From Collimonas arenae (GTDB taxonomy: Bacteria; Pseudomonadota; Gammaproteobacteria; Burkholderiales; Burkholderiaceae_D): a DNA stretch of 64,000 nt. The notes beneath the pieces are model-generated. The model saw nothing but the letters and a program-made list of their open reading frames with translations, searched no databases and was not told the DNA's origin. Shown here in pieces: positions 1 through 64,000 of the stretch; position 1 is the stretch's first letter; each line of letters starts with the position of its first letter. The stretch is from contig NZ_CP009962.1 of NCBI RefSeq assembly GCF_000786695.1, forward strand, positions 4,650,001 to 4,714,000, read 5' to 3'. The translations under genes were made by a program, and so were the position numbers.

Positions 1-853
1 ACATCGCCAGGATGCAATCGGCTTCATCCAGATACTTTTGCTGGAACAGCGTATCGGCAGGATAAGGACCGCTCACCGCGATACCGTTGGCTTTGGCCGC
101 TTCCAGCACAGGGCTGATGATATCGATTTCCTCACGGCCCAGATAGCCGCCCTCGCCCGCATGCGGGTTCAGTCCGGTTACCAGGATACGCGGCTGCGCC
201 AGGCCGAACTTGCTCTTCAGATCAGCATGCAGGATAGCGATGGTACGGCTCAGGCTATCGAAAGTGATCGCCGCTGCCACATCTTTCAACGCCAGATGGG
301 TGGTTGCCAGTGCCACGCGTAGCGGCGGCGTGGTTCTGTCGGTCGCCAGCATCATGACCACTTGCGCCGTGACGCTTTTTTCCGCCAGATATTCGGTGTG
401 CCCGGTAAAGGCTACACCGGCGTCATTGATCGTGCTCTTTTGCAAAGGCGCGGTGACCATGCCGTCGAAATTCCCCTGCAACGCGCCGCCGATGGCGATA
501 TCCAGCGTACGCAGCACCGCTCTGCCATTGCGTGCATCCAGCACACCCGGCTGCACATGGGCATCAAGCTGGCAATCGATCACCGCGATCTGATCGACCG
601 CGAAATCCGGCAAGCCGTCATTGAGGAAGGCCTGCTGTGACAAGGCAACCAGACGGATTTGCGGATCGATGTCGGCCGCAATCATGGCCAGGAAAGCGGC
701 ATCGCCAATCAGTACGCTCTTGATTTGCGTACGCAATTGCCAGGCAGCTCTGATCGATACTTCAGGGCCGATACCGGCCGGCTCGCCACAGGTAACGGCC
801 AGTACAGGCCGCCGCTGCAGATCGACCGGAGTGGCCGCTAATGGATCAGGCAT
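1..853 (-). CDS. pdxA: 4-hydroxythreonine-4-phosphate dehydrogenase PdxA (3' end outside window)
   Basis: Oxidises 4-phosphohydroxy-L-threonine with NAD(P)+ in the DXP-dependent route to pyridoxal phosphate, in the cytoplasm. About 284 N-terminal codons are visible. Family blocks seen on the reverse strand are [13 protein letters not shown] near residue 20, MVTAPLQKS followed by [10 protein letters not shown] near the middle, and [14 protein letters not shown] near residue 210, which carry substrate- and metal-binding residues. The ATG at 853 is chosen because it gives the usual short leader before the glycine-rich block and sits 23 bp after the surA stop. It is the third gene of lptD-surA-pdxA, the classical order in many proteobacteria. 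The C-terminus is lost at the window edge, not by mutation. Confidence 0.95.
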
Positions 854-876
854 GCGTACTTTCCAGGTTGAACGGT

Positions 877-2313
877 TCAGTGATCGTCGTTACGGTATTC
901 GACGTAAGTACGGTCGCGCAATTGACGCAGCCAGTCGTTGGTGGCTTCTTCGGTTTTGCGTTCGCGAATTGCCATCCGGGCGGCCAGACGCTGACGCTCT
1001 TTCGATACATCGTTGGTCTTGCGTTCGATCACCTGGATCAGGTGATAGCCGAATGGCGACTCGATAGGATCGCTAACCTGTCCCGGTTTCAAGGCATCCA
1101 TCGCCCGTTCGAACTCAGGCACCGTATCGCCGGGATACACCCAGCCGAGATCGCCGCCTTTGGAAGCCGACAAATCGTTGGAGTACTGCTTGGCCAAGTC
1201 TTCGAATTTGGCGGCGTTGTTATCCAGGCGCTCTTTCAAGTCGAGCAGACGGCGACGGGCGTCAGCGGCTGTCACTGTTGGCGTGACCTTGATCAGGATA
1301 TGACGGACATGAGTCTGCTGCACAGGTGCTGCGGCAGTATCTTTCGGCGCATTGGCAGCAGCACGTTTGTTGATCAGCTTGACGATATGAAAACCGTTGG
1401 CGCTCTTCAATATTCCCGATACCTGGCCTGGGGACAGATTGGCGACAGCATCAACATACAACGATGGCAGACGGTCTTGTGCACGCCATCCCATGTCGCC
1501 GCCGGTCAAGGCGTCGTTGGAATCGGAATAAGCGGCAGCGATGGAAGCGAAATTACCGCCAGAGCGGATTTGCTGCATCGCTTCCTCAGCACGCTTGGCG
1601 CGCTGGGCAATCTGGTCGGCCGTCGCATTTTCCGGCACGCGTACCAGAATCTGGGCTAGATCCAGTTCCTGTGCATTTTGCTTGCTGCTGCTGTCTGCTG
1701 TGATGTAATTGTCGACTTCCGATTCCGAAATCTGGATCTTGTTGTCGACTTCGCGTTCACGCAGTCGTTGCAACAGCATTTCCTGGCGGATTTCTTCACG
1801 GAATGCAGGGTAAGGGATCTTGTCCTGGGCCAATTGCCTCTGGAAATCCGCCATCGACATTTTGTTTTGCTCGGCAATCCGGCCGATAGCACGATCCAGC
1901 ATGACGTCATCCACCGACAAGCCATTCTCTTTCGCCAGTTGCACCTCGGCGCGCTCAAGAATCATGCGCTCCAACATTTGCTTTTGCAGTTCCGCAACAG
2001 GAGGTAACTCCACGTTCTGTGCCTTCATCCGTTGCATCACATCGTTCAGACGCTTGGTCAGTTCCTGCTGGGTAATCACATCGGTGTTGACCACCGCGAC
2101 AATGGCGTCAACGGTTTGCGGCGCGACTTTTGCGGCAGATGCGGCGACGGCAGGCGCTGGCGCAGTTGCTGCTGCCGGCGTAACCAAAGGCGGCGTGATT
2201 TGACTCGACGCAGCTTGCGCCCAGGCGCTGCCGGCAGTTGCAGTCAACAGCAAGATGGCAATTGCCGCAAGTTGGGTTTGATTGGTTTTACGCATAATTG
2301 GAAAAACGTTCAT
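877..2313 (-). CDS. surA: Periplasmic chaperone / peptidyl-prolyl isomerase SurA
   Basis: Chaperone for outer-membrane proteins on the way to the BAM complex, in the periplasm. The 478-residue product has a signal peptide (about residues 1-33, ending AWAQA), an Ala/Pro-rich linker, a SurA N-terminal domain with [12 protein letters not shown] near residue 75, and two parvulin domains. Each parvulin domain carries the typical GGDMGW or GGDLGW motif and a FHIVKL or YHLIQV strand. It is about 50 residues longer than E. coli SurA, mostly from the low-complexity linker. It lies 39 bp downstream of lptD, its best-known client, and just upstream of pdxA, so the three are probably co-transcribed. Confidence 0.96.
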
Positions 2314-2352
2314 GGGTGAGGATAATCAAAAGAATGACGGAGAATAACAGGT

Positions 2353-4827
2353 TCAACGGCTAATGAAAGAATCTGGCTGGTTAACATTCTGATAACCGGG
2401 AACACTGCTACGCAGTGCGCTCATCGGATCTGATCCGATTTTTGACAAACCATTCAATTCAAGTTGTATGAATAATCCGGTGGTAGTACGTGTCGAGGAA
2501 GTCGGCGTGCGCTGGCCGACCAGGCGGAAAACCCAGCAATCCGCCTTATATTCAAGCCCGATCAAGCTTTGTCCGACGGTTTTTTCTTGCAAGGAATAAC
2601 TGACGCGGCCGACGCCATACCAGCGCTTTGTCAAAGGCCATTGGGCGGACAGGTCGAACTGCTTCAGGTATCTATTCTGCAGATCGAGCGGATCGACGTT
2701 GGTGTGATCCAGCTGATAGGAGAAATTGATGACTTGTTTCGGGCCCGGCTGCCATTTGATGGTGGAGCCGGCGCGCACCCATTGATTATTGCTTTGGCTG
2801 TATTGAATGGTGTTGTCAACGCCAAGCGTCGGCGTGACCTGGCCACCCGCCATCAGCAACAGATCCGAACGACTGGTGGTAATGGTGTCGGTCGGGTTCA
2901 ACGCCACACGCGGCTGGGTGAAATATATGCGCTGACCAATACCCAGACGCAAGCGCTCCAAACCAGATTCCTCGATAAAGCGAGAAGTCACGGCAGCAGT
3001 CAATTGATTGGCATCGCTGATGCGATCATGGCCGCTATAGCGGTTTTCAGTAAAAATCTGCGCGAAATTGAAGTCCGCAGCGCCGCTGTCGAACAACGGA
3101 AACTGGCTTTGGTCATGATACGGCGTACGCACATAGAACAGACGCGGCTCCAGCGTCTGCGTCATCTTGTTACCGAAGAACTTGGCGTCACGCTCGAAAA
3201 TCAAACCAGTATCCAACGAGAACGTCGGCAAAACCCGGCTGAAATCGTTGCCCAAAGACACAGGATTAAGTACACCCGGTACGGCAGTCGGTGTATTCGG
3301 CAGGCCAAATTTATTCGGCGTGATGCTATAGGCCGTTGCGTCCAACTGGATCTTCGGTGTGATGAAATATCCTGGTCGAATGATAGGATAAGACAGTTGC
3401 GGATTAATGTAGATCCGCTCTCCTTCCAACGGCAACAAAGTGCTGCTGGTCAACGAGGTGCTACCCACCGGAAAACTACTGGCTGACGGGAAGTCATACT
3501 GGGTATTTCTGAAACGCGCATATTGCGCGTTGACTGCCCAGTCAAAACCGTAAATATCCTGCTTGCCGGCGGTAAGAGTGACTTGCGGCATACGGTCATA
3601 CGGACGGCTAAGTGTAGGTTGCCCAGCAGAATTAAAATCCTGCAATATCTGATAGCGTGACGCCAGCGCCGCTACACTCCAGAAAGATCCACTGTAGTTC
3701 AAATCGAATTCCCGGTTCAAAGTCCGCAGCGAACTTTGAGTAATCGAACGCGTAAAATCGTCGGGATAATTATTATCCGAAGCAAAATTGACGTTCCAGC
3801 CCATCGTCAAACCAGGCATCAGCGTCTGCGAATGGATCGACTGCACGGCATAACGATTAGTCTTGGTCAGCTTGTCATCTGGCAAATATTCCACTTTGGT
3901 CTGACCGCTATATCCCACGCCCACGTAACGCGCATCCGCTCCCATTTGCAGACCACGCTGGGTGATGATGTTGGGATAGACCGTCAAGTCGCGATTCGGA
4001 GCGATATTGAAGTAATAAGGAAGATTGAATTCCAGCCCGCCATTATTGGTGGAACCGATAATCGGAGGCAATACGCCAGACTGGCGGTCGCCCGTCAGCG
4101 GAAAAGACATGATCGGCGAACCGAGTATAGGCACACTCTTGAAATAGACAATGCCATTGTGCGCAATCCCTTCTCCCAAGCCACTGTCAATATCCAGCGT
4201 ACTCGACTTGACGTACCAGTCTGGTTTGGTGCCGGGACAGGTGGTATAGGTGCCCTTGATGATTTCCGACCGGTCTTCATCAAGAAAATTGATACGATCG
4301 GCTTTGCCGTGGCCGTCATTGGCCTGGAACCAGTAAGTCGGATTGGTCAGGAATCCTTGCCCGGAATCCATATTCAACTGCAGATCGTCGCCGGTGTACC
4401 TGTCGCCATAGCGATTCATGCGTACGCAGCCATGGGCTTCCGCCTCGTTCTCGACAATGTGGTAGACGCCTTTGTTGGATTTGACATTGGTTCCGCCACG
4501 CGTCATGTCCACGTCGTTATCCAGATTGAGCAAACGATCCGGACGCCCGGTCATCTGTTCCGCCTCTACCGTAGTCGGCGCGTCGGTGTCGTTGACGCGC
4601 GGCTGCTTGGGTTTCGGCTGATTGGCTTGTGCATCCGGGATGACTGGCGTGGTCACCTCGACAGCCTGAGCCCAAGCCCACATCGGCATTGATACCGTAG
4701 CAATGACCGAAGCCACCAATACAGTCATGCGCCGCAAGGCAGGCAATTGGAATGTGGCCTGGCCAAGCCGGCTGCGGCCTGAGCATGACTGGGAAGACTT
4801 GGAAAGCGCTGAGGAGGACCGGGTCAT
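2353..4827 (-). CDS. lptD: LPS-assembly outer-membrane protein LptD
   Basis: Inserts lipopolysaccharide into the outer leaflet of the outer membrane together with the lipoprotein LptE. The 824-residue product has a long basic leader and a signal peptide ending near residue 54 (AWAQA). An OstA/LptA-like jellyroll follows (about residues 85-200), then a C-terminal beta-barrel of about 600 residues. Conserved features include TYTTCPGTKPDWYV, holding one of the cysteines that form LptD disulfides, and a second cysteine in the C-terminal YKADCWVFRLVGQR segment. Length is close to E. coli LptD (784). The start gives a rather long n-region, and an internal ATG at about 4728 is possible. It is the first gene of the lptD-surA-pdxA operon. 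Confidence 0.96.
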   Translation of the reverse strand: MTRSSSALSKSSQSCSGRSRLGQATFQLPALRRMTVLVASVIATVSMPMWAWAQAVEVTTPVIPDAQANQPKPKQPRVNDTDAPTTVEAEQMTGRPDRLLNLDNDVDMTRGGTNVKSNKGVYHIVENEAEAHGCVRMNRYGDRYTGDDLQLNMDSGQGFLTNPTYWFQANDGHGKADRINFLDEDRSEIIKGTYTTCPGTKPDWYVKSSTLDIDSGLGEGIAHNGIVYFKSVPILGSPIMSFPLTGDRQSGVLPPIIGSTNNGGLEFNLPYYFNIAPNRDLTVYPNIITQRGLQMGADARYVGVGYSGQTKVEYLPDDKLTKTNRYAVQSIHSQTLMPGLTMGWNVNFASDNNYPDDFTRSITQSSLRTLNREFDLNYSGSFWSVAALASRYQILQDFNSAGQPTLSRPYDRMPQVTLTAGKQDIYGFDWAVNAQYARFRNTQYDFPSASSFPVGSTSLTSSTLLPLEGERIYINPQLSYPIIRPGYFITPKIQLDATAYSITPNKFGLPNTPTAVPGVLNPVSLGNDFSRVLPTFSLDTGLIFERDAKFFGNKMTQTLEPRLFYVRTPYHDQSQFPLFDSGAADFNFAQIFTENRYSGHDRISDANQLTAAVTSRFIEESGLERLRLGIGQRIYFTQPRVALNPTDTITTSRSDLLLMAGGQVTPTLGVDNTIQYSQSNNQWVRAGSTIKWQPGPKQVINFSYQLDHTNVDPLDLQNRYLKQFDLSAQWPLTKRWYGVGRVSYSLQEKTVGQSLIGLEYKADCWVFRLVGQRTPTSSTRTTTGLFIQLELNGLSKIGSDPMSALRSSVPGYQNVNQPDSFISR

Positions 4828-4879
4828 GAAATGAATTTGGCAAACACCATAGCAGGCGATTTTTTGAAATTAATCCCTT

Positions 4880-4885
4880 ATTATA
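4880..4885 (-). promoter_or_regulatory. Candidate -10 box for the lptD operon
   Basis: A perfect TATAAT on the minus strand lies about 53 bp before the lptD start, in the 98-bp divergent region shared with amgK. No convincing -35 hexamer is seen at 17 bp, so this is a weak call based on the -10 alone. Confidence 0.3.
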
Positions 4886-4925
4886 TGGGAACTCACCACC
4901 AACAGCCGTTTTACTGGATTGCTTA

Positions 4926-5975
4926 ATGTCTTTATCACAGTCTGCCCCCGTTTTACCCGATTTGCGCCAGACTCAAATTGTCGAATGGCTAACTGCACTC
5001 ACGAGCATTCCCACCTTGCCTGCGACGCTGCGACCCGCTTCTGCCGACGCCAGTTTCAGGCGTTATTTCCGCATCGACGCAGTCGATGGCCGCACCCTGA
5101 TCGTGATGGATGCGCCGCCGCCGCAAGAAGATGTCAAACCCTTCATCGAGATTGATGCACTGTTCACCGGCATCGGCCTGTCGGTGCCCGATATCCTCGC
5201 GCAAGATGTCGAACGCGGCTTCCTGCTGCTGTCCGATCTCGGCTCCGTCACCTATCTGCAGCAACTCAATAGCGATGACAGCATAGATAATGCGCACAAG
5301 CTATACATGGACGCGATAGATGCCTTGGTATTACTGCAAACCAAGAGCCAACCGGATGTGCTGCCGGAATATGACCGCGCCTTCTTGTTGCGAGAATTGC
5401 AAATATTCCCTGAATGGTATCTAGGCAAGCATCTGAACGCGCCCCTCAGCGACCAGCAAAACGCCGATCTCGACAAGGTGTTCGACGCCATCCTCGCTAA
5501 CACCCTGGCGCAGCCGCAGGTATTCATCCACCGCGACTATCATTCGCGCAATTTGATGGTGCTGCCAAACGGCAATCCCGGCGTGCTGGATTTCCAGGGC
5601 GCGCTGTATGGCCCCATTACCTACGATATCGTTTCATTGCTGCGCGACGTCTATATTCAATGGAGCGAAGCCCAGGTGCTTGACTGGCTGATCCGCTATT
5701 GGGAACGCGCCAAGCGCGCCGGCCTGCCGGTGGCGCCGGATATCGACACCTTCTACCGCGATTTCGAATACATGGGCTTGCAGCGGCACCTGAAAATCCT
5801 CGGCCTGTTCGCGCGCCTGCATCACCGCGACGGCAAGGAAGCCTATCTGAAAGACATCCCCCTGGTGATGGACTATGTTCGCAAAACGGCCTTGCGCTAC
5901 CGTGAATTGATCCCGCTAGTGCGCTTGCTGGACAAGCTGGAAGACAAAACAGTGCAAGTCGGCTATACCTTCTAA
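4926..5975 (+). CDS. amgK: Anomeric MurNAc/GlcNAc kinase, AmgK-type phosphotransferase
   Basis: Predicted to phosphorylate N-acetylmuramate (and GlcNAc) at the anomeric carbon in the cytoplasmic peptidoglycan-recycling route that bypasses MurA. The 349-residue product is an aminoglycoside-phosphotransferase-fold kinase. FIHRDYHSRNLMV near residue 200 is the catalytic loop, and VLDFQGALYGP about 20 residues later holds the magnesium-binding Asp. The next gene, 22 bp on, is murU, which uses the product MurNAc-alpha-1-phosphate. That pairing is the main reason to prefer AmgK over a generic phosphotransferase. It is divergent from lptD across a 98-bp gap. Confidence 0.85.
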   Translation: MSLSQSAPVLPDLRQTQIVEWLTALTSIPTLPATLRPASADASFRRYFRIDAVDGRTLIVMDAPPPQEDVKPFIEIDALFTGIGLSVPDILAQDVERGFLLLSDLGSVTYLQQLNSDDSIDNAHKLYMDAIDALVLLQTKSQPDVLPEYDRAFLLRELQIFPEWYLGKHLNAPLSDQQNADLDKVFDAILANTLAQPQVFIHRDYHSRNLMVLPNGNPGVLDFQGALYGPITYDIVSLLRDVYIQWSEAQVLDWLIRYWERAKRAGLPVAPDIDTFYRDFEYMGLQRHLKILGLFARLHHRDGKEAYLKDIPLVMDYVRKTALRYRELIPLVRLLDKLEDKTVQVGYTF

Positions 5976-5997
5976 CAGCAATTCGAATAAAGCCTCC

Positions 5998-6708
5998 ATG
6001 AAAGCAATGATTTTTGCCGCCGGCCGCGGCGAGCGCATGCGCCCGCTGACCGACACCACCCCCAAACCCCTGCTCAAGGTCCGTGGCCGGCCGCTGATCG
6101 TCTGGCACATCGTCAACCTGGTGCGTGCCGGCATCACCGAGATCGTCATCAACCATGCCCACCTCGGACAAATGATTGAAGACACGCTCGGTGACGGCAG
6201 CAAGTACGGCGCCACCATCAGCTACTCGCCGGAAACCGTGGCGCTGGAGACGGCAGGCGGCATCGCCAACGCCCGCCACCTGCTCGGCGAACAACCGTTC
6301 GTGGCGATCGCCGGCGATATCTACTGCCCGCACTTCGACTTCGAACAGGTCAAGAATACGCTGGAAGACAACGACCTCTGGGGCCAGCCCTACCCGCTCG
6401 ACAAGCGCGATGTGGCCTGGCTGTTCCTGGTAAAAAACCCGGCCCACCATCTCCAAGGCGATTTCGCGCTGCACAGCTTTTCGCTCAGCAATGAAGGCGA
6501 GCCACGCCATACGTTTTCCGGCATCGGCGTGTATCGCCCCGAAATGTTTGACTCCGTCAGCCCCGGCCAGCAGGAAAAGCTGGTGACGCTGCTGCGCGAA
6601 TACGCAGCACGCGGCCAGATCGGCGGCGACGTCTATCGCGGCGAATGGACCGACGTCGGCACCATCGAACGCCTGAATCAATTGAATGCGCCGCTCGTAC
6701 CGCGCTAA
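5998..6708 (+). CDS. murU: N-acetylmuramate alpha-1-phosphate uridylyltransferase MurU
   Basis: Makes UDP-MurNAc from MurNAc-1-phosphate and UTP, completing anomeric cell-wall sugar salvage in the cytoplasm. The 236-residue protein is a compact nucleotidyltransferase. The signature AAGRGERMRPLT followed by TPKPLL spans residues 6-26 (nucleotide and Mg2+ binding); an acidic IAGDIYCPHFD segment near residue 105 supplies a metal ligand, and WTDVGTIERL is the C-terminal strand. The length matches MurU rather than the longer RmlA or GalU. It sits 22 bp after amgK, so they are almost certainly one operon. Confidence 0.9.
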   Translation: MKAMIFAAGRGERMRPLTDTTPKPLLKVRGRPLIVWHIVNLVRAGITEIVINHAHLGQMIEDTLGDGSKYGATISYSPETVALETAGGIANARHLLGEQPFVAIAGDIYCPHFDFEQVKNTLEDNDLWGQPYPLDKRDVAWLFLVKNPAHHLQGDFALHSFSLSNEGEPRHTFSGIGVYRPEMFDSVSPGQQEKLVTLLREYAARGQIGGDVYRGEWTDVGTIERLNQLNAPLVPR

Positions 6709-6730
6709 TCTTTTACCGAAAGATGCCAGC

Positions 6731-8071
6731 ATGACTCCTTACAGTACACGCCGCAGCAAACTGATTGCACAAATGCAGGCCATGGGTGGCGGCGTCGCCA
6801 TCATCTCCACCGCGCCGGAAGCGATGCGCAACGCCGATTCCGACTTCCCCTATCGGCATGACAGCAGCTTTTATTACCTGTCTGGTTTCACTGAACCTGA
6901 CGCGGTCATCGTGCTGGTTGCCGGCAAAGATCCCAAGGCTATCTTGTTTTGCCGCGAAAAGAACCTGGAACGGGAAATCTGGGACGGCTTCCGCTTCGGC
7001 CCCGACGCTGCGCGCGAGCAGCTCGGTTTCGACGCCGCCTTTGCGATCGGCGATATCGACGCTGAAATGCCGAAACTGCTGGCCGACGCGCCGTCGATTT
7101 TTTACTCGCTCGGCAAGCAAGCCAAGCGCGATGCGCAACTGCAAGGCTGGATCGACAAACTCGGCGGCCAGGCCCGCATCGGCGTCAGCGCGCCGGCAAC
7201 CATCCACGGCCTCGACCCGTTACTGGCGGAAATGCGCCTCTTCAAAGATGCAGGCGAACACGCGATCATGCAACGCTCCGGCAAGATCGCTGCCGGCGCC
7301 CACAGCCGTGCGATGCGCATGGCGCGTCCCGGCCTGCGCGAATATCATCTGGAAGCCGAACTGCTGCATGAATTCCGCACCCACGGCGCAGAATCGCCGG
7401 CCTACACCTCGATCGTCGCCACCGGCTCCAACGCCTGCGTGCTGCACTACCGCGCCGGCAACACCGAGCTGAAAAACGGCGACCTGGTATTGATCGATGC
7501 CGGCTGCGAATTCGAAAGCTACGCTTCCGACATTACCCGTACTTTCCCCGCCAACGGCGTCTTCTCCGGTCCGCAAAAAAACCTGTACGAAATCGTGCTG
7601 GCGGCGCAACACGCAGCGATCGCGGCAACCCGTCCCGGACAACGGTTTATCGACGGCCATAACGCAGCCTTGCGCGTGCTGGCGCAAGGCATGCTGGATA
7701 CCGGCCTGCTCGCCAAGGACAAGGTCGGCACGCTTGACGACGTCATCGCCAATGGCGACTACCGCCAGTTCTACATGCATAGCACCGGTCACTGGATCGG
7801 TCTTGACGTGCATGACGTCGGCGCCTACCGTGAACCGGGCGAAGCCGCGCTGCAAGGCCAGCAAAAACCATGGCGCAAGCTGCAGCCGGGCATGGTCACT
7901 ACGGTTGAACCCGGCATCTATGTGCGGCCGGGAGAAGGCGTGCCCGAGCAATTCTGGAACATCGGTATCCGTATCGAAGACGATATCCTGGTGACCGCCG
8001 ACGGCAACCTCAACCTGACCAGCGACGTACCGACCTCGGTGGCCGAAATCGAAGCCTTGATGCGCAAGTGA
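6731..8071 (+). CDS. pepP: Xaa-Pro aminopeptidase (M24B)
   Basis: Cytoplasmic dinuclear-metal peptidase that removes N-terminal residues preceding proline. The 446-residue product has an N-terminal creatinase-like domain (about 1-170) and a C-terminal pita-bread domain. Expected metal ligands are visible: the two Asp in VLIDAGCEFESYASDITR, the His in GHWIGLDVHDVG, the Glu in TVEPGIYV and the Glu in IRIEDDIL. The ATG at 6731 is preferred to an upstream in-frame start at 6686, which would overlap murU. It gives the normal MTPYSTRR beginning 22 bp after murU. Pairing with ubiH-like genes downstream is common in proteobacteria. Confidence 0.93.
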   Translation: MTPYSTRRSKLIAQMQAMGGGVAIISTAPEAMRNADSDFPYRHDSSFYYLSGFTEPDAVIVLVAGKDPKAILFCREKNLEREIWDGFRFGPDAAREQLGFDAAFAIGDIDAEMPKLLADAPSIFYSLGKQAKRDAQLQGWIDKLGGQARIGVSAPATIHGLDPLLAEMRLFKDAGEHAIMQRSGKIAAGAHSRAMRMARPGLREYHLEAELLHEFRTHGAESPAYTSIVATGSNACVLHYRAGNTELKNGDLVLIDAGCEFESYASDITRTFPANGVFSGPQKNLYEIVLAAQHAAIAATRPGQRFIDGHNAALRVLAQGMLDTGLLAKDKVGTLDDVIANGDYRQFYMHSTGHWIGLDVHDVGAYREPGEAALQGQQKPWRKLQPGMVTTVEPGIYVRPGEGVPEQFWNIGIRIEDDILVTADGNLNLTSDVPTSVAEIEALMRK

Positions 8072-8126
8072 GCCCAGGCTTGCGAACAGACGGCAATGCC
8101 GTGCATGCACTGCTATCATCAGGACT

Positions 8127-8777
8127 ATGACGACTATGACAATTGCTACTCCCACTATCGTTGTGTTCGATCTAGGCGGCGTCCTGTTCGACTGGAATCC
8201 GGATTACCTGTTTCGCAAGCTGATCGCCGATGAAACGGAGCGTAAGTGGTTCCTCGCCAACATCTGCAACGGCGAATGGAATATTCAGCAGGACGGCGGC
8301 CGCTCGCTGGCTGACGCAACCGCCAGCCTTAGCGCTCGCCATCCGGAATACGCTCCACTCATCACGGCCTTCTATGCACGCTGGACCGAAATGCTTGGCG
8401 GCACGCTGGCACCGGGCATGGCGATTTTCGATGCACTGGAAGCAGGCGGCGTGCCCTTGTTCGCCTTGACCAACTGGTCCGCAGAAACTTTCCCTTACGC
8501 CCGCAGCAATGCCCCATTCAAGCCGGTCCTGCAGCGCTTCAAGGACATCCTGGTGTCGGGCGAAGAACAACTGATCAAACCGGATCCGCGCATCTATCAA
8601 CGCATGCTGGAACGCATACGTGCGCATTATCCGCAGGCCCAGCCAGCGCACCTGATCTTTATCGACGACGTCGAGCGCAATGCGCTCGCCGCGCGTGCGC
8701 TCGGCTGGCGCGCCATTCATCACACTGATCCGGCGGCAACTGCCGCACAGTTGCGTGATTGGGGGCTGCCGGTATGA
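8127..8777 (+). CDS. HAD superfamily subfamily IA phosphatase
   Basis: The 216-residue cytoplasmic hydrolase has the HAD motifs. Motif I is VFDLGGVLFDWNP (nucleophile Asp, though the usual second Asp of DxD is Gly, as in YihX and haloacid-dehalogenase-like members). Motif II is ALTNWS, motif III is the Lys in QLIKPDPRIYQ, and motif IV is FIDDVERN. A helical cap lies between motifs I and II. The pattern is closest to YihX-type sugar-phosphate phosphatases. The substrate cannot be read from sequence. MupP of the MurNAc salvage route is also a HAD enzyme, but of a different subgroup, so I do not assign it. Its stop overlaps the start of the next gene. Confidence 0.85.
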   Translation: MTTMTIATPTIVVFDLGGVLFDWNPDYLFRKLIADETERKWFLANICNGEWNIQQDGGRSLADATASLSARHPEYAPLITAFYARWTEMLGGTLAPGMAIFDALEAGGVPLFALTNWSAETFPYARSNAPFKPVLQRFKDILVSGEEQLIKPDPRIYQRMLERIRAHYPQAQPAHLIFIDDVERNALAARALGWRAIHHTDPAATAAQLRDWGLPV

Positions 8778-9946
8778 ACCAGAACACGCATCTGCACAAT
8801 GGCACCGATGTCGACATCGCCATCTGCGGCGCCGGTCCGATTGGCCTGAGCCTGGCAGCGTTGCTGATCAAACGCGGCGTTGCGGCGGCGCGCATCGCCC
8901 TGATCGACGCCAAGACGATTGAACAGGCGCGCCAGGATCCGCGCTCGCTGGCGCTGTCCTATGGCAGCAGCCAGATCCTGCAAGAGATTACCGCTTGGCC
9001 GATTGCAGCGACGGCAATTCATCAGATCCACGTCTCGCGCCGCGGCCATTTCGGCCGCACGCTGATTCAACGCGACGAATTCCATCTGCCAGCGCTTGGT
9101 TACGTCACCCGCTACGGCACGCTGATCACCGCTTTGGCTGCGTTGCCGGCTTTAGCTGATGTCCGCTTGCTGCGGCCGCTGCAGGTTAACGCCAGCGTCG
9201 AACATGAAGAAAGCGTCGAACTGCAGCTATCGGATGGCAGATCCCTGCGCAGCAAATTGCTGGTGCAGGCCGAAGGCGGCGTTTTCGGTGCGCAAGGCGG
9301 CAAATCGTTGCAACGCGATTACCAGCAAGTCGGCATCGTGGCACATGTCCAGGCCAGCGCGCCAATTGCCCATCGCGCCTTTGAACGTTTCACCGACCAG
9401 GGGCCATTAGCGCTGCTGCCGCAGGATGACGGACATGGCAACAACTATGCTCTGGTCTGGTGCGTCCGTCCCGATACTGCCAGCGCCTTGCTGGCGCTGG
9501 ACGACGCCGAATTCTTGAACGCGCTGATGCAAGCGTTCGGCGGCCGGCTTGGACGGTTTATGAAGACTTCGCCGCGCAACAGTTTTCCGCTCGGACTCAA
9601 TGCGCGTCCCGCGACATCGGCCAGAACCGTGGCAATCGGCAATGCCGCACAAACCCTGCATCCTGTCGCAGGCCAGGGCCTGAACCTGGGCCTGCGCGAT
9701 GCGACCGTATTGGCGCGCATGTTGGCCGCTGACCTGTCGTCAAAGACATTGCTGCAGTTTGCCGCCGCCAGGCAATCCGACCGCAGCATCACAATACAGT
9801 TGACCGACATCATGGCGCGAATTTTCGCCAGCGCGCCGGACGGCGCCTTGTCGCAAACCCTGCTGGGCCTGTCGCTGGGGCTGGTGGACGTGGTCAAACC
9901 GGCTCGCCGTCTGCTGGCGCAGCAAATGATGTTTGGCAGACGCTGA
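8774..9946 (+). CDS. FAD-dependent monooxygenase, UbiH/COQ6 family
   Basis: The 390-residue flavoprotein is likely a ring hydroxylase of ubiquinone biosynthesis, acting at the inner membrane. Family signs are the dinucleotide-binding ICGAGPIGLSLAALL near residue 15, a central segment, and the second FAD motif GNAAQTLHPVAGQGLNLGLRD near residue 285, which is diagnostic for UbiH/UbiF/UbiI/VisC. Which ring position it hydroxylates cannot be decided. The ATG at 8774 overlaps the HAD stop codon (ATGA), indicating translational coupling. A repeat element begins four bases after its stop. Confidence 0.88.
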   Translation: MNQNTHLHNGTDVDIAICGAGPIGLSLAALLIKRGVAAARIALIDAKTIEQARQDPRSLALSYGSSQILQEITAWPIAATAIHQIHVSRRGHFGRTLIQRDEFHLPALGYVTRYGTLITALAALPALADVRLLRPLQVNASVEHEESVELQLSDGRSLRSKLLVQAEGGVFGAQGGKSLQRDYQQVGIVAHVQASAPIAHRAFERFTDQGPLALLPQDDGHGNNYALVWCVRPDTASALLALDDAEFLNALMQAFGGRLGRFMKTSPRNSFPLGLNARPATSARTVAIGNAAQTLHPVAGQGLNLGLRDATVLARMLAADLSSKTLLQFAAARQSDRSITIQLTDIMARIFASAPDGALSQTLLGLSLGLVDVVKPARRLLAQQMMFGRR

Positions 9947-9950
9947 CTAA

Positions 9951-10130
9951 GAGGCTGTTGCGAACACAGATGGCTAGGCGCGCCGACGAAGACAGTACGA
10001 GCAGTACGGCCAGGAGGGTGTAGCAGGGGTTTCAGACGACATTGTCGTCTGCCTGCGGAACGACCCTGGCTTGCAAGCCAGGGTGCCCCCTGCAAGGGCA
10101 GCAACGCCAGATGTGTTCGCAACAGCCTCT
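9951..10130. mobile_element. Miniature inverted-repeat element, copy A (180 bp)
   Basis: Begins GAGGCTGTTGCGAACACA and ends with the exact reverse complement of those 18 bases. It is flanked by TAA on both sides (9948-9950 and 10131-10133), as expected for an IS5-group target duplication. Inside lie the core CGACGAAGACAGTACGAG, an inverted repeat CAGACGAC-att-GTCGTCTG, and a 22-bp perfect palindrome centred near 10075. It has no coding capacity. Three further copies with the same ends lie at 26050, 58447 and 60695. Confidence 0.85.
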
Positions 10131-10147
10131 AAGACCCTTCATCTCAA

Positions 10148-10237
10148 TAAAAAAGCCGCGCCGGTGTTATGAACTGGACCCCAAAAGTTGGTGCCCAACT
10201 AATTGGGGTCAGTTCAGTTACCTGGCGCGGCTTTTTG
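10148..10237 (-). terminator. pntB terminator, loop interrupted by a 47-bp insertion
   Basis: The arms GCCGCGCCGGT (10155-10165) and ACCTGGCGCGGC (10220-10231) pair, with runs of A and T outside, so it can terminate in both directions. It lies just after the pntB stop on the minus strand. Removing the inserted element restores a normal short-loop hairpin. Confidence 0.75.
10170..10216. mobile_element. 47-bp palindromic mini-element with IS3-like ends
   Basis: Starts TGAACTGGACCCC and ends GGGGTCAGTTCA, and the inner parts AAAAGTTGG and CCAACTAATT also nearly pair around a 3-base centre. It is two IS-type ends joined almost directly. The TG...CA termini and the 4-bp flanking duplication GTTA (10166-10169 and 10217-10220) match the IS3 family. 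It has no coding capacity. Confidence 0.7.
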
Positions 10238-10254
10238 ACAAGAGCGGTCACTAT

Positions 10255-11691
10255 TTAATCAACCGCCTTCACCATATCTTCAATCACCTTCTTGGCGTCG
10301 CCAAACACCATCATGGTCTTGTCCATGTAGAACAACTCGTTGTCGAGTCCGGCATAGCCAGAGGCCATAGAACGCTTATTAACGATCACGGTCTTGGCTT
10401 TATAGACTTCCAGAATAGGCATGCCGGCGATTGATGATTTCGGATCCTTGGCGGCCGGATTGACGACATCGTTGGCGCCCAGCACCAGCACCACGTCGGC
10501 CTGGGCGAATTCACCGTTGATATCCTCCATCTCGAACACTTGATCGTAAGGCACTTCGGCTTCCGCCAACAAGACGTTCATGTGGCCAGGCATGCGTCCC
10601 GCCACCGGGTGGATTGCGTATTTGACGATGACGCCCTTTTGGGTCAGCATCTCAGTCAGTTCCTTCAACGCATGCTGAGCCCGCGCCACAGCCAGGCCAT
10701 AACCAGGCACGATGATGACGGTTTCGGCATTACCCATCAAGAAAGCCGCATCGTCGGCAGAGCCGGATTTGACCGGCCGCTGCTTGTCTCCGCCGTTGGT
10801 CACCGCAGCAGCCGCATCGCCGCCGAAGCCGCCCAGGATGACGTTGAAGAACGAGCGGTTCATGGCTTTGCACATGATGTAAGACAAGATCGCACCGCTG
10901 GAACCAACCAGCGATCCGGCGATGATCAGCATCGAATTATTCAGCGAAAAGCCGATGCCCGCAGCCGCCCAGCCAGAGTAGCTGTTCAGCATCGACACCA
11001 CCACCGGCATATCGGCGCCGCCGATCGGGATGATGATCAGCACGCCGAGGATGAAAGCGATCAGCGCCATCAGGATGAATGGCAGCCAGGTGTTGGTCAG
11101 CACGAAAATAATGCCCAGACCGATCATCGCCACCGCCAGCAGCAGGTTGATGAAATGCTGTCCACGGAAACTCACCGGCGCACCCTGGAACAGACGGAAT
11201 TTATATTTTCCCGACAGCTTGCCGAAAGCGATCACCGAACCGGAGAAGGTAATCGCGCCGACGAAGGTGCCGACGAACAGTTCGATACGGTTGCCGATAG
11301 GCAGCGCCTCGCCATGGGCGGCAATCCCGAAAGCCCAGGGCTCAGACACCGCCGCCACAGCAATACACACCGCCGCCAGACCGATCAGCGAGTGCATCGC
11401 CGCGACCAGTTCCGGCATCTTGGTCATCTCGACACGTTTGGCCAGCATGGCGCCGATGCTACCGCCGACTACCACGCCACCAGTCACCAGCCAGAAACCG
11501 AGACCGGATCCGTGCGATTCCTCTTTCAGCTTGACGATCAGCGCGATTGTGGTCACGACCGCAATCGCCATCCCCGCCATGCCGAATGCGTTGCCACGCC
11601 GCGCCGAAGACGGATGCGACAAGCCCTTGAGCGCCTGAATGAAACAGACCGAGGCGATCAGGTATAACAAGGTCACCAGGTTCATGCTCAT
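10255..11691 (-). CDS. pntB: NAD(P) transhydrogenase subunit beta
   Basis: Membrane and NADP(H)-binding subunit of the proton-translocating transhydrogenase, which makes NADPH from NADH using the proton gradient. The 478-residue protein has about nine membrane helices, then a soluble dIII domain (about residues 300-478). The dIII domain shows VPGYGLAVARAQHAL, IHPVAGRMPGHMNVLLAEA and VLVLGANDVVNP, all typical of the NADP site. Its start overlaps the pntAB stop by 4 bp. The terminal MDKTMMVFGDAKK is a family signature. It is the last gene of the operon pntAA-panD-pntAB-pntB. Confidence 0.96.
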   Translation of the reverse strand: MSMNLVTLLYLIASVCFIQALKGLSHPSSARRGNAFGMAGMAIAVVTTIALIVKLKEESHGSGLGFWLVTGGVVVGGSIGAMLAKRVEMTKMPELVAAMHSLIGLAAVCIAVAAVSEPWAFGIAAHGEALPIGNRIELFVGTFVGAITFSGSVIAFGKLSGKYKFRLFQGAPVSFRGQHFINLLLAVAMIGLGIIFVLTNTWLPFILMALIAFILGVLIIIPIGGADMPVVVSMLNSYSGWAAAGIGFSLNNSMLIIAGSLVGSSGAILSYIMCKAMNRSFFNVILGGFGGDAAAAVTNGGDKQRPVKSGSADDAAFLMGNAETVIIVPGYGLAVARAQHALKELTEMLTQKGVIVKYAIHPVAGRMPGHMNVLLAEAEVPYDQVFEMEDINGEFAQADVVLVLGANDVVNPAAKDPKSSIAGMPILEVYKAKTVIVNKRSMASGYAGLDNELFYMDKTMMVFGDAKKVIEDMVKAVD

Positions 11692-12014
11692 TGCTGGGCT
11701 CCTTCTTTAGCTGCCGGCTTTGCCTTCGGCTCTTTTTTCTTGAACATTTCCAGCATGCGCTGGGTCACCAGGAAGCCGCCGAACACATTGACTGCCGCCA
11801 GCGCCACCGCCAGCGTACCGGCGACCTGGCCGACGACGCCCTCGGTCAGACCGGCCGCCAGCATGGCGCCAATGATGATGATGGCGGAGATGGCGTTGGT
11901 AACCGCCATCAACGGCGTATGCAATGCCGGCGTAACGGTCCAGACCACGTGGTAGCCGACGTAGATCGCCAGTACGAAAATAATCAGGTTAGTGATGGTG
12001 TGCGTGACTTCCAT
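11688..12014 (-). CDS. pntAB: NAD(P) transhydrogenase subunit alpha, membrane part (alpha-2)
   Basis: The 108-residue membrane segment (dII) corresponds to the C-terminal part of the single-chain E. coli PntA, here encoded separately as in many alpha- and betaproteobacteria. About three hydrophobic helices are visible. The motif YHVVWTVTPALHTPLMAVTNAIS (residues about 20-42, of which HTPLMAVTNAIS is the most conserved) is diagnostic, and the C-terminus is a charged Lys-rich tail. It overlaps pntB by 4 bp, implying coupled translation. It is separated from pntAA by panD, which is unusual. Confidence 0.93.
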   Translation of the reverse strand: MEVTHTITNLIIFVLAIYVGYHVVWTVTPALHTPLMAVTNAISAIIIIGAMLAAGLTEGVVGQVAGTLAVALAAVNVFGGFLVTQRMLEMFKKKEPKAKPAAKEGAQQ

Positions 12015-12083
12015 GGTTTCCCCTTGATAGAAGGACTGCGCTGCTGGTTTGGGTAACTAGGCGTGGATCCGATCCAATCCGGC

Positions 12084-12446
12084 TTAGATTTTCTTGAGAC
12101 CGGTAATCCGGTTGTTGTCATCGACAAACACCACTTTCGGCACATAGCCGGCTGCTTCTTCATCCGACAGCGGCGCATAGGTGCAAATGATCAGCAGATC
12201 GCCCAGATGGGCGCAGCGCGCGGCGGCGCCGTTCAGCGAGATTTCGCCGCTGCCGCGTTTGCCGCGGATGGCGTAAGTCGAAAAGCGCTGGCCGTTGTTG
12301 ACGTTGTACAACTCGATTTTTTCAAATTCGCGGATGTCGGCGGCTTCCAGCAGGTCTTCATCGATTCCGCAAGAACCTTCGTAATGGAGGTCGGCCTGGG
12401 TAACGGTTGCGCGATGAATTTTCGCGCGCAGCATGATGCGTTGCAT
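12084..12446 (-). CDS. panD: Aspartate 1-decarboxylase proenzyme PanD
   Basis: Decarboxylates L-aspartate to beta-alanine for pantothenate and CoA synthesis, in the cytoplasm. It is made as a proenzyme that cleaves itself at Gly-Ser to form a pyruvoyl group, and the site is seen as HYEGSCGID near residue 25. Other family segments are [16 protein letters not shown] at the start, [10 protein letters not shown], and [18 protein letters not shown]. The 120-residue length is normal. The ATG at 12446 is chosen because GGAG lies 9 bases upstream, and a TTG at 12461 would begin at that ribosome site. It sits between pntAA (132 bp upstream) and pntAB (69 bp downstream), all on the same strand. Confidence 0.95.
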
Positions 12447-12578
12447 ATCTTGTTTCTCCAATTTACAAAGCTTCCGGCCGCAGCCGGAGCCTTTTACAGC
12501 TATTAATTAAAAATTAAAACGGTACTGATGCAAGCGGCCCAGTAGGGGCAGCCTGCGCGTGTAACCTGCTTGCTTCAC

Positions 12579-13694
12579 CTATTTGCGCAGTACTTCACCC
12601 GCACTGCACAATAAAGTGGCCGCCACTATATCGTCTTCACGATTTATGACAAGCCCGCCTTCGGCATTGATGATCAGCTTGAGGAAATCCAGCAGGTTGC
12701 GTGCATACAACGCCGAGGCGTCGGCCGCCACCAGCGCCGCCAGATTGCCTTCGCCGATAATGTGGACGCCGTGCTTGATGACCGTCTTGCCGCTTTCCGA
12801 CAAAGGACAGTTACCGCCCTGGTCGACCGCCATATCCAGGATCACCGAGCCTGGCTTCATGGCCTTGACCGTATCTTCGCTGATCAGCACCGGCGCCTTA
12901 CGGCCAGGTATCAGGGCGGTGGTGATAATGATGTCGGCCTGCTTGGCGCGCTCGTGCACCAGCTCAGCCTGACGCCGCATCCAGTCGGCCGGCATCGACC
13001 GCGCATAGCCGCCGACGCCCTGGGCAATTTCGCGCTCTTCATCGGTGATGAACGGTACATCGAGGAATTTCGCGCCCAGCGATTCGATCTGTTCTTTAAC
13101 TGCAGGCCGAACATCGGATGCTTCGATGACCGCGCCAAGGCGTTTGGCGGTGGCAATCGCCTGCAAACCGGCAACGCCGGCCCCCATGATCAGCATGCGC
13201 GCCGCCTTGACGGTGCCGGCTGCCGTCATCAGCATCGGCATGAAGCGTTGGTAGGTATTGGCCGCCATCAGGACCGCTTTGTAGCCGGCGATATTCGCTT
13301 GCGACGACAGCACATCCATCGATTGCGCGCGCGAAGTGCGCGGCGCAGCTTCCAACGAAAACGCAGTCAGGCCATGGCTTGCCATAACAGCAATATTGTC
13401 GGCATCAAAAGGATTCAGCATGCCGACCACCACTGTGCCGCTTTTCAGCAGAGGCAATTCTTCGGCGCTGGGAGCACGCACCTTGAGTACGGTTTCCATG
13501 CCGAAGGCGGCAGCGGCATTGACTACCTCGGCGCCTGCTGCAGCGTAGGCTTCATCGGTAATGCTGGATGAAATACCTGCACCGGACTGCACCACCACCT
13601 GATGCTTGGCTGTTACCAGCTTCTTGACTATCTCTGGAGTCGCTGCAACCCGGGTTTCGCCAGGCCGCGTTTCGGCGGGTATGCCGATTTTCAT
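12579..13694 (-). CDS. pntAA: NAD(P) transhydrogenase subunit alpha, NAD-binding part (alpha-1)
   Basis: The 371-residue soluble dI subunit binds NAD(H) on the cytoplasmic face of the transhydrogenase. It shows the alanine-dehydrogenase/PNT N-terminal domain (MKIGIPAETRPGETRVAATP), a Rossmann motif MGAGVAGLQAIATAKRLGA near residue 170, and RKAPVLISEDTVKAMKPGSVILD near residue 270. The length matches split-alpha enzymes. A GGGAG ribosome site lies 7 bases before the ATG. It is the first gene of a minus-strand operon that also carries panD, pntAB and pntB. Confidence 0.95.
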   Translation of the reverse strand: MKIGIPAETRPGETRVAATPEIVKKLVTAKHQVVVQSGAGISSSITDEAYAAAGAEVVNAAAAFGMETVLKVRAPSAEELPLLKSGTVVVGMLNPFDADNIAVMASHGLTAFSLEAAPRTSRAQSMDVLSSQANIAGYKAVLMAANTYQRFMPMLMTAAGTVKAARMLIMGAGVAGLQAIATAKRLGAVIEASDVRPAVKEQIESLGAKFLDVPFITDEEREIAQGVGGYARSMPADWMRRQAELVHERAKQADIIITTALIPGRKAPVLISEDTVKAMKPGSVILDMAVDQGGNCPLSESGKTVIKHGVHIIGEGNLAALVAADASALYARNLLDFLKLIINAEGGLVINREDDIVAATLLCSAGEVLRK

Positions 13695-13804
13695 GGTCTT
13701 CTCCCACTATGTTAAGAATTCTTTGCTCTGGATCATCCGTACCGCTCGCCGCCTGACAGTCCATGCCAGACGACTGCTCAATCCGGTCCAATTAGCCGTA
13801 TGGA

Positions 13805-13834
13805 ATCTTACACGGAAAAATTGCAGCCAAACAA
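13805..13834 (-). promoter_or_regulatory. Candidate sigma-70 promoter for pntAA operon
   Basis: On the minus strand, TTGTTT (13834-13829) and TAAGAT (13810-13805) are separated by 18 bases, about 110 bp before the pntAA start. The rest of the 301-bp divergent gap to the NUDIX gene shows no gene. On the plus strand, TTGAAA at 13949 is followed by an AT-rich stretch and may serve the NUDIX gene. Confidence 0.4.
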
Positions 13835-13995
13835 TCTGAGTCTTGATGTAGGTTATTTATCCTAAAATTAGTACTTTGTTGCAATTCTGGCTAGAATCCC
13901 ATTCGCCCGGCTGTCCGAAGGCGTCATCCCTGTCTGACTCACTTCTCATTGAAAACCGGCAGGCAAGTTAAAATATCGGATTAACCGAGGAATTT

Positions 13996-14484
13996 ATGAC
14001 TGACGTTTGGAAACCCTCCGTCACTGTCGCCGCCATCATCGAGCGCGACGGCCGCTTCTTGCTGATAGAAGAAGCAACCAGCGACGGCATCCGCATCAAC
14101 CAGCCAGCCGGCCATCTCGATCCCAACGAGTCGCTGCTGCAGGCGGTCGCGCGCGAAACGCTGGAAGAAACAGCACACGAATTCACTCCCACCGCACTGG
14201 TCGGCATGTATATGGCGCGTTATGTCTCGGCCCGTACCGGCAAAGCGGTCACTTACTTACGCTTCGCCTTCTGCGGCGATCTGGGCGTCCAGCATGACCA
14301 GCCGCTGGATCATGGCATTTTGCGCACCTTGTGGATGTCGCGCGACGAAATGGCAGCCTGCGCCGAACGCCACCGCAGTCCGCAAGTGTTGTTGTGCGTT
14401 GACGACTACCTGCGCGGCCAGCGTGCGCCTTTGTCCATGGTGAATACCCACCCGAGCGCCTATGGAGTGGAACATGTCGACTAA
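13996..14484 (+). CDS. nudJ: NUDIX hydrolase, NudJ-like
   Basis: The 162-residue cytoplasmic pyrophosphohydrolase carries the NUDIX box as [20 protein letters not shown] with TAHEF (residues about 33-58), complete with the REtxEE metal-binding glutamates. E. coli NudJ acts on nucleoside di- and triphosphates and thiamine pyrophosphate, and its gene lies immediately upstream of mnmA there, as here. The CDS overlaps the start of mnmA by 11 bp. Ribosome site GAGGA lies before the ATG. Substrate assignment rests on family and neighbourhood. Confidence 0.88.
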
Positions 14485-15595
14485 AAAACGCGTGGTGATC
14501 GGCATGTCTGGCGGCGTCGACTCATCGGTTGCAGCCTGGATGCTGAAGCAGCAAGGCTATGAAGTGATCGGCCTGTTCATGAAGAACTGGGAAGACGACG
14601 ACGATTCCGAGTACTGCTCCACCCGCCAGGACTGGATCGATGCTGTCAGCGTGGCGGACGTGATTGGCGTCGACATCGAAGCCGTGAATTTTGCAGCAGA
14701 GTACAAAGATCGGGTGTTCGCCGAATTTCTGCGCGAGTACCAAGCCGGGCGCACGCCCAACCCGGACGTGCTGTGCAATGCAGAAATCAAGTTCAAAGCC
14801 TTCCTCGACCACGCCATGAAACTCGGCGCCGACCTGATCGCCACCGGCCATTACGCCCGCGTGCGGCAGGCCCCGTCCGATCCCGGCCGTTTCGAATTGC
14901 TGAAAGCGGTCGACGCCAGCAAGGACCAGAGTTACTTCCTGCATCGCCTGAACCAGGCGCAATTGTCGAAAACATTGTTTCCGCTGGGTGAAATCGAGAA
15001 AACAGAAGTGCGCAAGATCGCCGAGCAGATCCAGCTGCCGAACGCCAAGAAGAAAGATTCCACCGGCATCTGCTTCATCGGCGAGCGACCGTTCCGCGAA
15101 TTCCTGAACCGTTACCTTTCCTACAAACCAGGACCGATGAAAACGTCCGATGGCGACGTGGTGGGTGAACATGTCGGCCTGAGTTTCTATACGCTGGGGC
15201 AGCGCAAGGGCATCGGCCTTGGCGGCATGAAATCGCACAAGAATGCCGGCGGCGACAGCGATCCCTGGTATGTAGCGCGCAAGGATGTGGAAAACAACAC
15301 TTTGTACATCGTGCAGGGACACGCCCATCCGTGGCTGCTGTCATCGACCTTGCAAGCCGGCCAACTCAGCTGGGTTGCGGGCGCCGCGCCGCAGACCAGC
15401 CACTTGTCGGCCAAGACGCGCTACCGGCAAGCCGATATGGCTTGTGTGTTTGGCAGCCTGCAAGTCGAGACCGCCGAAAATTTCAAGCTCCAGTTCACGG
15501 ATCCGCAATGGGCCGTGACGCCGGGTCAGTCCGCCGTGCTGTATGACGGCGATGTGTGCCTCGGCGGCGGCATCATCGAGTCGTCCGGCAGCTAA
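14474..15595 (+). CDS. mnmA: tRNA-specific 2-thiouridylase MnmA
   Basis: Forms 2-thiouridine at wobble U34 of Lys, Glu and Gln tRNAs, using sulfur relayed by a TusE-type carrier. The 373-residue enzyme has the PP-loop [15 protein letters not shown] near residue 10. Its two catalytic cysteines lie in [12 protein letters not shown] (about 105) and [10 protein letters not shown] (about 200), and the C-terminal barrel contains the [12 protein letters not shown] strand. The ATG at 14474 follows GGAG by 6 bases and is preferred to the in-frame ATG at 14462. It overlaps nudJ. Confidence 0.97.
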
Positions 15596-15617
15596 GGCCG
15601 GATAAGTACTCCGCAAC

Positions 15618-15650
15618 ACCGGTTTTACATCTTCATGGCGTAAAACCGGT
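15618..15650. terminator. Hairpin after mnmA
   Basis: An 11-bp perfect stem ACCGGTTTTAC / GTAAAACCGGT with an 11-base loop lies 22 bp after the mnmA stop. No clear T-run follows, so the terminator role is inferred from position. The rest of the 374-bp gap to the next gene holds only an AT-rich stretch around 15730-15780. Confidence 0.5.
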
Positions 15651-15969
15651 CATTTCTACCGTTCTGAGCCGTTCTGGCCAGATCAGACAAATCCAAAATT
15701 TTACCCAAACACACTATGTCGTTCAATTGCAACAATAAGTTCCTGCATATTATTGCTGATTACGGAATAGTTAATTTCCATCAATGCCATTTATTGTTAT
15801 TCCTGAAGCCTCTACACTGAGCTTCATCGATGGGCGCAACACACAAGCAAGCAGCACTGAATCAGCAACGCAAGTGCGCCGCTCACCGAGGCAGGACCCG
15901 ACGGGCTACAGATACAAATGCCTGTTCCGCCGAGCCCGGTGCTATCTATCAATTTCTTGGAGAAAAAAA

Positions 15970-16242
15970 ATGAATGCCAAACAACTTATCGCTGGTCTCG
16001 CCGTTTTAGCCGCCGCCAGCAGCGCTTTTGCCGTTACACCATACCCACCTGAAACACCATTCGTCTCCACCAAGTCGCGTGCAGACGTCCAGGCTGAAGT
16101 AGCACAAGCCCAAAAAGACGGCACGCTGAACCAGGCACGCAGCGAATACCCCGTAGTTGCAGCTGCCGGCAAACAAGTTACCCGTGCTGAAGTGGTGAGC
16201 CAGATCAGCAAGACAGATCCATCGGTCTACAACGGCAACTAA
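15970..16242 (+). CDS. DUF4148 family small exported protein
   Basis: The 90-residue precursor has a clear signal peptide (MNAKQLIAGLAVLAAASSAFA). The mature part is about 69 residues with the DUF4148 pattern: TKSRADVQAEVAQAQKDGTLN followed by RSEYPVV and a final SKTDPSVYNGN. These proteins are abundant in Burkholderiales and periplasmic. No biochemical role is established. An AGAAAAAAA stretch with GGAG precedes the ATG, and upstream in-frame starts would remove the signal peptide. It is monocistronic, closed by a strong terminator. Confidence 0.85.
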   Translation: MNAKQLIAGLAVLAAASSAFAVTPYPPETPFVSTKSRADVQAEVAQAQKDGTLNQARSEYPVVAAAGKQVTRAEVVSQISKTDPSVYNGN

Positions 16243-16288
16243 GCTGTAAAAGACAAAGCGATACTGATTCCGCAATTTAAAGAATCAC

Positions 16289-16317
16289 GCAAAACGCCAG
16301 CAATGCTGGCGTTTTGC
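16289..16317 (+). terminator. Terminator-like hairpin after the DUF4148 gene
   Basis: The two 14-base arms GCAAAACGCCAGCA and TGCTGGCGTTTTGC pair perfectly around a single base, 46 bp after the stop. The A/T-rich outer ends give it a terminator character in both directions. Confidence 0.75.
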
Positions 16318-16415
16318 TATTATTCAGCCATAGTGTTTTGCACCATGACTGCCGGCTGACATAAGCGCCATATAGCGCCCTATCGTTCTCTATCGCGCCA
16401 ACAGAGCATTACTTT

Positions 16416-16521
16416 CAGGACTTACGCAAAATCGTTCTGGCAAGACGCATCGACGAAGACAGTACGAGAATTGTACGGCTAGGAGATGCAACGCAGTCAG
16501 GGCGGTTTTGCGTAAGTCCTG
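16416..16521. mobile_element. Miniature inverted-repeat element, copy E (106 bp, different ends)
   Basis: The ends are CAGGACTTACGCAAAA and its exact reverse complement, 16 bp each. The interior contains CGACGAAGACAGTACGAG and GTACGGCTAGGAG, the same core found in copies A, B and C, although the terminal repeats are unrelated to theirs. It has no coding capacity. It fills most of the 320-bp gap between the DUF4148 gene and the efflux operon. Confidence 0.75.
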
Positions 16522-16562
16522 ACTCTCAGACCTCTTTCGTTGTTACACTATTTCAGGTCACC

Positions 16563-18098
16563 ATGCGGTTATCTTCCCTTCCCAAGTCTCCCCTTTCAAC
16601 CAGCCTGTTGCTGACCTGCTCGCTGGCCATGTTGCTCAGTGGCTGCGCCGATTTCTCAGGTATTTCCCCGCAATCGAAATTATCGGATGGCAGCGCGCTG
16701 GCCGCCGGTTCTGCGCTCAGCAAGATTGGCAACGCTGCGTGGCCGACCAGCGCCTGGTGGGAAAATTATCGCGATCCACAACTCAATGCGCTAGTGCAAC
16801 AAGCAGTAGCCGATAGCCCCAGCTTGAAAATCGCCCAAGCCCGCATCCGCCAGGCATCTGCACTGGCAGGCGTGTCCCGCGCAGCAACCTTGCCTAAGGT
16901 TGGCCTTGAAGCCAGCAGTACGCGCGGCCTGTATTCGGAGGAATACATCTTCCCGCCGCCGCTGGGTGGCAGCTGGAACTGGGATAATGAAATCACCGTC
17001 AAGGCCAGCTATGACCTCGACCTGTGGGACAAGGACCGCAGTGCGCTCGAATCGGCGCTCGATACAGTCCACGTCAGCGCCGCCGAAGCCCGTAGCGCCC
17101 AGTTAAACCTGGAAGTAGCGGTGGTGCGCGGCTATCTGCAACTGGCGACCCAGTTCGCACTGCGCGACGTCGCCAGTGCGACGCTGACGCAACAGACTTC
17201 CATCGCCAATATCGCTCAGCGCAAGCTGAACGCCGGTCTTGGCACGCGACTGGAAGTCAGCCAGGCAGAAGCTGCATTGCCTGATGCGCGCAGCAACATC
17301 GAAAGAATCGACGAGAACATCGCTCTGCTGCGCAACCAGATTGCCGCCCTGAGCGGTAAAGGCCCTGGCAGCGGCGAGGCGATTCAACGCCCCGTGCTGG
17401 CTGCGACGCTGAACGCTGCCATCGATGGCACTGGCAGCCGCGGCAACGCGCAATTGCCGGTCGCCCTGCCTGACAACGTGCCGGCCCACCTGATCGGCCG
17501 TCGCCCGGATGTGATCGCGCAACGCTGGCGGGTCGAAGCGATGAGCAAGAATATCGACGTCGCCAAGGCCGCCTTCTATCCGGATATCAATATCTCCGCC
17601 TTTATCGGCCTGCAAGCACTCGGCTTCACCAATTTCCTGAGCGCCTCTTCCGGCGTGCGCGGCGCCGGTCCTGCGATTTCGCTGCCGATTTTTGAAGGCG
17701 GCCGCTTGCGCGCCAACCTCGGCGCTCAGACCGCCGCACTCGACGGCGCAATTGAAAGTTATAACAACACCTTGGTGCAAGCCTTGCAAAGCGTGGCCGA
17801 CCAGATCGTCAAGCTGAAATCGGAACAGCAGCAACGCGTACAGTCGGAACAGGCGCTGGCGCTATCGAAGAAATCCTACGAGCTCGCCAAGCGCGGCTAC
17901 CAAGCCGGCCTGACCGCCAACATCAACGTCATCCAGACCCAGCTGGTGCTGCTGCAGCAACAACTGCGCGTAGCGCAAATCCGCGCCAGCTATCTGGATA
18001 GCTGGGCGCAACTGATGCAGGCACTGGGTGGCGGCCTGGGCGACGATCTGCCGCTGCCTGGCGCGACGGAAAACGCCGCCGTGGCCGCAGAAAAATAA
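16563..18098 (+). CDS. Outer-membrane efflux lipoprotein, NodT/OprM family
   Basis: Forms the outer-membrane and periplasmic channel of a tripartite efflux pump. The 511-residue product has a lipoprotein signal ending LLSGC near residue 28. A typical opening follows, with WWENYRDPQLNALVQQA, then two OEP repeats of long coiled-coil helices and beta strands (RRPDVIAQRWRVEA near 320; AKRGYQAGLTANINVIQTQ near 450). It starts an operon with an AaeB-like permease 12 bp downstream, then AaeX and AaeA homologues. E. coli aaeXAB has no dedicated channel gene, so this operon is self-sufficient. Confidence 0.92.
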   Translation: MRLSSLPKSPLSTSLLLTCSLAMLLSGCADFSGISPQSKLSDGSALAAGSALSKIGNAAWPTSAWWENYRDPQLNALVQQAVADSPSLKIAQARIRQASALAGVSRAATLPKVGLEASSTRGLYSEEYIFPPPLGGSWNWDNEITVKASYDLDLWDKDRSALESALDTVHVSAAEARSAQLNLEVAVVRGYLQLATQFALRDVASATLTQQTSIANIAQRKLNAGLGTRLEVSQAEAALPDARSNIERIDENIALLRNQIAALSGKGPGSGEAIQRPVLAATLNAAIDGTGSRGNAQLPVALPDNVPAHLIGRRPDVIAQRWRVEAMSKNIDVAKAAFYPDINISAFIGLQALGFTNFLSASSGVRGAGPAISLPIFEGGRLRANLGAQTAALDGAIESYNNTLVQALQSVADQIVKLKSEQQQRVQSEQALALSKKSYELAKRGYQAGLTANINVIQTQLVLLQQQLRVAQIRASYLDSWAQLMQALGGGLGDDLPLPGATENAAVAAEK

Positions 18099-18110
18099 AC
18101 GGCCACCATC

Positions 18111-20219
18111 ATGAGCGACATCGCAAGCCGCCGCCAGTCCTGGCTGCATCATCTGGCGCAAGCAGGCGTCATCTGGATCGACAACCACGGCGAGAATCTG
18201 CTGCACGTCAGCAAAATCCTGATCGCGACCATGCTGGCGCTGGGACTATCGCTGCTGTTCGATTTGTCCAAACCCGGCACCGCCATGGTGACCGTGATCA
18301 TCGTTCTGCAGCCGCGCAGCGGGCTGGTGCTGGCGAAAGGCTTCTACCGCTTCATCGGCACCGTGATCGGCGTCATCATGTCGATCATCCTGGCAGCTTC
18401 GTTTACCCAGCAGCCGGTGCTGTTCCTGGCAGCGGGCGCTTGCTGGGTCGCCCTCTGCACCGCCGGCTCGACCATCTTCCGCAACTTCCAATCCTATGCG
18501 TTCGTGCTGGCTGGCTATACGCTGGTCATCGTCGGCTTGCCGGCGGCGCTGCAACCTGACCAGGCTTTCGACATCGCCATGACCCGCCTGGCCGAAGTAA
18601 TGCTGGGTTTGCTGTGCGCCGGCGTGGTCAGCGACGTGCTGTTTCCCAAGCATTTATCGGACGTCTTGCTGCTGACAGTGCGCAAGCGCTTTGCCGACTT
18701 CAAAACATTTATTGCACTCGATGAAAGCAGCGCGGTGTCGCGGCCGGTGCGCGAGCGCATGGTGCTGCGCTTTATCGGCGAAGTGATTTCATTGGAAGCC
18801 TTGCGTACCTCATCCGTGTTTGAAAGCGCCGCCGGCCATTTGCAAAGCCTGCAGCTGCGCCAGTTGAACAACGCCTTCATGACCGCCTCCACCACTTTCC
18901 ATTCGCTCGATCAACTGTTCGGCCGCTTGCAAGCCAGCGGCAAGCGCAGCACGCTGAATGCCCTGATGATGGAATACAAGGCAATTGTGCGCGCGCTGTC
19001 GAGCCAGGACAGGACGCAATTGAAACAGATCCGCAATGGGCTGCCGCAACGTTTGGTCGCCCTGCGTCGCGCGCTTGCGGCCAGTATCGACAGCGCTGCC
19101 AGCGACCCGCTGGATTTCGATTCCGCCACCGAATTGCTGACCAGGTTCGCCGATGAATTACTGATCTATGCCCGCATCCATGCCGTAGTAATCCAGGCCG
19201 AAATGCACATGGCGGACGACGTCCAGCTGCCAGCGCACTATGTCGCACGCACCGATCCGACACTGATCTTCACCTCGGCGCTGCGGGCTGCGATCGGCTT
19301 CGGTATATCGTCGCTGTTCTGGATCCAGACCGGATGGGTTTCCGGCGCCGACGCGGTGGTCATGGCGACCGTCGTCAGCGCCCTGTTCGCGGCGGCTCCC
19401 GCGCCGGTCAAGATTGTGCGGCAGTTCATGATCGGCGCTGCGCTCGGTGGCTTTTTCGGTTTCTTGTCGGCGTATTACCTGCAATCGCAGGCCGAGAATT
19501 TCACCATGCTATGTATCGCGCTGGCCCCCTTCATCCTGATCGGCGCATGGCTCACCACTACCCGGAAATATTCCGGCATCGGCACCGGTATTTTGCTGTT
19601 TTTCTTTACCTACGCCAGCATCGGCAGCAACTACCAGTTCGACATGCTGGAGCTGCTCAACGGCATGGCTGGCGGCCTGATCGGCGTCGCCATCGCCTCG
19701 GTCATGTACCAGATCATCGATCCTTCCGACAGCCGCTGGATCAAGCGCCGCCTGGCGCGCGCCCTGCGCTTCCAGGTGGTGGAAGCCTGCAACCGGCCGC
19801 TGCCCGGCCTGGCAGGAAGGTTTGAGAGCGGCACTCGCGACCTGCTCTCGCGCTTTGCCATTACCCATTCTCTGGATAACGAGGACGACCGCGGCATCAT
19901 GACCTGGCTATTGTCGGTGCTGGAAATCGGCCGCGCCGTGATCCAGCTGCGGCAGGAAGCGCTGAGCGTCGACGATCCGCAGATACACGCCAGGATCGAC
20001 GACAGCATATACAGCATTGCCCGTCTGTTTTCGCGCCCCAATCAAACCCGCTTGCGGGCAGCGCTGGATTCCGTACTGGCGACGATTGCAGTGTGCAGCG
20101 ACATGCCAGGAGTGCTGGCCAACCTGCACCTGATGCGCGGCGCCATGCTGGAACGGGTCACCGTGCTGACGCCGGCGGAAACCGTATCCAGGCCCACCAC
20201 ACCTTCTACCGGAAATTGA
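18111..20219 (+). CDS. FUSC/AaeB-type efflux permease
   Basis: The 702-residue inner-membrane protein has the duplicated architecture of the aromatic-acid exporter/FUSC family. A first block of about five to six helices (residues 35-180, including GTAMVTVIIVLQPRSGLVLAK) is followed by a cytoplasmic helical region (180-380), a second membrane block (390-530) and a C-terminal cytoplasmic tail. In E. coli AaeB exports p-hydroxybenzoate and related acids; the substrate here is inferred. It lies between the outer-membrane factor and a DUF1656 gene that starts 2 bp after its stop. Confidence 0.88.
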   Translation: MSDIASRRQSWLHHLAQAGVIWIDNHGENLLHVSKILIATMLALGLSLLFDLSKPGTAMVTVIIVLQPRSGLVLAKGFYRFIGTVIGVIMSIILAASFTQQPVLFLAAGACWVALCTAGSTIFRNFQSYAFVLAGYTLVIVGLPAALQPDQAFDIAMTRLAEVMLGLLCAGVVSDVLFPKHLSDVLLLTVRKRFADFKTFIALDESSAVSRPVRERMVLRFIGEVISLEALRTSSVFESAAGHLQSLQLRQLNNAFMTASTTFHSLDQLFGRLQASGKRSTLNALMMEYKAIVRALSSQDRTQLKQIRNGLPQRLVALRRALAASIDSAASDPLDFDSATELLTRFADELLIYARIHAVVIQAEMHMADDVQLPAHYVARTDPTLIFTSALRAAIGFGISSLFWIQTGWVSGADAVVMATVVSALFAAAPAPVKIVRQFMIGAALGGFFGFLSAYYLQSQAENFTMLCIALAPFILIGAWLTTTRKYSGIGTGILLFFFTYASIGSNYQFDMLELLNGMAGGLIGVAIASVMYQIIDPSDSRWIKRRLARALRFQVVEACNRPLPGLAGRFESGTRDLLSRFAITHSLDNEDDRGIMTWLLSVLEIGRAVIQLRQEALSVDDPQIHARIDDSIYSIARLFSRPNQTRLRAALDSVLATIAVCSDMPGVLANLHLMRGAMLERVTVLTPAETVSRPTTPSTGN

Positions 20220-20221
20220 TC

Positions 20222-20425
20222 ATGCCGCGTGAAATCGCACTCTTCGATGCGCTCATCCCTACTTTGCTGCTGGTCTTTATCGGCTGCCTGTTCGTGCAGC
20301 TGGCGATCGACTGGCTGTTTACCCGGCTGGGATGGTACCGCTATGTCTGGCATCCCAGCCTGTTCCGCATTGCCCTGTTTTTTTGCATTTTCGGCGGCGC
20401 CGGATTGTTGTTGCACGTTGTTTAA
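20222..20425 (+). CDS. DUF1656 small membrane protein, AaeX-like
   Basis: The 67-residue inner-membrane protein has two hydrophobic helices (about 9-30 and 46-66), opening MPREIALFDALIPTLL and containing WYRYVWHPSLFRIALF, typical of DUF1656. These proteins always accompany AaeB/AaeA-type pumps, and their role is not established. It starts 2 bp after the permease gene and precedes the membrane-fusion gene by 31 bp. Confidence 0.88.
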   Translation: MPREIALFDALIPTLLLVFIGCLFVQLAIDWLFTRLGWYRYVWHPSLFRIALFFCIFGGAGLLLHVV

Positions 20426-20456
20426 TCTGCTGTAAAAAATTTGCTCTAAGGTCGAC

Positions 20457-21356
20457 ATGAAACCATCCACCATTCTAAAAACCCTGCTGCAGGTCATCAT
20501 CACGCTATTAGTGGTCCTGATCGCGGTCTTGCTGGCGCGCGCACTGTGGGAGCGCTACATGAATACACCCTGGACCCGCGACGGCCGGGTACGCGCCGAT
20601 GTCGTCAGCGTCGCCGCCGATGTCTCCGGCATCGTGGTAGCGGTGCCGGTAGCTGACAACAGCTATGTGCACAAAGGCGACCTGCTGATGAAAATCGATC
20701 CAGCGCGCTACACGCTGGCGCTGGCGCAAGCGGAAGCGCTGGTAACCGAACGCCGGGTCGGCCTGACCACCAAACAACGCGACGCCGAACGCCGCGCCAA
20801 ACTGGATGGCGATGTCATCTCCAACGAAAACCGCGAGAATTCCAGCGCCGACGCCTCCGCCGCCCAAGCCTCGTACCAGGCGGCGCTAGTCGCGCGCGAT
20901 AGCGCCAAGTTGAACCTGGACCGGACCGAAGTACGGGCCACGGTCGATGGCTGGATCACCAACCTGAACGTGCATGCCGGCGACTACGCTCAGGCAGGCG
21001 CGCCAAAACTGGCAGTGATCGACGCCAATTCATTTTGGGTTTATGGATACTTTGAAGAGAACAAGCTGCCCTTGATGAAGGTCGGCGACGCCGTCGACAT
21101 GCGCCTGCTCGGCAGCGAACAAATCATCGACGGCCACGTCGACAGCATCTCGCGCGGCATCACCGACCGCGACAATGCACTTGGCAGCTATGGCCTGGCC
21201 AACGTGAATCCAAGCTTCAATTGGGTACGGCTGGCGCAACGCGTACCTGTGCGTATCCATATCGATAAGATCCCGGAAGGCATCACGCTGGCCGCAGGCA
21301 TGACCTGCACCGTGATCGTCAAGCCTGGACAACGACCGGTGGCAGTTAAAAAATAA
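20457..21356 (+). CDS. HlyD-family periplasmic adaptor, AaeA-like
   Basis: Membrane-fusion subunit linking the permease to the outer-membrane channel. The 299-residue protein has an N-terminal anchor helix (about 10-32). A split biotinyl-lipoyl-like domain follows (VSVAADVSGIVVAVPVADN; DLLMKIDPARYTLAL), then a short coiled-coil hairpin (about 80-140) and a C-terminal barrel with WVYGYFEENKLPLMKVGD. It is a typical DUF1656/AaeA-type adaptor. It is the last gene of the operon. Confidence 0.92.
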   Translation: MKPSTILKTLLQVIITLLVVLIAVLLARALWERYMNTPWTRDGRVRADVVSVAADVSGIVVAVPVADNSYVHKGDLLMKIDPARYTLALAQAEALVTERRVGLTTKQRDAERRAKLDGDVISNENRENSSADASAAQASYQAALVARDSAKLNLDRTEVRATVDGWITNLNVHAGDYAQAGAPKLAVIDANSFWVYGYFEENKLPLMKVGDAVDMRLLGSEQIIDGHVDSISRGITDRDNALGSYGLANVNPSFNWVRLAQRVPVRIHIDKIPEGITLAAGMTCTVIVKPGQRPVAVKK

Positions 21357-21359
21357 AAA

Positions 21360-21395
21360 GACAGGTTGGATTACGCCTTGCTAATCCAACCTGTC
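21360..21395 (-). terminator. Strong terminator oriented on the minus strand
   Basis: A 14-bp perfect stem GACAGGTTGGATTA / TAATCCAACCTGTC with an 8-base loop. On the minus strand it is followed by TTTTTATTTTTT, a classic rho-independent signal, while on the plus strand no T-run follows. It therefore implies a transcript entering from the right, from 21400-21765, where only small minus-strand ORFs remain. It could also act on the plus strand for the aaeA-like gene. Confidence 0.7.
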
Positions 21396-21534
21396 AACTT
21401 GATCCGGACTTCAATCCAGTTTCATATCGTCTTTTCTTTAATCCACTCCGGCACCGTTGCATGCTGCGGCTGCCAACCCGGTTCCTTGCGCGCGCCAACC
21501 GCCAATACGCGGCTATTCACGTCTCAGGCATACA

Positions 21535-21732
21535 TTAAAATCCCCACACATCGACCGCTGCCGGCACTAGCCGTGATTGCGCCGCATCGCGGATCAATTT
21601 AAATTGCGCTTTCAATCCTTGCCTGAGTGATGGCGAGTCGACAACCCATGGCGGCACTATGCGCGCTTTACTTGTTGATAAAAAATGCCCACCTCGATCA
21701 ATAATATTTGACTTAAAATCAACAGCACTCAT
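21535..21732 (-). CDS. Possible small or decayed minus-strand gene
   Basis: A 65-codon ORF beginning MSAVDFKSNIIDRGG and ending AAVDVWGF lies upstream (minus sense) of the strong minus-oriented terminator at 21360. A second open stretch of about 28 codons in another frame (roughly 21424-21510, ending VPEWIKEKTI) lies between the two. I recognise neither. They could be pieces of one gene broken by frameshift, or chance ORFs. No good ribosome site precedes the ATG. This 491-bp gap otherwise holds only the leader of the SulP gene. Confidence 0.3.
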   Translation of the reverse strand: MSAVDFKSNIIDRGGHFLSTSKARIVPPWVVDSPSLRQGLKAQFKLIRDAAQSRLVPAAVDVWGF

Positions 21733-21847
21733 TGCTTGCTGATCAAGCATGCATGACAATGCCAAACGGGAATTGTTTCGTTACGGCATCGCATTGTTGC
21801 GAAAGCAGCATAAAATTAAAACATATACGTCCATCCCAGGGAGCCGC

Positions 21848-23551
21848 ATGAGCACTGCACAATCACAACATGCCGACCTCAATCAGGCGCCACCGGCCAA
21901 ACGCATGGTCATGGCGGATCTGGTTGCCGGCCTCTCGATTGCCGGGCTGCTGCTGCCCGAAGCCGTCGCCTATTCCAGTATCGCCAACCTGCCCCCGCAA
22001 ACCGGGGTGATTGCCTTGTTTGCCGGCCTGCTCTGCTATGGCCTGTTCGGTAGTAGCCGCTTTGCGATTGTCTCGGCGACCTCATCGTCTGCCGCCGTGC
22101 TGGCGGCAGCCACTGCGTCCATGTCGAATGGCGACGTTGGCTTGCGCATGACGCTAGCGATCGGGCTGGTGATGATTACCGGGTTGTTTTTCCTGCTGGC
22201 GGGACTGGCCCGCATGGGTAGCGTCACCGACTTTATCGCCAAGCCGGTATTGCGCGGTTTCGCCTTCGGCCTGGCGATCGTGATCATCGTCAAACAAGTG
22301 GCCAGCGTGGTCGGCGTCCAGCCGGCGCATAGCGACATGACCCGCTTCATTCCGGAAATGCTGGCGCAAAGCGGTCACTGGAACTGGATCAGCGTCGCCG
22401 TAATGGCGGCAGCGCTGGCTTTGCTGTTTTTGTTTGCTCAACTGCGGCGGGTGCCAGGCGCCTTGCTAGTGATCGTCATCGGCGTCGCTGCCGGCCAGTG
22501 GCTGAACCTGTCTCAGTACGGCGTCGGCCTGGTTGGCAGCATCCACCTGCAACTGGCGACACCGACCTTGCCCATGTTGTCGCGCGCCGACTGGCTGCGC
22601 CTGGGCGAACTGGGTTTTGCGATGGGCATGATCTTGTACGCAGAATCATATGGCTCGATCCGCAGCTTTGCCATCAAGCACGGCGATACAGTGTCGCCGA
22701 ACCGTGACCTGCTGGCGCTGGGCGCCTCCAATCTGCTATCCGGCCTGTTCCATGGCATGCCGGTCGGCGCCGGTTATTCGGCCACATCCGCCAATGAAGC
22801 GGCCGGCGCTACTTCGCGCCTGTCGGGTTGGATAGCGGCGCTGGTGATGCTGGCAATCGTGCTGACCTTGTTGCCGGCGATTGCCCTGACGCCGGAACCG
22901 GTACTGGCCGCCATCGTGATCCATGCCGTCAGCCATACCCTCAATCCGATGGTGTTCCGTCCTTACTTCCAATGGCGCCGCGATCGCGTGGTGGTGATCG
23001 CCTCGGTAGTCGCCGTGTTGCTGCTAGGTGTGCTGGATGGCTTGCTGGTCTCGATCGCCATCAGCATCTTAATGATGCTCAGACAGTTTTCGCAATCGAC
23101 TATTTCCGTCCTGGGGCAACTGGGCGAGACGCACGATTTCGTCAACATGCGTACCCATCCGGATGCAAAGCCGGTGGCCGGCATCATCATCCTGCGTCCT
23201 AACGAACCCCTGTTTTTTGCCAATGCCGAACGGATCCTGAGCCAGGCGCGCCATTCCATCGAAGCCGCGCCGGCGTTGCATACCGTGATTCTCAGCCTGG
23301 AAGAATCACCGGACCTCGATAGTTCGAGCCTCGAAGGCTTGCACGATTTTTTCAGTTTCGTCGGCACTAGCGGCCTGCGGCTATTACTGGCCCGACTCAA
23401 AGATCCGGTCTACGACATCATGAAGAATGCCGCCGCGCCAGGTTTCCCGGCTGCCTCGCTGAGCGCGCTGAGCGTCGCCGAGGCGGTGCACCTGGCATTG
23501 ACAGCGCAGCAGCAAACCACACCATCCAACGAAACGATCACGGGAGCATGA
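21848..23551 (+). CDS. SulP family anion transporter with STAS domain
   Basis: The 567-residue inner-membrane transporter is predicted to move sulfate, bicarbonate or a dicarboxylate. The membrane part (about 25-420) opens with DLVAGLSIAGLLLPEAVAYSSIANLPP, near the family signature, and includes a conserved GMPVGAGYSATSANEAAGA segment near residue 305. A C-terminal STAS domain (about 440-550) shows LHTVILSLEESPDLDSSSLEGL. GGGAG precedes the ATG at 21848, which is preferred to an in-frame upstream start. Substrate cannot be read. The next gene starts within its stop codon. Confidence 0.9.
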   Translation: MSTAQSQHADLNQAPPAKRMVMADLVAGLSIAGLLLPEAVAYSSIANLPPQTGVIALFAGLLCYGLFGSSRFAIVSATSSSAAVLAAATASMSNGDVGLRMTLAIGLVMITGLFFLLAGLARMGSVTDFIAKPVLRGFAFGLAIVIIVKQVASVVGVQPAHSDMTRFIPEMLAQSGHWNWISVAVMAAALALLFLFAQLRRVPGALLVIVIGVAAGQWLNLSQYGVGLVGSIHLQLATPTLPMLSRADWLRLGELGFAMGMILYAESYGSIRSFAIKHGDTVSPNRDLLALGASNLLSGLFHGMPVGAGYSATSANEAAGATSRLSGWIAALVMLAIVLTLLPAIALTPEPVLAAIVIHAVSHTLNPMVFRPYFQWRRDRVVVIASVVAVLLLGVLDGLLVSIAISILMMLRQFSQSTISVLGQLGETHDFVNMRTHPDAKPVAGIIILRPNEPLFFANAERILSQARHSIEAAPALHTVILSLEESPDLDSSSLEGLHDFFSFVGTSGLRLLLARLKDPVYDIMKNAAAPGFPAASLSALSVAEAVHLALTAQQQTTPSNETITGA

Positions 23552-24678
23552 GCATGCGCGTACGCTGGAAAATAATGACAATCGCGCTCTATGTGACATG
23601 CGCAACATTGACGGTTGGCGCCGCCATGACGGCCAGCGCCGCCGAGATTGCCTTTTCCTCGCAACGCGATTTCACCGAAATCAGCCTGAACATCAAGGAT
23701 ACATACAACGCCAATCCAGATGCGATCGAGCTGGATATCACGCTGAGCCAGGATGCGCAGCAGCGGATGCAGGCCGCCACCAGCGCCGCGCTGGAGCAGG
23801 ATCTGACAGTAATGATCGACGGCCAGGCAATCAATACTTCGCACGTCCAAAACGTTGTCGACACACCGCAAATGCGCATCGTCATGTCGAGACAAGCCGC
23901 TCTGCAACTCCTGCCGAACCTGCTGGGCGGTAACGGTGGCGCAAATCCGCCGGCCGCTCCGCTGCCGCCTGTGCCACCTGTATCGTCCATGCCACCGGCA
24001 ACCGGCAATCAAGAGCCGCTGTTTGCCATGCCGCCTGTCGAGGCGCAGCCTCAGCAAGTGGTGCCGCCAACGATTTCCGAATCTGCGCCGGATACCAGCA
24101 TTGCAATGCCAGGAACGGCAGCGGCAGCGCCCGAGCCTGACGCGCCGTCACAGCCAATCATGCCGACACCGCCGATTTCATCGATACCGGCAACACCGCC
24201 TGACTTCGGCGCCGCACCTGTGGCAGACCCTGCGCCAACTGCACTGCCGACAGAAGCTGCCATGGCGCCGCGGGTTGTAACAGCCGTCGCGCCGCCGTCG
24301 CCAGCCGCTTCCGTACCGGTAATGGCCTCCGCAGTCCCGCAAGTACCACGCTGGGCTGCGGGAGCATGGCTGCCGACCAGCGCTACCCCATCGCCCTATG
24401 CCGAAATCTATACCGGCGACGCCGTGGCGATTTCCGGACATGCGCTGAACGCCATCAACTGCAACCAGGCCAGGACGATTGTGCTGGAAAGCACTCCGCA
24501 GCAGGTACGGCTGCGAGTTGATAAAAACGGTTCTTGCATCATCAACAAAATAGCAGTCGAACAGCTACGTATTAATCCTTCAGCAACACCAGGCAAGGTA
24601 GTGATCTCGCTTTACGCTGAAGGCGACGACATGAACGGCGCTCCTGCCAGTGAGGGCAGTTATCAGCGCAAGCCATAA
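23548..24678 (+). CDS. Secreted proline/alanine-rich protein of unknown function
   Basis: The 376-residue product has a signal peptide (about 1-32, ending MTASA). An N-terminal domain (33-130) contains ELDITLSQDAQQRM and DLTVMIDGQAINTSHVQN, which resembles the P1-head fold segment of SecD in pattern only. A long Pro/Ala-rich linker follows (about 130-260), then a C-terminal domain (265-360) with two cysteines (NCNQA; GSCIINK) that could form a disulfide. The start overlaps the SulP stop (ATGA), so translation is coupled. I do not recognise the family and assign no function. Periplasmic or envelope location is likely. Confidence 0.75.
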   Translation: MSMRVRWKIMTIALYVTCATLTVGAAMTASAAEIAFSSQRDFTEISLNIKDTYNANPDAIELDITLSQDAQQRMQAATSAALEQDLTVMIDGQAINTSHVQNVVDTPQMRIVMSRQAALQLLPNLLGGNGGANPPAAPLPPVPPVSSMPPATGNQEPLFAMPPVEAQPQQVVPPTISESAPDTSIAMPGTAAAAPEPDAPSQPIMPTPPISSIPATPPDFGAAPVADPAPTALPTEAAMAPRVVTAVAPPSPAASVPVMASAVPQVPRWAAGAWLPTSATPSPYAEIYTGDAVAISGHALNAINCNQARTIVLESTPQQVRLRVDKNGSCIINKIAVEQLRINPSATPGKVVISLYAEGDDMNGAPASEGSYQRKP

Positions 24679-24907
24679 CAGCAGCGCGGGTGGCGCTCGA
24701 AAACATGGTTCAGAAATTTCCGATACTATAGCGACTCGCTTGCGTTACTTGCCGAGCGTACACATTGCCAGTCACAGGCGCTGCCGGGAACTCGCTGCCG
24801 TTTTGCAGGTCGCAATGCGACCGCCGATCGCATAAGCCGGCTTGATTTTCCGCCTGCCATTGGCCGTTCTGAACCCTGTTTAATTGTCGCTCCATAATGA
24901 CTGCTCC

Positions 24908-25438
24908 ATGACTATGCAACGTTACTCAATTCCAGCCATTGTGCTGCACTGGCTGGTCGCTATCCTTATCGTTGCGGCCTTTACGCTGGGCCTGACCATG
25001 GTTGATATTCCCGGCCTGACGCCAACCAAACTGAAATATTTCTCCTGGCATAAATGGCTGGGCGTGACGGTGTTCGCTCTGGCATGCCTGCGCTTGCTAT
25101 GGCGCAAGACCAACGGCGCGCCGCCCTACCCGGCCAGCATGCAACCATGGCAGCAAACGGCTGCGCACGGCTTGCACATCTTCTTGTATGTACTGATTTT
25201 CGCTGTGCCGCTCTCCGGCTATTTCTACAGCCTGGCAGCCGGCGTGCCGGTGACTTACCTCGGCATCTGGCCGATGCCGGTGCTGATCGCGCCCAATCCG
25301 GATCTGAAACCGATACTGAAACTGGTGCACTACACACTCAACATGATCATGCTGGGCGCTGTCTCGCTGCACGTGCTGGCTGCGCTCAAGCACCATTTCA
25401 TCGACCGCGACGGCGTGCTCAAGCGCATGCTGCCTTAA
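24908..25438 (+). CDS. Cytochrome b561 family membrane protein
   Basis: The 176-residue di-heme b-type cytochrome of the inner membrane has four hydrophobic helices. Histidines that can bind heme lie in IVLHWLVAIL, SWHKWLGV, HGLHIFLYVL and HYTLNMIMLGAVSLHVLAALKHHF. It probably passes electrons between quinone and a periplasmic partner. In E. coli the b561 gene yceJ is next to yceI, and here a YceI gene starts 26 bp downstream, so the unit is likely co-transcribed. The ATG at 24908 is chosen; the next ATG two codons later is equally possible. Confidence 0.9.
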   Translation: MTMQRYSIPAIVLHWLVAILIVAAFTLGLTMVDIPGLTPTKLKYFSWHKWLGVTVFALACLRLLWRKTNGAPPYPASMQPWQQTAAHGLHIFLYVLIFAVPLSGYFYSLAAGVPVTYLGIWPMPVLIAPNPDLKPILKLVHYTLNMIMLGAVSLHVLAALKHHFIDRDGVLKRMLP

Positions 25439-25464
25439 CCACCTATCCCATCAAAGGACACTTC

Positions 25465-26049
25465 ATGTCTGCACGCTTCCTCAATCTCAGCTTACGAACT
25501 GCCGCTGTCGGCTTGTTGGCCTTGGGCGCCAGCTGGTCGGCCAATGCCTCGGTGCTGAAACCTGACCTGGCCAAAAGCACCGTCACCATCGTCTTCAAAC
25601 AGATGAATGTGCCGGTGGAAGCCAAGTTCAAGAAGTTCAGCCCGGCCATCGATTTCAACAGCGCACAGCCGACCGCCGCCAAAGCCAGCGTCGACATCGA
25701 CATCGCCAGCTTCGACCTCGGCGATCCTGAATACAATAAAGAAACGCTGAAGAAAGAATGGTTCAATGCGGCGCAATTCCCCAAAGCCAGCTTTGTCGCC
25801 AGCACCATCAAGGCCAGCGCCGGCGCGCCAACCGGCAGCAAGTACGACGTCAGCGGCAAGCTGACCATCAAGGGCAAGACCACCGATGTCAGTTTCCCCC
25901 TGAGCGTCTCTAAACAAGGCGGCGCACAGGTGTTCGACGGCACGTTGCCGATCAAGCGGCTCACCTACAATATTGGTGAAGGCGAATGGAAAGACACCAG
26001 CATGGTAGCGGACGAAATCACCATCAAGTTTCATCTTGTAGCGAACTAA
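25465..26049 (+). CDS. YceI family periplasmic lipid-binding protein (1)
   Basis: The 194-residue precursor has a signal peptide ending SANAS near residue 30. The mature part is a YceI-type lipocalin-like barrel: LDPDLAKSTVTIVFKQMN-type opening, SVDIDIASFDLGDPEYN near 90, and GKLTIKGKTTDVSFPLSV near 140. Such proteins bind polyprenyl or long-chain lipids, and YceI is often paired with b561. AAAGGA precedes the ATG. The TAA stop codon coincides with the left target-site duplication of repeat copy B, so the element inserted exactly at the end of the gene. Confidence 0.92.
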   Translation: MSARFLNLSLRTAAVGLLALGASWSANASVLKPDLAKSTVTIVFKQMNVPVEAKFKKFSPAIDFNSAQPTAAKASVDIDIASFDLGDPEYNKETLKKEWFNAAQFPKASFVASTIKASAGAPTGSKYDVSGKLTIKGKTTDVSFPLSVSKQGGAQVFDGTLPIKRLTYNIGEGEWKDTSMVADEITIKFHLVAN

Positions 26050-26166
26050 GAGGCTGTTGTGAAATTAAGATGGTTAGGCGCGCCGACGAAGACAGTACGA
26101 GCAGTACGGCTAGGAGCGGATGGCTGCCCCGACGCAACAACGCCAGGTTAATTTCGCAACAACCTC
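26050..26166. mobile_element. Miniature inverted-repeat element, copy B (117 bp)
   Basis: Starts GAGGCTGTTGTGAAATTAA and ends with an imperfect reverse complement (GAGGTTGTTGCGAAATTAA when inverted). It is flanked by TAA at 26047-26049 and 26167-26169. It carries the shared core CGACGAAGACAGTACGAG and GTACGGCTAGGAG but lacks the palindrome-rich right half of copies A and C. It separates the two yceI genes. Confidence 0.8.
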
Positions 26167-26199
26167 TAAGACATTATTCCACTGAAAGGATCATCACCA

Positions 26200-26772
26200 A
26201 TGAAACTCAAGCTCATCATCGCCTCCCTGCTGGCCGTCAGCGCCGCCAGCGCATTTGCCGCAGCCGACACCTACACCATCGACCCGACGCATACTTATCC
26301 GAGCTTTGCAGCCGACCATATGGGTATTTCGGTCTGGCGCGGCAAATTTGAAAAAACCACCGGCACAGTCACCCTGGATCGCGCCGCCAAGACTGGCGCC
26401 ATCGATATCCATATCGATCCAAGCACCATCGATTTCGGTATGGCCAAACTGAACGAGCACGCGTCCGGCCCGGATATGTTCGACGTCAAGAAATTTCCTG
26501 ACGTGACCTACAAAAGCACATCGATCAAGTTCGATGGCGACAAGCCGGTTGCAGTCGACGGCGAACTGACCCTGCACGGCGTCACCAAGCCAGTCAAGCT
26601 GACCATCAATTCGTTCAAATGCATCATGCATCCGATGCTGAAGCGTGAAGTATGCGGCGCCGATGCATCTGGCGAATTCAACCGCAGCGACTTCGGCATC
26701 AGCTACGGCGTGCCGAAATTTGCACCGGAAGTAAAGCTGGCGATCCAGGTCGAAGCAGTCAAGAGCAACTAA
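26200..26772 (+). CDS. YceI family periplasmic lipid-binding protein (2)
   Basis: The 190-residue precursor has a signal peptide ([20 protein letters not shown]) and a YceI domain: [24 protein letters not shown] at the start of the mature protein, [20 protein letters not shown] near 75, and [19 protein letters not shown] near 120. [15 protein letters not shown] holds two cysteines that could form a disulfide, absent from the first copy. It is a divergent paralogue of the upstream gene. The pair was probably contiguous before the repeat inserted. It is followed by a strong terminator. Confidence 0.92.
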
Positions 26773-26792
26773 TCGCAGCGATATCTACCAAG

Positions 26793-26824
26793 GCGGCCAG
26801 CATTACGCTGGCCGCTTTTTTTTT
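26793..26824 (+). terminator. Rho-independent terminator after the yceI pair
   Basis: Stem GCGGCCAGC / GCTGGCCGC with loop ATTAC, followed by nine T, 20 bp after the stop codon. Confidence 0.92.
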
Positions 26825-26912
26825 GCGCAACAACAAACCTCTCCTCAGTTCATCCGCCTGTAACACTGTATCGTTAGAATCAGCGCTCAGTCACCCTCCC
26901 GCCGAACATGCC

Positions 26913-28514
26913 ATGTCCTTCAACAAACGCCGTACTTTCTTGCACAAAGTCACCGCCGGCGCTGGCGTCTTGCTGAGCGGCGCACCGCTGCACAGCGTCA
27001 TCGCGCAAACCGTTGCTCCTGCCATCATCACCTCCGACAAGCTGCGGCCGCAATTGCCGAGCGGTGTGATGAGCGGCGATGTCAGCCGCGACAAGGCGAT
27101 CATCTGGAGCCGCGCCGACCGGCCGTCGCGCATGGTGGTGGAATACGCCAGCAACGAGAGCTTCCGGAACGCACAGACGCTGAGCGGACCGTTGGCGTTG
27201 TCCAGCAGCGATTTCTCTGCAAGAGTGGATCTCAGCGGCCTGCCCAGCGGACAAACGGTTTTTTACCGCGTGCGTTTCCAGGATATCCAGAACCCGTCGG
27301 TATATAGCGCGCCGCAGAGCGGCAGCTTGCTGATCCCGGGCGGCGCCGAACGCGACATCACCTTCGCGTTTTCCGGCGATGAAGCGGGACAAGGCTGGGG
27401 CATCAACGAAGCCTGGGGCGGCTACCGGATTTACGAAACCATGCGCCGTTTCAAGCCGGATTTCTTTATCCATTCCGGCGATCAGATTTACGCGGACGGC
27501 GTCATCGAAAAAGAGGTCAAGCTGGACGACGGCACGCTCTGGCAAAACCTGGTGACGCCGGCTAAATCCAAGGTAGCGGAAACGCTGGACGACTATCGCG
27601 GCAATTTCGCCTATAACCTGCTGGATATCAACAAGCGCCGCTTTGCCGCGGAGGTCCCGTTCCTGGTGCAATGGGACGATCACGAAGTGCGCAACAACTG
27701 GTATCCGGGCCAGAAGATCGGCGCTGCCGAACAGCGCTATCAGGAACGCGATCTGTCGACCCTGGCAGCCAACGCAAAGCGGGCGATGTTCGAATACAAT
27801 CCGTTTCGCATCGAACCCAGCGATCCTGAGCGGGTCTACCGCATGTTCAACTACGGCCCGCTGCTAGAAGTATTCATGCTCGACGAGCGCAGCTATCGCG
27901 GCGCTAATTCGCCGAACCGCCAGAGCGCGCTGACGCGGGATACAGCCTTTCTCGGCGCGGCGCAATTGCGCTGGATCAAACAGGCGTTGCTGCGTTCGCA
28001 GTCGACATGGAAGGTCATCGCCAGCGACATGCCAATCTCCATTGTCGTGCCGGATCTGAATCCCGACGTGCCGCAAGGGACCTTCGAGGCCTGGGCCAAT
28101 GGCGACAACGGCAAGCCGCGCGGGCGCGAGCTGGAAGTGGCCAGCCTGCTCAAATTCATCAAGCAGCACAATATCAAGAACGTGGTGTGGGTCACCGCCG
28201 ACGTCCACTACGCCTCGGCCACCCGCTATATGCCGGAAAAAGCCCAATTCACCGACTTCAAGCCGTTCTGGGAATTTGTCGGCGGCCCGCTGCATGCGGG
28301 CACTTTCGGTCCGGGAGAAATCGACCATACTTTCGGCCCCGACGTGCGTTATGTCAGCATCCCTGCCGACATGAAGCAAAACCGGCCGCCCAGCGAATTA
28401 TTGCAATTTTTCGGGGTCGGCAAGATCGATGCGAAGAGCAAAGTCATGACTGTCTCCCTGCACGACATTGACGGCAAGGATCTGTTCAAGGTCGACCTGC
28501 ATCCCGAGGCATAG
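26913..28514 (+). CDS. phoD: PhoD-family alkaline phosphatase/phosphodiesterase
   Basis: The 533-residue secreted phosphatase hydrolyses phosphate mono- and diesters outside the cytoplasmic membrane, using metals. A twin-arginine signal (NKRRTFLHKVTAG, then a hydrophobic stretch, cleavage near residue 35) marks export by Tat, as for all PhoD enzymes. A PhoD N-terminal domain (about 45-145) precedes the metallophosphatase domain with FAFSGDEAG, FFIHSGDQIYADG, QWDDHEVRNNW and WVTADVHYASA, which supply the metal ligands. The ATG at 26913 gives the correct Tat leader. It is monocistronic after a terminator. Confidence 0.93.
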   Translation: MSFNKRRTFLHKVTAGAGVLLSGAPLHSVIAQTVAPAIITSDKLRPQLPSGVMSGDVSRDKAIIWSRADRPSRMVVEYASNESFRNAQTLSGPLALSSSDFSARVDLSGLPSGQTVFYRVRFQDIQNPSVYSAPQSGSLLIPGGAERDITFAFSGDEAGQGWGINEAWGGYRIYETMRRFKPDFFIHSGDQIYADGVIEKEVKLDDGTLWQNLVTPAKSKVAETLDDYRGNFAYNLLDINKRRFAAEVPFLVQWDDHEVRNNWYPGQKIGAAEQRYQERDLSTLAANAKRAMFEYNPFRIEPSDPERVYRMFNYGPLLEVFMLDERSYRGANSPNRQSALTRDTAFLGAAQLRWIKQALLRSQSTWKVIASDMPISIVVPDLNPDVPQGTFEAWANGDNGKPRGRELEVASLLKFIKQHNIKNVVWVTADVHYASATRYMPEKAQFTDFKPFWEFVGGPLHAGTFGPGEIDHTFGPDVRYVSIPADMKQNRPPSELLQFFGVGKIDAKSKVMTVSLHDIDGKDLFKVDLHPEA

Positions 28515-28613
28515 CGGCTATCAGCCGGCGTCTGTTGCTTCGCCAGGGGCGAAGCGCTAACATATGGCTGCCTTCGCCATCCCGGCGCAAGGCTAACCGC
28601 GACCGCCTTTCCC

Positions 28614-28991
28614 ATGTTCCGCCTGCCCCGTCCATTACGCCAGCTAGCTATCTGCCTTGCCATGTTTGCAGCCTTGCTGCCAAGCGTGGTGCAGCTGCTG
28701 CCTGCCGCCCACGGCCAGCCGCTGGGATTGGGCGAACTGTGCAGCGTGGCCGGCCATGTGCAGGCGGCCAGCTCAGACAACCCCGGCAACTCCGACACAC
28801 CGGACCAGAATCATCAAGGCCATTGCCTGTTGTGCTTCTTGCATGCGGCCGACCTCGGCCTGCCGCCCGCCATCGGCCAGTGGCAACTTCCGGCCAGCGC
28901 AGCCATCGCTCTGCCGCAAGCAGTATCAACCCTGCACGCCAGCGTTGTCCGGCTGTATCCACAATCGCGCGGGCCGCCCGTATTTGCTTGA
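28614..28991 (+). CDS. DUF2946 family small envelope protein
   Basis: The 125-residue product has an N-terminal signal or anchor (about 8-32) and a central HCLLCFLHAADLG motif (residues about 70-82) of the His-x-x-x-Cys kind seen in DUF2946 proteins. Many of these sit in copper-responsive loci, and the motif suggests metal binding. That is inference. The gene lies between phoD and a Cys-rich barrel protein 71 bp downstream, with which it may be co-expressed. Confidence 0.75.
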   Translation: MFRLPRPLRQLAICLAMFAALLPSVVQLLPAAHGQPLGLGELCSVAGHVQAASSDNPGNSDTPDQNHQGHCLLCFLHAADLGLPPAIGQWQLPASAAIALPQAVSTLHASVVRLYPQSRGPPVFA

Positions 28992-29062
28992 TTTGGTTAA
29001 CTACAGCGCACTTTCATTGACCGACAGTGCGAGTTACAACTTGAACAAGGAATACCTTCATC

Positions 29063-30103
29063 ATGGCTACGCCATTCTTTCGCCGCACCCGCGTTATTTC
29101 GGCGCGCCTTTCCGTATGGCCACTCGCGGCTTTGTCTTTGACCACCCTCTTGCCACAGGCAGCGCTGGCTTGCGCCAGTTGCGGCTGCACGCTCAGCTCC
29201 GACTGGGACAATCTCGGCATCGGCGGCTCGTCCGGGCTGAAAATGGATATCCGCTACGACTACCTGAATCAAAACCAGCTACGCAGCGGCAGCAGCACCA
29301 TCTCGCCCACCGCCGCCAGCCGGATTTCCAATAATGGCGATCCGCAGGAAGTCGAAAAATACACCCGTAACAACTATCTGACGCTCGGCCTCGACTACAG
29401 CTTCAATCCAGACTGGGGCATCAATCTGCAATTGCCTTACATTATGCGCAGCCACAGCACGCTGGGCACCGCCTCGGATGGCATAACGCCCGGCCCCGGT
29501 GGCGGCCAGTACGATTCCAGGACGTCCAGCATCGGCGACCTCAAGCTCATCGGCCGTTACCAGGGTTTCTCGCCTGAACATAATTTCGGTATCTTGTTCG
29601 GTGTGAAACTGCCCACCGGCAGCCATACCGATACCGCCATGTCGAGCGATCCCACGGCGCCGGGACCAGTGCCTATCGATCGCGGCCTGCAACCGGGCAG
29701 CGGCACCACCGACGCCATTCTCGGCATCTACTATATGGATACGCTGAGCCAGAACTGGGATTATTTTGCACAGGGCATCGTACAGAAGGCGCTGGATTCC
29801 AGCGACCAGTATCGTCCAGGCGACGGCGCCAACCTGAATCTGGGCCTGCGCTATATGGGCAATACCGCCTTCACGCCGCAAATTCAGCTGAACGTGCGAC
29901 GTGTGCTGCACGATGTCGGCGCCAATGCGGACACCATCAGCACCGGCGGCACCCTGGTCTATCTCAGCCCTGGCGTGACGGTGCCGGTCTCCCAGCAAGT
30001 CTCGCTGTACGGTTTCGTACAGTTACCGGTTTATCAAAAAGTCAACGGCGTACAGCTCGCGCCGCGCTTTACCGCCACCGTGGGCGCCCGCTACTCGTTC
30101 TAA
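29063..30103 (+). CDS. Putative outer-membrane beta-barrel with N-terminal CASCGC motif
   Basis: The 346-residue precursor has a long signal peptide (about 1-36, ending AALA) directly followed by CASCGCTLSSDWDNLG, three closely spaced cysteines at the mature N-terminus that could bind a metal. The rest alternates short polar turns and amphipathic strands (YDYLNQNQL, LGLDYSFNPDWGINLQLPYI, FGILFGVKLPTG) and ends in an aromatic residue (ARYSF), as expected for an outer-membrane barrel of the MetA/transporter type. No function is assigned. It sits beside a DUF2946 gene, so a copper link is possible. Confidence 0.7.
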   Translation: MATPFFRRTRVISARLSVWPLAALSLTTLLPQAALACASCGCTLSSDWDNLGIGGSSGLKMDIRYDYLNQNQLRSGSSTISPTAASRISNNGDPQEVEKYTRNNYLTLGLDYSFNPDWGINLQLPYIMRSHSTLGTASDGITPGPGGGQYDSRTSSIGDLKLIGRYQGFSPEHNFGILFGVKLPTGSHTDTAMSSDPTAPGPVPIDRGLQPGSGTTDAILGIYYMDTLSQNWDYFAQGIVQKALDSSDQYRPGDGANLNLGLRYMGNTAFTPQIQLNVRRVLHDVGANADTISTGGTLVYLSPGVTVPVSQQVSLYGFVQLPVYQKVNGVQLAPRFTATVGARYSF

Positions 30104-30391
30104 CTGTGTGCGGCCGGTAGTCAGTTGCCGGCCGCCAACCCATCAACACTATTGATGCCCATATTTTCCTGACAACTAAAAATCCCCTGCTACTTGTATT
30201 GCCGCCCTCTTAAACATCGATATCTCACAATTGTTTTCATTTGTATCGCACTTTATGTCAGCCATATCCAATCTGACCGCGTTGATTACCTACCTCGGTC
30301 ATATTGCCAGGTGCGGCGCACAACAGATAACACAGTCGTGCTGCAAGTAGACAGATTGACAAATTTGCATTACCACTCCATGGAGAAAAAA

Positions 30392-30901
30392 ATGAAAGCA
30401 TTGTTTATTTCAGCAGCAGTTGCAGCAGCTTTACTGACTTCCGCCGCCAGCTTCGCCCAAGCACCGGCAGCAGCGCCAGCCGGCAGCACCGGCCTGTGCA
30501 AGGACGGCAGCTACTCTTCCAACGCTACCAAGAAAGGCGCTTGCGCTGGCCATAAGGGCGTAAAAACATGGTATGCACCAGCCGCTGCGGCAGCCGCCGC
30601 ACCTGCTACCACACCTGCCGCCGCACCTGCCACAACTCCGGCAGCAGCTCCAGCCGCTGCACCGGCGGCCATGGCAAAACCAGCTGCACCAGCAGCGATG
30701 GCTCCTGCAAAACCAGCAGCTGCAGCCGCCGCTCCGGCAGCTGGCGCTAATCCAGGCGACGTTTGGGTCAATAGTTCCAGCAAGGTCTATCACTGCGCCG
30801 GCAGCAAGTACTATGGCAAGACAAAGGCTGGTTCTTACATGACAGAAGCAGCCGCCAAGGCAGCAGGCAACCACGCCGACCACGGCAAAGCTTGTAGCTA
30901 A
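30392..30901 (+). CDS. Secreted DUF3761-type protein with Ala/Pro linker
   Basis: The 169-residue precursor has a signal peptide (MKALFISAAVAAALLTSAASFA). A first small module (TGLCKDGSYSSNATKKGACAGHKG) matches DUF3761. A 60-residue Ala/Pro/Thr repeat linker follows, then a second module (VWVNSSSKVYHCAGSKYYG, ending HADHGKACS) of a kind common in small proteobacterial secreted proteins. Each module holds two cysteines that could pair. The ATG at 30392 follows GGAG by 6-7 bases. Function is unknown. The linker is rich in GCA/CCA codons and produces long shadow ORFs. Confidence 0.8.
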   Translation: MKALFISAAVAAALLTSAASFAQAPAAAPAGSTGLCKDGSYSSNATKKGACAGHKGVKTWYAPAAAAAAAPATTPAAAPATTPAAAPAAAPAAMAKPAAPAAMAPAKPAAAAAAPAAGANPGDVWVNSSSKVYHCAGSKYYGKTKAGSYMTEAAAKAAGNHADHGKACS

Positions 30902-30909
30902 GAGCTAAA

Positions 30910-30947
30910 AAAACAGGGCCGGGGTATAGTTTCCTTGGCCCTGTTTT
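30910..30947 (+). terminator. Terminator after the DUF3761 gene
   Basis: Stem AAAACAGGGCC / GGCCCTGTTTT around a 16-base loop, 9 bp after the stop, with a T-rich 3' side. Confidence 0.8.
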
Positions 30948-31094
30948 CATTTCCGGCCAGATTTCCGTTAGCGCCGGCAACCAATAAAGAACTCCGGGTT
31001 TATCTATCTTTTACAATTGGACGACTTTTTTTGATGATGTTTACGCTACTCTTGCCGGGTAGTCTAAACATCGTCAACTTTGAAAGGAAATCTC

Positions 31095-31340
31095 ATGGGC
31101 ATTATCGCTTGGCTGGTAGTTGGCGCGATTGCAGGATGGCTGGCTGGTGTTGTGGTCAAGGGCGGCGGCTTCGGCGTACTGGTTGATATCATCGTCGGTA
31201 TCGTCGGCGCTTTCATCGGCGGCTGGCTGGCCGGCATACTTGGTATTCATGTTGGCGGCGGCATGATCGCGTCGATCGTGACTGCCACCGTAGGTGCTGT
31301 CATCTTGCTGTTCATCCTGCGGCTTATCAAGCGCGCCTGA
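31095..31340 (+). CDS. GlsB/YeaQ/YmgE family membrane protein
   Basis: The 81-residue protein has three glycine-rich hydrophobic helices (MGIIAWLVVGAIAGWLAG; LVDIIVGIVGAFIGGWLAG; SIVTATVGAVILLFIL) and a short basic tail, typical of the transglycosylase-associated/stress-response GlsB-YeaQ family of the inner membrane. These are often induced in stationary phase. AGGA lies before the ATG. It is monocistronic between two terminators. Confidence 0.9.
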   Translation: MGIIAWLVVGAIAGWLAGVVVKGGGFGVLVDIIVGIVGAFIGGWLAGILGIHVGGGMIASIVTATVGAVILLFILRLIKRA

Positions 31341-31377
31341 GCATTACCATTACCCTGCATTGCTGTAAAAAATGCAT

Positions 31378-31405
31378 AAAAAACCCGCCATGTGCGGGTT
31401 TTTTC
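31378..31405 (+). terminator. Terminator between the GlsB gene and the convergent SDR gene
   Basis: Stem AAACCCGC / GCGGGTTT with loop CATGT, with A-run before and T-run after, so it can act in both directions. Confidence 0.88.
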
Positions 31406-31436
31406 TTTTCCTCGATTCACTCACTCCGCTATTCCG

Positions 31437-32654
31437 CTATTTGAAGTCATAGGCCATTTGCGCCTTCAGCGATAATTTTCGGGTGCTGCGATCACAGCGG
31501 CCGATATAGTCCAGGAACGATGGCGCCGGGGCCAGTCCTTCACTCAATAATCGCTGTGTATCGAAAATATAATTCAGCTTTGAAAAGCGACCGTACAGCA
31601 TCAATGCCTTGTGCAGCATGCGGATATTGAGCAGGCCGCTGCCCGGTTCCTTCGCCACACGGTTCTCAGCGGCATAGCGGGAACTGTACGAACGCGCCAG
31701 CGGCAACAACGCTTCCTCAGATACCCGTTCATAAGGCTGACCCGCCGCAGTCCCGTCCATGCTGTGGAAGGCCTGCAATAATTCCTCCACCATGGCGCTC
31801 CCATTAAGCCCGGCCGCGATGTGATAGGCGGAGAAGCCCAGCGTCTCCTTTAAAGTCAGAGCGACGATCGTCTGCGCACAATAGTCGACCGGAACGATAT
31901 CCAGGTGGGCCGTCGGCGGACAAACAAAACGATTGAGTTGCGAGACCAGTTTCAGTATCCAGAAAATACTGGCGGACGGTTTGCAGCCCAGCGCCGAATG
32001 ACCGATGATGATCGATGGCCGCACAGACACCAGCGGCAGTTCTGGAAAGCGTTCTCTCAGCTGATTCTCCGCTTGCGCCTTGGAGGCGGTGTACGGCACC
32101 AGGTGCGCCCTTTCCTCCGGCAAGCGCATGCTCTCCGTCACCACCGGACCCCGCGCCACGCCGCATGCCATGGCAGTGCCGACATAGACAAAACGCCGCA
32201 GCCTGGTATGGCCGGAAAACCGCGCGGCCAGCCGCAATGTGGCGTTGACATTGACCTCCCAGATATCCGGCCGATCGGCAAAGGACGTCACCGCCGCGCT
32301 ATGGATGACGTGCGTGACATCGTTCAGCCGCGCATCCGAAAATGCCTGCGGATCTTTCAGGTCAGCCAGGATGATCTGCCTCTCCGACACCGCTGGCGGC
32401 GCTGCGGAGCGCGTAAAACGAGCGATCGATGCGCGCACCCTGCGTACGCCTTCCGCTGCCGACTGCGCACGAACCAGAAATAGCATTTCCTTGAAGCTTG
32501 CGCTGCCCGCGAGGTTGGCGGCAATCGCACCGCCGACGAAGCCGGTGACGCCAGTAAGAAAAATTCGTGGCGATCCTGCCTCAGAGGGATTTTGCGCGGC
32601 AAGTTCTTGTTTGCCACGCAACCACGGCGATCTTGGGAACAAATTAAAAACCAT
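31437..32654 (-). CDS. NAD(P)-dependent reductase/epimerase, thioester-reductase-like
   Basis: The 405-residue extended short-chain dehydrogenase shows a Rossmann motif FLTGVTGFVGGAIAANL near residue 33, followed by LFLVRAQSAAEG, VTHVIHSAAVTSF near 125, FVYVGTAMACG, and a catalytic-type Tyr in VPYTASKAQAEN (YxxxK) near 195. This layout matches the Male-sterility/NAD_binding_4 branch, which reduces thioester-bound acyl chains or acts on fatty acyl groups. No carrier-protein or adenylation domain is attached or encoded nearby. The substrate is unknown. It is convergent with the GlsB gene and followed 24 bp upstream by the mipA stop. Confidence 0.8.
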   Translation of the reverse strand: MVFNLFPRSPWLRGKQELAAQNPSEAGSPRIFLTGVTGFVGGAIAANLAGSASFKEMLFLVRAQSAAEGVRRVRASIARFTRSAAPPAVSERQIILADLKDPQAFSDARLNDVTHVIHSAAVTSFADRPDIWEVNVNATLRLAARFSGHTRLRRFVYVGTAMACGVARGPVVTESMRLPEERAHLVPYTASKAQAENQLRERFPELPLVSVRPSIIIGHSALGCKPSASIFWILKLVSQLNRFVCPPTAHLDIVPVDYCAQTIVALTLKETLGFSAYHIAAGLNGSAMVEELLQAFHSMDGTAAGQPYERVSEEALLPLARSYSSRYAAENRVAKEPGSGLLNIRMLHKALMLYGRFSKLNYIFDTQRLLSEGLAPAPSFLDYIGRCDRSTRKLSLKAQMAYDFK

Positions 32655-32678
32655 GATGGCGTACCAATTCGGATTCGA

Positions 32679-33494
32679 TCAAAACGAATAGTTGACAGTC
32701 GTGAAGCCGCTGTAATTGGTCTTGGCCAGCACTAACGGGCTGTCAGCCGCTTTTTGCATATAATGCGTTGCGCCTAACATGGTGGAAACCGACCAGGTCT
32801 TGTTAAAGCTGTGTGTCCAGACGACCGAAGCCGTCATCGCATTCAAGCCCGATTTTGCGGTGTATTGGCGGTAGCCGGAATTGCTGCTTTGAAGCGCGGT
32901 GACGCCGAAGAAAGTCTGGTTGTATTTGGCATCGCCAAAGACTGCCGCGCCGCTGACGCTGACCTTGTCTTTGGCCAGGTCCAGCACTGTGCTGCTCAGT
33001 TGCGCCTTGTAAGTAAGGCCATGGTCGCGGTTGGTGACAGGCTGCGAAACGCTGACCGACAATGCGCCGATCCGGCCAAGCTTGATGCCGCCCTCAAGAT
33101 TGGCCAGCACCGAGCCTTTGATTTCGCCCATGCCTTTCAGTTTTGCCGAGCCAGGCTGCAGGCCGTCGTTGGAATCCTTCCGGCCGGCGTCGTAGCCGAT
33201 GGCGGCGGTGGCAAAGAACATGTCGCTGATATCGTAACGATAACCCGCACCCTGCATGGCGTCGAAAAAAAAGCCGGACGGCGAGACGATGTTCAAGACA
33301 GGTACCGGCACCGCCCGGTATTCGTCGCTGCCGGCATAGCGCGCCATGGCGCCGGCGCCAAGTCCGATAGTAATCTGGGTATCCTGCAGCCAGGATTTGG
33401 ATGACGCCGGCGTCACTTGCTGAGCCATCGCCACGCGGGATGTCAACACGCCGCACACAGTGACAGCGATAATTGACTTGATCTGGTGTTTCAT
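32679..33494 (-). CDS. MipA/OmpV family outer-membrane protein
   Basis: The 271-residue precursor has a signal peptide ending RVAMA near residue 25. A beta-barrel follows with family landmarks ITIGLGAGAMARYAGSDEYR at the start, VVWTHSFNKTWSVSTMLG near 220, and a terminal aromatic (NYSF) for BAM recognition. MipA was described as a scaffold between murein hydrolase and synthase in E. coli, while OmpV-type proteins respond to envelope stress. The ATG at 33494 follows GGAG by 6 bases, so the longer ORF start is rejected. It is divergent from a two-component system 234 bp away, which may control it. Confidence 0.85.
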   Translation of the reverse strand: MKHQIKSIIAVTVCGVLTSRVAMAQQVTPASSKSWLQDTQITIGLGAGAMARYAGSDEYRAVPVPVLNIVSPSGFFFDAMQGAGYRYDISDMFFATAAIGYDAGRKDSNDGLQPGSAKLKGMGEIKGSVLANLEGGIKLGRIGALSVSVSQPVTNRDHGLTYKAQLSSTVLDLAKDKVSVSGAAVFGDAKYNQTFFGVTALQSSNSGYRQYTAKSGLNAMTASVVWTHSFNKTWSVSTMLGATHYMQKAADSPLVLAKTNYSGFTTVNYSF

Positions 33495-33728
33495 TGTTTC
33501 TCCGGTTGATAAGGAAAGTGCCAGCTGAAGCATCGACACAAGGTCGCCTGGGAACGGCTCACTGAGTCAGATCTGCAGGACACATTCTCTGCATTCCCGA
33601 ATGGCAAGTCTGTGAGTCATTAGTAAGGAATCTGTGTCATTCGGTGGCATTTATGTGTTTGTTTGTAATCGGGTCATCAAGGCCGCGAGTGAAACGCTAT
33701 GATGGGAAAAAAAAAGGGGAACAGCCGG

Positions 33729-34427
33729 ATGAAGAAGGTTTTACTGATCGAAGACGATGCGCGACTTGCCGAATTGATATCGGAATATCTGTGCCGCTAC
33801 GATTTTGAAGTGACGCTGGTGCTGCGCGGCGATCTGGCGCTGGACGCCATCGCTCGCGAACAGCCGGACGTGGTGGTGCTGGACCTGATGTTGCCTGGCA
33901 TGGATGGCATGGATATCTGCCGCGCCATCCGCAAAACCTCGTCGCTGCCGGTGCTGATGCTAACCGCCCGCGCCGATATTTTCGACCAGGTCGCCGGCCT
34001 TGAAATCGGCGCCGACGATTACATGCTGAAGCCGGTAGAACCGCGCTTGTTGCTAGCGCGCCTGCGCGTCATCCTGCGCTGGATGGAATTGCGCGGCCAG
34101 CCGACGCGCGGCAACCTGCTGCAATTCGGCGAACTGGAGGTCGACCTGTCGGCGCGCCAGGTTTGCTGGAAAGGCCGGGAGGTTGATCTCAAGACGGCCG
34201 ATTACAACCTGTTCGTGATCCTGCTGCAAGCCGCCGGCAAGGTGCTCAGCCGCGACGAACTGTTGAAGCGCTGGCGCGGCATCGGCTTCGACGGCCTCGA
34301 CCGTACCGTCGATGTCAGCATTTCACGCTTGCGCAAATGTTTTGACGACGATGCCAATGAACCGCGCAAGATCAAAACGGTTTGGGGCCGGGGTTACCTG
34401 TTCAGCCCGATCGCCTGGGAAGAGTAA
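33729..34427 (+). CDS. OmpR/PhoB-family response regulator (RstA-like)
   Basis: The 232-residue transcription factor has a receiver domain (1-120) with acidic pocket LIEDD, phospho-acceptor Asp52 in VVVLDLMLPG, Thr/Ala switch LMLTARAD, and Lys in YMLKPVEP. The C-terminal winged helix (130-230) contains the wing segment TVWGRGYLFSP. The ATG at 33729 starts MKKVLLIEDD, the normal opening, and is preferred to an upstream in-frame ATG at 33699. It overlaps the kinase gene by one base (TAATG). RstA-like is by general resemblance. It is divergent from mipA. Confidence 0.92.
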   Translation: MKKVLLIEDDARLAELISEYLCRYDFEVTLVLRGDLALDAIAREQPDVVVLDLMLPGMDGMDICRAIRKTSSLPVLMLTARADIFDQVAGLEIGADDYMLKPVEPRLLLARLRVILRWMELRGQPTRGNLLQFGELEVDLSARQVCWKGREVDLKTADYNLFVILLQAAGKVLSRDELLKRWRGIGFDGLDRTVDVSISRLRKCFDDDANEPRKIKTVWGRGYLFSPIAWEE

Positions 34428-35710
34428 TGTTAAGAATCCTGATACGTCTGTATTTGATTGTCGCCATCCTGTCGATCATTTCCATTATTTTTGTACAAAA
34501 GGGCTTTCCCTATATATTCAGGGGGGATTTCCAAACCCAGATGCACAGGGACTACAACACCGAAGCAATGTTGGTGCGCAACTACCTTGGCACGATCCGC
34601 AACAGCGACCAGGAAGCCAGGCTGGCGCACATGAACAGCGTCAGCCCGCAACGTTATGCGCGCCTGTCGAACGACGAAATGCAGGCGTTGCCGCCAGCGA
34701 TCAAGAAAGAGTTGGCGCGCTCCGGAATCGCCTGGAACGGCCACGGAGAAAATAACCGACCGGATCCTTATATGGCCTTGGACGACGGCAGCGTATTGCG
34801 AGTCCGTTCCTATGCGTTCGGCTATACAGAAGTGATCGCCTATCTCGTCGTCTTCGGCGTCATGCTGTTTGCGGTCTGGATGTGGCTGACGCCGCATTGG
34901 CGCGACCTGGAAAAATTGCGTATCGCCGCCGCCAGGTTTGGCGATGGGGCGCTGGATGCGCGCGCCAAGCTGTCCGACAATTCCTCCATCAAACAGTTAT
35001 GCGCTTACTTCAACAATATGGCCGACCGCATCAGAGACCTGATCACTGCGCAAAGAGACATGGTCAACGCCGCATCACACGAGCTACGCACGCCGCTGGC
35101 GCGGCTCGAATTCGGCCTGGTCAACTTGATGGATACCACCGACGACAGCAAGGCGCACAAGCGCATCCAGGCCATGCGTAAAGACGTTGAAGAGCTCGAT
35201 ATCCTGGTCGGGGAACTGCTGACGCTGAGCATGCTGGAACAATCGTCGCTGCCGGAGCGCAAGGAAAAAATCGCGTTGGAAGATTTTTTACGTTCCGCCA
35301 CCGGCGTCTCGCATGAAGAGCTGCTCCTGCGTCACACGACGATCAGTTGGTCTGTCGACGCCTCAATGCAAGAAATCGTCACCGAGCCGCGCAATCTGGG
35401 ACGCGCGTTTTCCAATCTGGTGCGCAACGCCCTGCGCTATACCCGCGGCACCATCCGGGTACGGGTCGAAGCCAGAGCCGGTTCCTGGAATCTGATTGTG
35501 GAAGACGATGGCGTAGGGATCCCTGAAAACGAGCGGGATCGGATTTTCGAACCCTTTTACCGTCTCGACCGCAGCCGCGACCGCGCCACCGGCGGCTACG
35601 GACTGGGCCTGGCGATTGTCAAGAAAGCTACCGAACGTCTTGGCGGCACGGTTCGAATTGGAGCTTCGGAGCTGGGCGGTGCGATGTTCGTCATGAATTT
35701 CCCGCTGTAG
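34427..35710 (+). CDS. Sensor histidine kinase (RstB-like)
   Basis: The 427-residue inner-membrane kinase pairs with the upstream regulator. TM1 spans about residues 4-25. A periplasmic sensor loop (26-130) is rich in charged residues. TM2 is about 140-160, followed by a HAMP linker (ARFGDGALDARAKL), the H-box NAASHELRTPLARLEFGL near 220, N-box NLVRNALRYT, G1 VEDDGVGIPENE with F-box FEPFYRLD, and G2 GGYGLGLAIVKK. All catalytic boxes are intact. Its signal is unknown; the divergent mipA gene suggests envelope sensing. The start overlaps the regulator stop. Confidence 0.92.
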   Translation: MLRILIRLYLIVAILSIISIIFVQKGFPYIFRGDFQTQMHRDYNTEAMLVRNYLGTIRNSDQEARLAHMNSVSPQRYARLSNDEMQALPPAIKKELARSGIAWNGHGENNRPDPYMALDDGSVLRVRSYAFGYTEVIAYLVVFGVMLFAVWMWLTPHWRDLEKLRIAAARFGDGALDARAKLSDNSSIKQLCAYFNNMADRIRDLITAQRDMVNAASHELRTPLARLEFGLVNLMDTTDDSKAHKRIQAMRKDVEELDILVGELLTLSMLEQSSLPERKEKIALEDFLRSATGVSHEELLLRHTTISWSVDASMQEIVTEPRNLGRAFSNLVRNALRYTRGTIRVRVEARAGSWNLIVEDDGVGIPENERDRIFEPFYRLDRSRDRATGGYGLGLAIVKKATERLGGTVRIGASELGGAMFVMNFPL

Positions 35711-35849
35711 CAAAACCAAGGCGCCCTATTCCGGCGGGACCAATCTGGCGCGCATCACCCTATCACTTTTGCTTATTCCAAATAAGACAAACTGACACAC
35801 ATCAGCATCAATTTCACATCAACGCTCCGCCGCCAAACCCCGCATCCAT

Positions 35850-35864
35850 GCGCCTTAAAGGCGC
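35850..35864. other. Short palindrome in the gap before the M1 peptidase gene
   Basis: GCGCCTTAAAGGCGC has 7-bp arms around one base, within the 295-bp gap 35711-36005. It could be a weak operator or part of an untranslated leader. Nothing else stands out in the gap apart from the GGGAGG ribosome site at 35988-35993. Confidence 0.25.
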
Positions 35865-36005
35865 AAACACCGAAAATGCCGCCGTGGCATATTTTGTCTT
35901 TTGATCGCGGTTTGATTTACTTTTTATGTTCATACTATTTTCCTAGCGGATCAACGTCGTGCGCGCTAGAATCCCAAGACAAAATTTGGGAGGATTTGAC
36001 CTGTG

Positions 36006-38696
36006 ATGTGTACTACCCGTCGTTTCACACTAGCCGCTCTCGCCCTCAGCATTTCGTCATTCAACGCCGCAGCGGCGACCCCGGATGACGTAGCGCCGCT
36101 GGGAAAACTGCCACGCTGGGCCCAGCCCCTGGCGTACCATCTGGATTTCCGCGTCGATCCACAGCAGTCTGCCTACACCGGCAGCGCCGCCATCGATATC
36201 GAACTCAAGCAAGCCGCCGACCACCTGTGGCTGCATGGCCAGGACCTGAAGGTCAGCAAAGTCACCCTCAGCGACAGCGCAAAAAAAATCCACGCGGCAC
36301 AGTACAAGGTTGCGGCGCAAAAGGAAGGCGTGGCAACTGTCGAGTTTGGCAAGACCTTGCCAGCCGGCCGCTATCGCATGACGCTGGAATACAGCGCGCC
36401 GTTCAATGAACAGCTGGAAGGTGTGTACAAGGTCAGCAACCAGGGCGTGCCTTATGTGATTACACAGATGGAAGCGATCAGCGCCCGCTACGCTTTCCCG
36501 GGTTTCGACGAACCGTCTTTCAAGACGCCATTCACGCTCAGCCTGACTGTGCCGGAAAACCAGGTTGCCGTCGCCAACACACAGCAGATCTCCGAACAGA
36601 AACTGGACAACGGCTGGCACAAGCTCAGCTTTGCCGCCACCAAACCGCTGCCGACCTATCTAGTGGCATTCGCGGTCGGCCCATGGGATGTAGTCGATGG
36701 CCCGCAAATTCCGGCGACCCAATGGCGCGCGCAAGCGACGCCGCTGCGCGGCATAGCGCCGCATGGCGAAGGTCCACGCATCAAACCGGCGCTGGCGCAG
36801 ACCCCGGCCATCATCACGGCGCTGGAAGATTACTTCGGCTTCGGCTATCCCTTCGACAAGGTGGATTTGCTGGCAGCTCCCGACTTTGCCGCCGGCGCCA
36901 TGGAGAATCCCGGACTGGTGACCTTCCGCGATTACCTGATGCTGCTGGATGCGAATTCGCCGGCGCACAATGTACGCAGCTCGTTCAACGTCGCAGCGCA
37001 TGAACTGGCGCACCAATGGTTCGGCGATACCGTCACCATGCCCTGGTGGGATGACCTGTGGCTGAACGAAGCCTTCGCCACCTGGATGCAAGCCAAGATC
37101 ACGCAGCAATTGCATCCGGAATATCGCGCCGACCTGGCATTGATCGGCGGCGCCAACTCTGCCATGCAAAGCGACAGCCTGGTCAGCGTGCGCAAGATCC
37201 GCCAGCCGATCACCGGCAACGGCGACATCGAAACCGCTTTCGACGGCATCACCTATGAAAAAGGCGCTGCGGTGCTGAACATGTTTGAACGCTACCTGGG
37301 TGCGGATACGTTCCGCCAAGGCGTGCGCGCCTACGTCAAGCAGCATCAGTTTTCCAGCGCCACCGCGGATGACCTGGTGGCGGCGCTGGCCAAAGCGTCA
37401 GGCAAGGACCAACGCTTTGCCAAAGCCATGCAAAGTTTCCTCGACCAACCCGGCGTGCCGTTAATCGACACGGCCTTGCATTGGGAAAATGGCAAGGCCG
37501 TGCTGCACATGAAACAGCAACGCTACCTGCCGCTGGGCTCTGCCGGCAACGCCAATACCTTGTGGGGCATTCCGGTATGCGTGCGTTATAGCATCGCCAA
37601 CGGCGCTCCCAAAACGCAATGTGATTTGCTGGACCAGGCCCAAGGCACGATGGTGCTGCCGGACGCCACCGCCAGCAGCTGGTACATGCCGAACGCCGAC
37701 GCCGCCGGCTACTACCGTTTCGACATGGCGCATGACGATCTGGCGCGCCTGACCGGCAACTTGGCGCAACTTCCGGACACGGAACAACTCGCCTACGCCG
37801 ACGCCATCAATGCCGGTTTCGGCCACGGTGACCTCGATGCTGCCGCTGTGCTTGCGGCAGCGCCGGTGCTGGCGCAATCGAGTACGCGCGAAGTGGCAAC
37901 GGCGTTGCTGCCTACGCTCAAGTGGCTGTCGAAATACGAAGTCCGCAACGAGGCTCAGCACAATCGCCTGACCGAACTGGCGCGGAAGATGTATCTGCCG
38001 CGCTTGCAGCAACTCGGCTACCAGCGCCGCGTCAACGAAAGCCAGGACGACGCTTTGCTACGCGCAACATTGGCGCAATTCCTGGCGCTTGACGTGAAGT
38101 TGCCGGAAGTACGCCAGGCGTTGCTGTTGCAAGGCGACAAAGCCTTAGAAAAAAACGCCAATGGCCAGCTCGACCTGGTTGCCGCCAATCCTGACCTGCT
38201 GCGCGCGGTGCTGTCTGTCACTGCCCAGGAACAAGGGACGCCTGCAATCGACGTGCTGATCAAGGCGCTCGGCAACACCAATGAGCCGGCGCAGCGCATG
38301 GCGATCCTGAGCGGCCTCGGTGCGGTCACTGCATCTGCCGGCGCTGAGCGCGCACGCAACCTGGCGCTGGACCCGCGCGTCAAAGTCGGTGAAATGAGCA
38401 CCGTGTTGCGCGCCAGCAGAGAAGATGGCGAAGGCCGCGAAGCCATGTGGAAGTGGTTTAAGCTCAATCATGAACAAGTGATCAAGCGCAGCGGCGAAGC
38501 GTCTGGCGGACGCCTGCCGGATCTGATCGCCGGCGACAGCTGCTCGCAGAGTGAAGCCGAACGACTCGGCGCGTTCTTCCAGCCGCTGCTGGGACAATTG
38601 CCCGGCGCTGAGCGAGGTCTGGCGCAAACCCGTGAAAAGACCTTGCTATGCACGGCGTTGCGCGAGAAACAAGATCCGGCGGCGATTCTGCGCTAA
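36006..38696 (+). CDS. Secreted M1-family zinc aminopeptidase
   Basis: The 896-residue enzyme removes N-terminal residues from peptides. A signal peptide (about 1-24, ending NAAA) sends it to the periplasm or outside. The M1 catalytic domain shows the substrate-binding GAMENPGLVTF near residue 297, the zinc motif HELAHQWFGD near 331 and the third ligand in LNEAFATW about 20 residues later. A C-terminal helical ERAP1-like domain fills about 520-890. A strong GGGAGG site lies upstream; GTG at 36003 immediately precedes the chosen ATG. The next gene also encodes a secreted metallopeptidase, suggesting joint use of extracellular peptides. Confidence 0.94.
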   Translation: MCTTRRFTLAALALSISSFNAAAATPDDVAPLGKLPRWAQPLAYHLDFRVDPQQSAYTGSAAIDIELKQAADHLWLHGQDLKVSKVTLSDSAKKIHAAQYKVAAQKEGVATVEFGKTLPAGRYRMTLEYSAPFNEQLEGVYKVSNQGVPYVITQMEAISARYAFPGFDEPSFKTPFTLSLTVPENQVAVANTQQISEQKLDNGWHKLSFAATKPLPTYLVAFAVGPWDVVDGPQIPATQWRAQATPLRGIAPHGEGPRIKPALAQTPAIITALEDYFGFGYPFDKVDLLAAPDFAAGAMENPGLVTFRDYLMLLDANSPAHNVRSSFNVAAHELAHQWFGDTVTMPWWDDLWLNEAFATWMQAKITQQLHPEYRADLALIGGANSAMQSDSLVSVRKIRQPITGNGDIETAFDGITYEKGAAVLNMFERYLGADTFRQGVRAYVKQHQFSSATADDLVAALAKASGKDQRFAKAMQSFLDQPGVPLIDTALHWENGKAVLHMKQQRYLPLGSAGNANTLWGIPVCVRYSIANGAPKTQCDLLDQAQGTMVLPDATASSWYMPNADAAGYYRFDMAHDDLARLTGNLAQLPDTEQLAYADAINAGFGHGDLDAAAVLAAAPVLAQSSTREVATALLPTLKWLSKYEVRNEAQHNRLTELARKMYLPRLQQLGYQRRVNESQDDALLRATLAQFLALDVKLPEVRQALLLQGDKALEKNANGQLDLVAANPDLLRAVLSVTAQEQGTPAIDVLIKALGNTNEPAQRMAILSGLGAVTASAGAERARNLALDPRVKVGEMSTVLRASREDGEGREAMWKWFKLNHEQVIKRSGEASGGRLPDLIAGDSCSQSEAERLGAFFQPLLGQLPGAERGLAQTREKTLLCTALREKQDPAAILR

Positions 38697-38802
38697 AGTA
38701 TCAACCAGAAAATAACTGTGACCAGCAATAACTTTTATAGCTTTTTTAGAATGCCTTACAAGGCTGTTTTTTCCGATGACTTCTCATAAGGATTATTAAC
38801 TC

Positions 38803-40884
38803 GTGAAACGCTCTCTCATCTGTGCAGCTGTACTGACACTGGTTGCAGGCACCACCTGCTCCACCGCCAGTTTTGCTCAAACATCCCGCGCTGCGGTCGC
38901 TGCCGTCACTACCGCGGCTGCCCCCTTGGCTAGTGGTATCGACATGGCCAATGCCGACCTGGCGGTGCGCCCGCAGGACGACTTTTACAACTATGTGAAT
39001 GGCGCCTGGCTCAAGAAAACCGAGATCCCGGCCGACAAATCGTCGTGGGGCGCCTTCTACGAATTGCGTGAAAATTCGTTGAACCAGCTGCACACCATCG
39101 TCGACGCCGTCAGCATGGAAAAAGATCTCAAGGCCGGCACCAACAAGCAGAAAATCGCCGACCTGTACGCCAGCTACATGGATGAACCGGCGCTGGAAAA
39201 ACTCGGCATCAAGCCGCTTGAGGCAGAATTCGCCCGGGTCGACGCCTTGAAAGACAAGAAGCAGATTCCAGGCCTGATCGCCCATCTGAACAGCATCGGC
39301 GTCAGTGCACCGTACGACATGGGCATCCACCAGGACGCCAAGGATTCGAGCAAGGTCATCGCCGACCTCGGCCAGAGCGGCCTCGGCTTGCCTGACCGCG
39401 ACTACTACCTGAAGGCCGACGACGCCAAGCTGAAAGACACGCTGGCCAAGTATCGCGCCCATGTGGAAAGCATGCTGGCCATGTCCGGCGACAAGGCCGC
39501 CAAGAAGAACGCCGCCAGCATCGTCGCCCTGGAAACCGAACTGGCCAAGGTGCAATGGACCAAGGTCGAGAACCGCGATCCTGTGAAGACCTACAACCGC
39601 GTCGAACTGGACCAGCTGCATACGCTGGCGCCGCATTTCAACTGGGATGGCTACCTGGACAACGCGGGCCTGAAAGATAAGGTTACCTATCTCGTCGTCA
39701 GCCAGCCTAGCTACATCAAGGGTCTGGATAAGATCCTGCAAGATACCCCGCTGCCAGTCTGGAAAGCGTATTTCAAATGGCATGTGCTGAGCAGCTACGC
39801 GTCCGACCTGTCCAAGCAATATGTCGACCAGAATTTCGCATTCAAGGGCACCGTGTTGCGCGGCGTACCGGAAAACGAGCCACGCTGGAAGCGCGGCATC
39901 ATGGTGACCGAAGGCAGCATTGGCGAAGGCTTGGGCCAGCTCTATGTCGAGCAATTCTTCCCGCCTGAGAACAAGGCGCGCATGGAAAAACTGGTGGGCA
40001 ACCTGATCGCTGCATACAATCAAAGCATCGACGGCCTCGACTGGATGGGTCCAGCCACCAAGAAGCAGGCGCAAAAGAAATTGTCGACGCTGATGCTGAA
40101 GATCGGCTACCCCGACAAATGGCGCGACTACTCCAGCCTGACCATCAAACGCGATGATCTGGTTGGCAACATCATGCGCGCCAACGAGTTCGAGTACAAA
40201 CGCAATATCGACAAACTCGGCAAGCCGGTTGACCGCACTGAATGGGGCATGACGCCACAGACTGTGAACGCCTACTACAACCCTGAGTTCAACGAAATCG
40301 TGTTCCCGGCTGCGATCCTGCAACCGCCGTTCTTCAACGCCAACGCTGACGATGCAGTCAACTACGGCGGCATCGGCGCCGTGATCGGCCATGAAATCAG
40401 CCACGGCTTTGACGACCAAGGCAGTCAGTACGACGAAATCGGCAACCTGCGCGACTGGTGGACCAAGGAAGACCACGAGAAATTTGCGGTCAAGACCAAG
40501 GCGCTGGTGGAGCAATACAATGCCTACAGCCCGGTCCCTGGCTACAAGGTCAACGGCGAACTGACGCTGGGTGAAAACATCGCCGACAACTCCGGTCTGG
40601 CGATCGCCTATAAGGCTTATCACCTGTCGCTGGGCGGTAAAACGCCGCCAGTGATCGACGGCCTCACCGGCGACCAGCGCCTGTATCTGGGCTGGGGCCA
40701 GGTATGGCGCGGCAAAGTACGCGATGCGCAGGCTATCGTGTACGTCAAAACCGACCCGCACTCGCCGCCACGTTTCCGTGGCAACGGCACGCTGGGCAAT
40801 CAGCCTGGCTTCTACAGTGCGTTTGACGTCAAACCTGGCGACAAGATGTACCTGCCGCCAGAGCAACGCGTGATCATGTGGTAA
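38803..40884 (+). CDS. M13-family secreted zinc endopeptidase (PepO/neprilysin-like)
   Basis: The 693-residue precursor has a signal peptide (about 1-25, ending SFA). The N-terminal M13 domain opens with RPQDDFYNYVNGAWLKK. The C-terminal catalytic domain has the NAYYNPEFNEIVFPAAILQPPF lead-in (its first 12 residues are the conserved NAYY box), zinc motif VIGHEISHGFDDQG near 529, and the third ligand in GENIADNSGLAIAY near 590. The C-terminal Cys-Xaa-Xaa-Trp of animal neprilysins is replaced by PPEQRVIMW. It probably degrades small peptides outside the cytoplasm. It follows the M1 gene by 106 bp with its own GGA-type ribosome site. Confidence 0.94.
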   Translation: MKRSLICAAVLTLVAGTTCSTASFAQTSRAAVAAVTTAAAPLASGIDMANADLAVRPQDDFYNYVNGAWLKKTEIPADKSSWGAFYELRENSLNQLHTIVDAVSMEKDLKAGTNKQKIADLYASYMDEPALEKLGIKPLEAEFARVDALKDKKQIPGLIAHLNSIGVSAPYDMGIHQDAKDSSKVIADLGQSGLGLPDRDYYLKADDAKLKDTLAKYRAHVESMLAMSGDKAAKKNAASIVALETELAKVQWTKVENRDPVKTYNRVELDQLHTLAPHFNWDGYLDNAGLKDKVTYLVVSQPSYIKGLDKILQDTPLPVWKAYFKWHVLSSYASDLSKQYVDQNFAFKGTVLRGVPENEPRWKRGIMVTEGSIGEGLGQLYVEQFFPPENKARMEKLVGNLIAAYNQSIDGLDWMGPATKKQAQKKLSTLMLKIGYPDKWRDYSSLTIKRDDLVGNIMRANEFEYKRNIDKLGKPVDRTEWGMTPQTVNAYYNPEFNEIVFPAAILQPPFFNANADDAVNYGGIGAVIGHEISHGFDDQGSQYDEIGNLRDWWTKEDHEKFAVKTKALVEQYNAYSPVPGYKVNGELTLGENIADNSGLAIAYKAYHLSLGGKTPPVIDGLTGDQRLYLGWGQVWRGKVRDAQAIVYVKTDPHSPPRFRGNGTLGNQPGFYSAFDVKPGDKMYLPPEQRVIMW

Positions 40885-40911
40885 ACATGGCGTAGTCGTT
40901 GTTGCCATCGC

Positions 40912-40946
40912 AAAAAAGCCACCGGCGATACCGGTGGCTTTTTTTT
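40912..40946. terminator. Bidirectional terminator between convergent M13 and phosphatase genes
   Basis: Stem AAAAAAGCCACCGG / CCGGTGGCTTTTTT around CGATA; A-run and T-run on either side serve both converging genes. Confidence 0.92.
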
Positions 40947-40982
40947 GCCTGGACGGCAAACATCATTTCTTCATTTCTCTCA

Positions 40983-41747
40983 CTAGACAAGATAGTTGCC
41001 CCGGATCGTCTCCACGTCGACATCCAGCACCTGCCGCAGATAATGCGCCATGCCGCCAAATTGTTCATCGATGACTTCCAGCGATGCTTCGATATAGGCC
41101 GCCTCTACGCTCAGCAAAGGGGCGATGATTTCCGGCGACAGGTCGGCCTTGAAAATCTGCGCCAATATCTTCGCATTCGCGCCAGCGTTGTAACGGTTCG
41201 ACTCGAGGTAATTGGCGATAATGGCCGGCCGCGCAACGCCCAGCGCCGACAACAGCAATGCACTGGCGAAACCGGTGCGATCCTTGCCGGCAGTGCAATG
41301 GTAGAGCATGGTTTTATTCTGCTCGGCCAACCGCAGGAAACCGCCAAACTGGGATTGGTAATCAACCGGGAAGGCACGATAAAAATCGAGCATGAATTGC
41401 CGGCTATGCGCCGGACTGCCATTTTTAAGCAAAGGCAGCAACGCCTCTTGCGACAAATTGCCAACCATGACCGGATCCGCGACCCAATTGAACGACGATG
41501 CGAATGTTGCCTCGGCCGCGTGTTTTTCCGCTTCGCTGCGAAAGTCCACAACGACGTCCAGCCGATAGCTCTTGAGCTTGACGATGTCCTCCGCAGACGC
41601 CAGCCCTGGATTGGCGCCGCGCAACAACCTGCCAGCCTGGATCTTGCGGCCGCCGGCGGCCACGTAGCCGCCCAGATCCCGCGTATTCTGGATGGCGTCG
41701 AAGCTGATCGCACCGTGTTCCGGCGCCTGCGGCGTTACATAAGTCAT
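40983..41747 (-). CDS. Tyrosine-type protein phosphatase (Y_phosphatase3)
   Basis: The 254-residue enzyme carries the signature HCTAGKDRTGFASALLL near residue 140, the Cys-x5-Arg P-loop with the extra Lys-Asp typical of bacterial atypical phosphatases of the MptpB/LipA class, which also act on phosphoinositides. The N-terminal NTRDLGGYVAAGGRKIQAGRLLR block is diagnostic for this family. No signal peptide is evident. AAGGAG precedes the ATG. An upstream small ORF ends in the overlapping ATGA, which suggests coupling if it is real. Confidence 0.9.
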   Translation of the reverse strand: MTYVTPQAPEHGAISFDAIQNTRDLGGYVAAGGRKIQAGRLLRGANPGLASAEDIVKLKSYRLDVVVDFRSEAEKHAAEATFASSFNWVADPVMVGNLSQEALLPLLKNGSPAHSRQFMLDFYRAFPVDYQSQFGGFLRLAEQNKTMLYHCTAGKDRTGFASALLLSALGVARPAIIANYLESNRYNAGANAKILAQIFKADLSPEIIAPLLSVEAAYIEASLEVIDEQFGGMAHYLRQVLDVDVETIRGNYLV

Positions 41748-41917
41748 TTCTGCTCCTTGTTCGGTTTGCTATTGCTTGTCGGCACCGGATCACCTGTGCC
41801 GTCTCGGTAGCCTGAGTCCCAGCGCTGGTTTTTGGAGAAGGCGTCACCATACAACGGGTTGCAACCTTTGACCAGCCGCAGCGCCATATCATCTGATAAA
41901 GCACCAACTACCGCCAA
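41744..41917 (-). CDS. Possible small protein coupled to the phosphatase gene
   Basis: A 57-codon reading frame starts at TTG after AAGGGAG and ends in ATGA overlapping the phosphatase start. It contains GCNPLYGDAFSKNQRWDSGY and a polar tail ending SNSKPNKEQK. I recognise no family. The ribosome site at its start and the stop/start overlap support translation; the TTG start and absence of a known family argue against. It may be only a leader ORF. Confidence 0.3.
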   Translation of the reverse strand: MAVVGALSDDMALRLVKGCNPLYGDAFSKNQRWDSGYRDGTGDPVPTSNSKPNKEQK

Positions 41918-41930
41918 AATCTCCCTTCTT

Positions 41931-41959
41931 TTGTTTGTTTCGAGCAATTTATCTATAAT
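41931..41959 (+). promoter_or_regulatory. Sigma-70 promoter of the LivJ-type gene
   Basis: TTGTTT (41931-41936), a 17-base spacer and perfect TATAAT (41954-41959), about 78 bp before the ATG. This is the best promoter in the window. On the other strand, TTGCAC and TAAATT in the same stretch could drive the phosphatase unit. Confidence 0.7.
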
Positions 41960-42036
41960 ATGTGTTGGTGCAAAGCAGCATCGCCCAGATACCGCGTCTC
42001 CACGCACCGCTTGATCAACATCAGAAAGCAGTTTCC

Positions 42037-43191
42037 ATGGTTCTCCAACGTCGTCTTGTATCTTTCGTCCTGCCACTGATAATTGGCGTCCTCAGCCCCC
42101 TATCCAGCAGTTTTGCCGAATCCGGCGTCACCGACCAAAAAATCTTGCTGGGACAATCGGCTGCATTCTCCGGGCCGGCGGCGCAGCTTGGAATCCAGAT
42201 GAATACCGGCGCCAAAGCCTATTTCGATTCAGTCAACGAGCAAGGCGGCGTATTTGGACGGCATATCGAAATCATCAAGGCCGACGATAAATACGAAGCA
42301 GACCTGGCCGCCGCCAACACCAAGCGCCTGATTGAAAAAGACGATGTGTTTGCCTTGTTCGGATATGTCGGTACACCGACCAGCAACGCCGCGCTACCGA
42401 TCGTTACCCAGGCCGGCGTACCGTTCTTCGCCCCGGTGACCGGCGCCCAATCGCTGCGCGAACCGTTTAATCGCCAGGTCTTCAATATCCGCGCCAGCTA
42501 CTTCGACGAAACCGAACACCTGGTGGAAAAACTGGTCAACGTCGGCATCAAGAATATCGCTGTGTTCTATCAGAACGATGCCTATGGCCGCGCGGGACTG
42601 GAGGGCGTGCAACGCGCCTTGAAGAAAATGAACGTGGAACTGGTGGAATCTGCCACAGTGGAACGCAACAGCACCGACGTCGCGCAAGCCGTCGGCAAGA
42701 TCCTGCCGAAACGTCCTGCTGCGGTAATAGAAATCAGCGCCTATGCCTCATCCGCGGCTTATATCAAGGAAATGCGCAAGGCGGGCTACACCGGCCAGTT
42801 CTATAACGTTTCCTTCGTCGGCAGCCAGGCTTTGGCGGATGCGCTGGGCAAGGATGCCGAAGGCGTGGTGATTTCGCAGGTGGTGCCGTTTCCCTGGAGT
42901 TCGTCCAACCCCGTAGTCAGCGAGTATGTGAGGCTGATGGAAAAGGCGGGGGTTAAAGATCCGAATTTTTCCAGCCTGGAAGGTTTCATCGCCGCCAAGG
43001 TATTCGTCGAAGGCTTGAAACGTGCGGGCAAAGACCTGACGCGTGCAAAACTGGTCAAGGCGCTGGAAAGCATCAACAACAAAAACTATAACGGCGGCGG
43101 CTTCGATGTCAATTTCAGCGCGAATAATCACAGCGGCTCGAAATTCGTTGACATGACCATGATCACGAAAGACAAGAAATTCTTGAATTAG
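42037..43191 (+). CDS. Branched-chain amino-acid-type ABC transporter substrate-binding protein
   Basis: The 384-residue periplasmic binding protein of the LivJ/Leu-binding class (type I fold) has a signal peptide ending SSFA near residue 28. The first lobe starts ILLGQSAAFSGPAAQLGIQMNTGA in which GQSAAFSGPA is the family pattern, with LFGYVGTPTSNAALPI, IAVFYQNDAYGRAGLEGV and FSSLEGFIAAKVFVEGL later. No permease or ATPase genes are adjacent, so it is an orphan; such orphans can feed a distant transporter or a sensor. The ATG at 42037 is preferred to an upstream in-frame start because the promoter lies at 41931-41959. Confidence 0.92.
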   Translation: MVLQRRLVSFVLPLIIGVLSPLSSSFAESGVTDQKILLGQSAAFSGPAAQLGIQMNTGAKAYFDSVNEQGGVFGRHIEIIKADDKYEADLAAANTKRLIEKDDVFALFGYVGTPTSNAALPIVTQAGVPFFAPVTGAQSLREPFNRQVFNIRASYFDETEHLVEKLVNVGIKNIAVFYQNDAYGRAGLEGVQRALKKMNVELVESATVERNSTDVAQAVGKILPKRPAAVIEISAYASSAAYIKEMRKAGYTGQFYNVSFVGSQALADALGKDAEGVVISQVVPFPWSSSNPVVSEYVRLMEKAGVKDPNFSSLEGFIAAKVFVEGLKRAGKDLTRAKLVKALESINNKNYNGGGFDVNFSANNHSGSKFVDMTMITKDKKFLN

Positions 43192-43225
43192 GGGCCTAAG
43201 CCAAGGACAAACAGCAATCAACTAT

Positions 43226-43254
43226 AAAAATCCGGCAGCCGCCGGATTTTTTTT
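43226..43254. terminator. Bidirectional terminator between convergent genes
   Basis: Stem AAAATCCGGC / GCCGGATTTT around AGCC, with eight T on the plus side and an A-run on the other. It separates the LivJ-type gene from the dehydrogenase. Confidence 0.92.
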
Positions 43255-43260
43255 GTCTTA

Positions 43261-44193
43261 TCAAACCGGCGTCAGCACAGGCTGCCCGGAAAAATGCCGC
43301 TGGCTGTTTTCCAGGAACAGCCGCACCGTCTCGGCGACGGACTCCGGCGACCATCCTGCCACATGCGGCGTCAGCACCGCATTCGGCAAGTCCAGCAGCT
43401 CTGTCGGCGGCAAAGGCTCGCTTTCATATACATCGAGACCGGCGCCGGCAACCCGGCCCTCACGTAATGCATGGGCCAATGCGGCGGTATCGATCACGCT
43501 GCCGCGCGCGATATTGACGATAAACCCCTCCGGCCCCAATGCATCGAGCACCGGTGCATTGACCATATGCCGGGTGCCGGCGCCGCCGGGAGTGGCGATT
43601 ATCAGGAAATCTGCCCAGACGGCCAGTTCAAGCAATGTCGCAAAATACGTGAATGGCACATCATTACGCATCGAACGATTGTGATAGCCGATCGCCATAT
43701 CGAAACCGGCGGCGCGGCGTGCGATCTGCTTGCCGATCGTACCCAGCCCGACAATCCCCAGCCGCTTACCGGAGACGCTTGGTGGCAAAGGCAGCGCATC
43801 GCGCCAAATGCCTTGATGCAGCGCCACGCCCAGTTGCGGAATGCCGCGCACCGTCGCCAGCAACAAGCCCATGGCATGATCGGCGACACAGGCATCGTTG
43901 GTGCCGGCGCCGTTGGAGACCACAATGCCGCGCTCGCGCGCCGCAGCCACATCAATGTTTTCAAAGCCGGCGCCGAGCGCACATATCAATTCCAGTTTTG
44001 GCAAGGCTGCGATTTCCCGCGCCTGCAAACCGATCGAACCGATCGTCAGCACCGCCCGAATGTGTTCGGCGTGGCTAGCGATGGCAGCGCTGCGCTGCTG
44101 GGTCGTAGGGGCATACACAATCTGCCAGTCTTGTGCGATGCGCTGCAGACTTTGTTCGGACAAAGGGTTGAGGATAAGGAGAGTAGAAAGCAT
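43261..44193 (-). CDS. D-isomer-specific 2-hydroxyacid dehydrogenase
   Basis: The 310-residue NAD(P)-dependent reductase of the glyoxylate/hydroxypyruvate type has a catalytic domain with ICALGAGFENIDVAAARERGI and NDACVADHAMGLLLA. A Rossmann motif GIVGLGTIGKQIARR lies near 150, followed by NIARGSVIDTAALAHAL (catalytic Arg), and a C-terminal LDVYESEPLPPTELLDLPNAVLTPHVAGW stretch holds catalytic Glu and His (DVYESEPLP; TPHVAGW). It resembles GhrB-type enzymes; the substrate is inferred. The ATG at 44193 gives the expected MLSTLLILN opening; its ribosome site is weak. Confidence 0.88.
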   Translation of the reverse strand: MLSTLLILNPLSEQSLQRIAQDWQIVYAPTTQQRSAAIASHAEHIRAVLTIGSIGLQAREIAALPKLELICALGAGFENIDVAAARERGIVVSNGAGTNDACVADHAMGLLLATVRGIPQLGVALHQGIWRDALPLPPSVSGKRLGIVGLGTIGKQIARRAAGFDMAIGYHNRSMRNDVPFTYFATLLELAVWADFLIIATPGGAGTRHMVNAPVLDALGPEGFIVNIARGSVIDTAALAHALREGRVAGAGLDVYESEPLPPTELLDLPNAVLTPHVAGWSPESVAETVRLFLENSQRHFSGQPVLTPV

Positions 44194-44892
44194 GGGGAGT
44201 GTCGGTGCAAGGAGTGGGGAAAGCCGGCTGCGCCAACGGCGCAATGCCCATCATGATAGCCGCGAAAGACGAGCCACGCTTAACCTGGCTACGCCGCACA
44301 TATCGCCGGCTGTTGAGCCATCGTCTGATGCTTGTAACAACTTCTAGCCGCCCGTTTTCTGAGAGTGCCTGTTCCCGTAGACCCGCCTGAATCAATGACA
44401 TGTTTACAATCAAACCAAATGTAACAATTAATTTGGCAAGTGCCTCGGCTTCGCTCTTGCTCCGCTGTTCAAAGCCATTCCCCGTCACTCTTTACACCAA
44501 TCAACAACTTGGAAATCTCACCAGTACCAAATGCTCACCGGCACATGTATCGGAAATGCCAGCACCTACGACTCCGGATGAACTCAGGGCACAATATTTA
44601 ACAAAAACTTAACAATAAAAGATAGTCAATAAGATTTTTTATTATAAGATTTACATTACCAGCCTATGTGATGTAAAGTTAAAATAAATTTCCATGTGGA
44701 AATTATTTTAGAAATAACTAATAATAAACTCCGTCAATATCGCTGTTCATGCGTCGCACCATGAGCAATCGGCTTCCCCTTCGGTTTGGGGAACCCGGCC
44801 CGGATCGGCATTGCATCAGGAACAAATGGACCTTGCTTGCGGGATGTATTTCGGCAGGGCCGGCTTTTTAACTCGACCAACGAGTGATTAAA
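44194..44892. promoter_or_regulatory. AT-rich leader region upstream of the exopolysaccharide locus
   Basis: About 690 bp without a convincing gene. The stretch 44590-44730 is strikingly AT-rich. It contains the inverted repeats TTTACAT-n14-ATGTAAA (44650-44677) and AATTTCCATGTGGAAATT (44687-44704). Further on, TTCCCC/GGGGAA (about 44777-44794) and GC-rich segments ending GGCCGGCTTTTTAA (about 44858-44871) could fold in the transcript and act as an attenuator. I could not match a known riboswitch. The functional reading is inference. Confidence 0.45.
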
Positions 44893-46083
44893 GTGAAAGT
44901 TCTATCCATCTTTGGTACGCGTCCGGAAGCGGTAAAAATGGCTCCGGTAGTCAAGGCTCTTTCCCGCGAGACCGGGATTCAGTCGCTTGTCTGCGTTACC
45001 GGCCAGCATCGGCTCATGCTGCAGCAGGTACTCGATCTGTTTGACATCAAAGTCGATCACAGTCTCGACGTGATGTTGCCGAACCAGACTCTGAACGGTT
45101 TGAGCGCGCGTCTGATCGGCCTGCTCGACCCTGTGCTTGAAGCGGTCAACCCTGACCGCATCCTGGTGCATGGAGATACCACTACCGCCATGATCGCCGC
45201 ATTGACAGCATTTCATCGACGTATTCCGGTGGCGCATGTCGAAGCCGGCCTGCGTACCGGCGATCTGACGCAGCCCTGGCCGGAAGAAATGAATCGCCGC
45301 TACGTCGATGTGGTGAGCGACCTTCTGCTGGCTCCCACGACAGGAGCCAAGACCAATCTCGCTGCCGAAAATCTTGCCGGCCGCATTATCGTCACCGGCA
45401 ACACGGTCATTGATGCGCTGCGCCTGACGATCGAGTCGATTGTCTTTAACCGGCAATTGCAGCAACGTCTCGATGCCCATTTTCCCTATCTGCAGCCGGA
45501 TAAAAAATTACTGCTTGTCACCGGCCATCGGCGAGAGAATTTCGGCTCCGGTTTCGCCGAGATTTGCGATGCGCTGGCGACGTTATCGCACCGTTCGGAT
45601 ATACAGATCGTCTATCCGGTGCACCTTAATCCGAACGTACAAGGACCGGTGCAGGCAACCCTGTCGCATTTGCCGAATATCCATCTGATCGAGCCGCTCG
45701 ACTATTTGCTGTTTGTGCGCCTGATGCAGCGCTCGCATGTGATCCTGACAGATTCCGGCGGCGTCCAGGAAGAAGCGCCGTCGCTAGGCAAGCCGGTGCT
45801 GGTCATGCGCAACGTGACGGAGCGTCCGGAAGCTGTCGCCGCCGGCACCGTGCAACTGGTCGGCACCGATTCGGCGCGGATCGTCGCCGCAGTTTCCCAG
45901 CTGTATGACGATGACGCCAGTTGGCAACAAGCGACGCAGCGCATCAATCCCTATGGAGATGGATACGCGGCAGAGCGAATCGTCGATGTGCTATGCGGCA
46001 GAACGATTACTGAATTTAGCGTGGGAAATTTTGCGCCGCAGGAAAAAGAGCGCCTGATGGCAAACAGCTTTCAAAATACCTAG
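44893..46083 (+). CDS. wecB: Non-hydrolysing UDP-N-acetylglucosamine 2-epimerase
   Basis: Interconverts UDP-GlcNAc and UDP-ManNAc in the cytoplasm. The 396-residue enzyme opens MKVLSIFGTRPEAVKMAPVV and shows VTGQHRLMLQQVLDLF, LVHGDTTTAMIAALTAF, AHVEAGLRTGDLTQPWPEEMNR, LVTGHRRENFG and DSGGVQEEAPSLGKPVLVMR, the complete epimerase set. The GTG at 44893 is chosen because it gives the family N-terminus; GTG at 44884 is in frame. No UDP-ManNAc dehydrogenase follows. The next gene is a polysaccharide synthase 92 bp on, so UDP-ManNAc may be a direct donor for the polymer. Confidence 0.93.
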   Translation: MKVLSIFGTRPEAVKMAPVVKALSRETGIQSLVCVTGQHRLMLQQVLDLFDIKVDHSLDVMLPNQTLNGLSARLIGLLDPVLEAVNPDRILVHGDTTTAMIAALTAFHRRIPVAHVEAGLRTGDLTQPWPEEMNRRYVDVVSDLLLAPTTGAKTNLAAENLAGRIIVTGNTVIDALRLTIESIVFNRQLQQRLDAHFPYLQPDKKLLLVTGHRRENFGSGFAEICDALATLSHRSDIQIVYPVHLNPNVQGPVQATLSHLPNIHLIEPLDYLLFVRLMQRSHVILTDSGGVQEEAPSLGKPVLVMRNVTERPEAVAAGTVQLVGTDSARIVAAVSQLYDDDASWQQATQRINPYGDGYAAERIVDVLCGRTITEFSVGNFAPQEKERLMANSFQNT

Positions 46084-46175
46084 AGCGGAATATCTGGAAG
46101 GTATGTCGTCAATATGCGCGGGATGCATTGTTGCCAGAATGCGCTCCAGGCACGGGTTTTATCTCAGGAGGAAAT

Positions 46176-47639
46176 ATGGATTGCTCGTCGCATATTTTTT
46201 GCAAAGCCGCTGCGCGATGGCCATCCTTTGCTCTCCTTTTTTCTTTCTTGCCAATGATGAGCGAGGCCAATGCATCGGCTATCCGATTCGATGCCCGCAC
46301 GGTGGAGCTGGATCTGATGACCACGATCCTGGGAGTCATCATTTTTTTGCTGGTGCTCTATACGCTGCGGCACTACTTGTTTACCCTCAACCGCCTGTTC
46401 GGCCGGCAACGCCAGCCCTATCTCGATATCGAACAGGCGACCTGGCCGGCGGTGGTTGTCTGCGTTGCCGCCCACAACGAAGAACGGGTAATCGCGGACG
46501 CGTTGAATGCCTTGCTCGACGTCGACTATCCACCCGACAGGCTGGTGATCATGCCGGTCAACGATCGCTCCACAGACGGCACGCGCGACATCATCGACCG
46601 CATCGCCGCTGCGCATCCCGGCCGCTTCACGCTGTTCCATCGGGACGGCGGCCGCCCCGGCAAGGCCGCTGCGTTGCGCGACGCGACCGAACGCATCCAT
46701 GCTGAAATCATTATCGTCTTCGATGCCGACTACCTGCCCGCACGCGGCCTGATCAAGCAGCTGGTGGCGCCGTTTTTCGATCCGGAGGTCGGCGCCATCA
46801 TGGGCCGCGTGGTTCCGCTCAACGCCGGCGCCAACCTGTTGACGCGCTTGCTGGATCTGGAACGGGCCGGCGGTTACCAGGTCGACCAGGCGGCACGCAT
46901 GAACCTGGGCCTGGTGCCGCAATACGGCGGCACGGTGGGCGGCGTACGACGCAGTGCCCTCGAGGAAATCGGCGGCTGGAACAGCGACATGCTGGCAGAA
47001 GATACCGATGTCACTTTCCGTCTTTTGCAGCACGGCTGGAAAACCGTGTATCAGAATCGCTCGGAGTGCTACGAAGAAGTTCCCGAAGTCTGGCCGGTCA
47101 GAATCCGGCAAATCAGCCGATGGTCGCGTGGCCACAACCAGGTCATGGAACGCAATCTGATGCGCTTGCTGAAAAATCCGCGCATCAGCCTGCGCGAAAG
47201 AGTGGACGGCGTCCTGCTGCTCTGCGTATTTGTCATGCCGCCATTGCTGGTGGTCGGCTGGAGTATCACCATCATCCAGTTTTTCATGACCTCACATCAA
47301 TGGCTGTTCGGCTGGCTGGCCTTAAGCGGCATGGTCGCGTATGGCGCATTCGGCACCAATGCGGCTTTTTTTGAAATGGCTGCGGCAACTTACCTGGATG
47401 GCAACCGCAACCGCATCCGCTTGCTGCCGCTGAATATTTTCGGCTTCCTGGTCAGTCTGGTAGCCATATCGCGCGCGGCATTTGTCCAGGTTCTCGACAC
47501 TTTACGGAAACGCGAACTGGTATGGCATAAAACCGAAAGATTCAGGTCGGTCTCGGCATCTCCCATACAGGAACTGCTCTTGCCGCGCGACGCAATGCCG
47601 CAAGGTTTGTCTGCCGAACGGCAAGAGAAGGTTGCCTGA
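46176..47639 (+). CDS. Processive family-2 glycosyltransferase (polysaccharide synthase)
   Basis: The 487-residue inner-membrane synthase is predicted to polymerise a sugar nucleotide and move the chain across the membrane. There is an N-terminal hydrophobic segment (15-35) and a TM helix (about 50-70). The GT2 domain has VCVAAHNEERVIADAL, VNDRSTDGT, IIVFDADYLP (DxD), LAEDTDVTFRL (catalytic TED-like) and RQISRWSRGHNQV, the QxxRW motif that marks processive enzymes. Three or four C-terminal helices (about 345-430) follow. AGGAGG precedes the ATG at 46176. It shares architecture with PgaC and YaiP. It is followed 2 bp later by the next gene. Confidence 0.9.
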   Translation: MDCSSHIFCKAAARWPSFALLFSFLPMMSEANASAIRFDARTVELDLMTTILGVIIFLLVLYTLRHYLFTLNRLFGRQRQPYLDIEQATWPAVVVCVAAHNEERVIADALNALLDVDYPPDRLVIMPVNDRSTDGTRDIIDRIAAAHPGRFTLFHRDGGRPGKAAALRDATERIHAEIIIVFDADYLPARGLIKQLVAPFFDPEVGAIMGRVVPLNAGANLLTRLLDLERAGGYQVDQAARMNLGLVPQYGGTVGGVRRSALEEIGGWNSDMLAEDTDVTFRLLQHGWKTVYQNRSECYEEVPEVWPVRIRQISRWSRGHNQVMERNLMRLLKNPRISLRERVDGVLLLCVFVMPPLLVVGWSITIIQFFMTSHQWLFGWLALSGMVAYGAFGTNAAFFEMAAATYLDGNRNRIRLLPLNIFGFLVSLVAISRAAFVQVLDTLRKRELVWHKTERFRSVSASPIQELLLPRDAMPQGLSAERQEKVA

Positions 47640-47641
47640 GC

Positions 47642-48715
47642 ATGAACCTTCTTTACCCGGCGCTCTTGTTGAGCAGCATGCTCCTGATCATGCTCCTGCC
47701 GTACGTTCCGGCGCTGCACGAGTGGCTGCGCCCCAGCGACGTGGCGCCGTTGCCTGTCAGGAGAAACGAGATAAACAACTTGCGCTATTTCGCCGACAGT
47801 TTTCGCATGACCATCGCCAACATGCCGGCGATCAATCTGCAAAAATTGAGGGACTTGCACACCGACCGCACCGTCAGCATCGGCGACAAGCTGCACGTCG
47901 TCCATCAACGGCTGGACGAAGACGCCGCCACCGGCTACTCCCCCTCAACCTTGCGCGTGCTGCAAAAGAAGAACGGTATCGTTATCTTTGTCCATGACGC
48001 ATTCCTTCCACCCGATAGCCATAGCCAAGCCGACCTGTTCGCCGCTTCCGATCTGCTGGTCGGCGACGGCGCCAGCCTGCGCGCCTGCTCGGCCCAGGGG
48101 GCGATCACACTGGGTGCGGATACAGTAGTGCATCGCTGGATCGACGCGCCCTGCATCCACGTCGGCAGCAATGCTTCGATTGACGGTCGCATCACCGCGC
48201 TAAAGGAAATCAATTTCTGCAGCGGCAGTCATTTTATCCGTGCGGGCGCGCCGACCATGCGCTTTGGAGACTCCAACGCCACCGCAGCGGCGGCGCCGCA
48301 AGCGTCATCGCTGCGCGTGCGCCATGTGCTCGACGAAGGAGAGCGGCAATCCGCTGCTCTCAGCCAGCACGGCGATTATGTGGTGCGCGGCGCATATCAG
48401 CTACATCCCGGCACAACAGTCTACGGCAACATCAAGACCTATGGCGACTTGCATCTGGGAGAGCGGACTTGCGTTGCCGGCAGCCTGGTTTCCAACAAAG
48501 ATATTGTGCTTGCCAAAGGCTGTTCGGTACTTGGACCTGTGATCAGTCAAAACGACATCGTGGTCGGTCCCGATTGCCGTATCGGCACACCCGATGCGGC
48601 AACCACCATGATCTGCCGCAGGCTGAGCATCGCCGCCGGCTGCGTGGTGCACGGCGTAATCACCACGCAAGACGGCGCCGTGATGGCGTCGCGGGAGGCG
48701 GCAGATGCAAGCTGA
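47642..48715 (+). CDS. Membrane-anchored polymer-forming (bactofilin-like) beta-helix protein
   Basis: The 357-residue protein has one N-terminal TM helix (about 3-24). A mixed region (25-110) follows, then short repeated strands of the right-handed beta-helix type: LLVGDGASLRACSAQGAITLGADTVV, HVGSNASIDGRI, TVYGNIKTYGDLHLGERTCVAGSLVSNKDIVL and GCSVLGPVISQNDIVVGPDCRIG are successive turns (quoted as separate pieces: GASLRACSAQGAITLG, NIKTYGDLHLGE, SVLGPVISQNDIVVG). This periodicity is typical of polymer-forming cytoskeletal proteins. It could scaffold the synthase at the inner membrane. Starts 2 bp after the synthase gene and overlaps the next by 11 bp. Confidence 0.7.
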   Translation: MNLLYPALLLSSMLLIMLLPYVPALHEWLRPSDVAPLPVRRNEINNLRYFADSFRMTIANMPAINLQKLRDLHTDRTVSIGDKLHVVHQRLDEDAATGYSPSTLRVLQKKNGIVIFVHDAFLPPDSHSQADLFAASDLLVGDGASLRACSAQGAITLGADTVVHRWIDAPCIHVGSNASIDGRITALKEINFCSGSHFIRAGAPTMRFGDSNATAAAAPQASSLRVRHVLDEGERQSAALSQHGDYVVRGAYQLHPGTTVYGNIKTYGDLHLGERTCVAGSLVSNKDIVLAKGCSVLGPVISQNDIVVGPDCRIGTPDAATTMICRRLSIAAGCVVHGVITTQDGAVMASREAADAS

Positions 48716-49748
48716 ATTGTGCCGATGCCGGTGGCGGGCAGTCTCTTTGTTTTTTTTTGCGCTCATCAGCACTGTCTGTTGCGGCAGGCCGGTAGCGGCT
48801 GCGGCAGAAAATTTACCGGCCACGCCAGACATCGCCGCGTTTGCCGATTTCGCATCCCCGAGCGGCGCCCTCACAGTCTTCCAAAATGGCGATTACGTCG
48901 AGCCTTACTTTGCAATTAAAGCGCTGCTGACGGCACACAGGCTAGGCATCGACGTTGCTCCGGTCGCAAGCGCTTTCGCCCGTTGGCTGTTGCCATTCCA
49001 GCAAGCCAACGGCCCCTTTCCCCGCATCTGTCGCAGCGGCATGGCGGACTGGCTGGCCTGCGGCGCGGCCGACGCCGACGACTCGCTGGATGCGCTGTGG
49101 TGTTTGCTGTCGGCGGAAGTGCTGCCTGGCGATACCGCGCTGGCGGCCAGCTGCGCCAGATCCCTTGAAAATCTGGCTACCCTGTGGCAACCGGCGCAAC
49201 AAACATTCCACGCCTTGTCCGGCGGCAGTGCAGCTTATTTCGCCGACAATGTTGAAGTGATTGCTGCGTTAAGCAGGTTGCGCAGCAACGCAGCCACCCG
49301 CGCACGCTTTGCCGTCCAGCTGGCGGCGCTGCCCGGTAACGCCAGCCTGCAGCAAGGACTCCAGCGTACTTATGGCTACGATCCGGGGGGCGCCCTCGAG
49401 CCGGAACGCGCCAGCGTCCCGCCGACACCTTACGGGTTCTATCCGAATGCCGTAGCGCCAGTCTATCTATGGCTATACGGCCTGCGCAGCGGCGCCAGCG
49501 GCGAGCGCTACTGGCAAGCATGGATGAAACGCTATGGCGCGCAATGGCTGGCCGGTGAAAGCGATCGCTATCCGTGGGGCCTGATCGCCTTCGCCGCGTA
49601 CCTCAGCGGCGATCAGGCAAGCGCCCGCAACTGGCTCGACAATGCCGACGCATGGCGCGCCGCCGGCCGCTGGAACATCGTTGAAGAAGGCGCCCGCATC
49701 GGTTTGCGTAATGCATTGAAAACCGCGAACGCGAGGCCGCCGGCATGA
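48705..49748 (+). CDS. Secreted helical-barrel protein, candidate polysaccharide hydrolase or lyase
   Basis: The 347-residue precursor has a signal peptide (about 12-34, ending AAA). The mature part is almost wholly helical with repeating segments (YFAIKALLTAHRLG; ARWLLPFQQANGPFPRI; DADDSLDALWCLLSAE; YWQAWMKRYGAQWLAG), which suggests an alpha/alpha toroid like that of glycoside hydrolase family 8 or polysaccharide lyases. The acidic cluster DADDSLDALW near 125 and YGYDPGG near 225 are possible active-site parts. The family is not recognised with confidence. In comparable operons a periplasmic hydrolase trims the polymer. It overlaps both neighbours (11 and 4 bp). Confidence 0.6.
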   Translation: MQAELCRCRWRAVSLFFFALISTVCCGRPVAAAAENLPATPDIAAFADFASPSGALTVFQNGDYVEPYFAIKALLTAHRLGIDVAPVASAFARWLLPFQQANGPFPRICRSGMADWLACGAADADDSLDALWCLLSAEVLPGDTALAASCARSLENLATLWQPAQQTFHALSGGSAAYFADNVEVIAALSRLRSNAATRARFAVQLAALPGNASLQQGLQRTYGYDPGGALEPERASVPPTPYGFYPNAVAPVYLWLYGLRSGASGERYWQAWMKRYGAQWLAGESDRYPWGLIAFAAYLSGDQASARNWLDNADAWRAAGRWNIVEEGARIGLRNALKTANARPPA

Positions 49749-51598
49749 ACGCGCTATCTCGACTGCCGTTGCGCAAGATCGTGCCGGCGCTGGCGATAGC
49801 CATCATCATCGGCGGCACGGCAACCTGGGTCTATCGCCTCAATCAAGTCAGTCCGGCGCAGTGGCAAAGCGACGCCATCGCCCTGATCCTGCCGGACGAC
49901 CTGTCGGACGCCAGCAAGCTGTTTGAATCGGCATGGCTGGATGCCGCCGCAGAAGAAGGGGTTCATCTGGAAGCGGTGAGCGCCTCGGAATTTTCACGGC
50001 GCGGCCTGCAAGGCGAACGGCCGTTTGCCGGCGTGATTCTGCCGGACACCATCCATCGCCGGATCAATACCGCCTTCGTCAACCAGATCAGCCGCTTTGT
50101 CGACAATGGCGGCGCCCTGATGTTGGTAGGCGACGCCGGGGTGCTGGATGAAAACGGCTATTACACAGAACCGGCATCGCGTTTTTCCACGCTGGCGGGA
50201 ACCAGCTATGCCATGTATCAAACGCTGCACGACAAAATGTCCTTTAACCCGACCATTTCCGGCAGTCCGCAGATCATGCAGGAGTTGCTGATCCCCCCAG
50301 GACGCTGGATCAAGAGCGGTCAACAGGCAGTATTGTCCGGCTACGGCGAGGACACCCTGCGCTATCCGGTCCTGCATACTACTGGCCCCTATTCCGGGAC
50401 GCTGCACATGCAGGCGGAAGGCAACACGGTGATCGCCGGCGAGCACAATTTTGGCAAGGGCCACGTGCTGTTCGTCAACCTGCCGCTGGGATATCTGAAG
50501 CTGCGCACCGACGGCATTCTGATGCATGGCTTCCTGCACTACTTCGCCAACCGCATCATGGGCCAGCCGCAACTGTCCGCCGCCCCCGAAGCGATCGGCG
50601 GGCTGGTCCTGAACTGGCACTGCGACGCCAAGATCTGCATTCCCGCCATGGATCAGTTGATCAAGGCCAGCGTTTTCAAGCGCGGACCGTTCAGCATTCA
50701 TGTGACCGCCGGGCCGGACCAGCGCGCCTTCGGTGACGGCCTCGGCGTCGACCTCAACAACAATCCGACGTTCCAGGGACTATTGCAAACCTTGCTGGCC
50801 CAGGGTAATGAGATCGGCAGCCACGGCGGCTGGATACACGACTGGTTTGGCAAGAACCTGGCAGAAGACAACCAGGAACAAATGCTGCCCTACCTGGAGC
50901 AGAATGCCGACGCCGTACAACGTCTGATCGGCCACAAACAGACCGAATATTCGGCGCCAACCGGCAACCAGCCGGTCTGGGTTACCGACTGGCTCGACGG
51001 ACAAGATGTCTTGGCGTATTACTTCACCGGCAATATCGGACAAGGGCCAACCCACACCTATCGCGACGGCCGCCGCGACCAGCGTATCTGGTCATTTCCG
51101 GTACAAACCTATGGCCACATCAGCACCATCGAAGAAGCCTATATGGAGCACATTCCGGAAAGCGAAATCAGCAACTGGTTGACGTCGCTGGTGCAATTTA
51201 CCGAGAATACCGGGCAGATAAGACTGATCTATTTTCATCCACCGGGCGCAGTCCTGTATCCCGACGCCATCAACCAGCTGATGCTGGCCGCCGACGCAGC
51301 GGAAAAAGATGGCCGCTTTCGCTGGCGCACCATGACGGACCTGGCGCGATTCATGAATCGCCGGGAACAGACGCAATGGCATATTTCCCGTGACAGCAAT
51401 ACTGTTATCGTCGATGCTGCCAATACCGCATCGCTGAAGCAGCTAAGCTGGCTTTTCCCGGTCGCGCTGTATGCAAGACCACGCATTACGGAAGGTTCAG
51501 CTAAAGTGGAACAACGCGGCGATAGCTGGGCCGTGGTCGCCGGCGATGTAAAACAACTTCGTATTTCAACACCGTTGATAAAGGAAGCATTGCATTGA
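49745..51598 (+). CDS. Membrane-anchored polysaccharide deacetylase with GATase-like N-domain
   Basis: The 617-residue protein has an N-terminal anchor (about 12-30), a periplasmic Rossmann-type region (40-280) with AGVILPDTIHRRI, ALMLVGDAGVLD and GKGHVLFVNLPLGYL, similar in layout to ThuA/GATase-1-like domains, then a NodB-type deacetylase region (290-545). In the latter NWHCDAK replaces motif 1 (usual TFDD), IGSHGGWIHDWF matches motif 2 (H-x3-H type), and YSAPTGNQP resembles motif 3. A C-terminal extension (550-617) is beta-rich. It probably removes acetyl groups from the secreted polymer. Overlaps of 4 bp at both ends show tight coupling. Confidence 0.75.
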   Translation: MNALSRLPLRKIVPALAIAIIIGGTATWVYRLNQVSPAQWQSDAIALILPDDLSDASKLFESAWLDAAAEEGVHLEAVSASEFSRRGLQGERPFAGVILPDTIHRRINTAFVNQISRFVDNGGALMLVGDAGVLDENGYYTEPASRFSTLAGTSYAMYQTLHDKMSFNPTISGSPQIMQELLIPPGRWIKSGQQAVLSGYGEDTLRYPVLHTTGPYSGTLHMQAEGNTVIAGEHNFGKGHVLFVNLPLGYLKLRTDGILMHGFLHYFANRIMGQPQLSAAPEAIGGLVLNWHCDAKICIPAMDQLIKASVFKRGPFSIHVTAGPDQRAFGDGLGVDLNNNPTFQGLLQTLLAQGNEIGSHGGWIHDWFGKNLAEDNQEQMLPYLEQNADAVQRLIGHKQTEYSAPTGNQPVWVTDWLDGQDVLAYYFTGNIGQGPTHTYRDGRRDQRIWSFPVQTYGHISTIEEAYMEHIPESEISNWLTSLVQFTENTGQIRLIYFHPPGAVLYPDAINQLMLAADAAEKDGRFRWRTMTDLARFMNRREQTQWHISRDSNTVIVDAANTASLKQLSWLFPVALYARPRITEGSAKVEQRGDSWAVVAGDVKQLRISTPLIKEALH

Positions 51599-52671
51599 AA
51601 ACAGCACTGGCAACCCTGGGCCTGTCTTTCGGCTGCGTCGCAATCCCTTCTTCCGTGCTGGCTGACGAAAGCGAGAACATACTGGCGCCGCCATTGCACC
51701 AGGCTCGCTTGATGCCGCTGCCTGGCATGCCTACCATGCTCACTGCTGAACCGGCCGCTGAACCTGTCCCTACACTGGTCACTGAGCCAGCCGCGCCCCC
51801 GCAGGCGGTTGCTTCAGGGGCGCCGATAACGCCAACGCCAGCCGCAACAGTTGCCGATACCCAGCCAGTTTCAGCGCCGCTGGCGCTGGCTGCGCCCGTC
51901 GATGCGGCTCCCGTTGCAGTCGTGCCGGTTGAAGCCGCGCCGGCGGCAGCCCCCGAACTCAGTCCCGAAACCGCTGCGCTCGAACTGGTCGCCGGCGACG
52001 GCCACATGAGCGCCGGTTATGGCCAGGCCCGTATGATGGCGTTGCGCGGCATGGCAGTGACATCGCTGGGTGTGGTGCAGGGAGAACTGACGCAGCAGAC
52101 CCGCTTCGGCTATACCGGTAATTACGGTGACGTCTCGCTGACCCACGATTTCTCCCCGGAGTATTACAGCACGGTCAGCATCGGCACCGGCAACAGCCCA
52201 TTGTTCTCGAGCTGGCGCGTGGATACCACCGGCTACCGGAAATTCGGCAGCGAACGCCAGTACGTCGCCGGCATCGGCGGCTATTACGCAAAAGGCAATG
52301 AGAGCGCCCGTTCGGACAAGGGCCTGCTGTTCACCGGTATTACCTATCTGAGCGGGCTGGTCATCGAAGGCGGCGTGCGGCTGAACTGGGCCGATCCAGG
52401 ATCGATACTCGGTCCCAGCGAATACGTCGCGGCGACTTTCGGCAGCGACGACCGGCGCGCCATCATTGTGCGCTACGAGCATGCCAAGGAGACCTACAAG
52501 GTATTGCCGGGAGGGCCGGAACTGGTCAACTTCAAGAGCAATACCGTCAATCTCCAGTGGCGCGAACGCATCAGCTCCGCCAGCCTGCTGCTGGCCGGCC
52601 TTGAATACTACCGAAGTCCGCTCTATGACCGGCTATCGCTCAACCTTGGCTGGCGCTGGAGCTTCAGATGA
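51595..52671 (+). CDS. YaiO-type outer-membrane beta-barrel with Pro/Ala linker
   Basis: The 358-residue precursor has a signal peptide (about 1-22, ending VLA), a 100-residue Pro/Ala/Val-rich periplasmic stretch, and a C-terminal barrel of about 200 residues. The barrel has strands such as FGYTGNYGDVSLTHDFSPEY, SRWRVDTTGYRKFG-type turns, and a final LSLNLGWRWSF ending in the aromatic BAM signal. The barrel resembles the YaiO family; in E. coli yaiO lies beside yaiP (GT2 synthase) and yaiS (deacetylase), a parallel to this operon. It is a likely export channel. It overlaps both neighbours by 4 bp. Confidence 0.75.
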   Translation: MKTALATLGLSFGCVAIPSSVLADESENILAPPLHQARLMPLPGMPTMLTAEPAAEPVPTLVTEPAAPPQAVASGAPITPTPAATVADTQPVSAPLALAAPVDAAPVAVVPVEAAPAAAPELSPETAALELVAGDGHMSAGYGQARMMALRGMAVTSLGVVQGELTQQTRFGYTGNYGDVSLTHDFSPEYYSTVSIGTGNSPLFSSWRVDTTGYRKFGSERQYVAGIGGYYAKGNESARSDKGLLFTGITYLSGLVIEGGVRLNWADPGSILGPSEYVAATFGSDDRRAIIVRYEHAKETYKVLPGGPELVNFKSNTVNLQWRERISSASLLLAGLEYYRSPLYDRLSLNLGWRWSFR

Positions 52672-53558
52672 AAACCCGGCAAGGCGTCGTATCCGATGAT
52701 GCCGCCAAAGACAAACTGGCGGCGCCAAACGCTGCGCCCGGCACGCCTGACAAAACGGTTAAAAAAAACAGCCACATCAAAAAGCACCGGGACGCGGTAG
52801 TCAATCCGCGCTTTACCGGCTTTGGCGGCCAGCTGATACAGACCCATCGCGCATTGCGCCGCCTAGCTTTTCCGCACAGCCGCTGGATCGACGTCTTGCT
52901 GGTGCCGGCACTCATTTTCAGTTGCACCTTGCTGGCATGGCCCTTGATCGCCGAGCTGTGGTCGGGGATCATCCGGTTCTGGGCCAACGGCCTGGGCAAC
53001 GGGATGCTGCTGCGAGCGGAGCATACTTCTTTTCCCGGCATTCAATCCGTTCCCTATGCCCACGTCGAGGCTGCGTTGCCTGACCCTTTGCAATGGTGGG
53101 CGGGCATGCTGGTCAGCATCACGCTTTTGCTAGCCACCACTTTGCTGCCAATGCGCATGCTGCCAATCACCTATGCCTTGCGCGTGGTCGGCCTGGTGCA
53201 GTTGGCAAGCCAGTTATATTTCTATTTTTGGGCCGCGGAATTCCCTTATCAGTCGGCTTCTTCCATTTCGGCGCTGACGCAAGTCTCCATGGTGCTAATC
53301 CTGCTAACGCCATGGATCTATGGCCTGCTGTACAACATCTTCGACTTTGGCATCCCCCGCAAAATCCTGCTGTCGCTGCTGGCGGTGCTGTACCTGATCC
53401 TGCTGACGCCGTTTCAATATACGTTTGCGGCCTGGCTGATGCTGCGCTATTCACTACTATGGCACCCTCTCATCTATCTGTTGGGCTCCAGCCTGATCCA
53501 GTTCGGCGCCCTGGTCGGCTTCTATTCCTGGGCCATGAGCTGGCAGCGGCGCGAATAG
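52668..53558 (+). CDS. Six-helix inner-membrane protein of unknown family
   Basis: The 296-residue protein begins with a basic, charged cytoplasmic stretch of about 70 residues (many Lys/Asp/Ala), followed by about six hydrophobic helices (about 73-98, 143-162, 170-190, 202-225, 231-260, 267-289). A periplasmic loop lies between the first two. I recognise no family. As the last gene of the polysaccharide operon, overlapping yaiO-like by 4 bp, it may serve as a synthase partner (as PgaD or a flippase does elsewhere) or as an acyl- or sugar-modifying membrane protein. That is inference from position. Confidence 0.65.
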   Translation: MKTRQGVVSDDAAKDKLAAPNAAPGTPDKTVKKNSHIKKHRDAVVNPRFTGFGGQLIQTHRALRRLAFPHSRWIDVLLVPALIFSCTLLAWPLIAELWSGIIRFWANGLGNGMLLRAEHTSFPGIQSVPYAHVEAALPDPLQWWAGMLVSITLLLATTLLPMRMLPITYALRVVGLVQLASQLYFYFWAAEFPYQSASSISALTQVSMVLILLTPWIYGLLYNIFDFGIPRKILLSLLAVLYLILLTPFQYTFAAWLMLRYSLLWHPLIYLLGSSLIQFGALVGFYSWAMSWQRRE

Positions 53559-53647
53559 CGTAACGCGGACGCGCTGCGGCGACGTAACAGGCTTATACTG
53601 CGCGCAATGCTGATCTTTATCAGACAAAACAGACAAGGACATCAATA

Positions 53648-53914
53648 GTGAAAAAGACCGGAATGGCAAAGAGCGACGCCAAGAAACTCATGGGAAAAAT
53701 GACCGCGCCCGGTACCAGCGGCTTCGGCAACAGCGATGTCGCCGTGGTGGACCGCAAGGAACAGCGCAAGCGCGACCAGGCGCTGGGACTAGTGCCGTTT
53801 GCAGTCAAGCTCAATAGCGGCCTGGTGCAGCAGCTGCAAACGCTGGCGAAAGAGCGTGAGCTCGATCTCAACCAGCTGGTCGCAGAACTGCTGAACAAAG
53901 GCCTTTCTGCCTGA
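53648..53914 (+). CDS. Small basic protein with ribbon-helix-helix-like tail
   Basis: The 88-residue product has a Lys-rich N-terminal half with a flexible GTSGFGNSD segment. The C-terminal half, FAVKLNSGLVQQLQTLAKERELDLNQLVAELLNKGL, has one strand plus two helices, the pattern of ribbon-helix-helix DNA-binding proteins (key pieces VKLNSGLVQQL and LNQLVAELL). The start is GTG, with AAGGA upstream. Two stacked terminators follow. It is monocistronic and its function is unknown. Confidence 0.6.
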   Translation: MKKTGMAKSDAKKLMGKMTAPGTSGFGNSDVAVVDRKEQRKRDQALGLVPFAVKLNSGLVQQLQTLAKERELDLNQLVAELLNKGLSA

Positions 53915-53935
53915 GCCTGACGCCCGGCAAATCAG

Positions 53936-53998
53936 CGAAGCGCATCGGCAGTTCTGATGCGCTTTCGTGAAAAAGCCTGATCGACGGCTTTTTTTTCA
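53936..53998 (+). terminator. Two tandem terminators
   Basis: First hairpin GCGCATC / GATGCGC (about 53940-53962) followed by TTTC; second AAAAAGCC / GGCTTTTT around TGATCGAC followed by more T (about 53970-53998). They close the small basic-protein gene and rule out an upstream start for modA. Confidence 0.85.
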
Positions 53999-54065
53999 TC
54001 TCTCGCTATATATTTTAAAATACAGCGATTACAAACCCATCACTGCCCCTGCAGCCATTTTGAAC

Positions 54066-54890
54066 ATGTCCAGACTTTCACTTTTCACCCGATCGATGTT
54101 GCCTTTGACTCTACTGCCTTTGACTCTGCTGGCCATGGCGATTACCCCAGCCAAGGCCCAGGACCCCGTCAAGGTTTTTGCGGCAGGTAGCCTGACCGGC
54201 CCATTGACCGTACTTGCCAAGCAATTCGAGGCCGACACCGGCCTGCCGGTGGCAATGGTATTCGGACCATCCGGTCTCCTGCTGGAACGTATAGAGCAAG
54301 GAGAGCACGCCGATGTATTTGCATCGGCGAACATGGCGCATCCGCAGCAGCTTGCGCGCGAAGGCAAGGCCATCCCGGCGCTGGTTTTTACCCGTAACCG
54401 CTTGTGCGTGCTGGCCCGTCCAGAGCTACAGCTAAGCAGTGAAAATATGCTGGCGAAACTGCTCGACCCCAGCGTCAAGATCGGCACATCAACCCCCAAG
54501 GCCGACCCAGGCGGCGACTATGCGTGGCTGCTTTTTGCCAAGGCCGGCAAGCTCCAGCCTGGCGCCAAAGAACTGCTGGAAAACAAAGCCCGGCAACTGG
54601 TCGGCGGCAAAAACAGTCCGCCGGTACCCGCCGGCCAGGATGCGGTGAAATATTTTCTGGAACATAAACAAGCCGATGCGTTCATCGGTTATTGCAGTTC
54701 ACGACAAACAGTACCCGACGCCCGTTTCACCAAAGTAGAACTGCCGGCGGAACTCGCCATTTCGGCGGATTTCGGCCTGACCGTATTAAATCCGAACACA
54801 GGATCGCATGATGCAGCGTATCGGTTTGCGTTATTCCTGCTCAGTCCGCAAGCCCAGCAAATCTTTGTTAATTATGGATTTTCAAAGTAA
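54066..54890 (+). CDS. modA: Molybdate-type ABC transporter substrate-binding protein, orphan
   Basis: The 274-residue periplasmic binding protein of the ModA class has a signal peptide (about 1-28, ending AKA). The domain begins VKVFAAGSLTGPLTVLAKQFE, with FGPSGLLLERIEQGEHADVFASAN, VKIGTSTPKADPGGDYAW and DAFIGYCSSRQTV, which fits oxyanion-binding members but with a Cys-Ser-Ser loop not typical of classic ModA. No modB or modC is adjacent, so the anion is uncertain (molybdate, tungstate or another). The ATG at 54066 is used because the in-frame upstream start lies within a terminator. Confidence 0.8.
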   Translation: MSRLSLFTRSMLPLTLLPLTLLAMAITPAKAQDPVKVFAAGSLTGPLTVLAKQFEADTGLPVAMVFGPSGLLLERIEQGEHADVFASANMAHPQQLAREGKAIPALVFTRNRLCVLARPELQLSSENMLAKLLDPSVKIGTSTPKADPGGDYAWLLFAKAGKLQPGAKELLENKARQLVGGKNSPPVPAGQDAVKYFLEHKQADAFIGYCSSRQTVPDARFTKVELPAELAISADFGLTVLNPNTGSHDAAYRFALFLLSPQAQQIFVNYGFSK

Positions 54891-55083
54891 CTCCGGCTGA
54901 TTCCTTGCCGGCTCGACAGGGGGACCGGCACAGATGGAATCTTGCCCGGTCCTTATGGCAATTCCCGGCAAAACCGCCTCGGATCGGGGTTGTCGATTAA
55001 AATGCTCATCCATTAGGAGTGGCATGGGCGTTTTTTAATCTTGCGACATGGCATTTCCTATACTCCCCGAGAGATATGTGAAG

Positions 55084-56133
55084 ATGACCCCGATTCAGAA
55101 CCCAGCCTCCGCCAGCGTCATCAGCGAAGACGCGCTTGACGTCGCAGAAAAGCACCTGCGCGATATTCTTTCGATAGCGATTGAACACACGCCCGACCGC
55201 AACGCCGTGGTGGTCTCCGACACACGTTGCGAACTTGCCGTCACGCTCACGGAAGCCTATCGGCGCAACCTGCCCGGCGCGAACTTCATCGACTTCGATG
55301 CGGTGACGCCGGATGCGGTGATGGCTGCATTTGCGCCGCTGCAGTCAGGCGATCTGGTAGTGCTGGTCCAATCCACCAATTTCCGGCTTGAAGCTTTTCG
55401 CATCCGCGTCGAACTGTTCAAGCGCGGGTTAAAGGTGATAGAACATCCGCACCTGTCACGCATGCCAGGTGCACAGGCGCTCTGCTATCTCGAATCGCTG
55501 GCCTACGATCCCGCTTACTACCGCGGCACCGGCTACGCGCTCAAGGCCCGTATTGACAACGCGCGTTGCGGCGTCGTTGATAGCGGCGGCGAGCGACTGG
55601 TGTTCGATTCTCCGTTCGAATCGGCAAAGCTGAACATCGGTGATTACAGCGGCATGAATAATGTCGGCGGCCAGTTCCCCATCGGCGAAGTGTTCACTGA
55701 AGCGCAAGACCTGGAAGCCGTCAACGGCCGGGTGCGCATTTTTGTTTTCGGCGACACCGCATTCCGGGTCAACCAGCCTGCGCAGCCGATCACCCTGGTG
55801 ATCGCCAAAGGCCGGGTGACCGGGGTCATCGATTCAACCCCGGAATTCGACCAGGTGCTGGCCAACATCCGCGCCGATGAAGGCGAAGTATGGCTGCGCG
55901 AACTTGGCTTTGGCATGAACCGGGCGTTTTCGCAGGAGCGGATGGTCAGCGATATCGGCACCTACGAACGGATGTGCGGCATCCATTTGTCGCTGGGGGC
56001 CAAGCATGGGGTCTATAACAAGGCGAATATCAAACGCGCTAACGCCCGATATCATATTGATGTCTTTGCGGTGACCGAGGCAGTCTACCTCGACGATCAA
56101 CAGGTGTACCGGAACGGCGCCTGGCAGCCCTGA
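55084..56133 (+). CDS. M29-like (leucyl) aminopeptidase
   Basis: The 349-residue cytoplasmic protein resembles aminopeptidase T/AmpS-type (M29) enzymes: metal-binding acidic and His positions in IGEVFTEAQDLEAVNGRVRIF (GEVFTEAQD) near 210, LRELGFGMNRAFSQ (GFGMN) near 280 and CGIHLSLGAKH near 305, where Glu and His/Asp ligands are expected. LNIGDYSGMNNVGGQFP supplies the conserved GGQFP turn. The N-terminal 150 residues are less conserved. ATG 55084 is preferred over the in-frame ATG at 55048 because AGAGA lies 9 bases before it. It appears monocistronic. Confidence 0.75.
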   Translation: MTPIQNPASASVISEDALDVAEKHLRDILSIAIEHTPDRNAVVVSDTRCELAVTLTEAYRRNLPGANFIDFDAVTPDAVMAAFAPLQSGDLVVLVQSTNFRLEAFRIRVELFKRGLKVIEHPHLSRMPGAQALCYLESLAYDPAYYRGTGYALKARIDNARCGVVDSGGERLVFDSPFESAKLNIGDYSGMNNVGGQFPIGEVFTEAQDLEAVNGRVRIFVFGDTAFRVNQPAQPITLVIAKGRVTGVIDSTPEFDQVLANIRADEGEVWLRELGFGMNRAFSQERMVSDIGTYERMCGIHLSLGAKHGVYNKANIKRANARYHIDVFAVTEAVYLDDQQVYRNGAWQP

Positions 56134-56184
56134 GCAGTGCAGGGCCAACGTCAGACAGACGCCGCAGGCGTTCGGAAAGAACGA

Positions 56185-56772
56185 CTAAGACGGGATATAC
56201 AGCGGATAAAGAATATTTTCTTCGCGCGTGATGCGATCTACCAGCACCTTGCCGAGATTTTCAAACTCCTCCTTGAAAGCCGCCCGTGCGTCGCGCGAGA
56301 CAACCCATTCCTTGCCCTGGTATTTGTCGAAAAAATCAAACGCTACGCGGCCGATGCCATCCATTTCCCGTTTATAGGAACGGTACACATCGTGCAGGGC
56401 CGGATCCTCCGCCAGGCTGCGCCGCATATACGAATACAGCTTGACGCCCTCGGTGAGCAAGTGACCATACATCGCCATCCGCATCTCGCGTAACGAGCCG
56501 GGCACGGTATCCCATTTGTCGGCGCTCATCTTGTTAGCCACCGTTGAATACATCAACAGCAGCGCCGCATGGTCGCCCTTCAATTGCGGGATCAGTTTTT
56601 CGTCGTACTCAATCTGATTGCCTTTTGATGGCTGCAATGCCGCCCGCTCCGCAAGGGGGGCGACTGTTCTGGCTAGCGAAACTGGCTGGCTGACAGTCTT
56701 TTTTGCTGCGTCGTGCTTCTCCTGATCGCGCTTACTGGTTTCGGGTTTGTTGAAAATTGTTTTAAGCCACAT
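56185..56772 (-). CDS. Hemerythrin-domain protein
   Basis: The 195-residue cytoplasmic protein has a basic N-terminal tail (1-55). A four-helix hemerythrin-like bundle follows with candidate iron ligands in QLKGDHAALLLMY, MYGHLLTEGVKLYSYM and REENILYPLY, matching the H...HxxxE...HxxxE...E scheme partly. Such domains bind di-iron and sense or store oxygen, or scavenge NO. A TTCCACGTGGAA palindrome lies 105 bp upstream in an AT-rich region. It is convergent with the M29 peptidase gene. The exact role is unknown. Confidence 0.75.
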   Translation of the reverse strand: MWLKTIFNKPETSKRDQEKHDAAKKTVSQPVSLARTVAPLAERAALQPSKGNQIEYDEKLIPQLKGDHAALLLMYSTVANKMSADKWDTVPGSLREMRMAMYGHLLTEGVKLYSYMRRSLAEDPALHDVYRSYKREMDGIGRVAFDFFDKYQGKEWVVSRDARAAFKEEFENLGKVLVDRITREENILYPLYIPS

Positions 56773-56876
56773 ATTTCACCTCGCCAGTGTGCGCACAGAA
56801 GTCATTATCGAAGTATTACTTGTTTGTTATTGTGCTTATTATTGTAATTGCCTATCGACAACAATAGTACATTAAA

Positions 56877-56888
56877 TTCCACGTGGAA
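56877..56888. promoter_or_regulatory. Palindrome TTCCACGTGGAA upstream of the hemerythrin gene
   Basis: A 12-bp perfect palindrome in the AT-rich gap, almost identical to TTCCATGTGGAA at 44690-44701 upstream of wecB. Both could be sites of one regulator; no factor is assigned. Confidence 0.35.
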
Positions 56889-56930
56889 ATAGATTTCTTA
56901 ATTGCAATTTAAAGAATTTTTTCCAGCTTG

Positions 56931-56963
56931 CCCTTGGCCGAACGTTTGCGTTCGACCAAGGGG
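56931..56963 (-). terminator. Hairpin after the DUF3050 gene
   Basis: Stem CCCTTGG-c-CGAACG / CGTTCG-a-CCAAGGG around TTTG, about 85 bp beyond the DUF3050 stop. It is stable but without an immediate T-run. Confidence 0.5.
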
Positions 56964-57047
56964 CGTACTACATGTACCGGTATGGCGCTGTGGTCATAGA
57001 AGAAGCATTCACGTTGGAAAATAACTCAGGCGTCTCCCGCCATATCC

Positions 57048-57821
57048 TCAAGATAATCGCTCTTGCAGAGCAGCCAGCAAGCTGTCCCACAACTGATGGC
57101 GCTCATCAATGGCCCGGATACCCGCTTCAAGCACCTCGCGGATCTGGACCGGATCGTTATCGGTTATTTCATCAATCATGCGCTGCGCCGCCGGCCCGTG
57201 CTCGCCAGAATCCACCTCGATATGCCGTTCCAGATAGAAGTTAAGCTCCGGGACGCTTTCCGGCGCTATGCTCCACGTCTTCAACAACGCCTGGAACATC
57301 TCTGGAATGACATTTTCACGACCGTAGAAAAAACTGCCGACGACCTGATGCGTCTTCCCGTCCATGCAAGTAGTGATCGTAGAGTTCACAAAACGCTGGA
57401 TCGGCGTCAGCGCCTCCGCCCGGTTGAGCGCGGTAGGAACAGCAACCCCTTTCCTGATCATGCTCAGGAACTGGTCGATCTGCCGGGTGGAAGCACCGAT
57501 CTCTTTCATCGCGGACAAATAAAGATCGAAATGCGTCATGGCGCCATGCGGCGTGATATCAGACTCTTCCCCCAGCACGATCTCATTGATCAGACGCGCA
57601 GCATTCGGATTGGCAGGCGGATACCAGGGAATGGAAGTAGTGGTCAAATCAGCCTGAAGCCGTTTCACCAGCGACATGAAATCCCATACCGCAAAAACAT
57701 GCCATTCCATAAAGAGGCGCAAATCACTCTGGGTCCGTATGGCAGAAAATACAGCATGATTTGTCAGCAAATCGTGCTTTGCCTTAAGAGTAAGCTGCAA
57801 TGATTCAGTGGTCGTTGTCAT
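57048..57821 (-). CDS. DUF3050 family protein (heme-oxygenase-like fold)
   Basis: The 257-residue cytoplasmic protein has family blocks DLLTNHAVFSAIRTQSDLRLFMEWHVFAVWDFMSLVKRLQ (key part MEWHVFAVWDFMSL near 45), NEIVLGEESDITPHG near 85 and FYLERHIEVDSGEHGPAA near 205. The last two hold His and Glu residues where heme-oxygenase-like di-iron enzymes bind metal. The reaction is unknown. GGAG lies 6 bases before the ATG at 57821. A perfect 20-bp palindrome lies 18 bp further upstream, so a repressor probably controls it. Confidence 0.85.
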   Translation of the reverse strand: MTTTTESLQLTLKAKHDLLTNHAVFSAIRTQSDLRLFMEWHVFAVWDFMSLVKRLQADLTTTSIPWYPPANPNAARLINEIVLGEESDITPHGAMTHFDLYLSAMKEIGASTRQIDQFLSMIRKGVAVPTALNRAEALTPIQRFVNSTITTCMDGKTHQVVGSFFYGRENVIPEMFQALLKTWSIAPESVPELNFYLERHIEVDSGEHGPAAQRMIDEITDNDPVQIREVLEAGIRAIDERHQLWDSLLAALQERLS

Positions 57822-57838
57822 ATCATCTCCAAGAGAAG

Positions 57839-57858
57839 TTACACACATCTGTGTGTAA
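57839..57858. promoter_or_regulatory. Perfect palindromic operator upstream of the DUF3050 gene
   Basis: TTACACACATCTGTGTGTAA has 9-bp perfect arms around TC. It lies just before the ribosome site of the DUF3050 gene on the minus strand, where a bound repressor would block transcription or elongation. The form resembles TetR-class operators, but no such regulator gene is in the window. Confidence 0.65.
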
Positions 57859-57952
57859 AACGACAATGCCAGATATGTTACCTCAAGGCAATAAAATTGA
57901 TGTACTGACACATTCGATCAGACCGCTGATCGAAGGAAATGCACATGTCGGA

Positions 57953-58381
57953 TCAGAACGAAGCGCAGGTGTGCGAGAACAGCAAACCCACTGCATCCTG
58001 GTGAAACTGGCTGGTATAAGCGCTGCGTATCTGCGCCAGGCGCGTCAGCGTTTCCGGCGTTTCGGCTGCAACGATGCGAATCACGAAACTGTCTTCCCGA
58101 ATGGTCTTGCCGCTCGCCTCATCGCGCCACTGTCCACGCGTATCCCAAGTCGTCAGGCCGTCCGGGAAACGCGGCGTTACGACTTCCGCCATGAAACTGG
58201 CGCGTTCGACATCGGTTACCGGCCCGCGACCGTTAATATCGCGGCCGAATAGCAGTTCGGCTTGCAATTGCCGGCTGCCGCCAGCCTGCTTGCACATATC
58301 GCCGGCAGTGCCTTCCGGTAACGTGGCGCACGCGGAAACCAATATTGCGCAGATCAACGGACAAATCAGCATGAGGCGCAT
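57953..58381 (-). CDS. DUF3574 lipoprotein
   Basis: The 142-residue precursor has a lipoprotein signal ending LVSAC near residue 18. The DUF3574 domain shows QAELLFGRDINGRGPVTDVERASF, then TPRFPDGLTTWDTRGQW and IRIVAAETPETL. It is anchored in the membrane facing the periplasm; function is unknown. It shares the direction of the DUF3050 gene with a 131-bp gap that contains that gene's operator, so it is probably a separate unit. Repeat copy C lies upstream. Confidence 0.82.
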   Translation of the reverse strand: MRLMLICPLICAILVSACATLPEGTAGDMCKQAGGSRQLQAELLFGRDINGRGPVTDVERASFMAEVVTPRFPDGLTTWDTRGQWRDEASGKTIREDSFVIRIVAAETPETLTRLAQIRSAYTSQFHQDAVGLLFSHTCASF

Positions 58382-58446
58382 TGCAGTCTCCTGGCGTTAG
58401 ATTCGATTGTTGTGGAACGCCACATGCTATATCTTTAACAAGCTAA

Positions 58447-58614
58447 GAGGCTGTTGCAAAAATTAAGCTGGCTAGGCGCGCCGACGAAGACAGTACGAGT
58501 AGTACGGCTAGGAGGGTGTAGCAGGGGTTTCAGACGACACTGTCGTGGTCCGGGCTTGCAAGCCCGGGTGCGCCCTACAAGGGCAACAACGCCAGGTGTG
58601 TTTGCAACAGCCTC
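58447..58614. mobile_element. Miniature inverted-repeat element, copy C (168 bp)
   Basis: Ends GAGGCTGTTGCAAA and TTTGCAACAGCCTC, flanked by TAA (58444-58446 and 58615-58617). It contains the core CGACGAAGACAGTACGAG and GTACGGCTAGGAG, the ACGAC-act-GTCGT hairpin and the palindrome CCGGGCTTGCAAGCCCGG, which differs from copy A by a paired change that keeps it self-complementary. Confidence 0.85.
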
Positions 58615-58650
58615 TAAGTGAGAGAAAACTATTTCATACAAGGAATACCA

Positions 58651-58911
58651 ATGAGCCTGCTCGAAAAATTGCTGTCGAAGACGCAAAGCGCAAACACTAC
58701 GCCGGCCGAAACGGTCAGAAAGGTCCTGGTCCGCGTGTACCTGGACACTGCGGGCCATGTGACTGATGTCACTATCCGGAAAAGCTGCGGCGACCCCGAG
58801 CTGGACGCGCGGGCGCAACGCGAGATCGCTGCGATGCGCTTCCCCAGCAAGAGCCGTGGCGCCAAAACCTCGCACAACTGGCACGACCTGGCCTACACCA
58901 TTCATACGTAA
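58651..58911 (+). CDS. Stand-alone TonB C-terminal-like domain protein
   Basis: The 86-residue product has no signal peptide or membrane segment. Residues 20-70 match the TonB/TolA C-terminal beta-alpha-beta pattern: VRVYLDTAGHVTDVTIRKSCGDPELDARAQREI (key parts VYLDTAGHVTDVTI and SCGDPELDARA) followed by MRFP. Normal TonB proteins add a membrane anchor and a Pro-rich linker, both missing here. AAGGA lies before the ATG. Its promoter region is repeat copy C. It could be a truncated gene or a decoy domain. Confidence 0.7.
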   Translation: MSLLEKLLSKTQSANTTPAETVRKVLVRVYLDTAGHVTDVTIRKSCGDPELDARAQREIAAMRFPSKSRGAKTSHNWHDLAYTIHT

Positions 58912-59299
58912 GCGGCAGTAAGCGGCATAGCGCTGCTTGCCGCTTTGGCAGCACGATTTATTTTCCACGCTCCCAGACCGCAGACGTTACCCATTTCGCA
59001 ACCTCCTCTATCACTCGCTCCTACGCGACGTAGCCTTTTGCCTGCAGCGCCTTTTCCTGCATATGGAAATGCGAATGGCGGCTATTGAACCCTCATGATG
59101 GATTCGCAGCTATCCATACCCTAAGCTGTCTTCGCCGAACTGATCTTCTTTGCAAACAACGAGCAGTCCAGTAACCAGGGGGTTCGGCAGATGGTTACTG
59201 GCAATTCAAAAACATAACATGAGACACCCTGTTGACGACCAGCCGGCGCATCGCCGGCACACGGCCGCTTCAGTGGACAGACAAAGGAGCAGCTCGATC
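58912..59299. other. 388-bp gap before the NCS2 permease gene
   Basis: No gene is seen. A hairpin AGCGGCA / TGCCGCT (about 58919-58945) follows the TonB-like gene and may end it. CCGGCG-cat-CGCCGG (about 59243-59257) is a short stable hairpin in the permease leader. I saw no purine riboswitch and no PurR-type site. Confidence 0.4.
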
Positions 59300-60688
59300 A
59301 TGATGGAACAACAACTCCAGCCCCAGCCTGTTGCGGGCCTGGCAGAACCTATCGCCGTGGCCGAAGGTAAAATCGACCGGTACTTCCAGATTACTGCACG
59401 CGGCAGCACCCAGCGTCGTGAAGTGGTCGCCGGCATCACCACTTTCCTGGCCATGGTGTATTCGGTTTTCGTAGTGCCCGGCATGCTGGGCAAGGCCGGT
59501 TTCGATGTCAGCGCGGTGTTCGTTGCGGTCTGCCTGACGACCGCTTTCGGCTCGCTGCTGATGGGCCTGTGGGCGCGCTTGCCGATCGCCGTAGGCTGCG
59601 CCATTTCATTAACTGCATTCACCGCCTTCGGACTGGTGCTCGGCAAAGGCTTGTCGCCATCGGTGGCGCTGGGCGCGGTATTCCTGATGGGTCTGGTCTT
59701 CACCGCCATTTCCGTCACTGGCGTGCGTTCCTGGATCCTGCAAAACCTGCCGTCGGGCGTCGCCCATGGCACCGGTGTCGGCATCGGCCTGTTCCTCTTG
59801 CTGATCGCATCGAACGATGTTGGCCTGGTTGTCAAAAATGCCGGTCCAGGTTTGCCGGTTGCGCTCGGTCACATCACTGCATTTCCAGTCGTGATGAGCA
59901 TCCTCGGCCTGGCTGCCATTTTCGGACTTGAGCGTCGCCGTGTACCGGGTGGCATCTTGCTGGTGGTGGTCGCACTGTCGCTGATCGGTTTGATCTTCGA
60001 TCCGGCGGTTAAATTTACCGGCGTATTCGCCATGCCTGCACTGAGCTCACCCGGCCACGCGTCGCTGATCGGCTCGATGGATATCAAAGGCGCACTCAGC
60101 ATGACTGTGCTGCCAAGCGTGCTGGCGCTGGTGATGACTGCGGTATTCGACGCCACCGGCACGATTCGCGCCGTTGCCGGACAAGCCGGACAGGTCAATG
60201 AAAAAGGTTATATCCACAACGGCGGCAAGGCGTTGACAGCCGATTCGCTGAGCTCGATTTTCGCTGGCCTGGTCGGTGGCGCTCCTGCGGCTGCTTACAT
60301 CGAATCGACTGTCGGCACTGCTGCAGGCGCTCGCACCGGCCTCACCGCAGTCGTCGTCGGCCTGTTGTTCCTGGCTGTGATTTTCTTCTCGCCGCTGGCT
60401 GGCCTGGTGCCTTCCTATGCGACGGCGCCGGCGCTGATGTATGTCGGCCTGCTGATGCTCGGCAGCGTCAGCCGCATGCACATGGATGACATGGTTGACG
60501 CGATGTCCGGCCTGTTGTGCGCAGTGTTCATCGTACTGACCTGCAATATCGTCACCGGCATCATGCTCGGCTTTTGCACCCTGGTGATCGGCCGTGTCGT
60601 ATCGGGCGAATTCCGCAAACTGAATGTCGGTACAGTCGCCATTGCGATTGCCCTGGCAGTCTTCTATGCAGGTGGCTGGGCGATTTAA
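59300..60688 (+). CDS. NCS2 family purine permease (AzgA-like)
   Basis: The 462-residue inner-membrane transporter takes up adenine, guanine or hypoxanthine. It opens [33 protein letters not shown] (key part [18 protein letters not shown]), a signature of the AzgA branch, and has about 12-14 helices with [37 protein letters not shown] and a conserved [23 protein letters not shown] segment (its core [11 protein letters not shown]). The ATG at 59300 follows GGAG by 10 bases; a second ATG follows at once. Repeat copy D separates the gene from its terminator. Confidence 0.9.
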
Positions 60689-60694
60689 ATCTTA

Positions 60695-60823
60695 GAGGCT
60701 GTTGCAAACACAGATGGCTAGGAGGGTGTAGCAGGCGTTTCAGACGACACTGTCGTTTGCCTGCGGAACAGCCCAAGCGCGCCCTGCAAGGGCAACAACG
60801 CCAGGTGTGTTTGCGACAGCTTC
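60695..60823. mobile_element. Miniature inverted-repeat element, copy D (129 bp)
   Basis: Ends GAGGCTGTTGCAAACACA and, inverted, GAAGCTGTCGCAAACACA; flanked by TTA (60692-60694 and 60824-60826). It lacks the CGACGAAGACAGTACGAG core found in copy C, and the gap can be explained by loss between two GGCTAGG direct repeats. The GC palindrome is also mostly lost. It is the most degraded copy. Confidence 0.8.
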
Positions 60824-60878
60824 TTACAGAGAACCGTGTAACTTCGACTCTTTGGGTCTCCTTGAATAGTCGATTGAC

Positions 60879-60911
60879 GGCAGCGCCCTCCCCTGGAGCG
60901 CTGCCTTTTTT
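60879..60911 (+). terminator. Terminator of the NCS2 permease gene
   Basis: Stem GGCAGCGC / GCGCTGCC around an 11-base loop, followed by six T. It lies 190 bp after the permease stop because repeat copy D is in between. Confidence 0.82.
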
Positions 60912-60929
60912 GTTTCTGGATAGACTGCT

Positions 60930-62000
60930 TTATTTCTGGACGGTGCCAGGTCCTGCAACCAATACGTTGACAGTATTCGGCAACAACGGTGCGCGAGGAT
61001 GAGGCGTCACCGCGGTGGCAGGTGGTGGCGGCCCGAATTGTCCAGTCACCAGATAGACCTGATGGCTATTCGGGTCCAGCGCCATGGTCCTGGCGCTTTT
61101 TTGTGTAGGCAGGTTGTTCTTCACGGTATATTGATCAGGGCCGTCTTCGTGCACGACGGTCAAGGTGCCGCCGCCATTGGAAACAAAAACCAGTCCACTA
61201 TCGGCATCGAATGCCGCGGCATCGGGCTTGTCGCCGATCGCCACGGTGGCGACGACTTTCCCCGTCATGGAGTCTAGCACCACCATTTTCTGGTTACTGC
61301 ATACCGAAAACAAGCGATGGTGCTTGTCATCGATGGCCAGTCCGCTAGGTTCGTCGCACGGTGCGACAGACCAGCGTTTGACGATCTTGGAAGATTGCGC
61401 GTCAATGACGCCAATCTCGTTTTTGTCTTCGACATTGAAAAATATATGTCCCTGGCTGTCGCTGACAGCGAATTCAGGATGGCCGCCAGCCGCTATCGTC
61501 TCAATGACCTTGCGTTTCACCGCATCGACCACCGTGATGCTTTGGCCGTGATTGTTGAAACTGTAGATACGCTGCAAAGGCGGGTAGTAGAGTATGGAGT
61601 CAGGGCCCGTGCCAGTCGGCTTGATGACGTCAACCGTACGCAGGCTGTCAAGTTCAAACACGGTCAAGGCATCTGCCCGGCCATTGCTGGTAAAGCCAAG
61701 ATTCAGGTCCTGCGCAATCGCCACCCCGTGAACGCCGGCGGTATCCGCAATGTTGGCAAGCACCTTGCCGGATTTTGTATCGACCACCTGCACATGATCG
61801 GAACGGCTGACAAACAGGCGGCCGCGTTGACTGTCGATGGAAAGGTAATCCCATCCTTCCTCTCCAGCCAGAGGAAAGCGCGAAACTATCTTGTAATTAT
61901 CCGGCACGGCTGCCTGAGCCTGCACAGGCAGCACGGCCGGCAATACCGCGAACGCGCACGCTGCGCTGAGATACATTTTCCTGGCAATCAAATTTTTCAT
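60930..62000 (-). CDS. YVTN-family beta-propeller protein (YncE-like)
   Basis: The 356-residue precursor has a signal peptide (about 1-30, ending AQA). The mature protein is made of about seven repeats of some 40 residues: DYLSIDSQRGRLFVSRSDHVQVVD, LTVFELDSLRTVDVIKPTG, ITVVDAVKRKVIETIAAGGHPEFAVS, MVVLDSMTGKVVATVAIGDKPDAAAFD and others (each with the TGKVV..I.VG-type turn). This is the 40-residue YVTN propeller found in periplasmic proteins such as YncE. Function is unknown. The ATG at 62000 is used because it gives a signal peptide; its ribosome site is weak. Confidence 0.82.
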   Translation of the reverse strand: MKNLIARKMYLSAACAFAVLPAVLPVQAQAAVPDNYKIVSRFPLAGEEGWDYLSIDSQRGRLFVSRSDHVQVVDTKSGKVLANIADTAGVHGVAIAQDLNLGFTSNGRADALTVFELDSLRTVDVIKPTGTGPDSILYYPPLQRIYSFNNHGQSITVVDAVKRKVIETIAAGGHPEFAVSDSQGHIFFNVEDKNEIGVIDAQSSKIVKRWSVAPCDEPSGLAIDDKHHRLFSVCSNQKMVVLDSMTGKVVATVAIGDKPDAAAFDADSGLVFVSNGGGTLTVVHEDGPDQYTVKNNLPTQKSARTMALDPNSHQVYLVTGQFGPPPPATAVTPHPRAPLLPNTVNVLVAGPGTVQK

Positions 62001-62281
62001 GTGATGTAGAGATAGTGGAGGAATGTCGATCGGCTGATATGCGCCTGCCTGTTCCGCAATCCAGGTAACCAGTAAGCACATATACCCGCCACAGGCTAAT
62101 GAACAATAATTAGCCCACAATTAGGGCGCGTTAACATCGACCATTGATCATTGACCTGAAACGAAGATCATCTAACTGTACCTCCTCAACGCACTTTTAG
62201 TGTTTCACACTGTACGGTTCCGGCGCGGATATGATATGTTCTTGCAAACCCTGTCATTCCCTGATGTGTAAGGAGTCATTC

Positions 62282-62401
62282 ATGAAACACTTGATCACTA
62301 TCGCTTGTTTGACCGGCGCCGTTGCCATGTACACGCTGAGCTACGAGAATAGTGCAGCCGTTCTCGGCGCAGCGGGTTTGTTGTTCGAACTGGCGTTCTG
62401 A
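62282..62401 (+). CDS. 39-residue hydrophobic peptide
   Basis: A short frame starts at ATG 62282 after a strong AAGGAG site 6 bases upstream, and ends TGA at 62401. The peptide is MKHLITIACLTGAVAMYTLS, then YENSAAVLGAAGLLFELAF: two hydrophobic stretches separated by YEN, a possible one- or two-helix membrane peptide. It stands alone between the beta-propeller gene (divergent) and the anti-sigma gene (convergent). No family is recognised. Confidence 0.55.
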   Translation: MKHLITIACLTGAVAMYTLSYENSAAVLGAAGLLFELAF

Positions 62402-62431
62402 AAAAGAGTATCGAGATAGTCTCCTGATCCC

Positions 62432-62941
62432 CTATTCCAGCAACCATTCCTGCTCACGCAACCACCACATCAGCCAACCCAGTATCATCGCCGGCGCCAT
62501 CCAATGCGCCAGGCCAGCCCCCAAAAAATTGACCATCTCAGTCCATGCCTGCATCGTGCCGAGACCCAGCAACGGCGGAGGCACTGGTAATCCAGAGGCG
62601 GGAATGACGGCCAGCGTAAATGCCAGCCACAACATGATCGCCGCCGTGACCACCAATCCGTAGATACCCAACCAAGGCAGCGAGATAAGCAGCCAGCCAG
62701 GCAATGCGGAAACGCTGCCGGAGCCTGGTGCGCGTCGCTTCTGCGCCAGAGCAAGCGCTGGCGAACGCTCCGTTTCCGGAGGCAGAGCCCTCATCAACGC
62801 TGCGGTAAAACCTTCATCCGCAGGCGCGTCAAGACGGGCCTGGTGTTGCAGCAAGACGGCAAGCCAGTCGTCGGCTGATGACTCATGCGCCTCATCTATT
62901 GAAATCGGGTGAGACGCGTGTATGGGTGAAATTTTCTTCAT
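62432..62941 (-). CDS. Membrane protein, likely anti-sigma factor of the adjacent ECF sigma
   Basis: The 169-residue protein has a cytoplasmic N-terminal half (1-80) with DDWLAVLLQHQARLDAPADEGFTAALMRALP (key DEGFTAALMRALP), of the type found before the TM helix in small anti-sigma factors. Two hydrophobic segments follow (about 88-115 and 140-160). The start overlaps the sigma stop by 4 bp (ATGA), with GGAG 9 bases upstream. It probably holds the sigma factor at the membrane. The family match is by arrangement more than by sequence. Confidence 0.7.
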   Translation of the reverse strand: MKKISPIHASHPISIDEAHESSADDWLAVLLQHQARLDAPADEGFTAALMRALPPETERSPALALAQKRRAPGSGSVSALPGWLLISLPWLGIYGLVVTAAIMLWLAFTLAVIPASGLPVPPPLLGLGTMQAWTEMVNFLGAGLAHWMAPAMILGWLMWWLREQEWLLE

Positions 62942-63582
62942 TTGCACTGCTCCGAAGTTTGGCGTGGATCCCAGGCCAAGAGCGCTGTTTCAAGTTTGGC
63001 GCGACCGCGCAATAAATGCGTCTTGAGCGTGCCCAGCGGACATCCCAAGGCTTGGGCAGCTTCGGCATGCGACAAATCTCCCCAATAGCATTGCACGATT
63101 GCTTGCCGCTCGGGTTCGCTAAGTACATCCAGCGCCCTCTGCACATCGAGCGACAACGCCACAGTGTGGCTCAAGGACAAAGCGGCGTTAGCCTGGGCCA
63201 GGACATCGGCAGAACTTTGCCGTTCGTCTGATTCTTCATCCAAAGCCTGGGTTCGCGCCTGGAGTTGCGCGTCGCCGCGCCGCCGCTGTTCCAGGAACAC
63301 ATGCGTAGCGATTCGGATAAGCCAGGTGCGAAAGCATGCCTCGCCGCGAAAATTCGCCAGGTTTTGGTAAGCACGCAAAAAAGCCTCTTGCGCCAGCTCG
63401 TCCGCCCACCCCGCATCGCCTCGGGTGAGACGCCGCAGCAGCGCCCGCACCGCACCCTGATGCCGAACGACCAAAGCTGCAAATGCGCGGCGGTCATCGT
63501 GCTGCTGCACCTGCTGCAGCAAGAGCTGATCAGGGTCTTCCAGCGTCGGCGCCTCTGGCAGAGACGTGGCGTGCGATGTCAC
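62938..63582 (-). CDS. ECF-type RNA polymerase sigma factor
   Basis: The protein has 214 residues if translated from GTG 63582. Region 2 shows RAFAALVVRHQGAVRALLRRLTRG, DELAQEAFLRAYQNLANFRGEACFRTWLIRIATHVFLEQRRR (key DELAQEAFLRAYQNL and FRTWLIRIA); region 4 shows LSEPERQAIVQCYWGDLSHAEAAQALGCPLGTLKTHLLRGRAKL (key LSHAEAAQALGCPLGTLKTHL). It is RpoE-like in layout. The start is uncertain: GTG 63582 avoids overlap with the upstream gene but lacks a good ribosome site; GTG 63678 or ATG 63672 would overlap by about 90 bp. It is co-transcribed with the downstream anti-sigma gene. Confidence 0.88.
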   Translation of the reverse strand: MTSHATSLPEAPTLEDPDQLLLQQVQQHDDRRAFAALVVRHQGAVRALLRRLTRGDAGWADELAQEAFLRAYQNLANFRGEACFRTWLIRIATHVFLEQRRRGDAQLQARTQALDEESDERQSSADVLAQANAALSLSHTVALSLDVQRALDVLSEPERQAIVQCYWGDLSHAEAAQALGCPLGTLKTHLLRGRAKLETALLAWDPRQTSEQCK

Positions 63583-63587
63583 GGGAT

Positions 63588-63992
63588 TTAATTTGGCGCA
63601 GGCTTGGATTCCATCTTCCGCGCCACCAGCAAGGCCACGCCGATAAACAAGGGGATACAGCCGATCGCCCATAGCCACATATCAGGCCGCATCGCATAAA
63701 ACATAATCATGACGCCCAAACCTGCACCGACATTGACTGCGCCAAAGATCAACTGGCCGTTCGTATTCCGCCAGCCGCCATTGCCGCTGATAGCACGATC
63801 GGCAAGCAAGCTGCCGTCAAGCAGCTGCGGAGGAATGTCACGGCCCTGGGCAACCAGCTGGCGCACGGTCTCATGCATGAGTTCGGCACGGCGCATCCTG
63901 GCCAGCACGCCCATGACGATAGCCACGATAGGAATGAACAGAGCAACGATAGGGATGAGAAACGGCGCGACATGTTGTAGCACGGTGTCCAT
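63588..63992 (-). CDS. DUF6249-type membrane protein
   Basis: The 134-residue inner-membrane protein has a first helix (about 10-30, IPIVALFIPIVAIVMGVLA). A cytoplasmic stretch with RRAELMHETVRQLVAQGRDIPPQLL (key HETVRQLVAQGRDIPPQL) follows, then two helices (about 82-100 and 108-125). This layout, with the His-Glu-Thr and IPP box, is that of DUF6249 proteins, often encoded next to ECF sigma genes. It is 5 bp upstream of the chosen sigma start, so it is first in a three-gene unit whose promoter lies beyond the window edge. Function is unknown. Confidence 0.8.
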   Translation of the reverse strand: MDTVLQHVAPFLIPIVALFIPIVAIVMGVLARMRRAELMHETVRQLVAQGRDIPPQLLDGSLLADRAISGNGGWRNTNGQLIFGAVNVGAGLGVMIMFYAMRPDMWLWAIGCIPLFIGVALLVARKMESKPAPN

Positions 63993-64000
63993 TGTGTCTC

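Follow-up and report, generated by a model that had tools for sequence, protein, structure and literature searches.

We know of few synthase-dependent exopolysaccharide machines. In the PGA system (PgaABCD/IcaA), PgaC polymerises UDP-GlcNAc to give an amino-sugar polymer, with periplasmic deacetylation and hydrolase roles and an exit through the outer membrane. The Nfr/NGR system of E. coli (NfrB, NfrA, YbcH and WecB) pairs a GT2 synthase with WecB-supplied UDP-ManNAc and an outer-membrane exporter; in the available parts of two reports, NfrB stands as the experimental precedent for a GT2 synthase using UDP-ManNAc (PMC8669469, PMC8669472), and linkage to wecB is described (PMC8669469). Homopolymers of ManNAc are rarely documented, the accessible text of PMC8669472 naming the N. 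meningitidis A capsule and the proposed NGR glycan. In the yaiS-yaiP-yaiX-yaiO locus of E. coli a GT2 gene adjoins that of a YaiO-family barrel, and the PEP-CTERM clusters of Wzx/Wzy type in Burkholderiales carry wecB and a polysaccharide deacetylase, according to the sections available of PMC3684757 and PMC5080296.

A seven-gene locus of Collimonas arenae and its relation to described systems

The locus studied here lies in a window of 64,000 nucleotides, by which we mean the whole stretch of DNA that was analysed. Its features are as follows.

44490..44883, + strand: intergenic candidate operon promoter region; G+C 41% against 58% for the window; four + strand promoter-like sites (consensus matches)
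44893..46083, + strand: wecB; GTG start, in-frame alternative GTG at 44884
46176..47639, + strand: GT2 processive polysaccharide synthase; alternative in-frame TTG start at 46128
47642..48715, + strand: bactofilin-like beta-helix protein, membrane-anchored; PF04519 below cut-off, family members match
48705..49748, + strand: alpha/alpha-toroid glycoside-hydrolase candidate, secreted; PF22422 matches in relatives
49745..51598, + strand: GATase-like plus divergent NodB-like polysaccharide deacetylase candidate, membrane-anchored, periplasmic; PF01522 borderline
51595..52671, + strand: YaiO-family outer-membrane beta-barrel; TTG start; TIGR04390, PF19413
52668..53558, + strand: inner-membrane protein of about six helices by hydropathy, without known family

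The open reading frame coordinates agree with the arrangement given in the earlier note, seven genes on a single strand with the last six overlapping or at most 2 bp apart: 92 nt separate wecB from the GT2 gene and 2 nt separate the latter from the bactofilin-like gene, and the subsequent junctions overlap by 11, 4, 4 and 4 nt. Counts of promoter-like sites in the scanned region (7 against 4.1 +/- 2.0 expected after shuffling) and of terminator-like sites (14 against 10.4 +/- 3.6) are not informative.

With PGA the locus shares a GT2 synthase of broadly similar kind and, as far as roles can be predicted, an amino-sugar product, a deacetylase and a hydrolase acting in the periplasm, and an outer-membrane exit. 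The window synthase, however, scores 128 bits against a PgaC_IcaA cut-off of 422, none of the seven profiles exceeds 1.6 bits against PgaA, PgaB or PgaD, and the locus has wecB, bactofilin-like and six-helix proteins, in keeping with the previous statement that the Pga gene set is not matched. Judged by its genes alone, the locus resembles Nfr/NGR in joining a GT2 synthase and WecB-supplied UDP-ManNAc to an outer-membrane exporter, and E. coli NfrB/NfrA/WecB is the nearest functional precedent for the substrate. In contrast to NfrB, no MshEN c-di-GMP domain was found in the window GT2; the synthase profile shows weak similarity to NfrB (20.7 bits), no profile scores above 0 bits for NfrA or YbcH, and the window adds the deacetylase and hydrolase candidates as well as the bactofilin-like and six-helix proteins.

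The yai cluster, which the earlier note had regarded as the nearest parallel, is a weak one. YaiS is annotated as PIG-L type and not NodB, the yaiX position is annotated as an LbetaH acetyltransferase (weakly matched by the bactofilin-like profile at 17.3 bits), and wecB, toroid and six-helix genes are not annotated in the E. coli locus. In the set of E. coli proteins compared, the synthase profile finds PgaC nearest at 134.9 bits, against 54.1 for YaiP, and the barrel profile scores 1.1 bits against YaiO, although TIGR04390 nevertheless matches in E. coli. Membership in PGA, Nfr or yai was rejected on these profile comparisons. The psc1 cluster of Rubrivivax gelatinosus uses Wza/Wzx/Wzy export and several glycosyltransferases, and the Janthinobacterium cluster has EpsH and likewise several glycosyltransferases, as far as the available portions of PMC3684757 and PMC5080296 describe them, whereas the window has a single processive synthase and a barrel. 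A description of the seven-gene system was not found in the open-access literature searched, and the accessible parts of the literature on Sphaerotilus and Leptothrix sheaths call the sheath genes poorly understood and do not name the cluster.

Precursor supply and synthase

The wecB product matches TIGR00236 with 451 bits (cut-off 210), its residues 5-375 align to PDB entry 1vgv, and the GTG start at 44893 places it in register with E. coli WecB. Of 67 aligned rows, 66 keep the five residues (K, D, E, E, H) that we take to be catalytic, and the last has a gap. The available text of PMC8669472 also gives K15 as a catalytic residue. Family and residues together indicate that the protein is likely a non-hydrolysing UDP-GlcNAc 2-epimerase, which would supply UDP-ManNAc. 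WecC was sought in 80 loci with the E. coli protein and not matched, while the positive controls (the E. coli WecC and the Ugd-like protein of the C. arenae genome) were detected; because this search found no WecC, UDP-ManNAc is the likely substrate. The single strong UDP-sugar dehydrogenase of the genome adjoins LapB and scores 480 bits with the UDP-glucose dehydrogenase model versus 140 with that of WecC (cut-off 459). A GT26 gene elsewhere in the genome (3300198-3300692) could encode another user of UDP-ManNAc.

The GT2 protein (487 aa) matches no families other than glycosyltransferases at E<=1, with PF13641 at E 3.2e-31; the nearest equivalog is PgaC_IcaA, at 128.2 bits with a cut-off of 422.3, and a weak sequence match to structure 8smm was seen. 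The QxxRW motif reported earlier is present as QISRW at residues 312-316. Across 69 rows of the family the processive motifs are retained almost throughout (DxD in 68, ED in 69, QxxRW in 68, the rest being gaps), so that the protein is likely a processive membrane polysaccharide synthase, with UDP-ManNAc as its predicted substrate.

Is this wecB part of the system, or a neighbour? It is the sole TIGR00236 match in the C. arenae genome. In the survey described below, 63 of the 65 loci holding at least six families have a local wecB, and the genomes of the other two carry one elsewhere. Collimonas OK607 is an example of a strain in which the local gene is lacking and a distant wecB is present. 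The gene occurs in 27/27 genomes of the family that have the six-helix gene, versus 169/267 of those without it (Fisher p 9e-6), and lies within 7 kb of the six-helix gene in 25 of the 27 (distances read from tables by eye). The cluster copies do not form a single clade (AU p 1.3e-50, in a test that presumes a group named beforehand, an earlier tree having here preceded the choice of group). The tree holds 66 rows (45 cluster, 20 other and E. coli), retained from 81 after removal of 15 near-copies, and excludes cluster copies below 450 bits or from loci with fewer than five families. Since the genome's only wecB lies here, 63 of 65 loci have one, the cluster genes fall into more than one clade and both genomes without a local copy carry a distant one, we conclude that wecB is integral to the module. 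Finding the gene is not enough by itself to identify the polymer, as wecB also occurs in Wzx/Wzy PEP-CTERM clusters and in the 169 module-less genomes of the family.

Accessory proteins

All seven open reading frames of the earlier note are present, but the window proteins themselves score below the curated cut-offs for Bactofilin (PF04519, 22.6 against 27.9 bits) and NodB (PF01522, 22.2 against 23.1 bits; a six-frame search gave 24.6). For the bactofilin-like family, 16 of 17 members match PF04519 at E<=0.01 (best 2.5e-8). In 67 of the 68 rows scored, out of 70, the N-terminal helix is followed by more Lys and Arg than precede it, which suggests that the C-terminal beta-helix domain is probably cytoplasmic. 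The six-helix protein has no Pfam or NCBIfam match; the family mean shows six hydropathy peaks, of which five rise above threshold in the window protein alone.

The deacetylase candidate, for which a threshold of E<=0.001 gives 1944 homologs out of 8000 scored, keeps H292, H360, H365 and H498 in 81/81 rows. Canonical NodB/CE4 proteins carry a DD motif, HxxxH and a C-terminal H; here the DD motif is replaced by N-W-H-x-D, the His spacing is also different, and D294 is a Cys in 10/81 rows. Its profile has no relative among solved structures in the PDB under E 0.6. We keep it as a candidate, a divergent NodB-like, membrane-anchored, periplasmic protein with a GATase-like part. The toroid protein is similarly a candidate for a secreted (alpha/alpha)6 glycoside hydrolase. 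The window protein has no Pfam match at E<=1 and its profile no relative among PDB structures; MGH1-like_GH (PF22422) is matched at E<=0.1 by 5 of 18 alignment members, the best with E 4.2e-6 and about 27.0 bits against a cut-off of 27. C119, D123, D126 and E184 are present in 53/53 rows, and E328, invariant in 18 rows, in 39/53 of the wider alignment. The barrel, in which an Ala/Pro-rich stretch precedes the beta-barrel, is the genome's sole match to TIGR04390 (159 bits, cut-off 32; PF19413 53.6 bits), and its family makes it the probable exporter of the polymer.

Conservation and possible polymer

The gene-neighbourhood survey proposed earlier used only the deacetylase to collect loci, 80 in all, which were then scored for the seven families (for the bactofilin-like one with a profile from trimmed envelopes). 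At least six families are present in 65/80 loci and all seven in 48/80, the latter spanning 7.5-10.7 kb, in Beta- and Gammaproteobacteria and Acidobacteriota; the Acidobacteriota loci are 25-65% identical to the window. Because 65 of 80 loci gathered in this way hold at least six families, the grouping exceeds chance and the seven genes are a conserved module. Each of the 65 loci with at least six families contains the genes for the GT2, the bactofilin-like protein, YaiO and the six-helix protein. The toroid gene is missing from 15 of the 65 (13 of them Acidobacteriota) and is thus not essential. The families recur in several gene orders, indicating that linkage was retained through rearrangement. 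The notion of a complete synthase-dependent set of uncommon composition is supported, and the set is far more conserved than its sequence alone could have revealed to the earlier note.

No eighth conserved gene was found by BLAST clustering (E<=1e-8, >50% coverage, <=6 kb), which could miss families whose sequences change as quickly as those of the barrel or six-helix proteins; the next most widespread neighbour family occurs in 10/65 loci. A phage origin was rejected: a search of 50,697 phage records with the deacetylase gave nothing, and at E<=0.01 no PHROG is matched by the toroid, the deacetylase or the bactofilin-like protein. A plasmid origin was rejected as well, the barrel being matched in 72,556 plasmid records by a single Cupriavidus replicon (30% identity, E 1e-14).

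On balance we consider it probable, with some reserve, that the locus is a synthase-dependent system for a ManNAc-containing polymer, the polymer chemistry and two enzyme activities being predictions. WecB would convert UDP-GlcNAc to UDP-ManNAc, which the GT2 synthase would polymerise while threading the chain across the inner membrane. The bactofilin-like protein (a one-helix anchor and a cytoplasmic beta-helix) and the six-helix protein may keep the synthase in place or arrange it. Once in the periplasm, the chain may lose part of its acetyl groups to the NodB-like protein and be trimmed or cleared by the toroid hydrolase, and the YaiO barrel would be the exit. ManNAc and deacetylation, both raised by the earlier note, are likely.

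Could the product instead be poly-GlcNAc or a related polymer of UDP-GlcNAc, made by a remote PGA analogue, with WecB adjusting the UDP-GlcNAc/UDP-ManNAc pool or serving another glycan? Of the E. coli proteins in the comparison PgaC is the closest to the synthase, and of the equivalogs PgaC_IcaA, and the GT26 gene elsewhere would fit; the score far below the PgaC_IcaA cut-off, the absence of similarity to PgaA, PgaB and PgaD, and a local wecB in nearly all loci, with copies drawn from several wecB lineages, make this unlikely. A heteropolymer in which ManNAc alternates with another sugar is quite improbable. Hyaluronan synthase is a single bifunctional GT2, and the 8smm match may be read in this way, yet a scan of 10 representatives of the commoner neighbour families showed no second sugar-nucleotide gene (a housekeeping sugar nucleotide would escape it). 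That the genes do not work together as a unit and that some, such as the toroid hydrolase, are bystanders finds an argument in the loci without a toroid, but overlapping frames, linkage conserved in several orders across two phyla and the constant six-helix gene render it very improbable.

The ManNAc system, if real, would extend the list of known machines by one that brings its precursor enzyme and exporter along with two protein families still lacking a name, the toroid and the six-helix proteins. A further proposal, possible but doubtful, is that the membrane-anchored cytoplasmic bactofilin scaffold orders synthases into arrays, from which partly deacetylated poly-ManNAc would exit as aligned fibres, in an undescribed class of systems of Proteobacteria and Acidobacteriota; such a cytoskeleton would serve a single polysaccharide machine. 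Common bacteria of soil and fresh water would become test beds for the selection of UDP-ManNAc by a processive GT2, the link between a bactofilin-like protein and a glycan synthase would offer a testable case, and many proteins currently listed without function would gain a context.

Layout and conservation of the module

The frame map of the window (G000:C1:4650001-4714000 of a 5.64-Mb genome) placed seven reading frames where the earlier note had put them:

44893-46083, plus strand, wecB
46176-47639, plus strand, GT2 synthase
47642-48715, plus strand, bactofilin-like protein
48705-49748, plus strand, toroid hydrolase candidate
49745-51598, plus strand, deacetylase candidate
51595-52671, plus strand, YaiO barrel
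52668-53558, plus strand, six-helix protein

The spacing is 92 nt between wecB and the GT2 gene and 2 nt between the GT2 and bactofilin-like genes, with subsequent overlaps of 11, 4, 4 and 4 nt. The gene downstream (53967-54890), for an SBP_bac_11 extracellular solute-binding protein, apparently has no relation to the operon.

We used the deacetylase alignment to scan genome contigs and, from 138 confirmed loci, took the best 80 for scoring with trimmed profiles. The proposed gene set held together in this neighbourhood survey, with all seven families in 48 of the 80 loci and at least six in 65. Apart from the deacetylase, present in 80/80 by selection, the counts were 66 for wecB, 68 for GT2, 69 for the bactofilin-like protein, 52 for the toroid, 70 for YaiO and 68 for the six-helix protein. 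The 65 loci with at least six families (41 betaproteobacterial, 18 acidobacteriotal, 5 gammaproteobacterial, 1 unassigned) all carry the GT2, bactofilin-like, deacetylase, YaiO and six-helix genes, while wecB is found in 63 and the toroid in 50; all non-deacetylase matches lie on one strand in 63 (exceptions L043 and L074). The window's order is one of several, the others including wecB-dac-GT2-bac-tor-yai-tm6, GT2-bac-tor-dac-wecB-yai-tm6, GT2-bac-tor-wecB-yai-tm6-dac and GT2-bac-dac-wecB-yai-tm6-tor-dac (bac, bactofilin-like; tor, toroid; dac, deacetylase; yai, YaiO; tm6, six-helix).

Fewer than six families were found in 15 loci. Twelve of these span less than 13 kb and may be truncated; L071, L073 and L075 are full-length. 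Three of the short ones (L051, L083, L086) have kilobases of flank without other module genes and look like stand-alone or second deacetylase copies. Such second copies do occur, because L075 shares a contig with L024, and L082 and L083 share an assembly with L041, as does L086 with L055. In nine loci (L033, L034, L042, L045, L046, L049, L052, L053, L054), from Sphaerotilus, Variovorax, Pseudorhodoferax, Rhodoferax and one Burkholderiaceae locus, the six-helix gene is followed by the toroid gene and a further deacetylase gene. A divergent variant is seen in Bradyrhizobium (L073:11801-15582), where inverted, divergent wecB, bactofilin-like and GT2 genes adjoin the deacetylase, and the module profiles matched neither barrel nor six-helix gene. 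Some genes are in two pieces, by either real decay or sequencing errors: wecB (L015, L061, L066), GT2 (L027, L040) and deacetylase (L045, L074, L077).

The seven products

WecB belongs to TIGR00236 (451 bits) and is colinear with PDB entry 1vgv; all five presumed catalytic residues are kept in 66 of 67 aligned rows, the remaining row being a gap. The GT2 protein has the processive motifs (DxD in 68, ED in 69 and QxxRW in 68 of 69 rows, the missing ones being gaps); its closest model is PgaC_IcaA, with which it scores 128 bits where the cut-off is 422. The barrel belongs to TIGR04390 (159 bits), as the sole match in the genome, and would export the polymer.

No domain profile matched the toroid of the window itself; among the 18 members of its alignment, 5 reach PF22422, a glycosidase domain resembling mannosylglycerate hydrolase. 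Asp-123, Asp-126, Glu-184 and Cys-119 are present in 53/53 rows, Asp-125 in 43 and Glu-328 in 39, and the protein may hydrolyse the polymer. The deacetylase candidate consists of an N-terminal anchor, a GATase-like domain (PF08532, weak match) and a divergent NodB domain, with four histidines invariant in 81/81 rows and N-W-H-x-D in place of the usual DD motif; it may deacetylate the polymer. Collimonas supplies the best-named relatives of both this protein and the toroid. The six-helix protein found no family in Pfam or NCBIfam, and every named homolog among the 18 listed is a "hypothetical protein". Its family mean has six hydropathy peaks; taken singly, the protein of the window has five above the threshold.

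The bactofilin-like protein of the window falls under the PF04519 cut-off, and 16 of 17 alignment members match at E<=0.01. Simple hydropathy, used in place of a trained predictor, gives a single N-terminal helix followed by basic residues, with a Lys/Arg excess after the helix in 67 of 68 scored proteins (70 rows); by the positive-inside rule the β-helix would therefore be cytoplasmic. A scaffolding role, suggested by topology and domain similarity, is the boldest part of our proposal.

WecB and the substrate

The module's wecB is the sole TIGR00236 match in its genome. Within the bacterial family, wecB occurs in 27/27 genomes with the six-helix gene versus 169/267 without it (Fisher p 9e-6, genomes treated as independent), and 25 of the 27 carry it less than 7 kb from the six-helix gene, on one contig; the exceptions are G005 (420 contigs) and G013. 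G013 shares its wecB place with Collimonas sp. OK607 (the genome of L011), which keeps the flanking dehydrogenase and synthase with wecB absent between them. TIGR00236 copies lie elsewhere in OK607 (two) and in the genome of L019 (one).

The cluster wecBs do not form a single clade (AU p 1.3e-50 against grouping the 45 cluster rows apart from the 21 others), and the starred branches of the tree force at least eight changes. The synthases, unlike the wecBs, are set apart by a score gap across the 80 loci, with 556-754 bits for cluster copies, 253-469 for fragments of two broken copies and 111 and 115 for the two remaining GT2 matches. If the system requires a particular substrate, wecB would be expected to be recruited or replaced time and again in this way.

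No match to E. coli WecC was found in the 80 loci or in the window; as controls, WecC itself scored 949 bits and the genome's Ugd-like protein 103. The latter, the genome's single strong UDP-sugar dehydrogenase, adjoins LapB (583 bits). It reaches 480 bits with a UDP-glucose dehydrogenase model, below the cut-off of 700, and 140 bits with the model for WecC, whose cut-off is 459. UDP-ManNAc may not be exclusive to the operon: the genome has one GT26 (WecG-like) gene elsewhere (G000:C1:3300198-3300692), with a weak GT2 match some 2 kb away; this region is perhaps a different glycan cluster that might compete for UDP-ManNAc. An experimental precedent is NfrB, for which infection by phage N4 is reported to need wecB and not wecC (PMC8669469, PMC8669472). 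We propose that UDP-ManNAc would be the synthase substrate, and the predicted ManNAc-containing polymer is well supported genetically.

Relation to known systems and distribution

E. coli yai, which the earlier note regarded as the nearest parallel, did not prove to be so: against E. coli proteins, our GT2 profile scored 134.9 bits with PgaC, 54.1 with YaiP and 20.7 with NfrB, the barrel profile gave 1.1 bits with YaiO, and YaiS is annotated as PIG-L (barrel profile 4.6 bits, presumably chance). The bactofilin-like profile scored 17.3 bits with the acetyltransferase in the yaiX position, and no module profile exceeded 1.6 bits with PgaA, PgaB, PgaD, NfrA or YbcH. By annotation (L087:8845-10873, L089:719-2390), IS2 splits MG1655 yaiX and an IS3-family element splits the yaiS-position PIG-L gene of strain C10; of the 5426 E. 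coli genomes, 4902 matched a yaiO-plus-yaiX-end query. The clusters described in Rubrivivax and Janthinobacterium are other systems, of PEP-CTERM type (PMC3684757, PMC5080296). A described system with this gene set was not found in one open-access full-text library, and subscription papers or preprints could contain one.

BLAST clustering, of limited sensitivity, found no extra conserved neighbour family above 10/65 loci. The commonest (L053:20078-21787, minus strand, and L012, L036, L039, L042, L044, L046, L049, L054, L059) is a GGDEF diguanylate cyclase, judged from one scanned member, hinting at c-di-GMP control; the domain scan of the seven proteins listed no known c-di-GMP-binding domain. 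At three loci (L081:11769-13454, plus strand, with relatives in L061 and L084) a glutamine-fructose-6-phosphate aminotransferase-like gene (SIS and GATase_6 in one scanned member) lies beside the cluster and would supply UDP-GlcNAc.

The module is scattered and rare, with six-helix profile positives in 11/15 Collimonas genomes, 27/294 of the family and 6/398 of the phylum, two of the last (E 4e-4, 8e-4) probably false. We regard it as real and conserved, a variant form of synthase-dependent exopolysaccharide machinery that apparently has yet to be described. Sphaerotilus, a genus known for its sheaths, carries the cluster (L042, L049, L053, L054), and a contribution to the sheath is conceivable.
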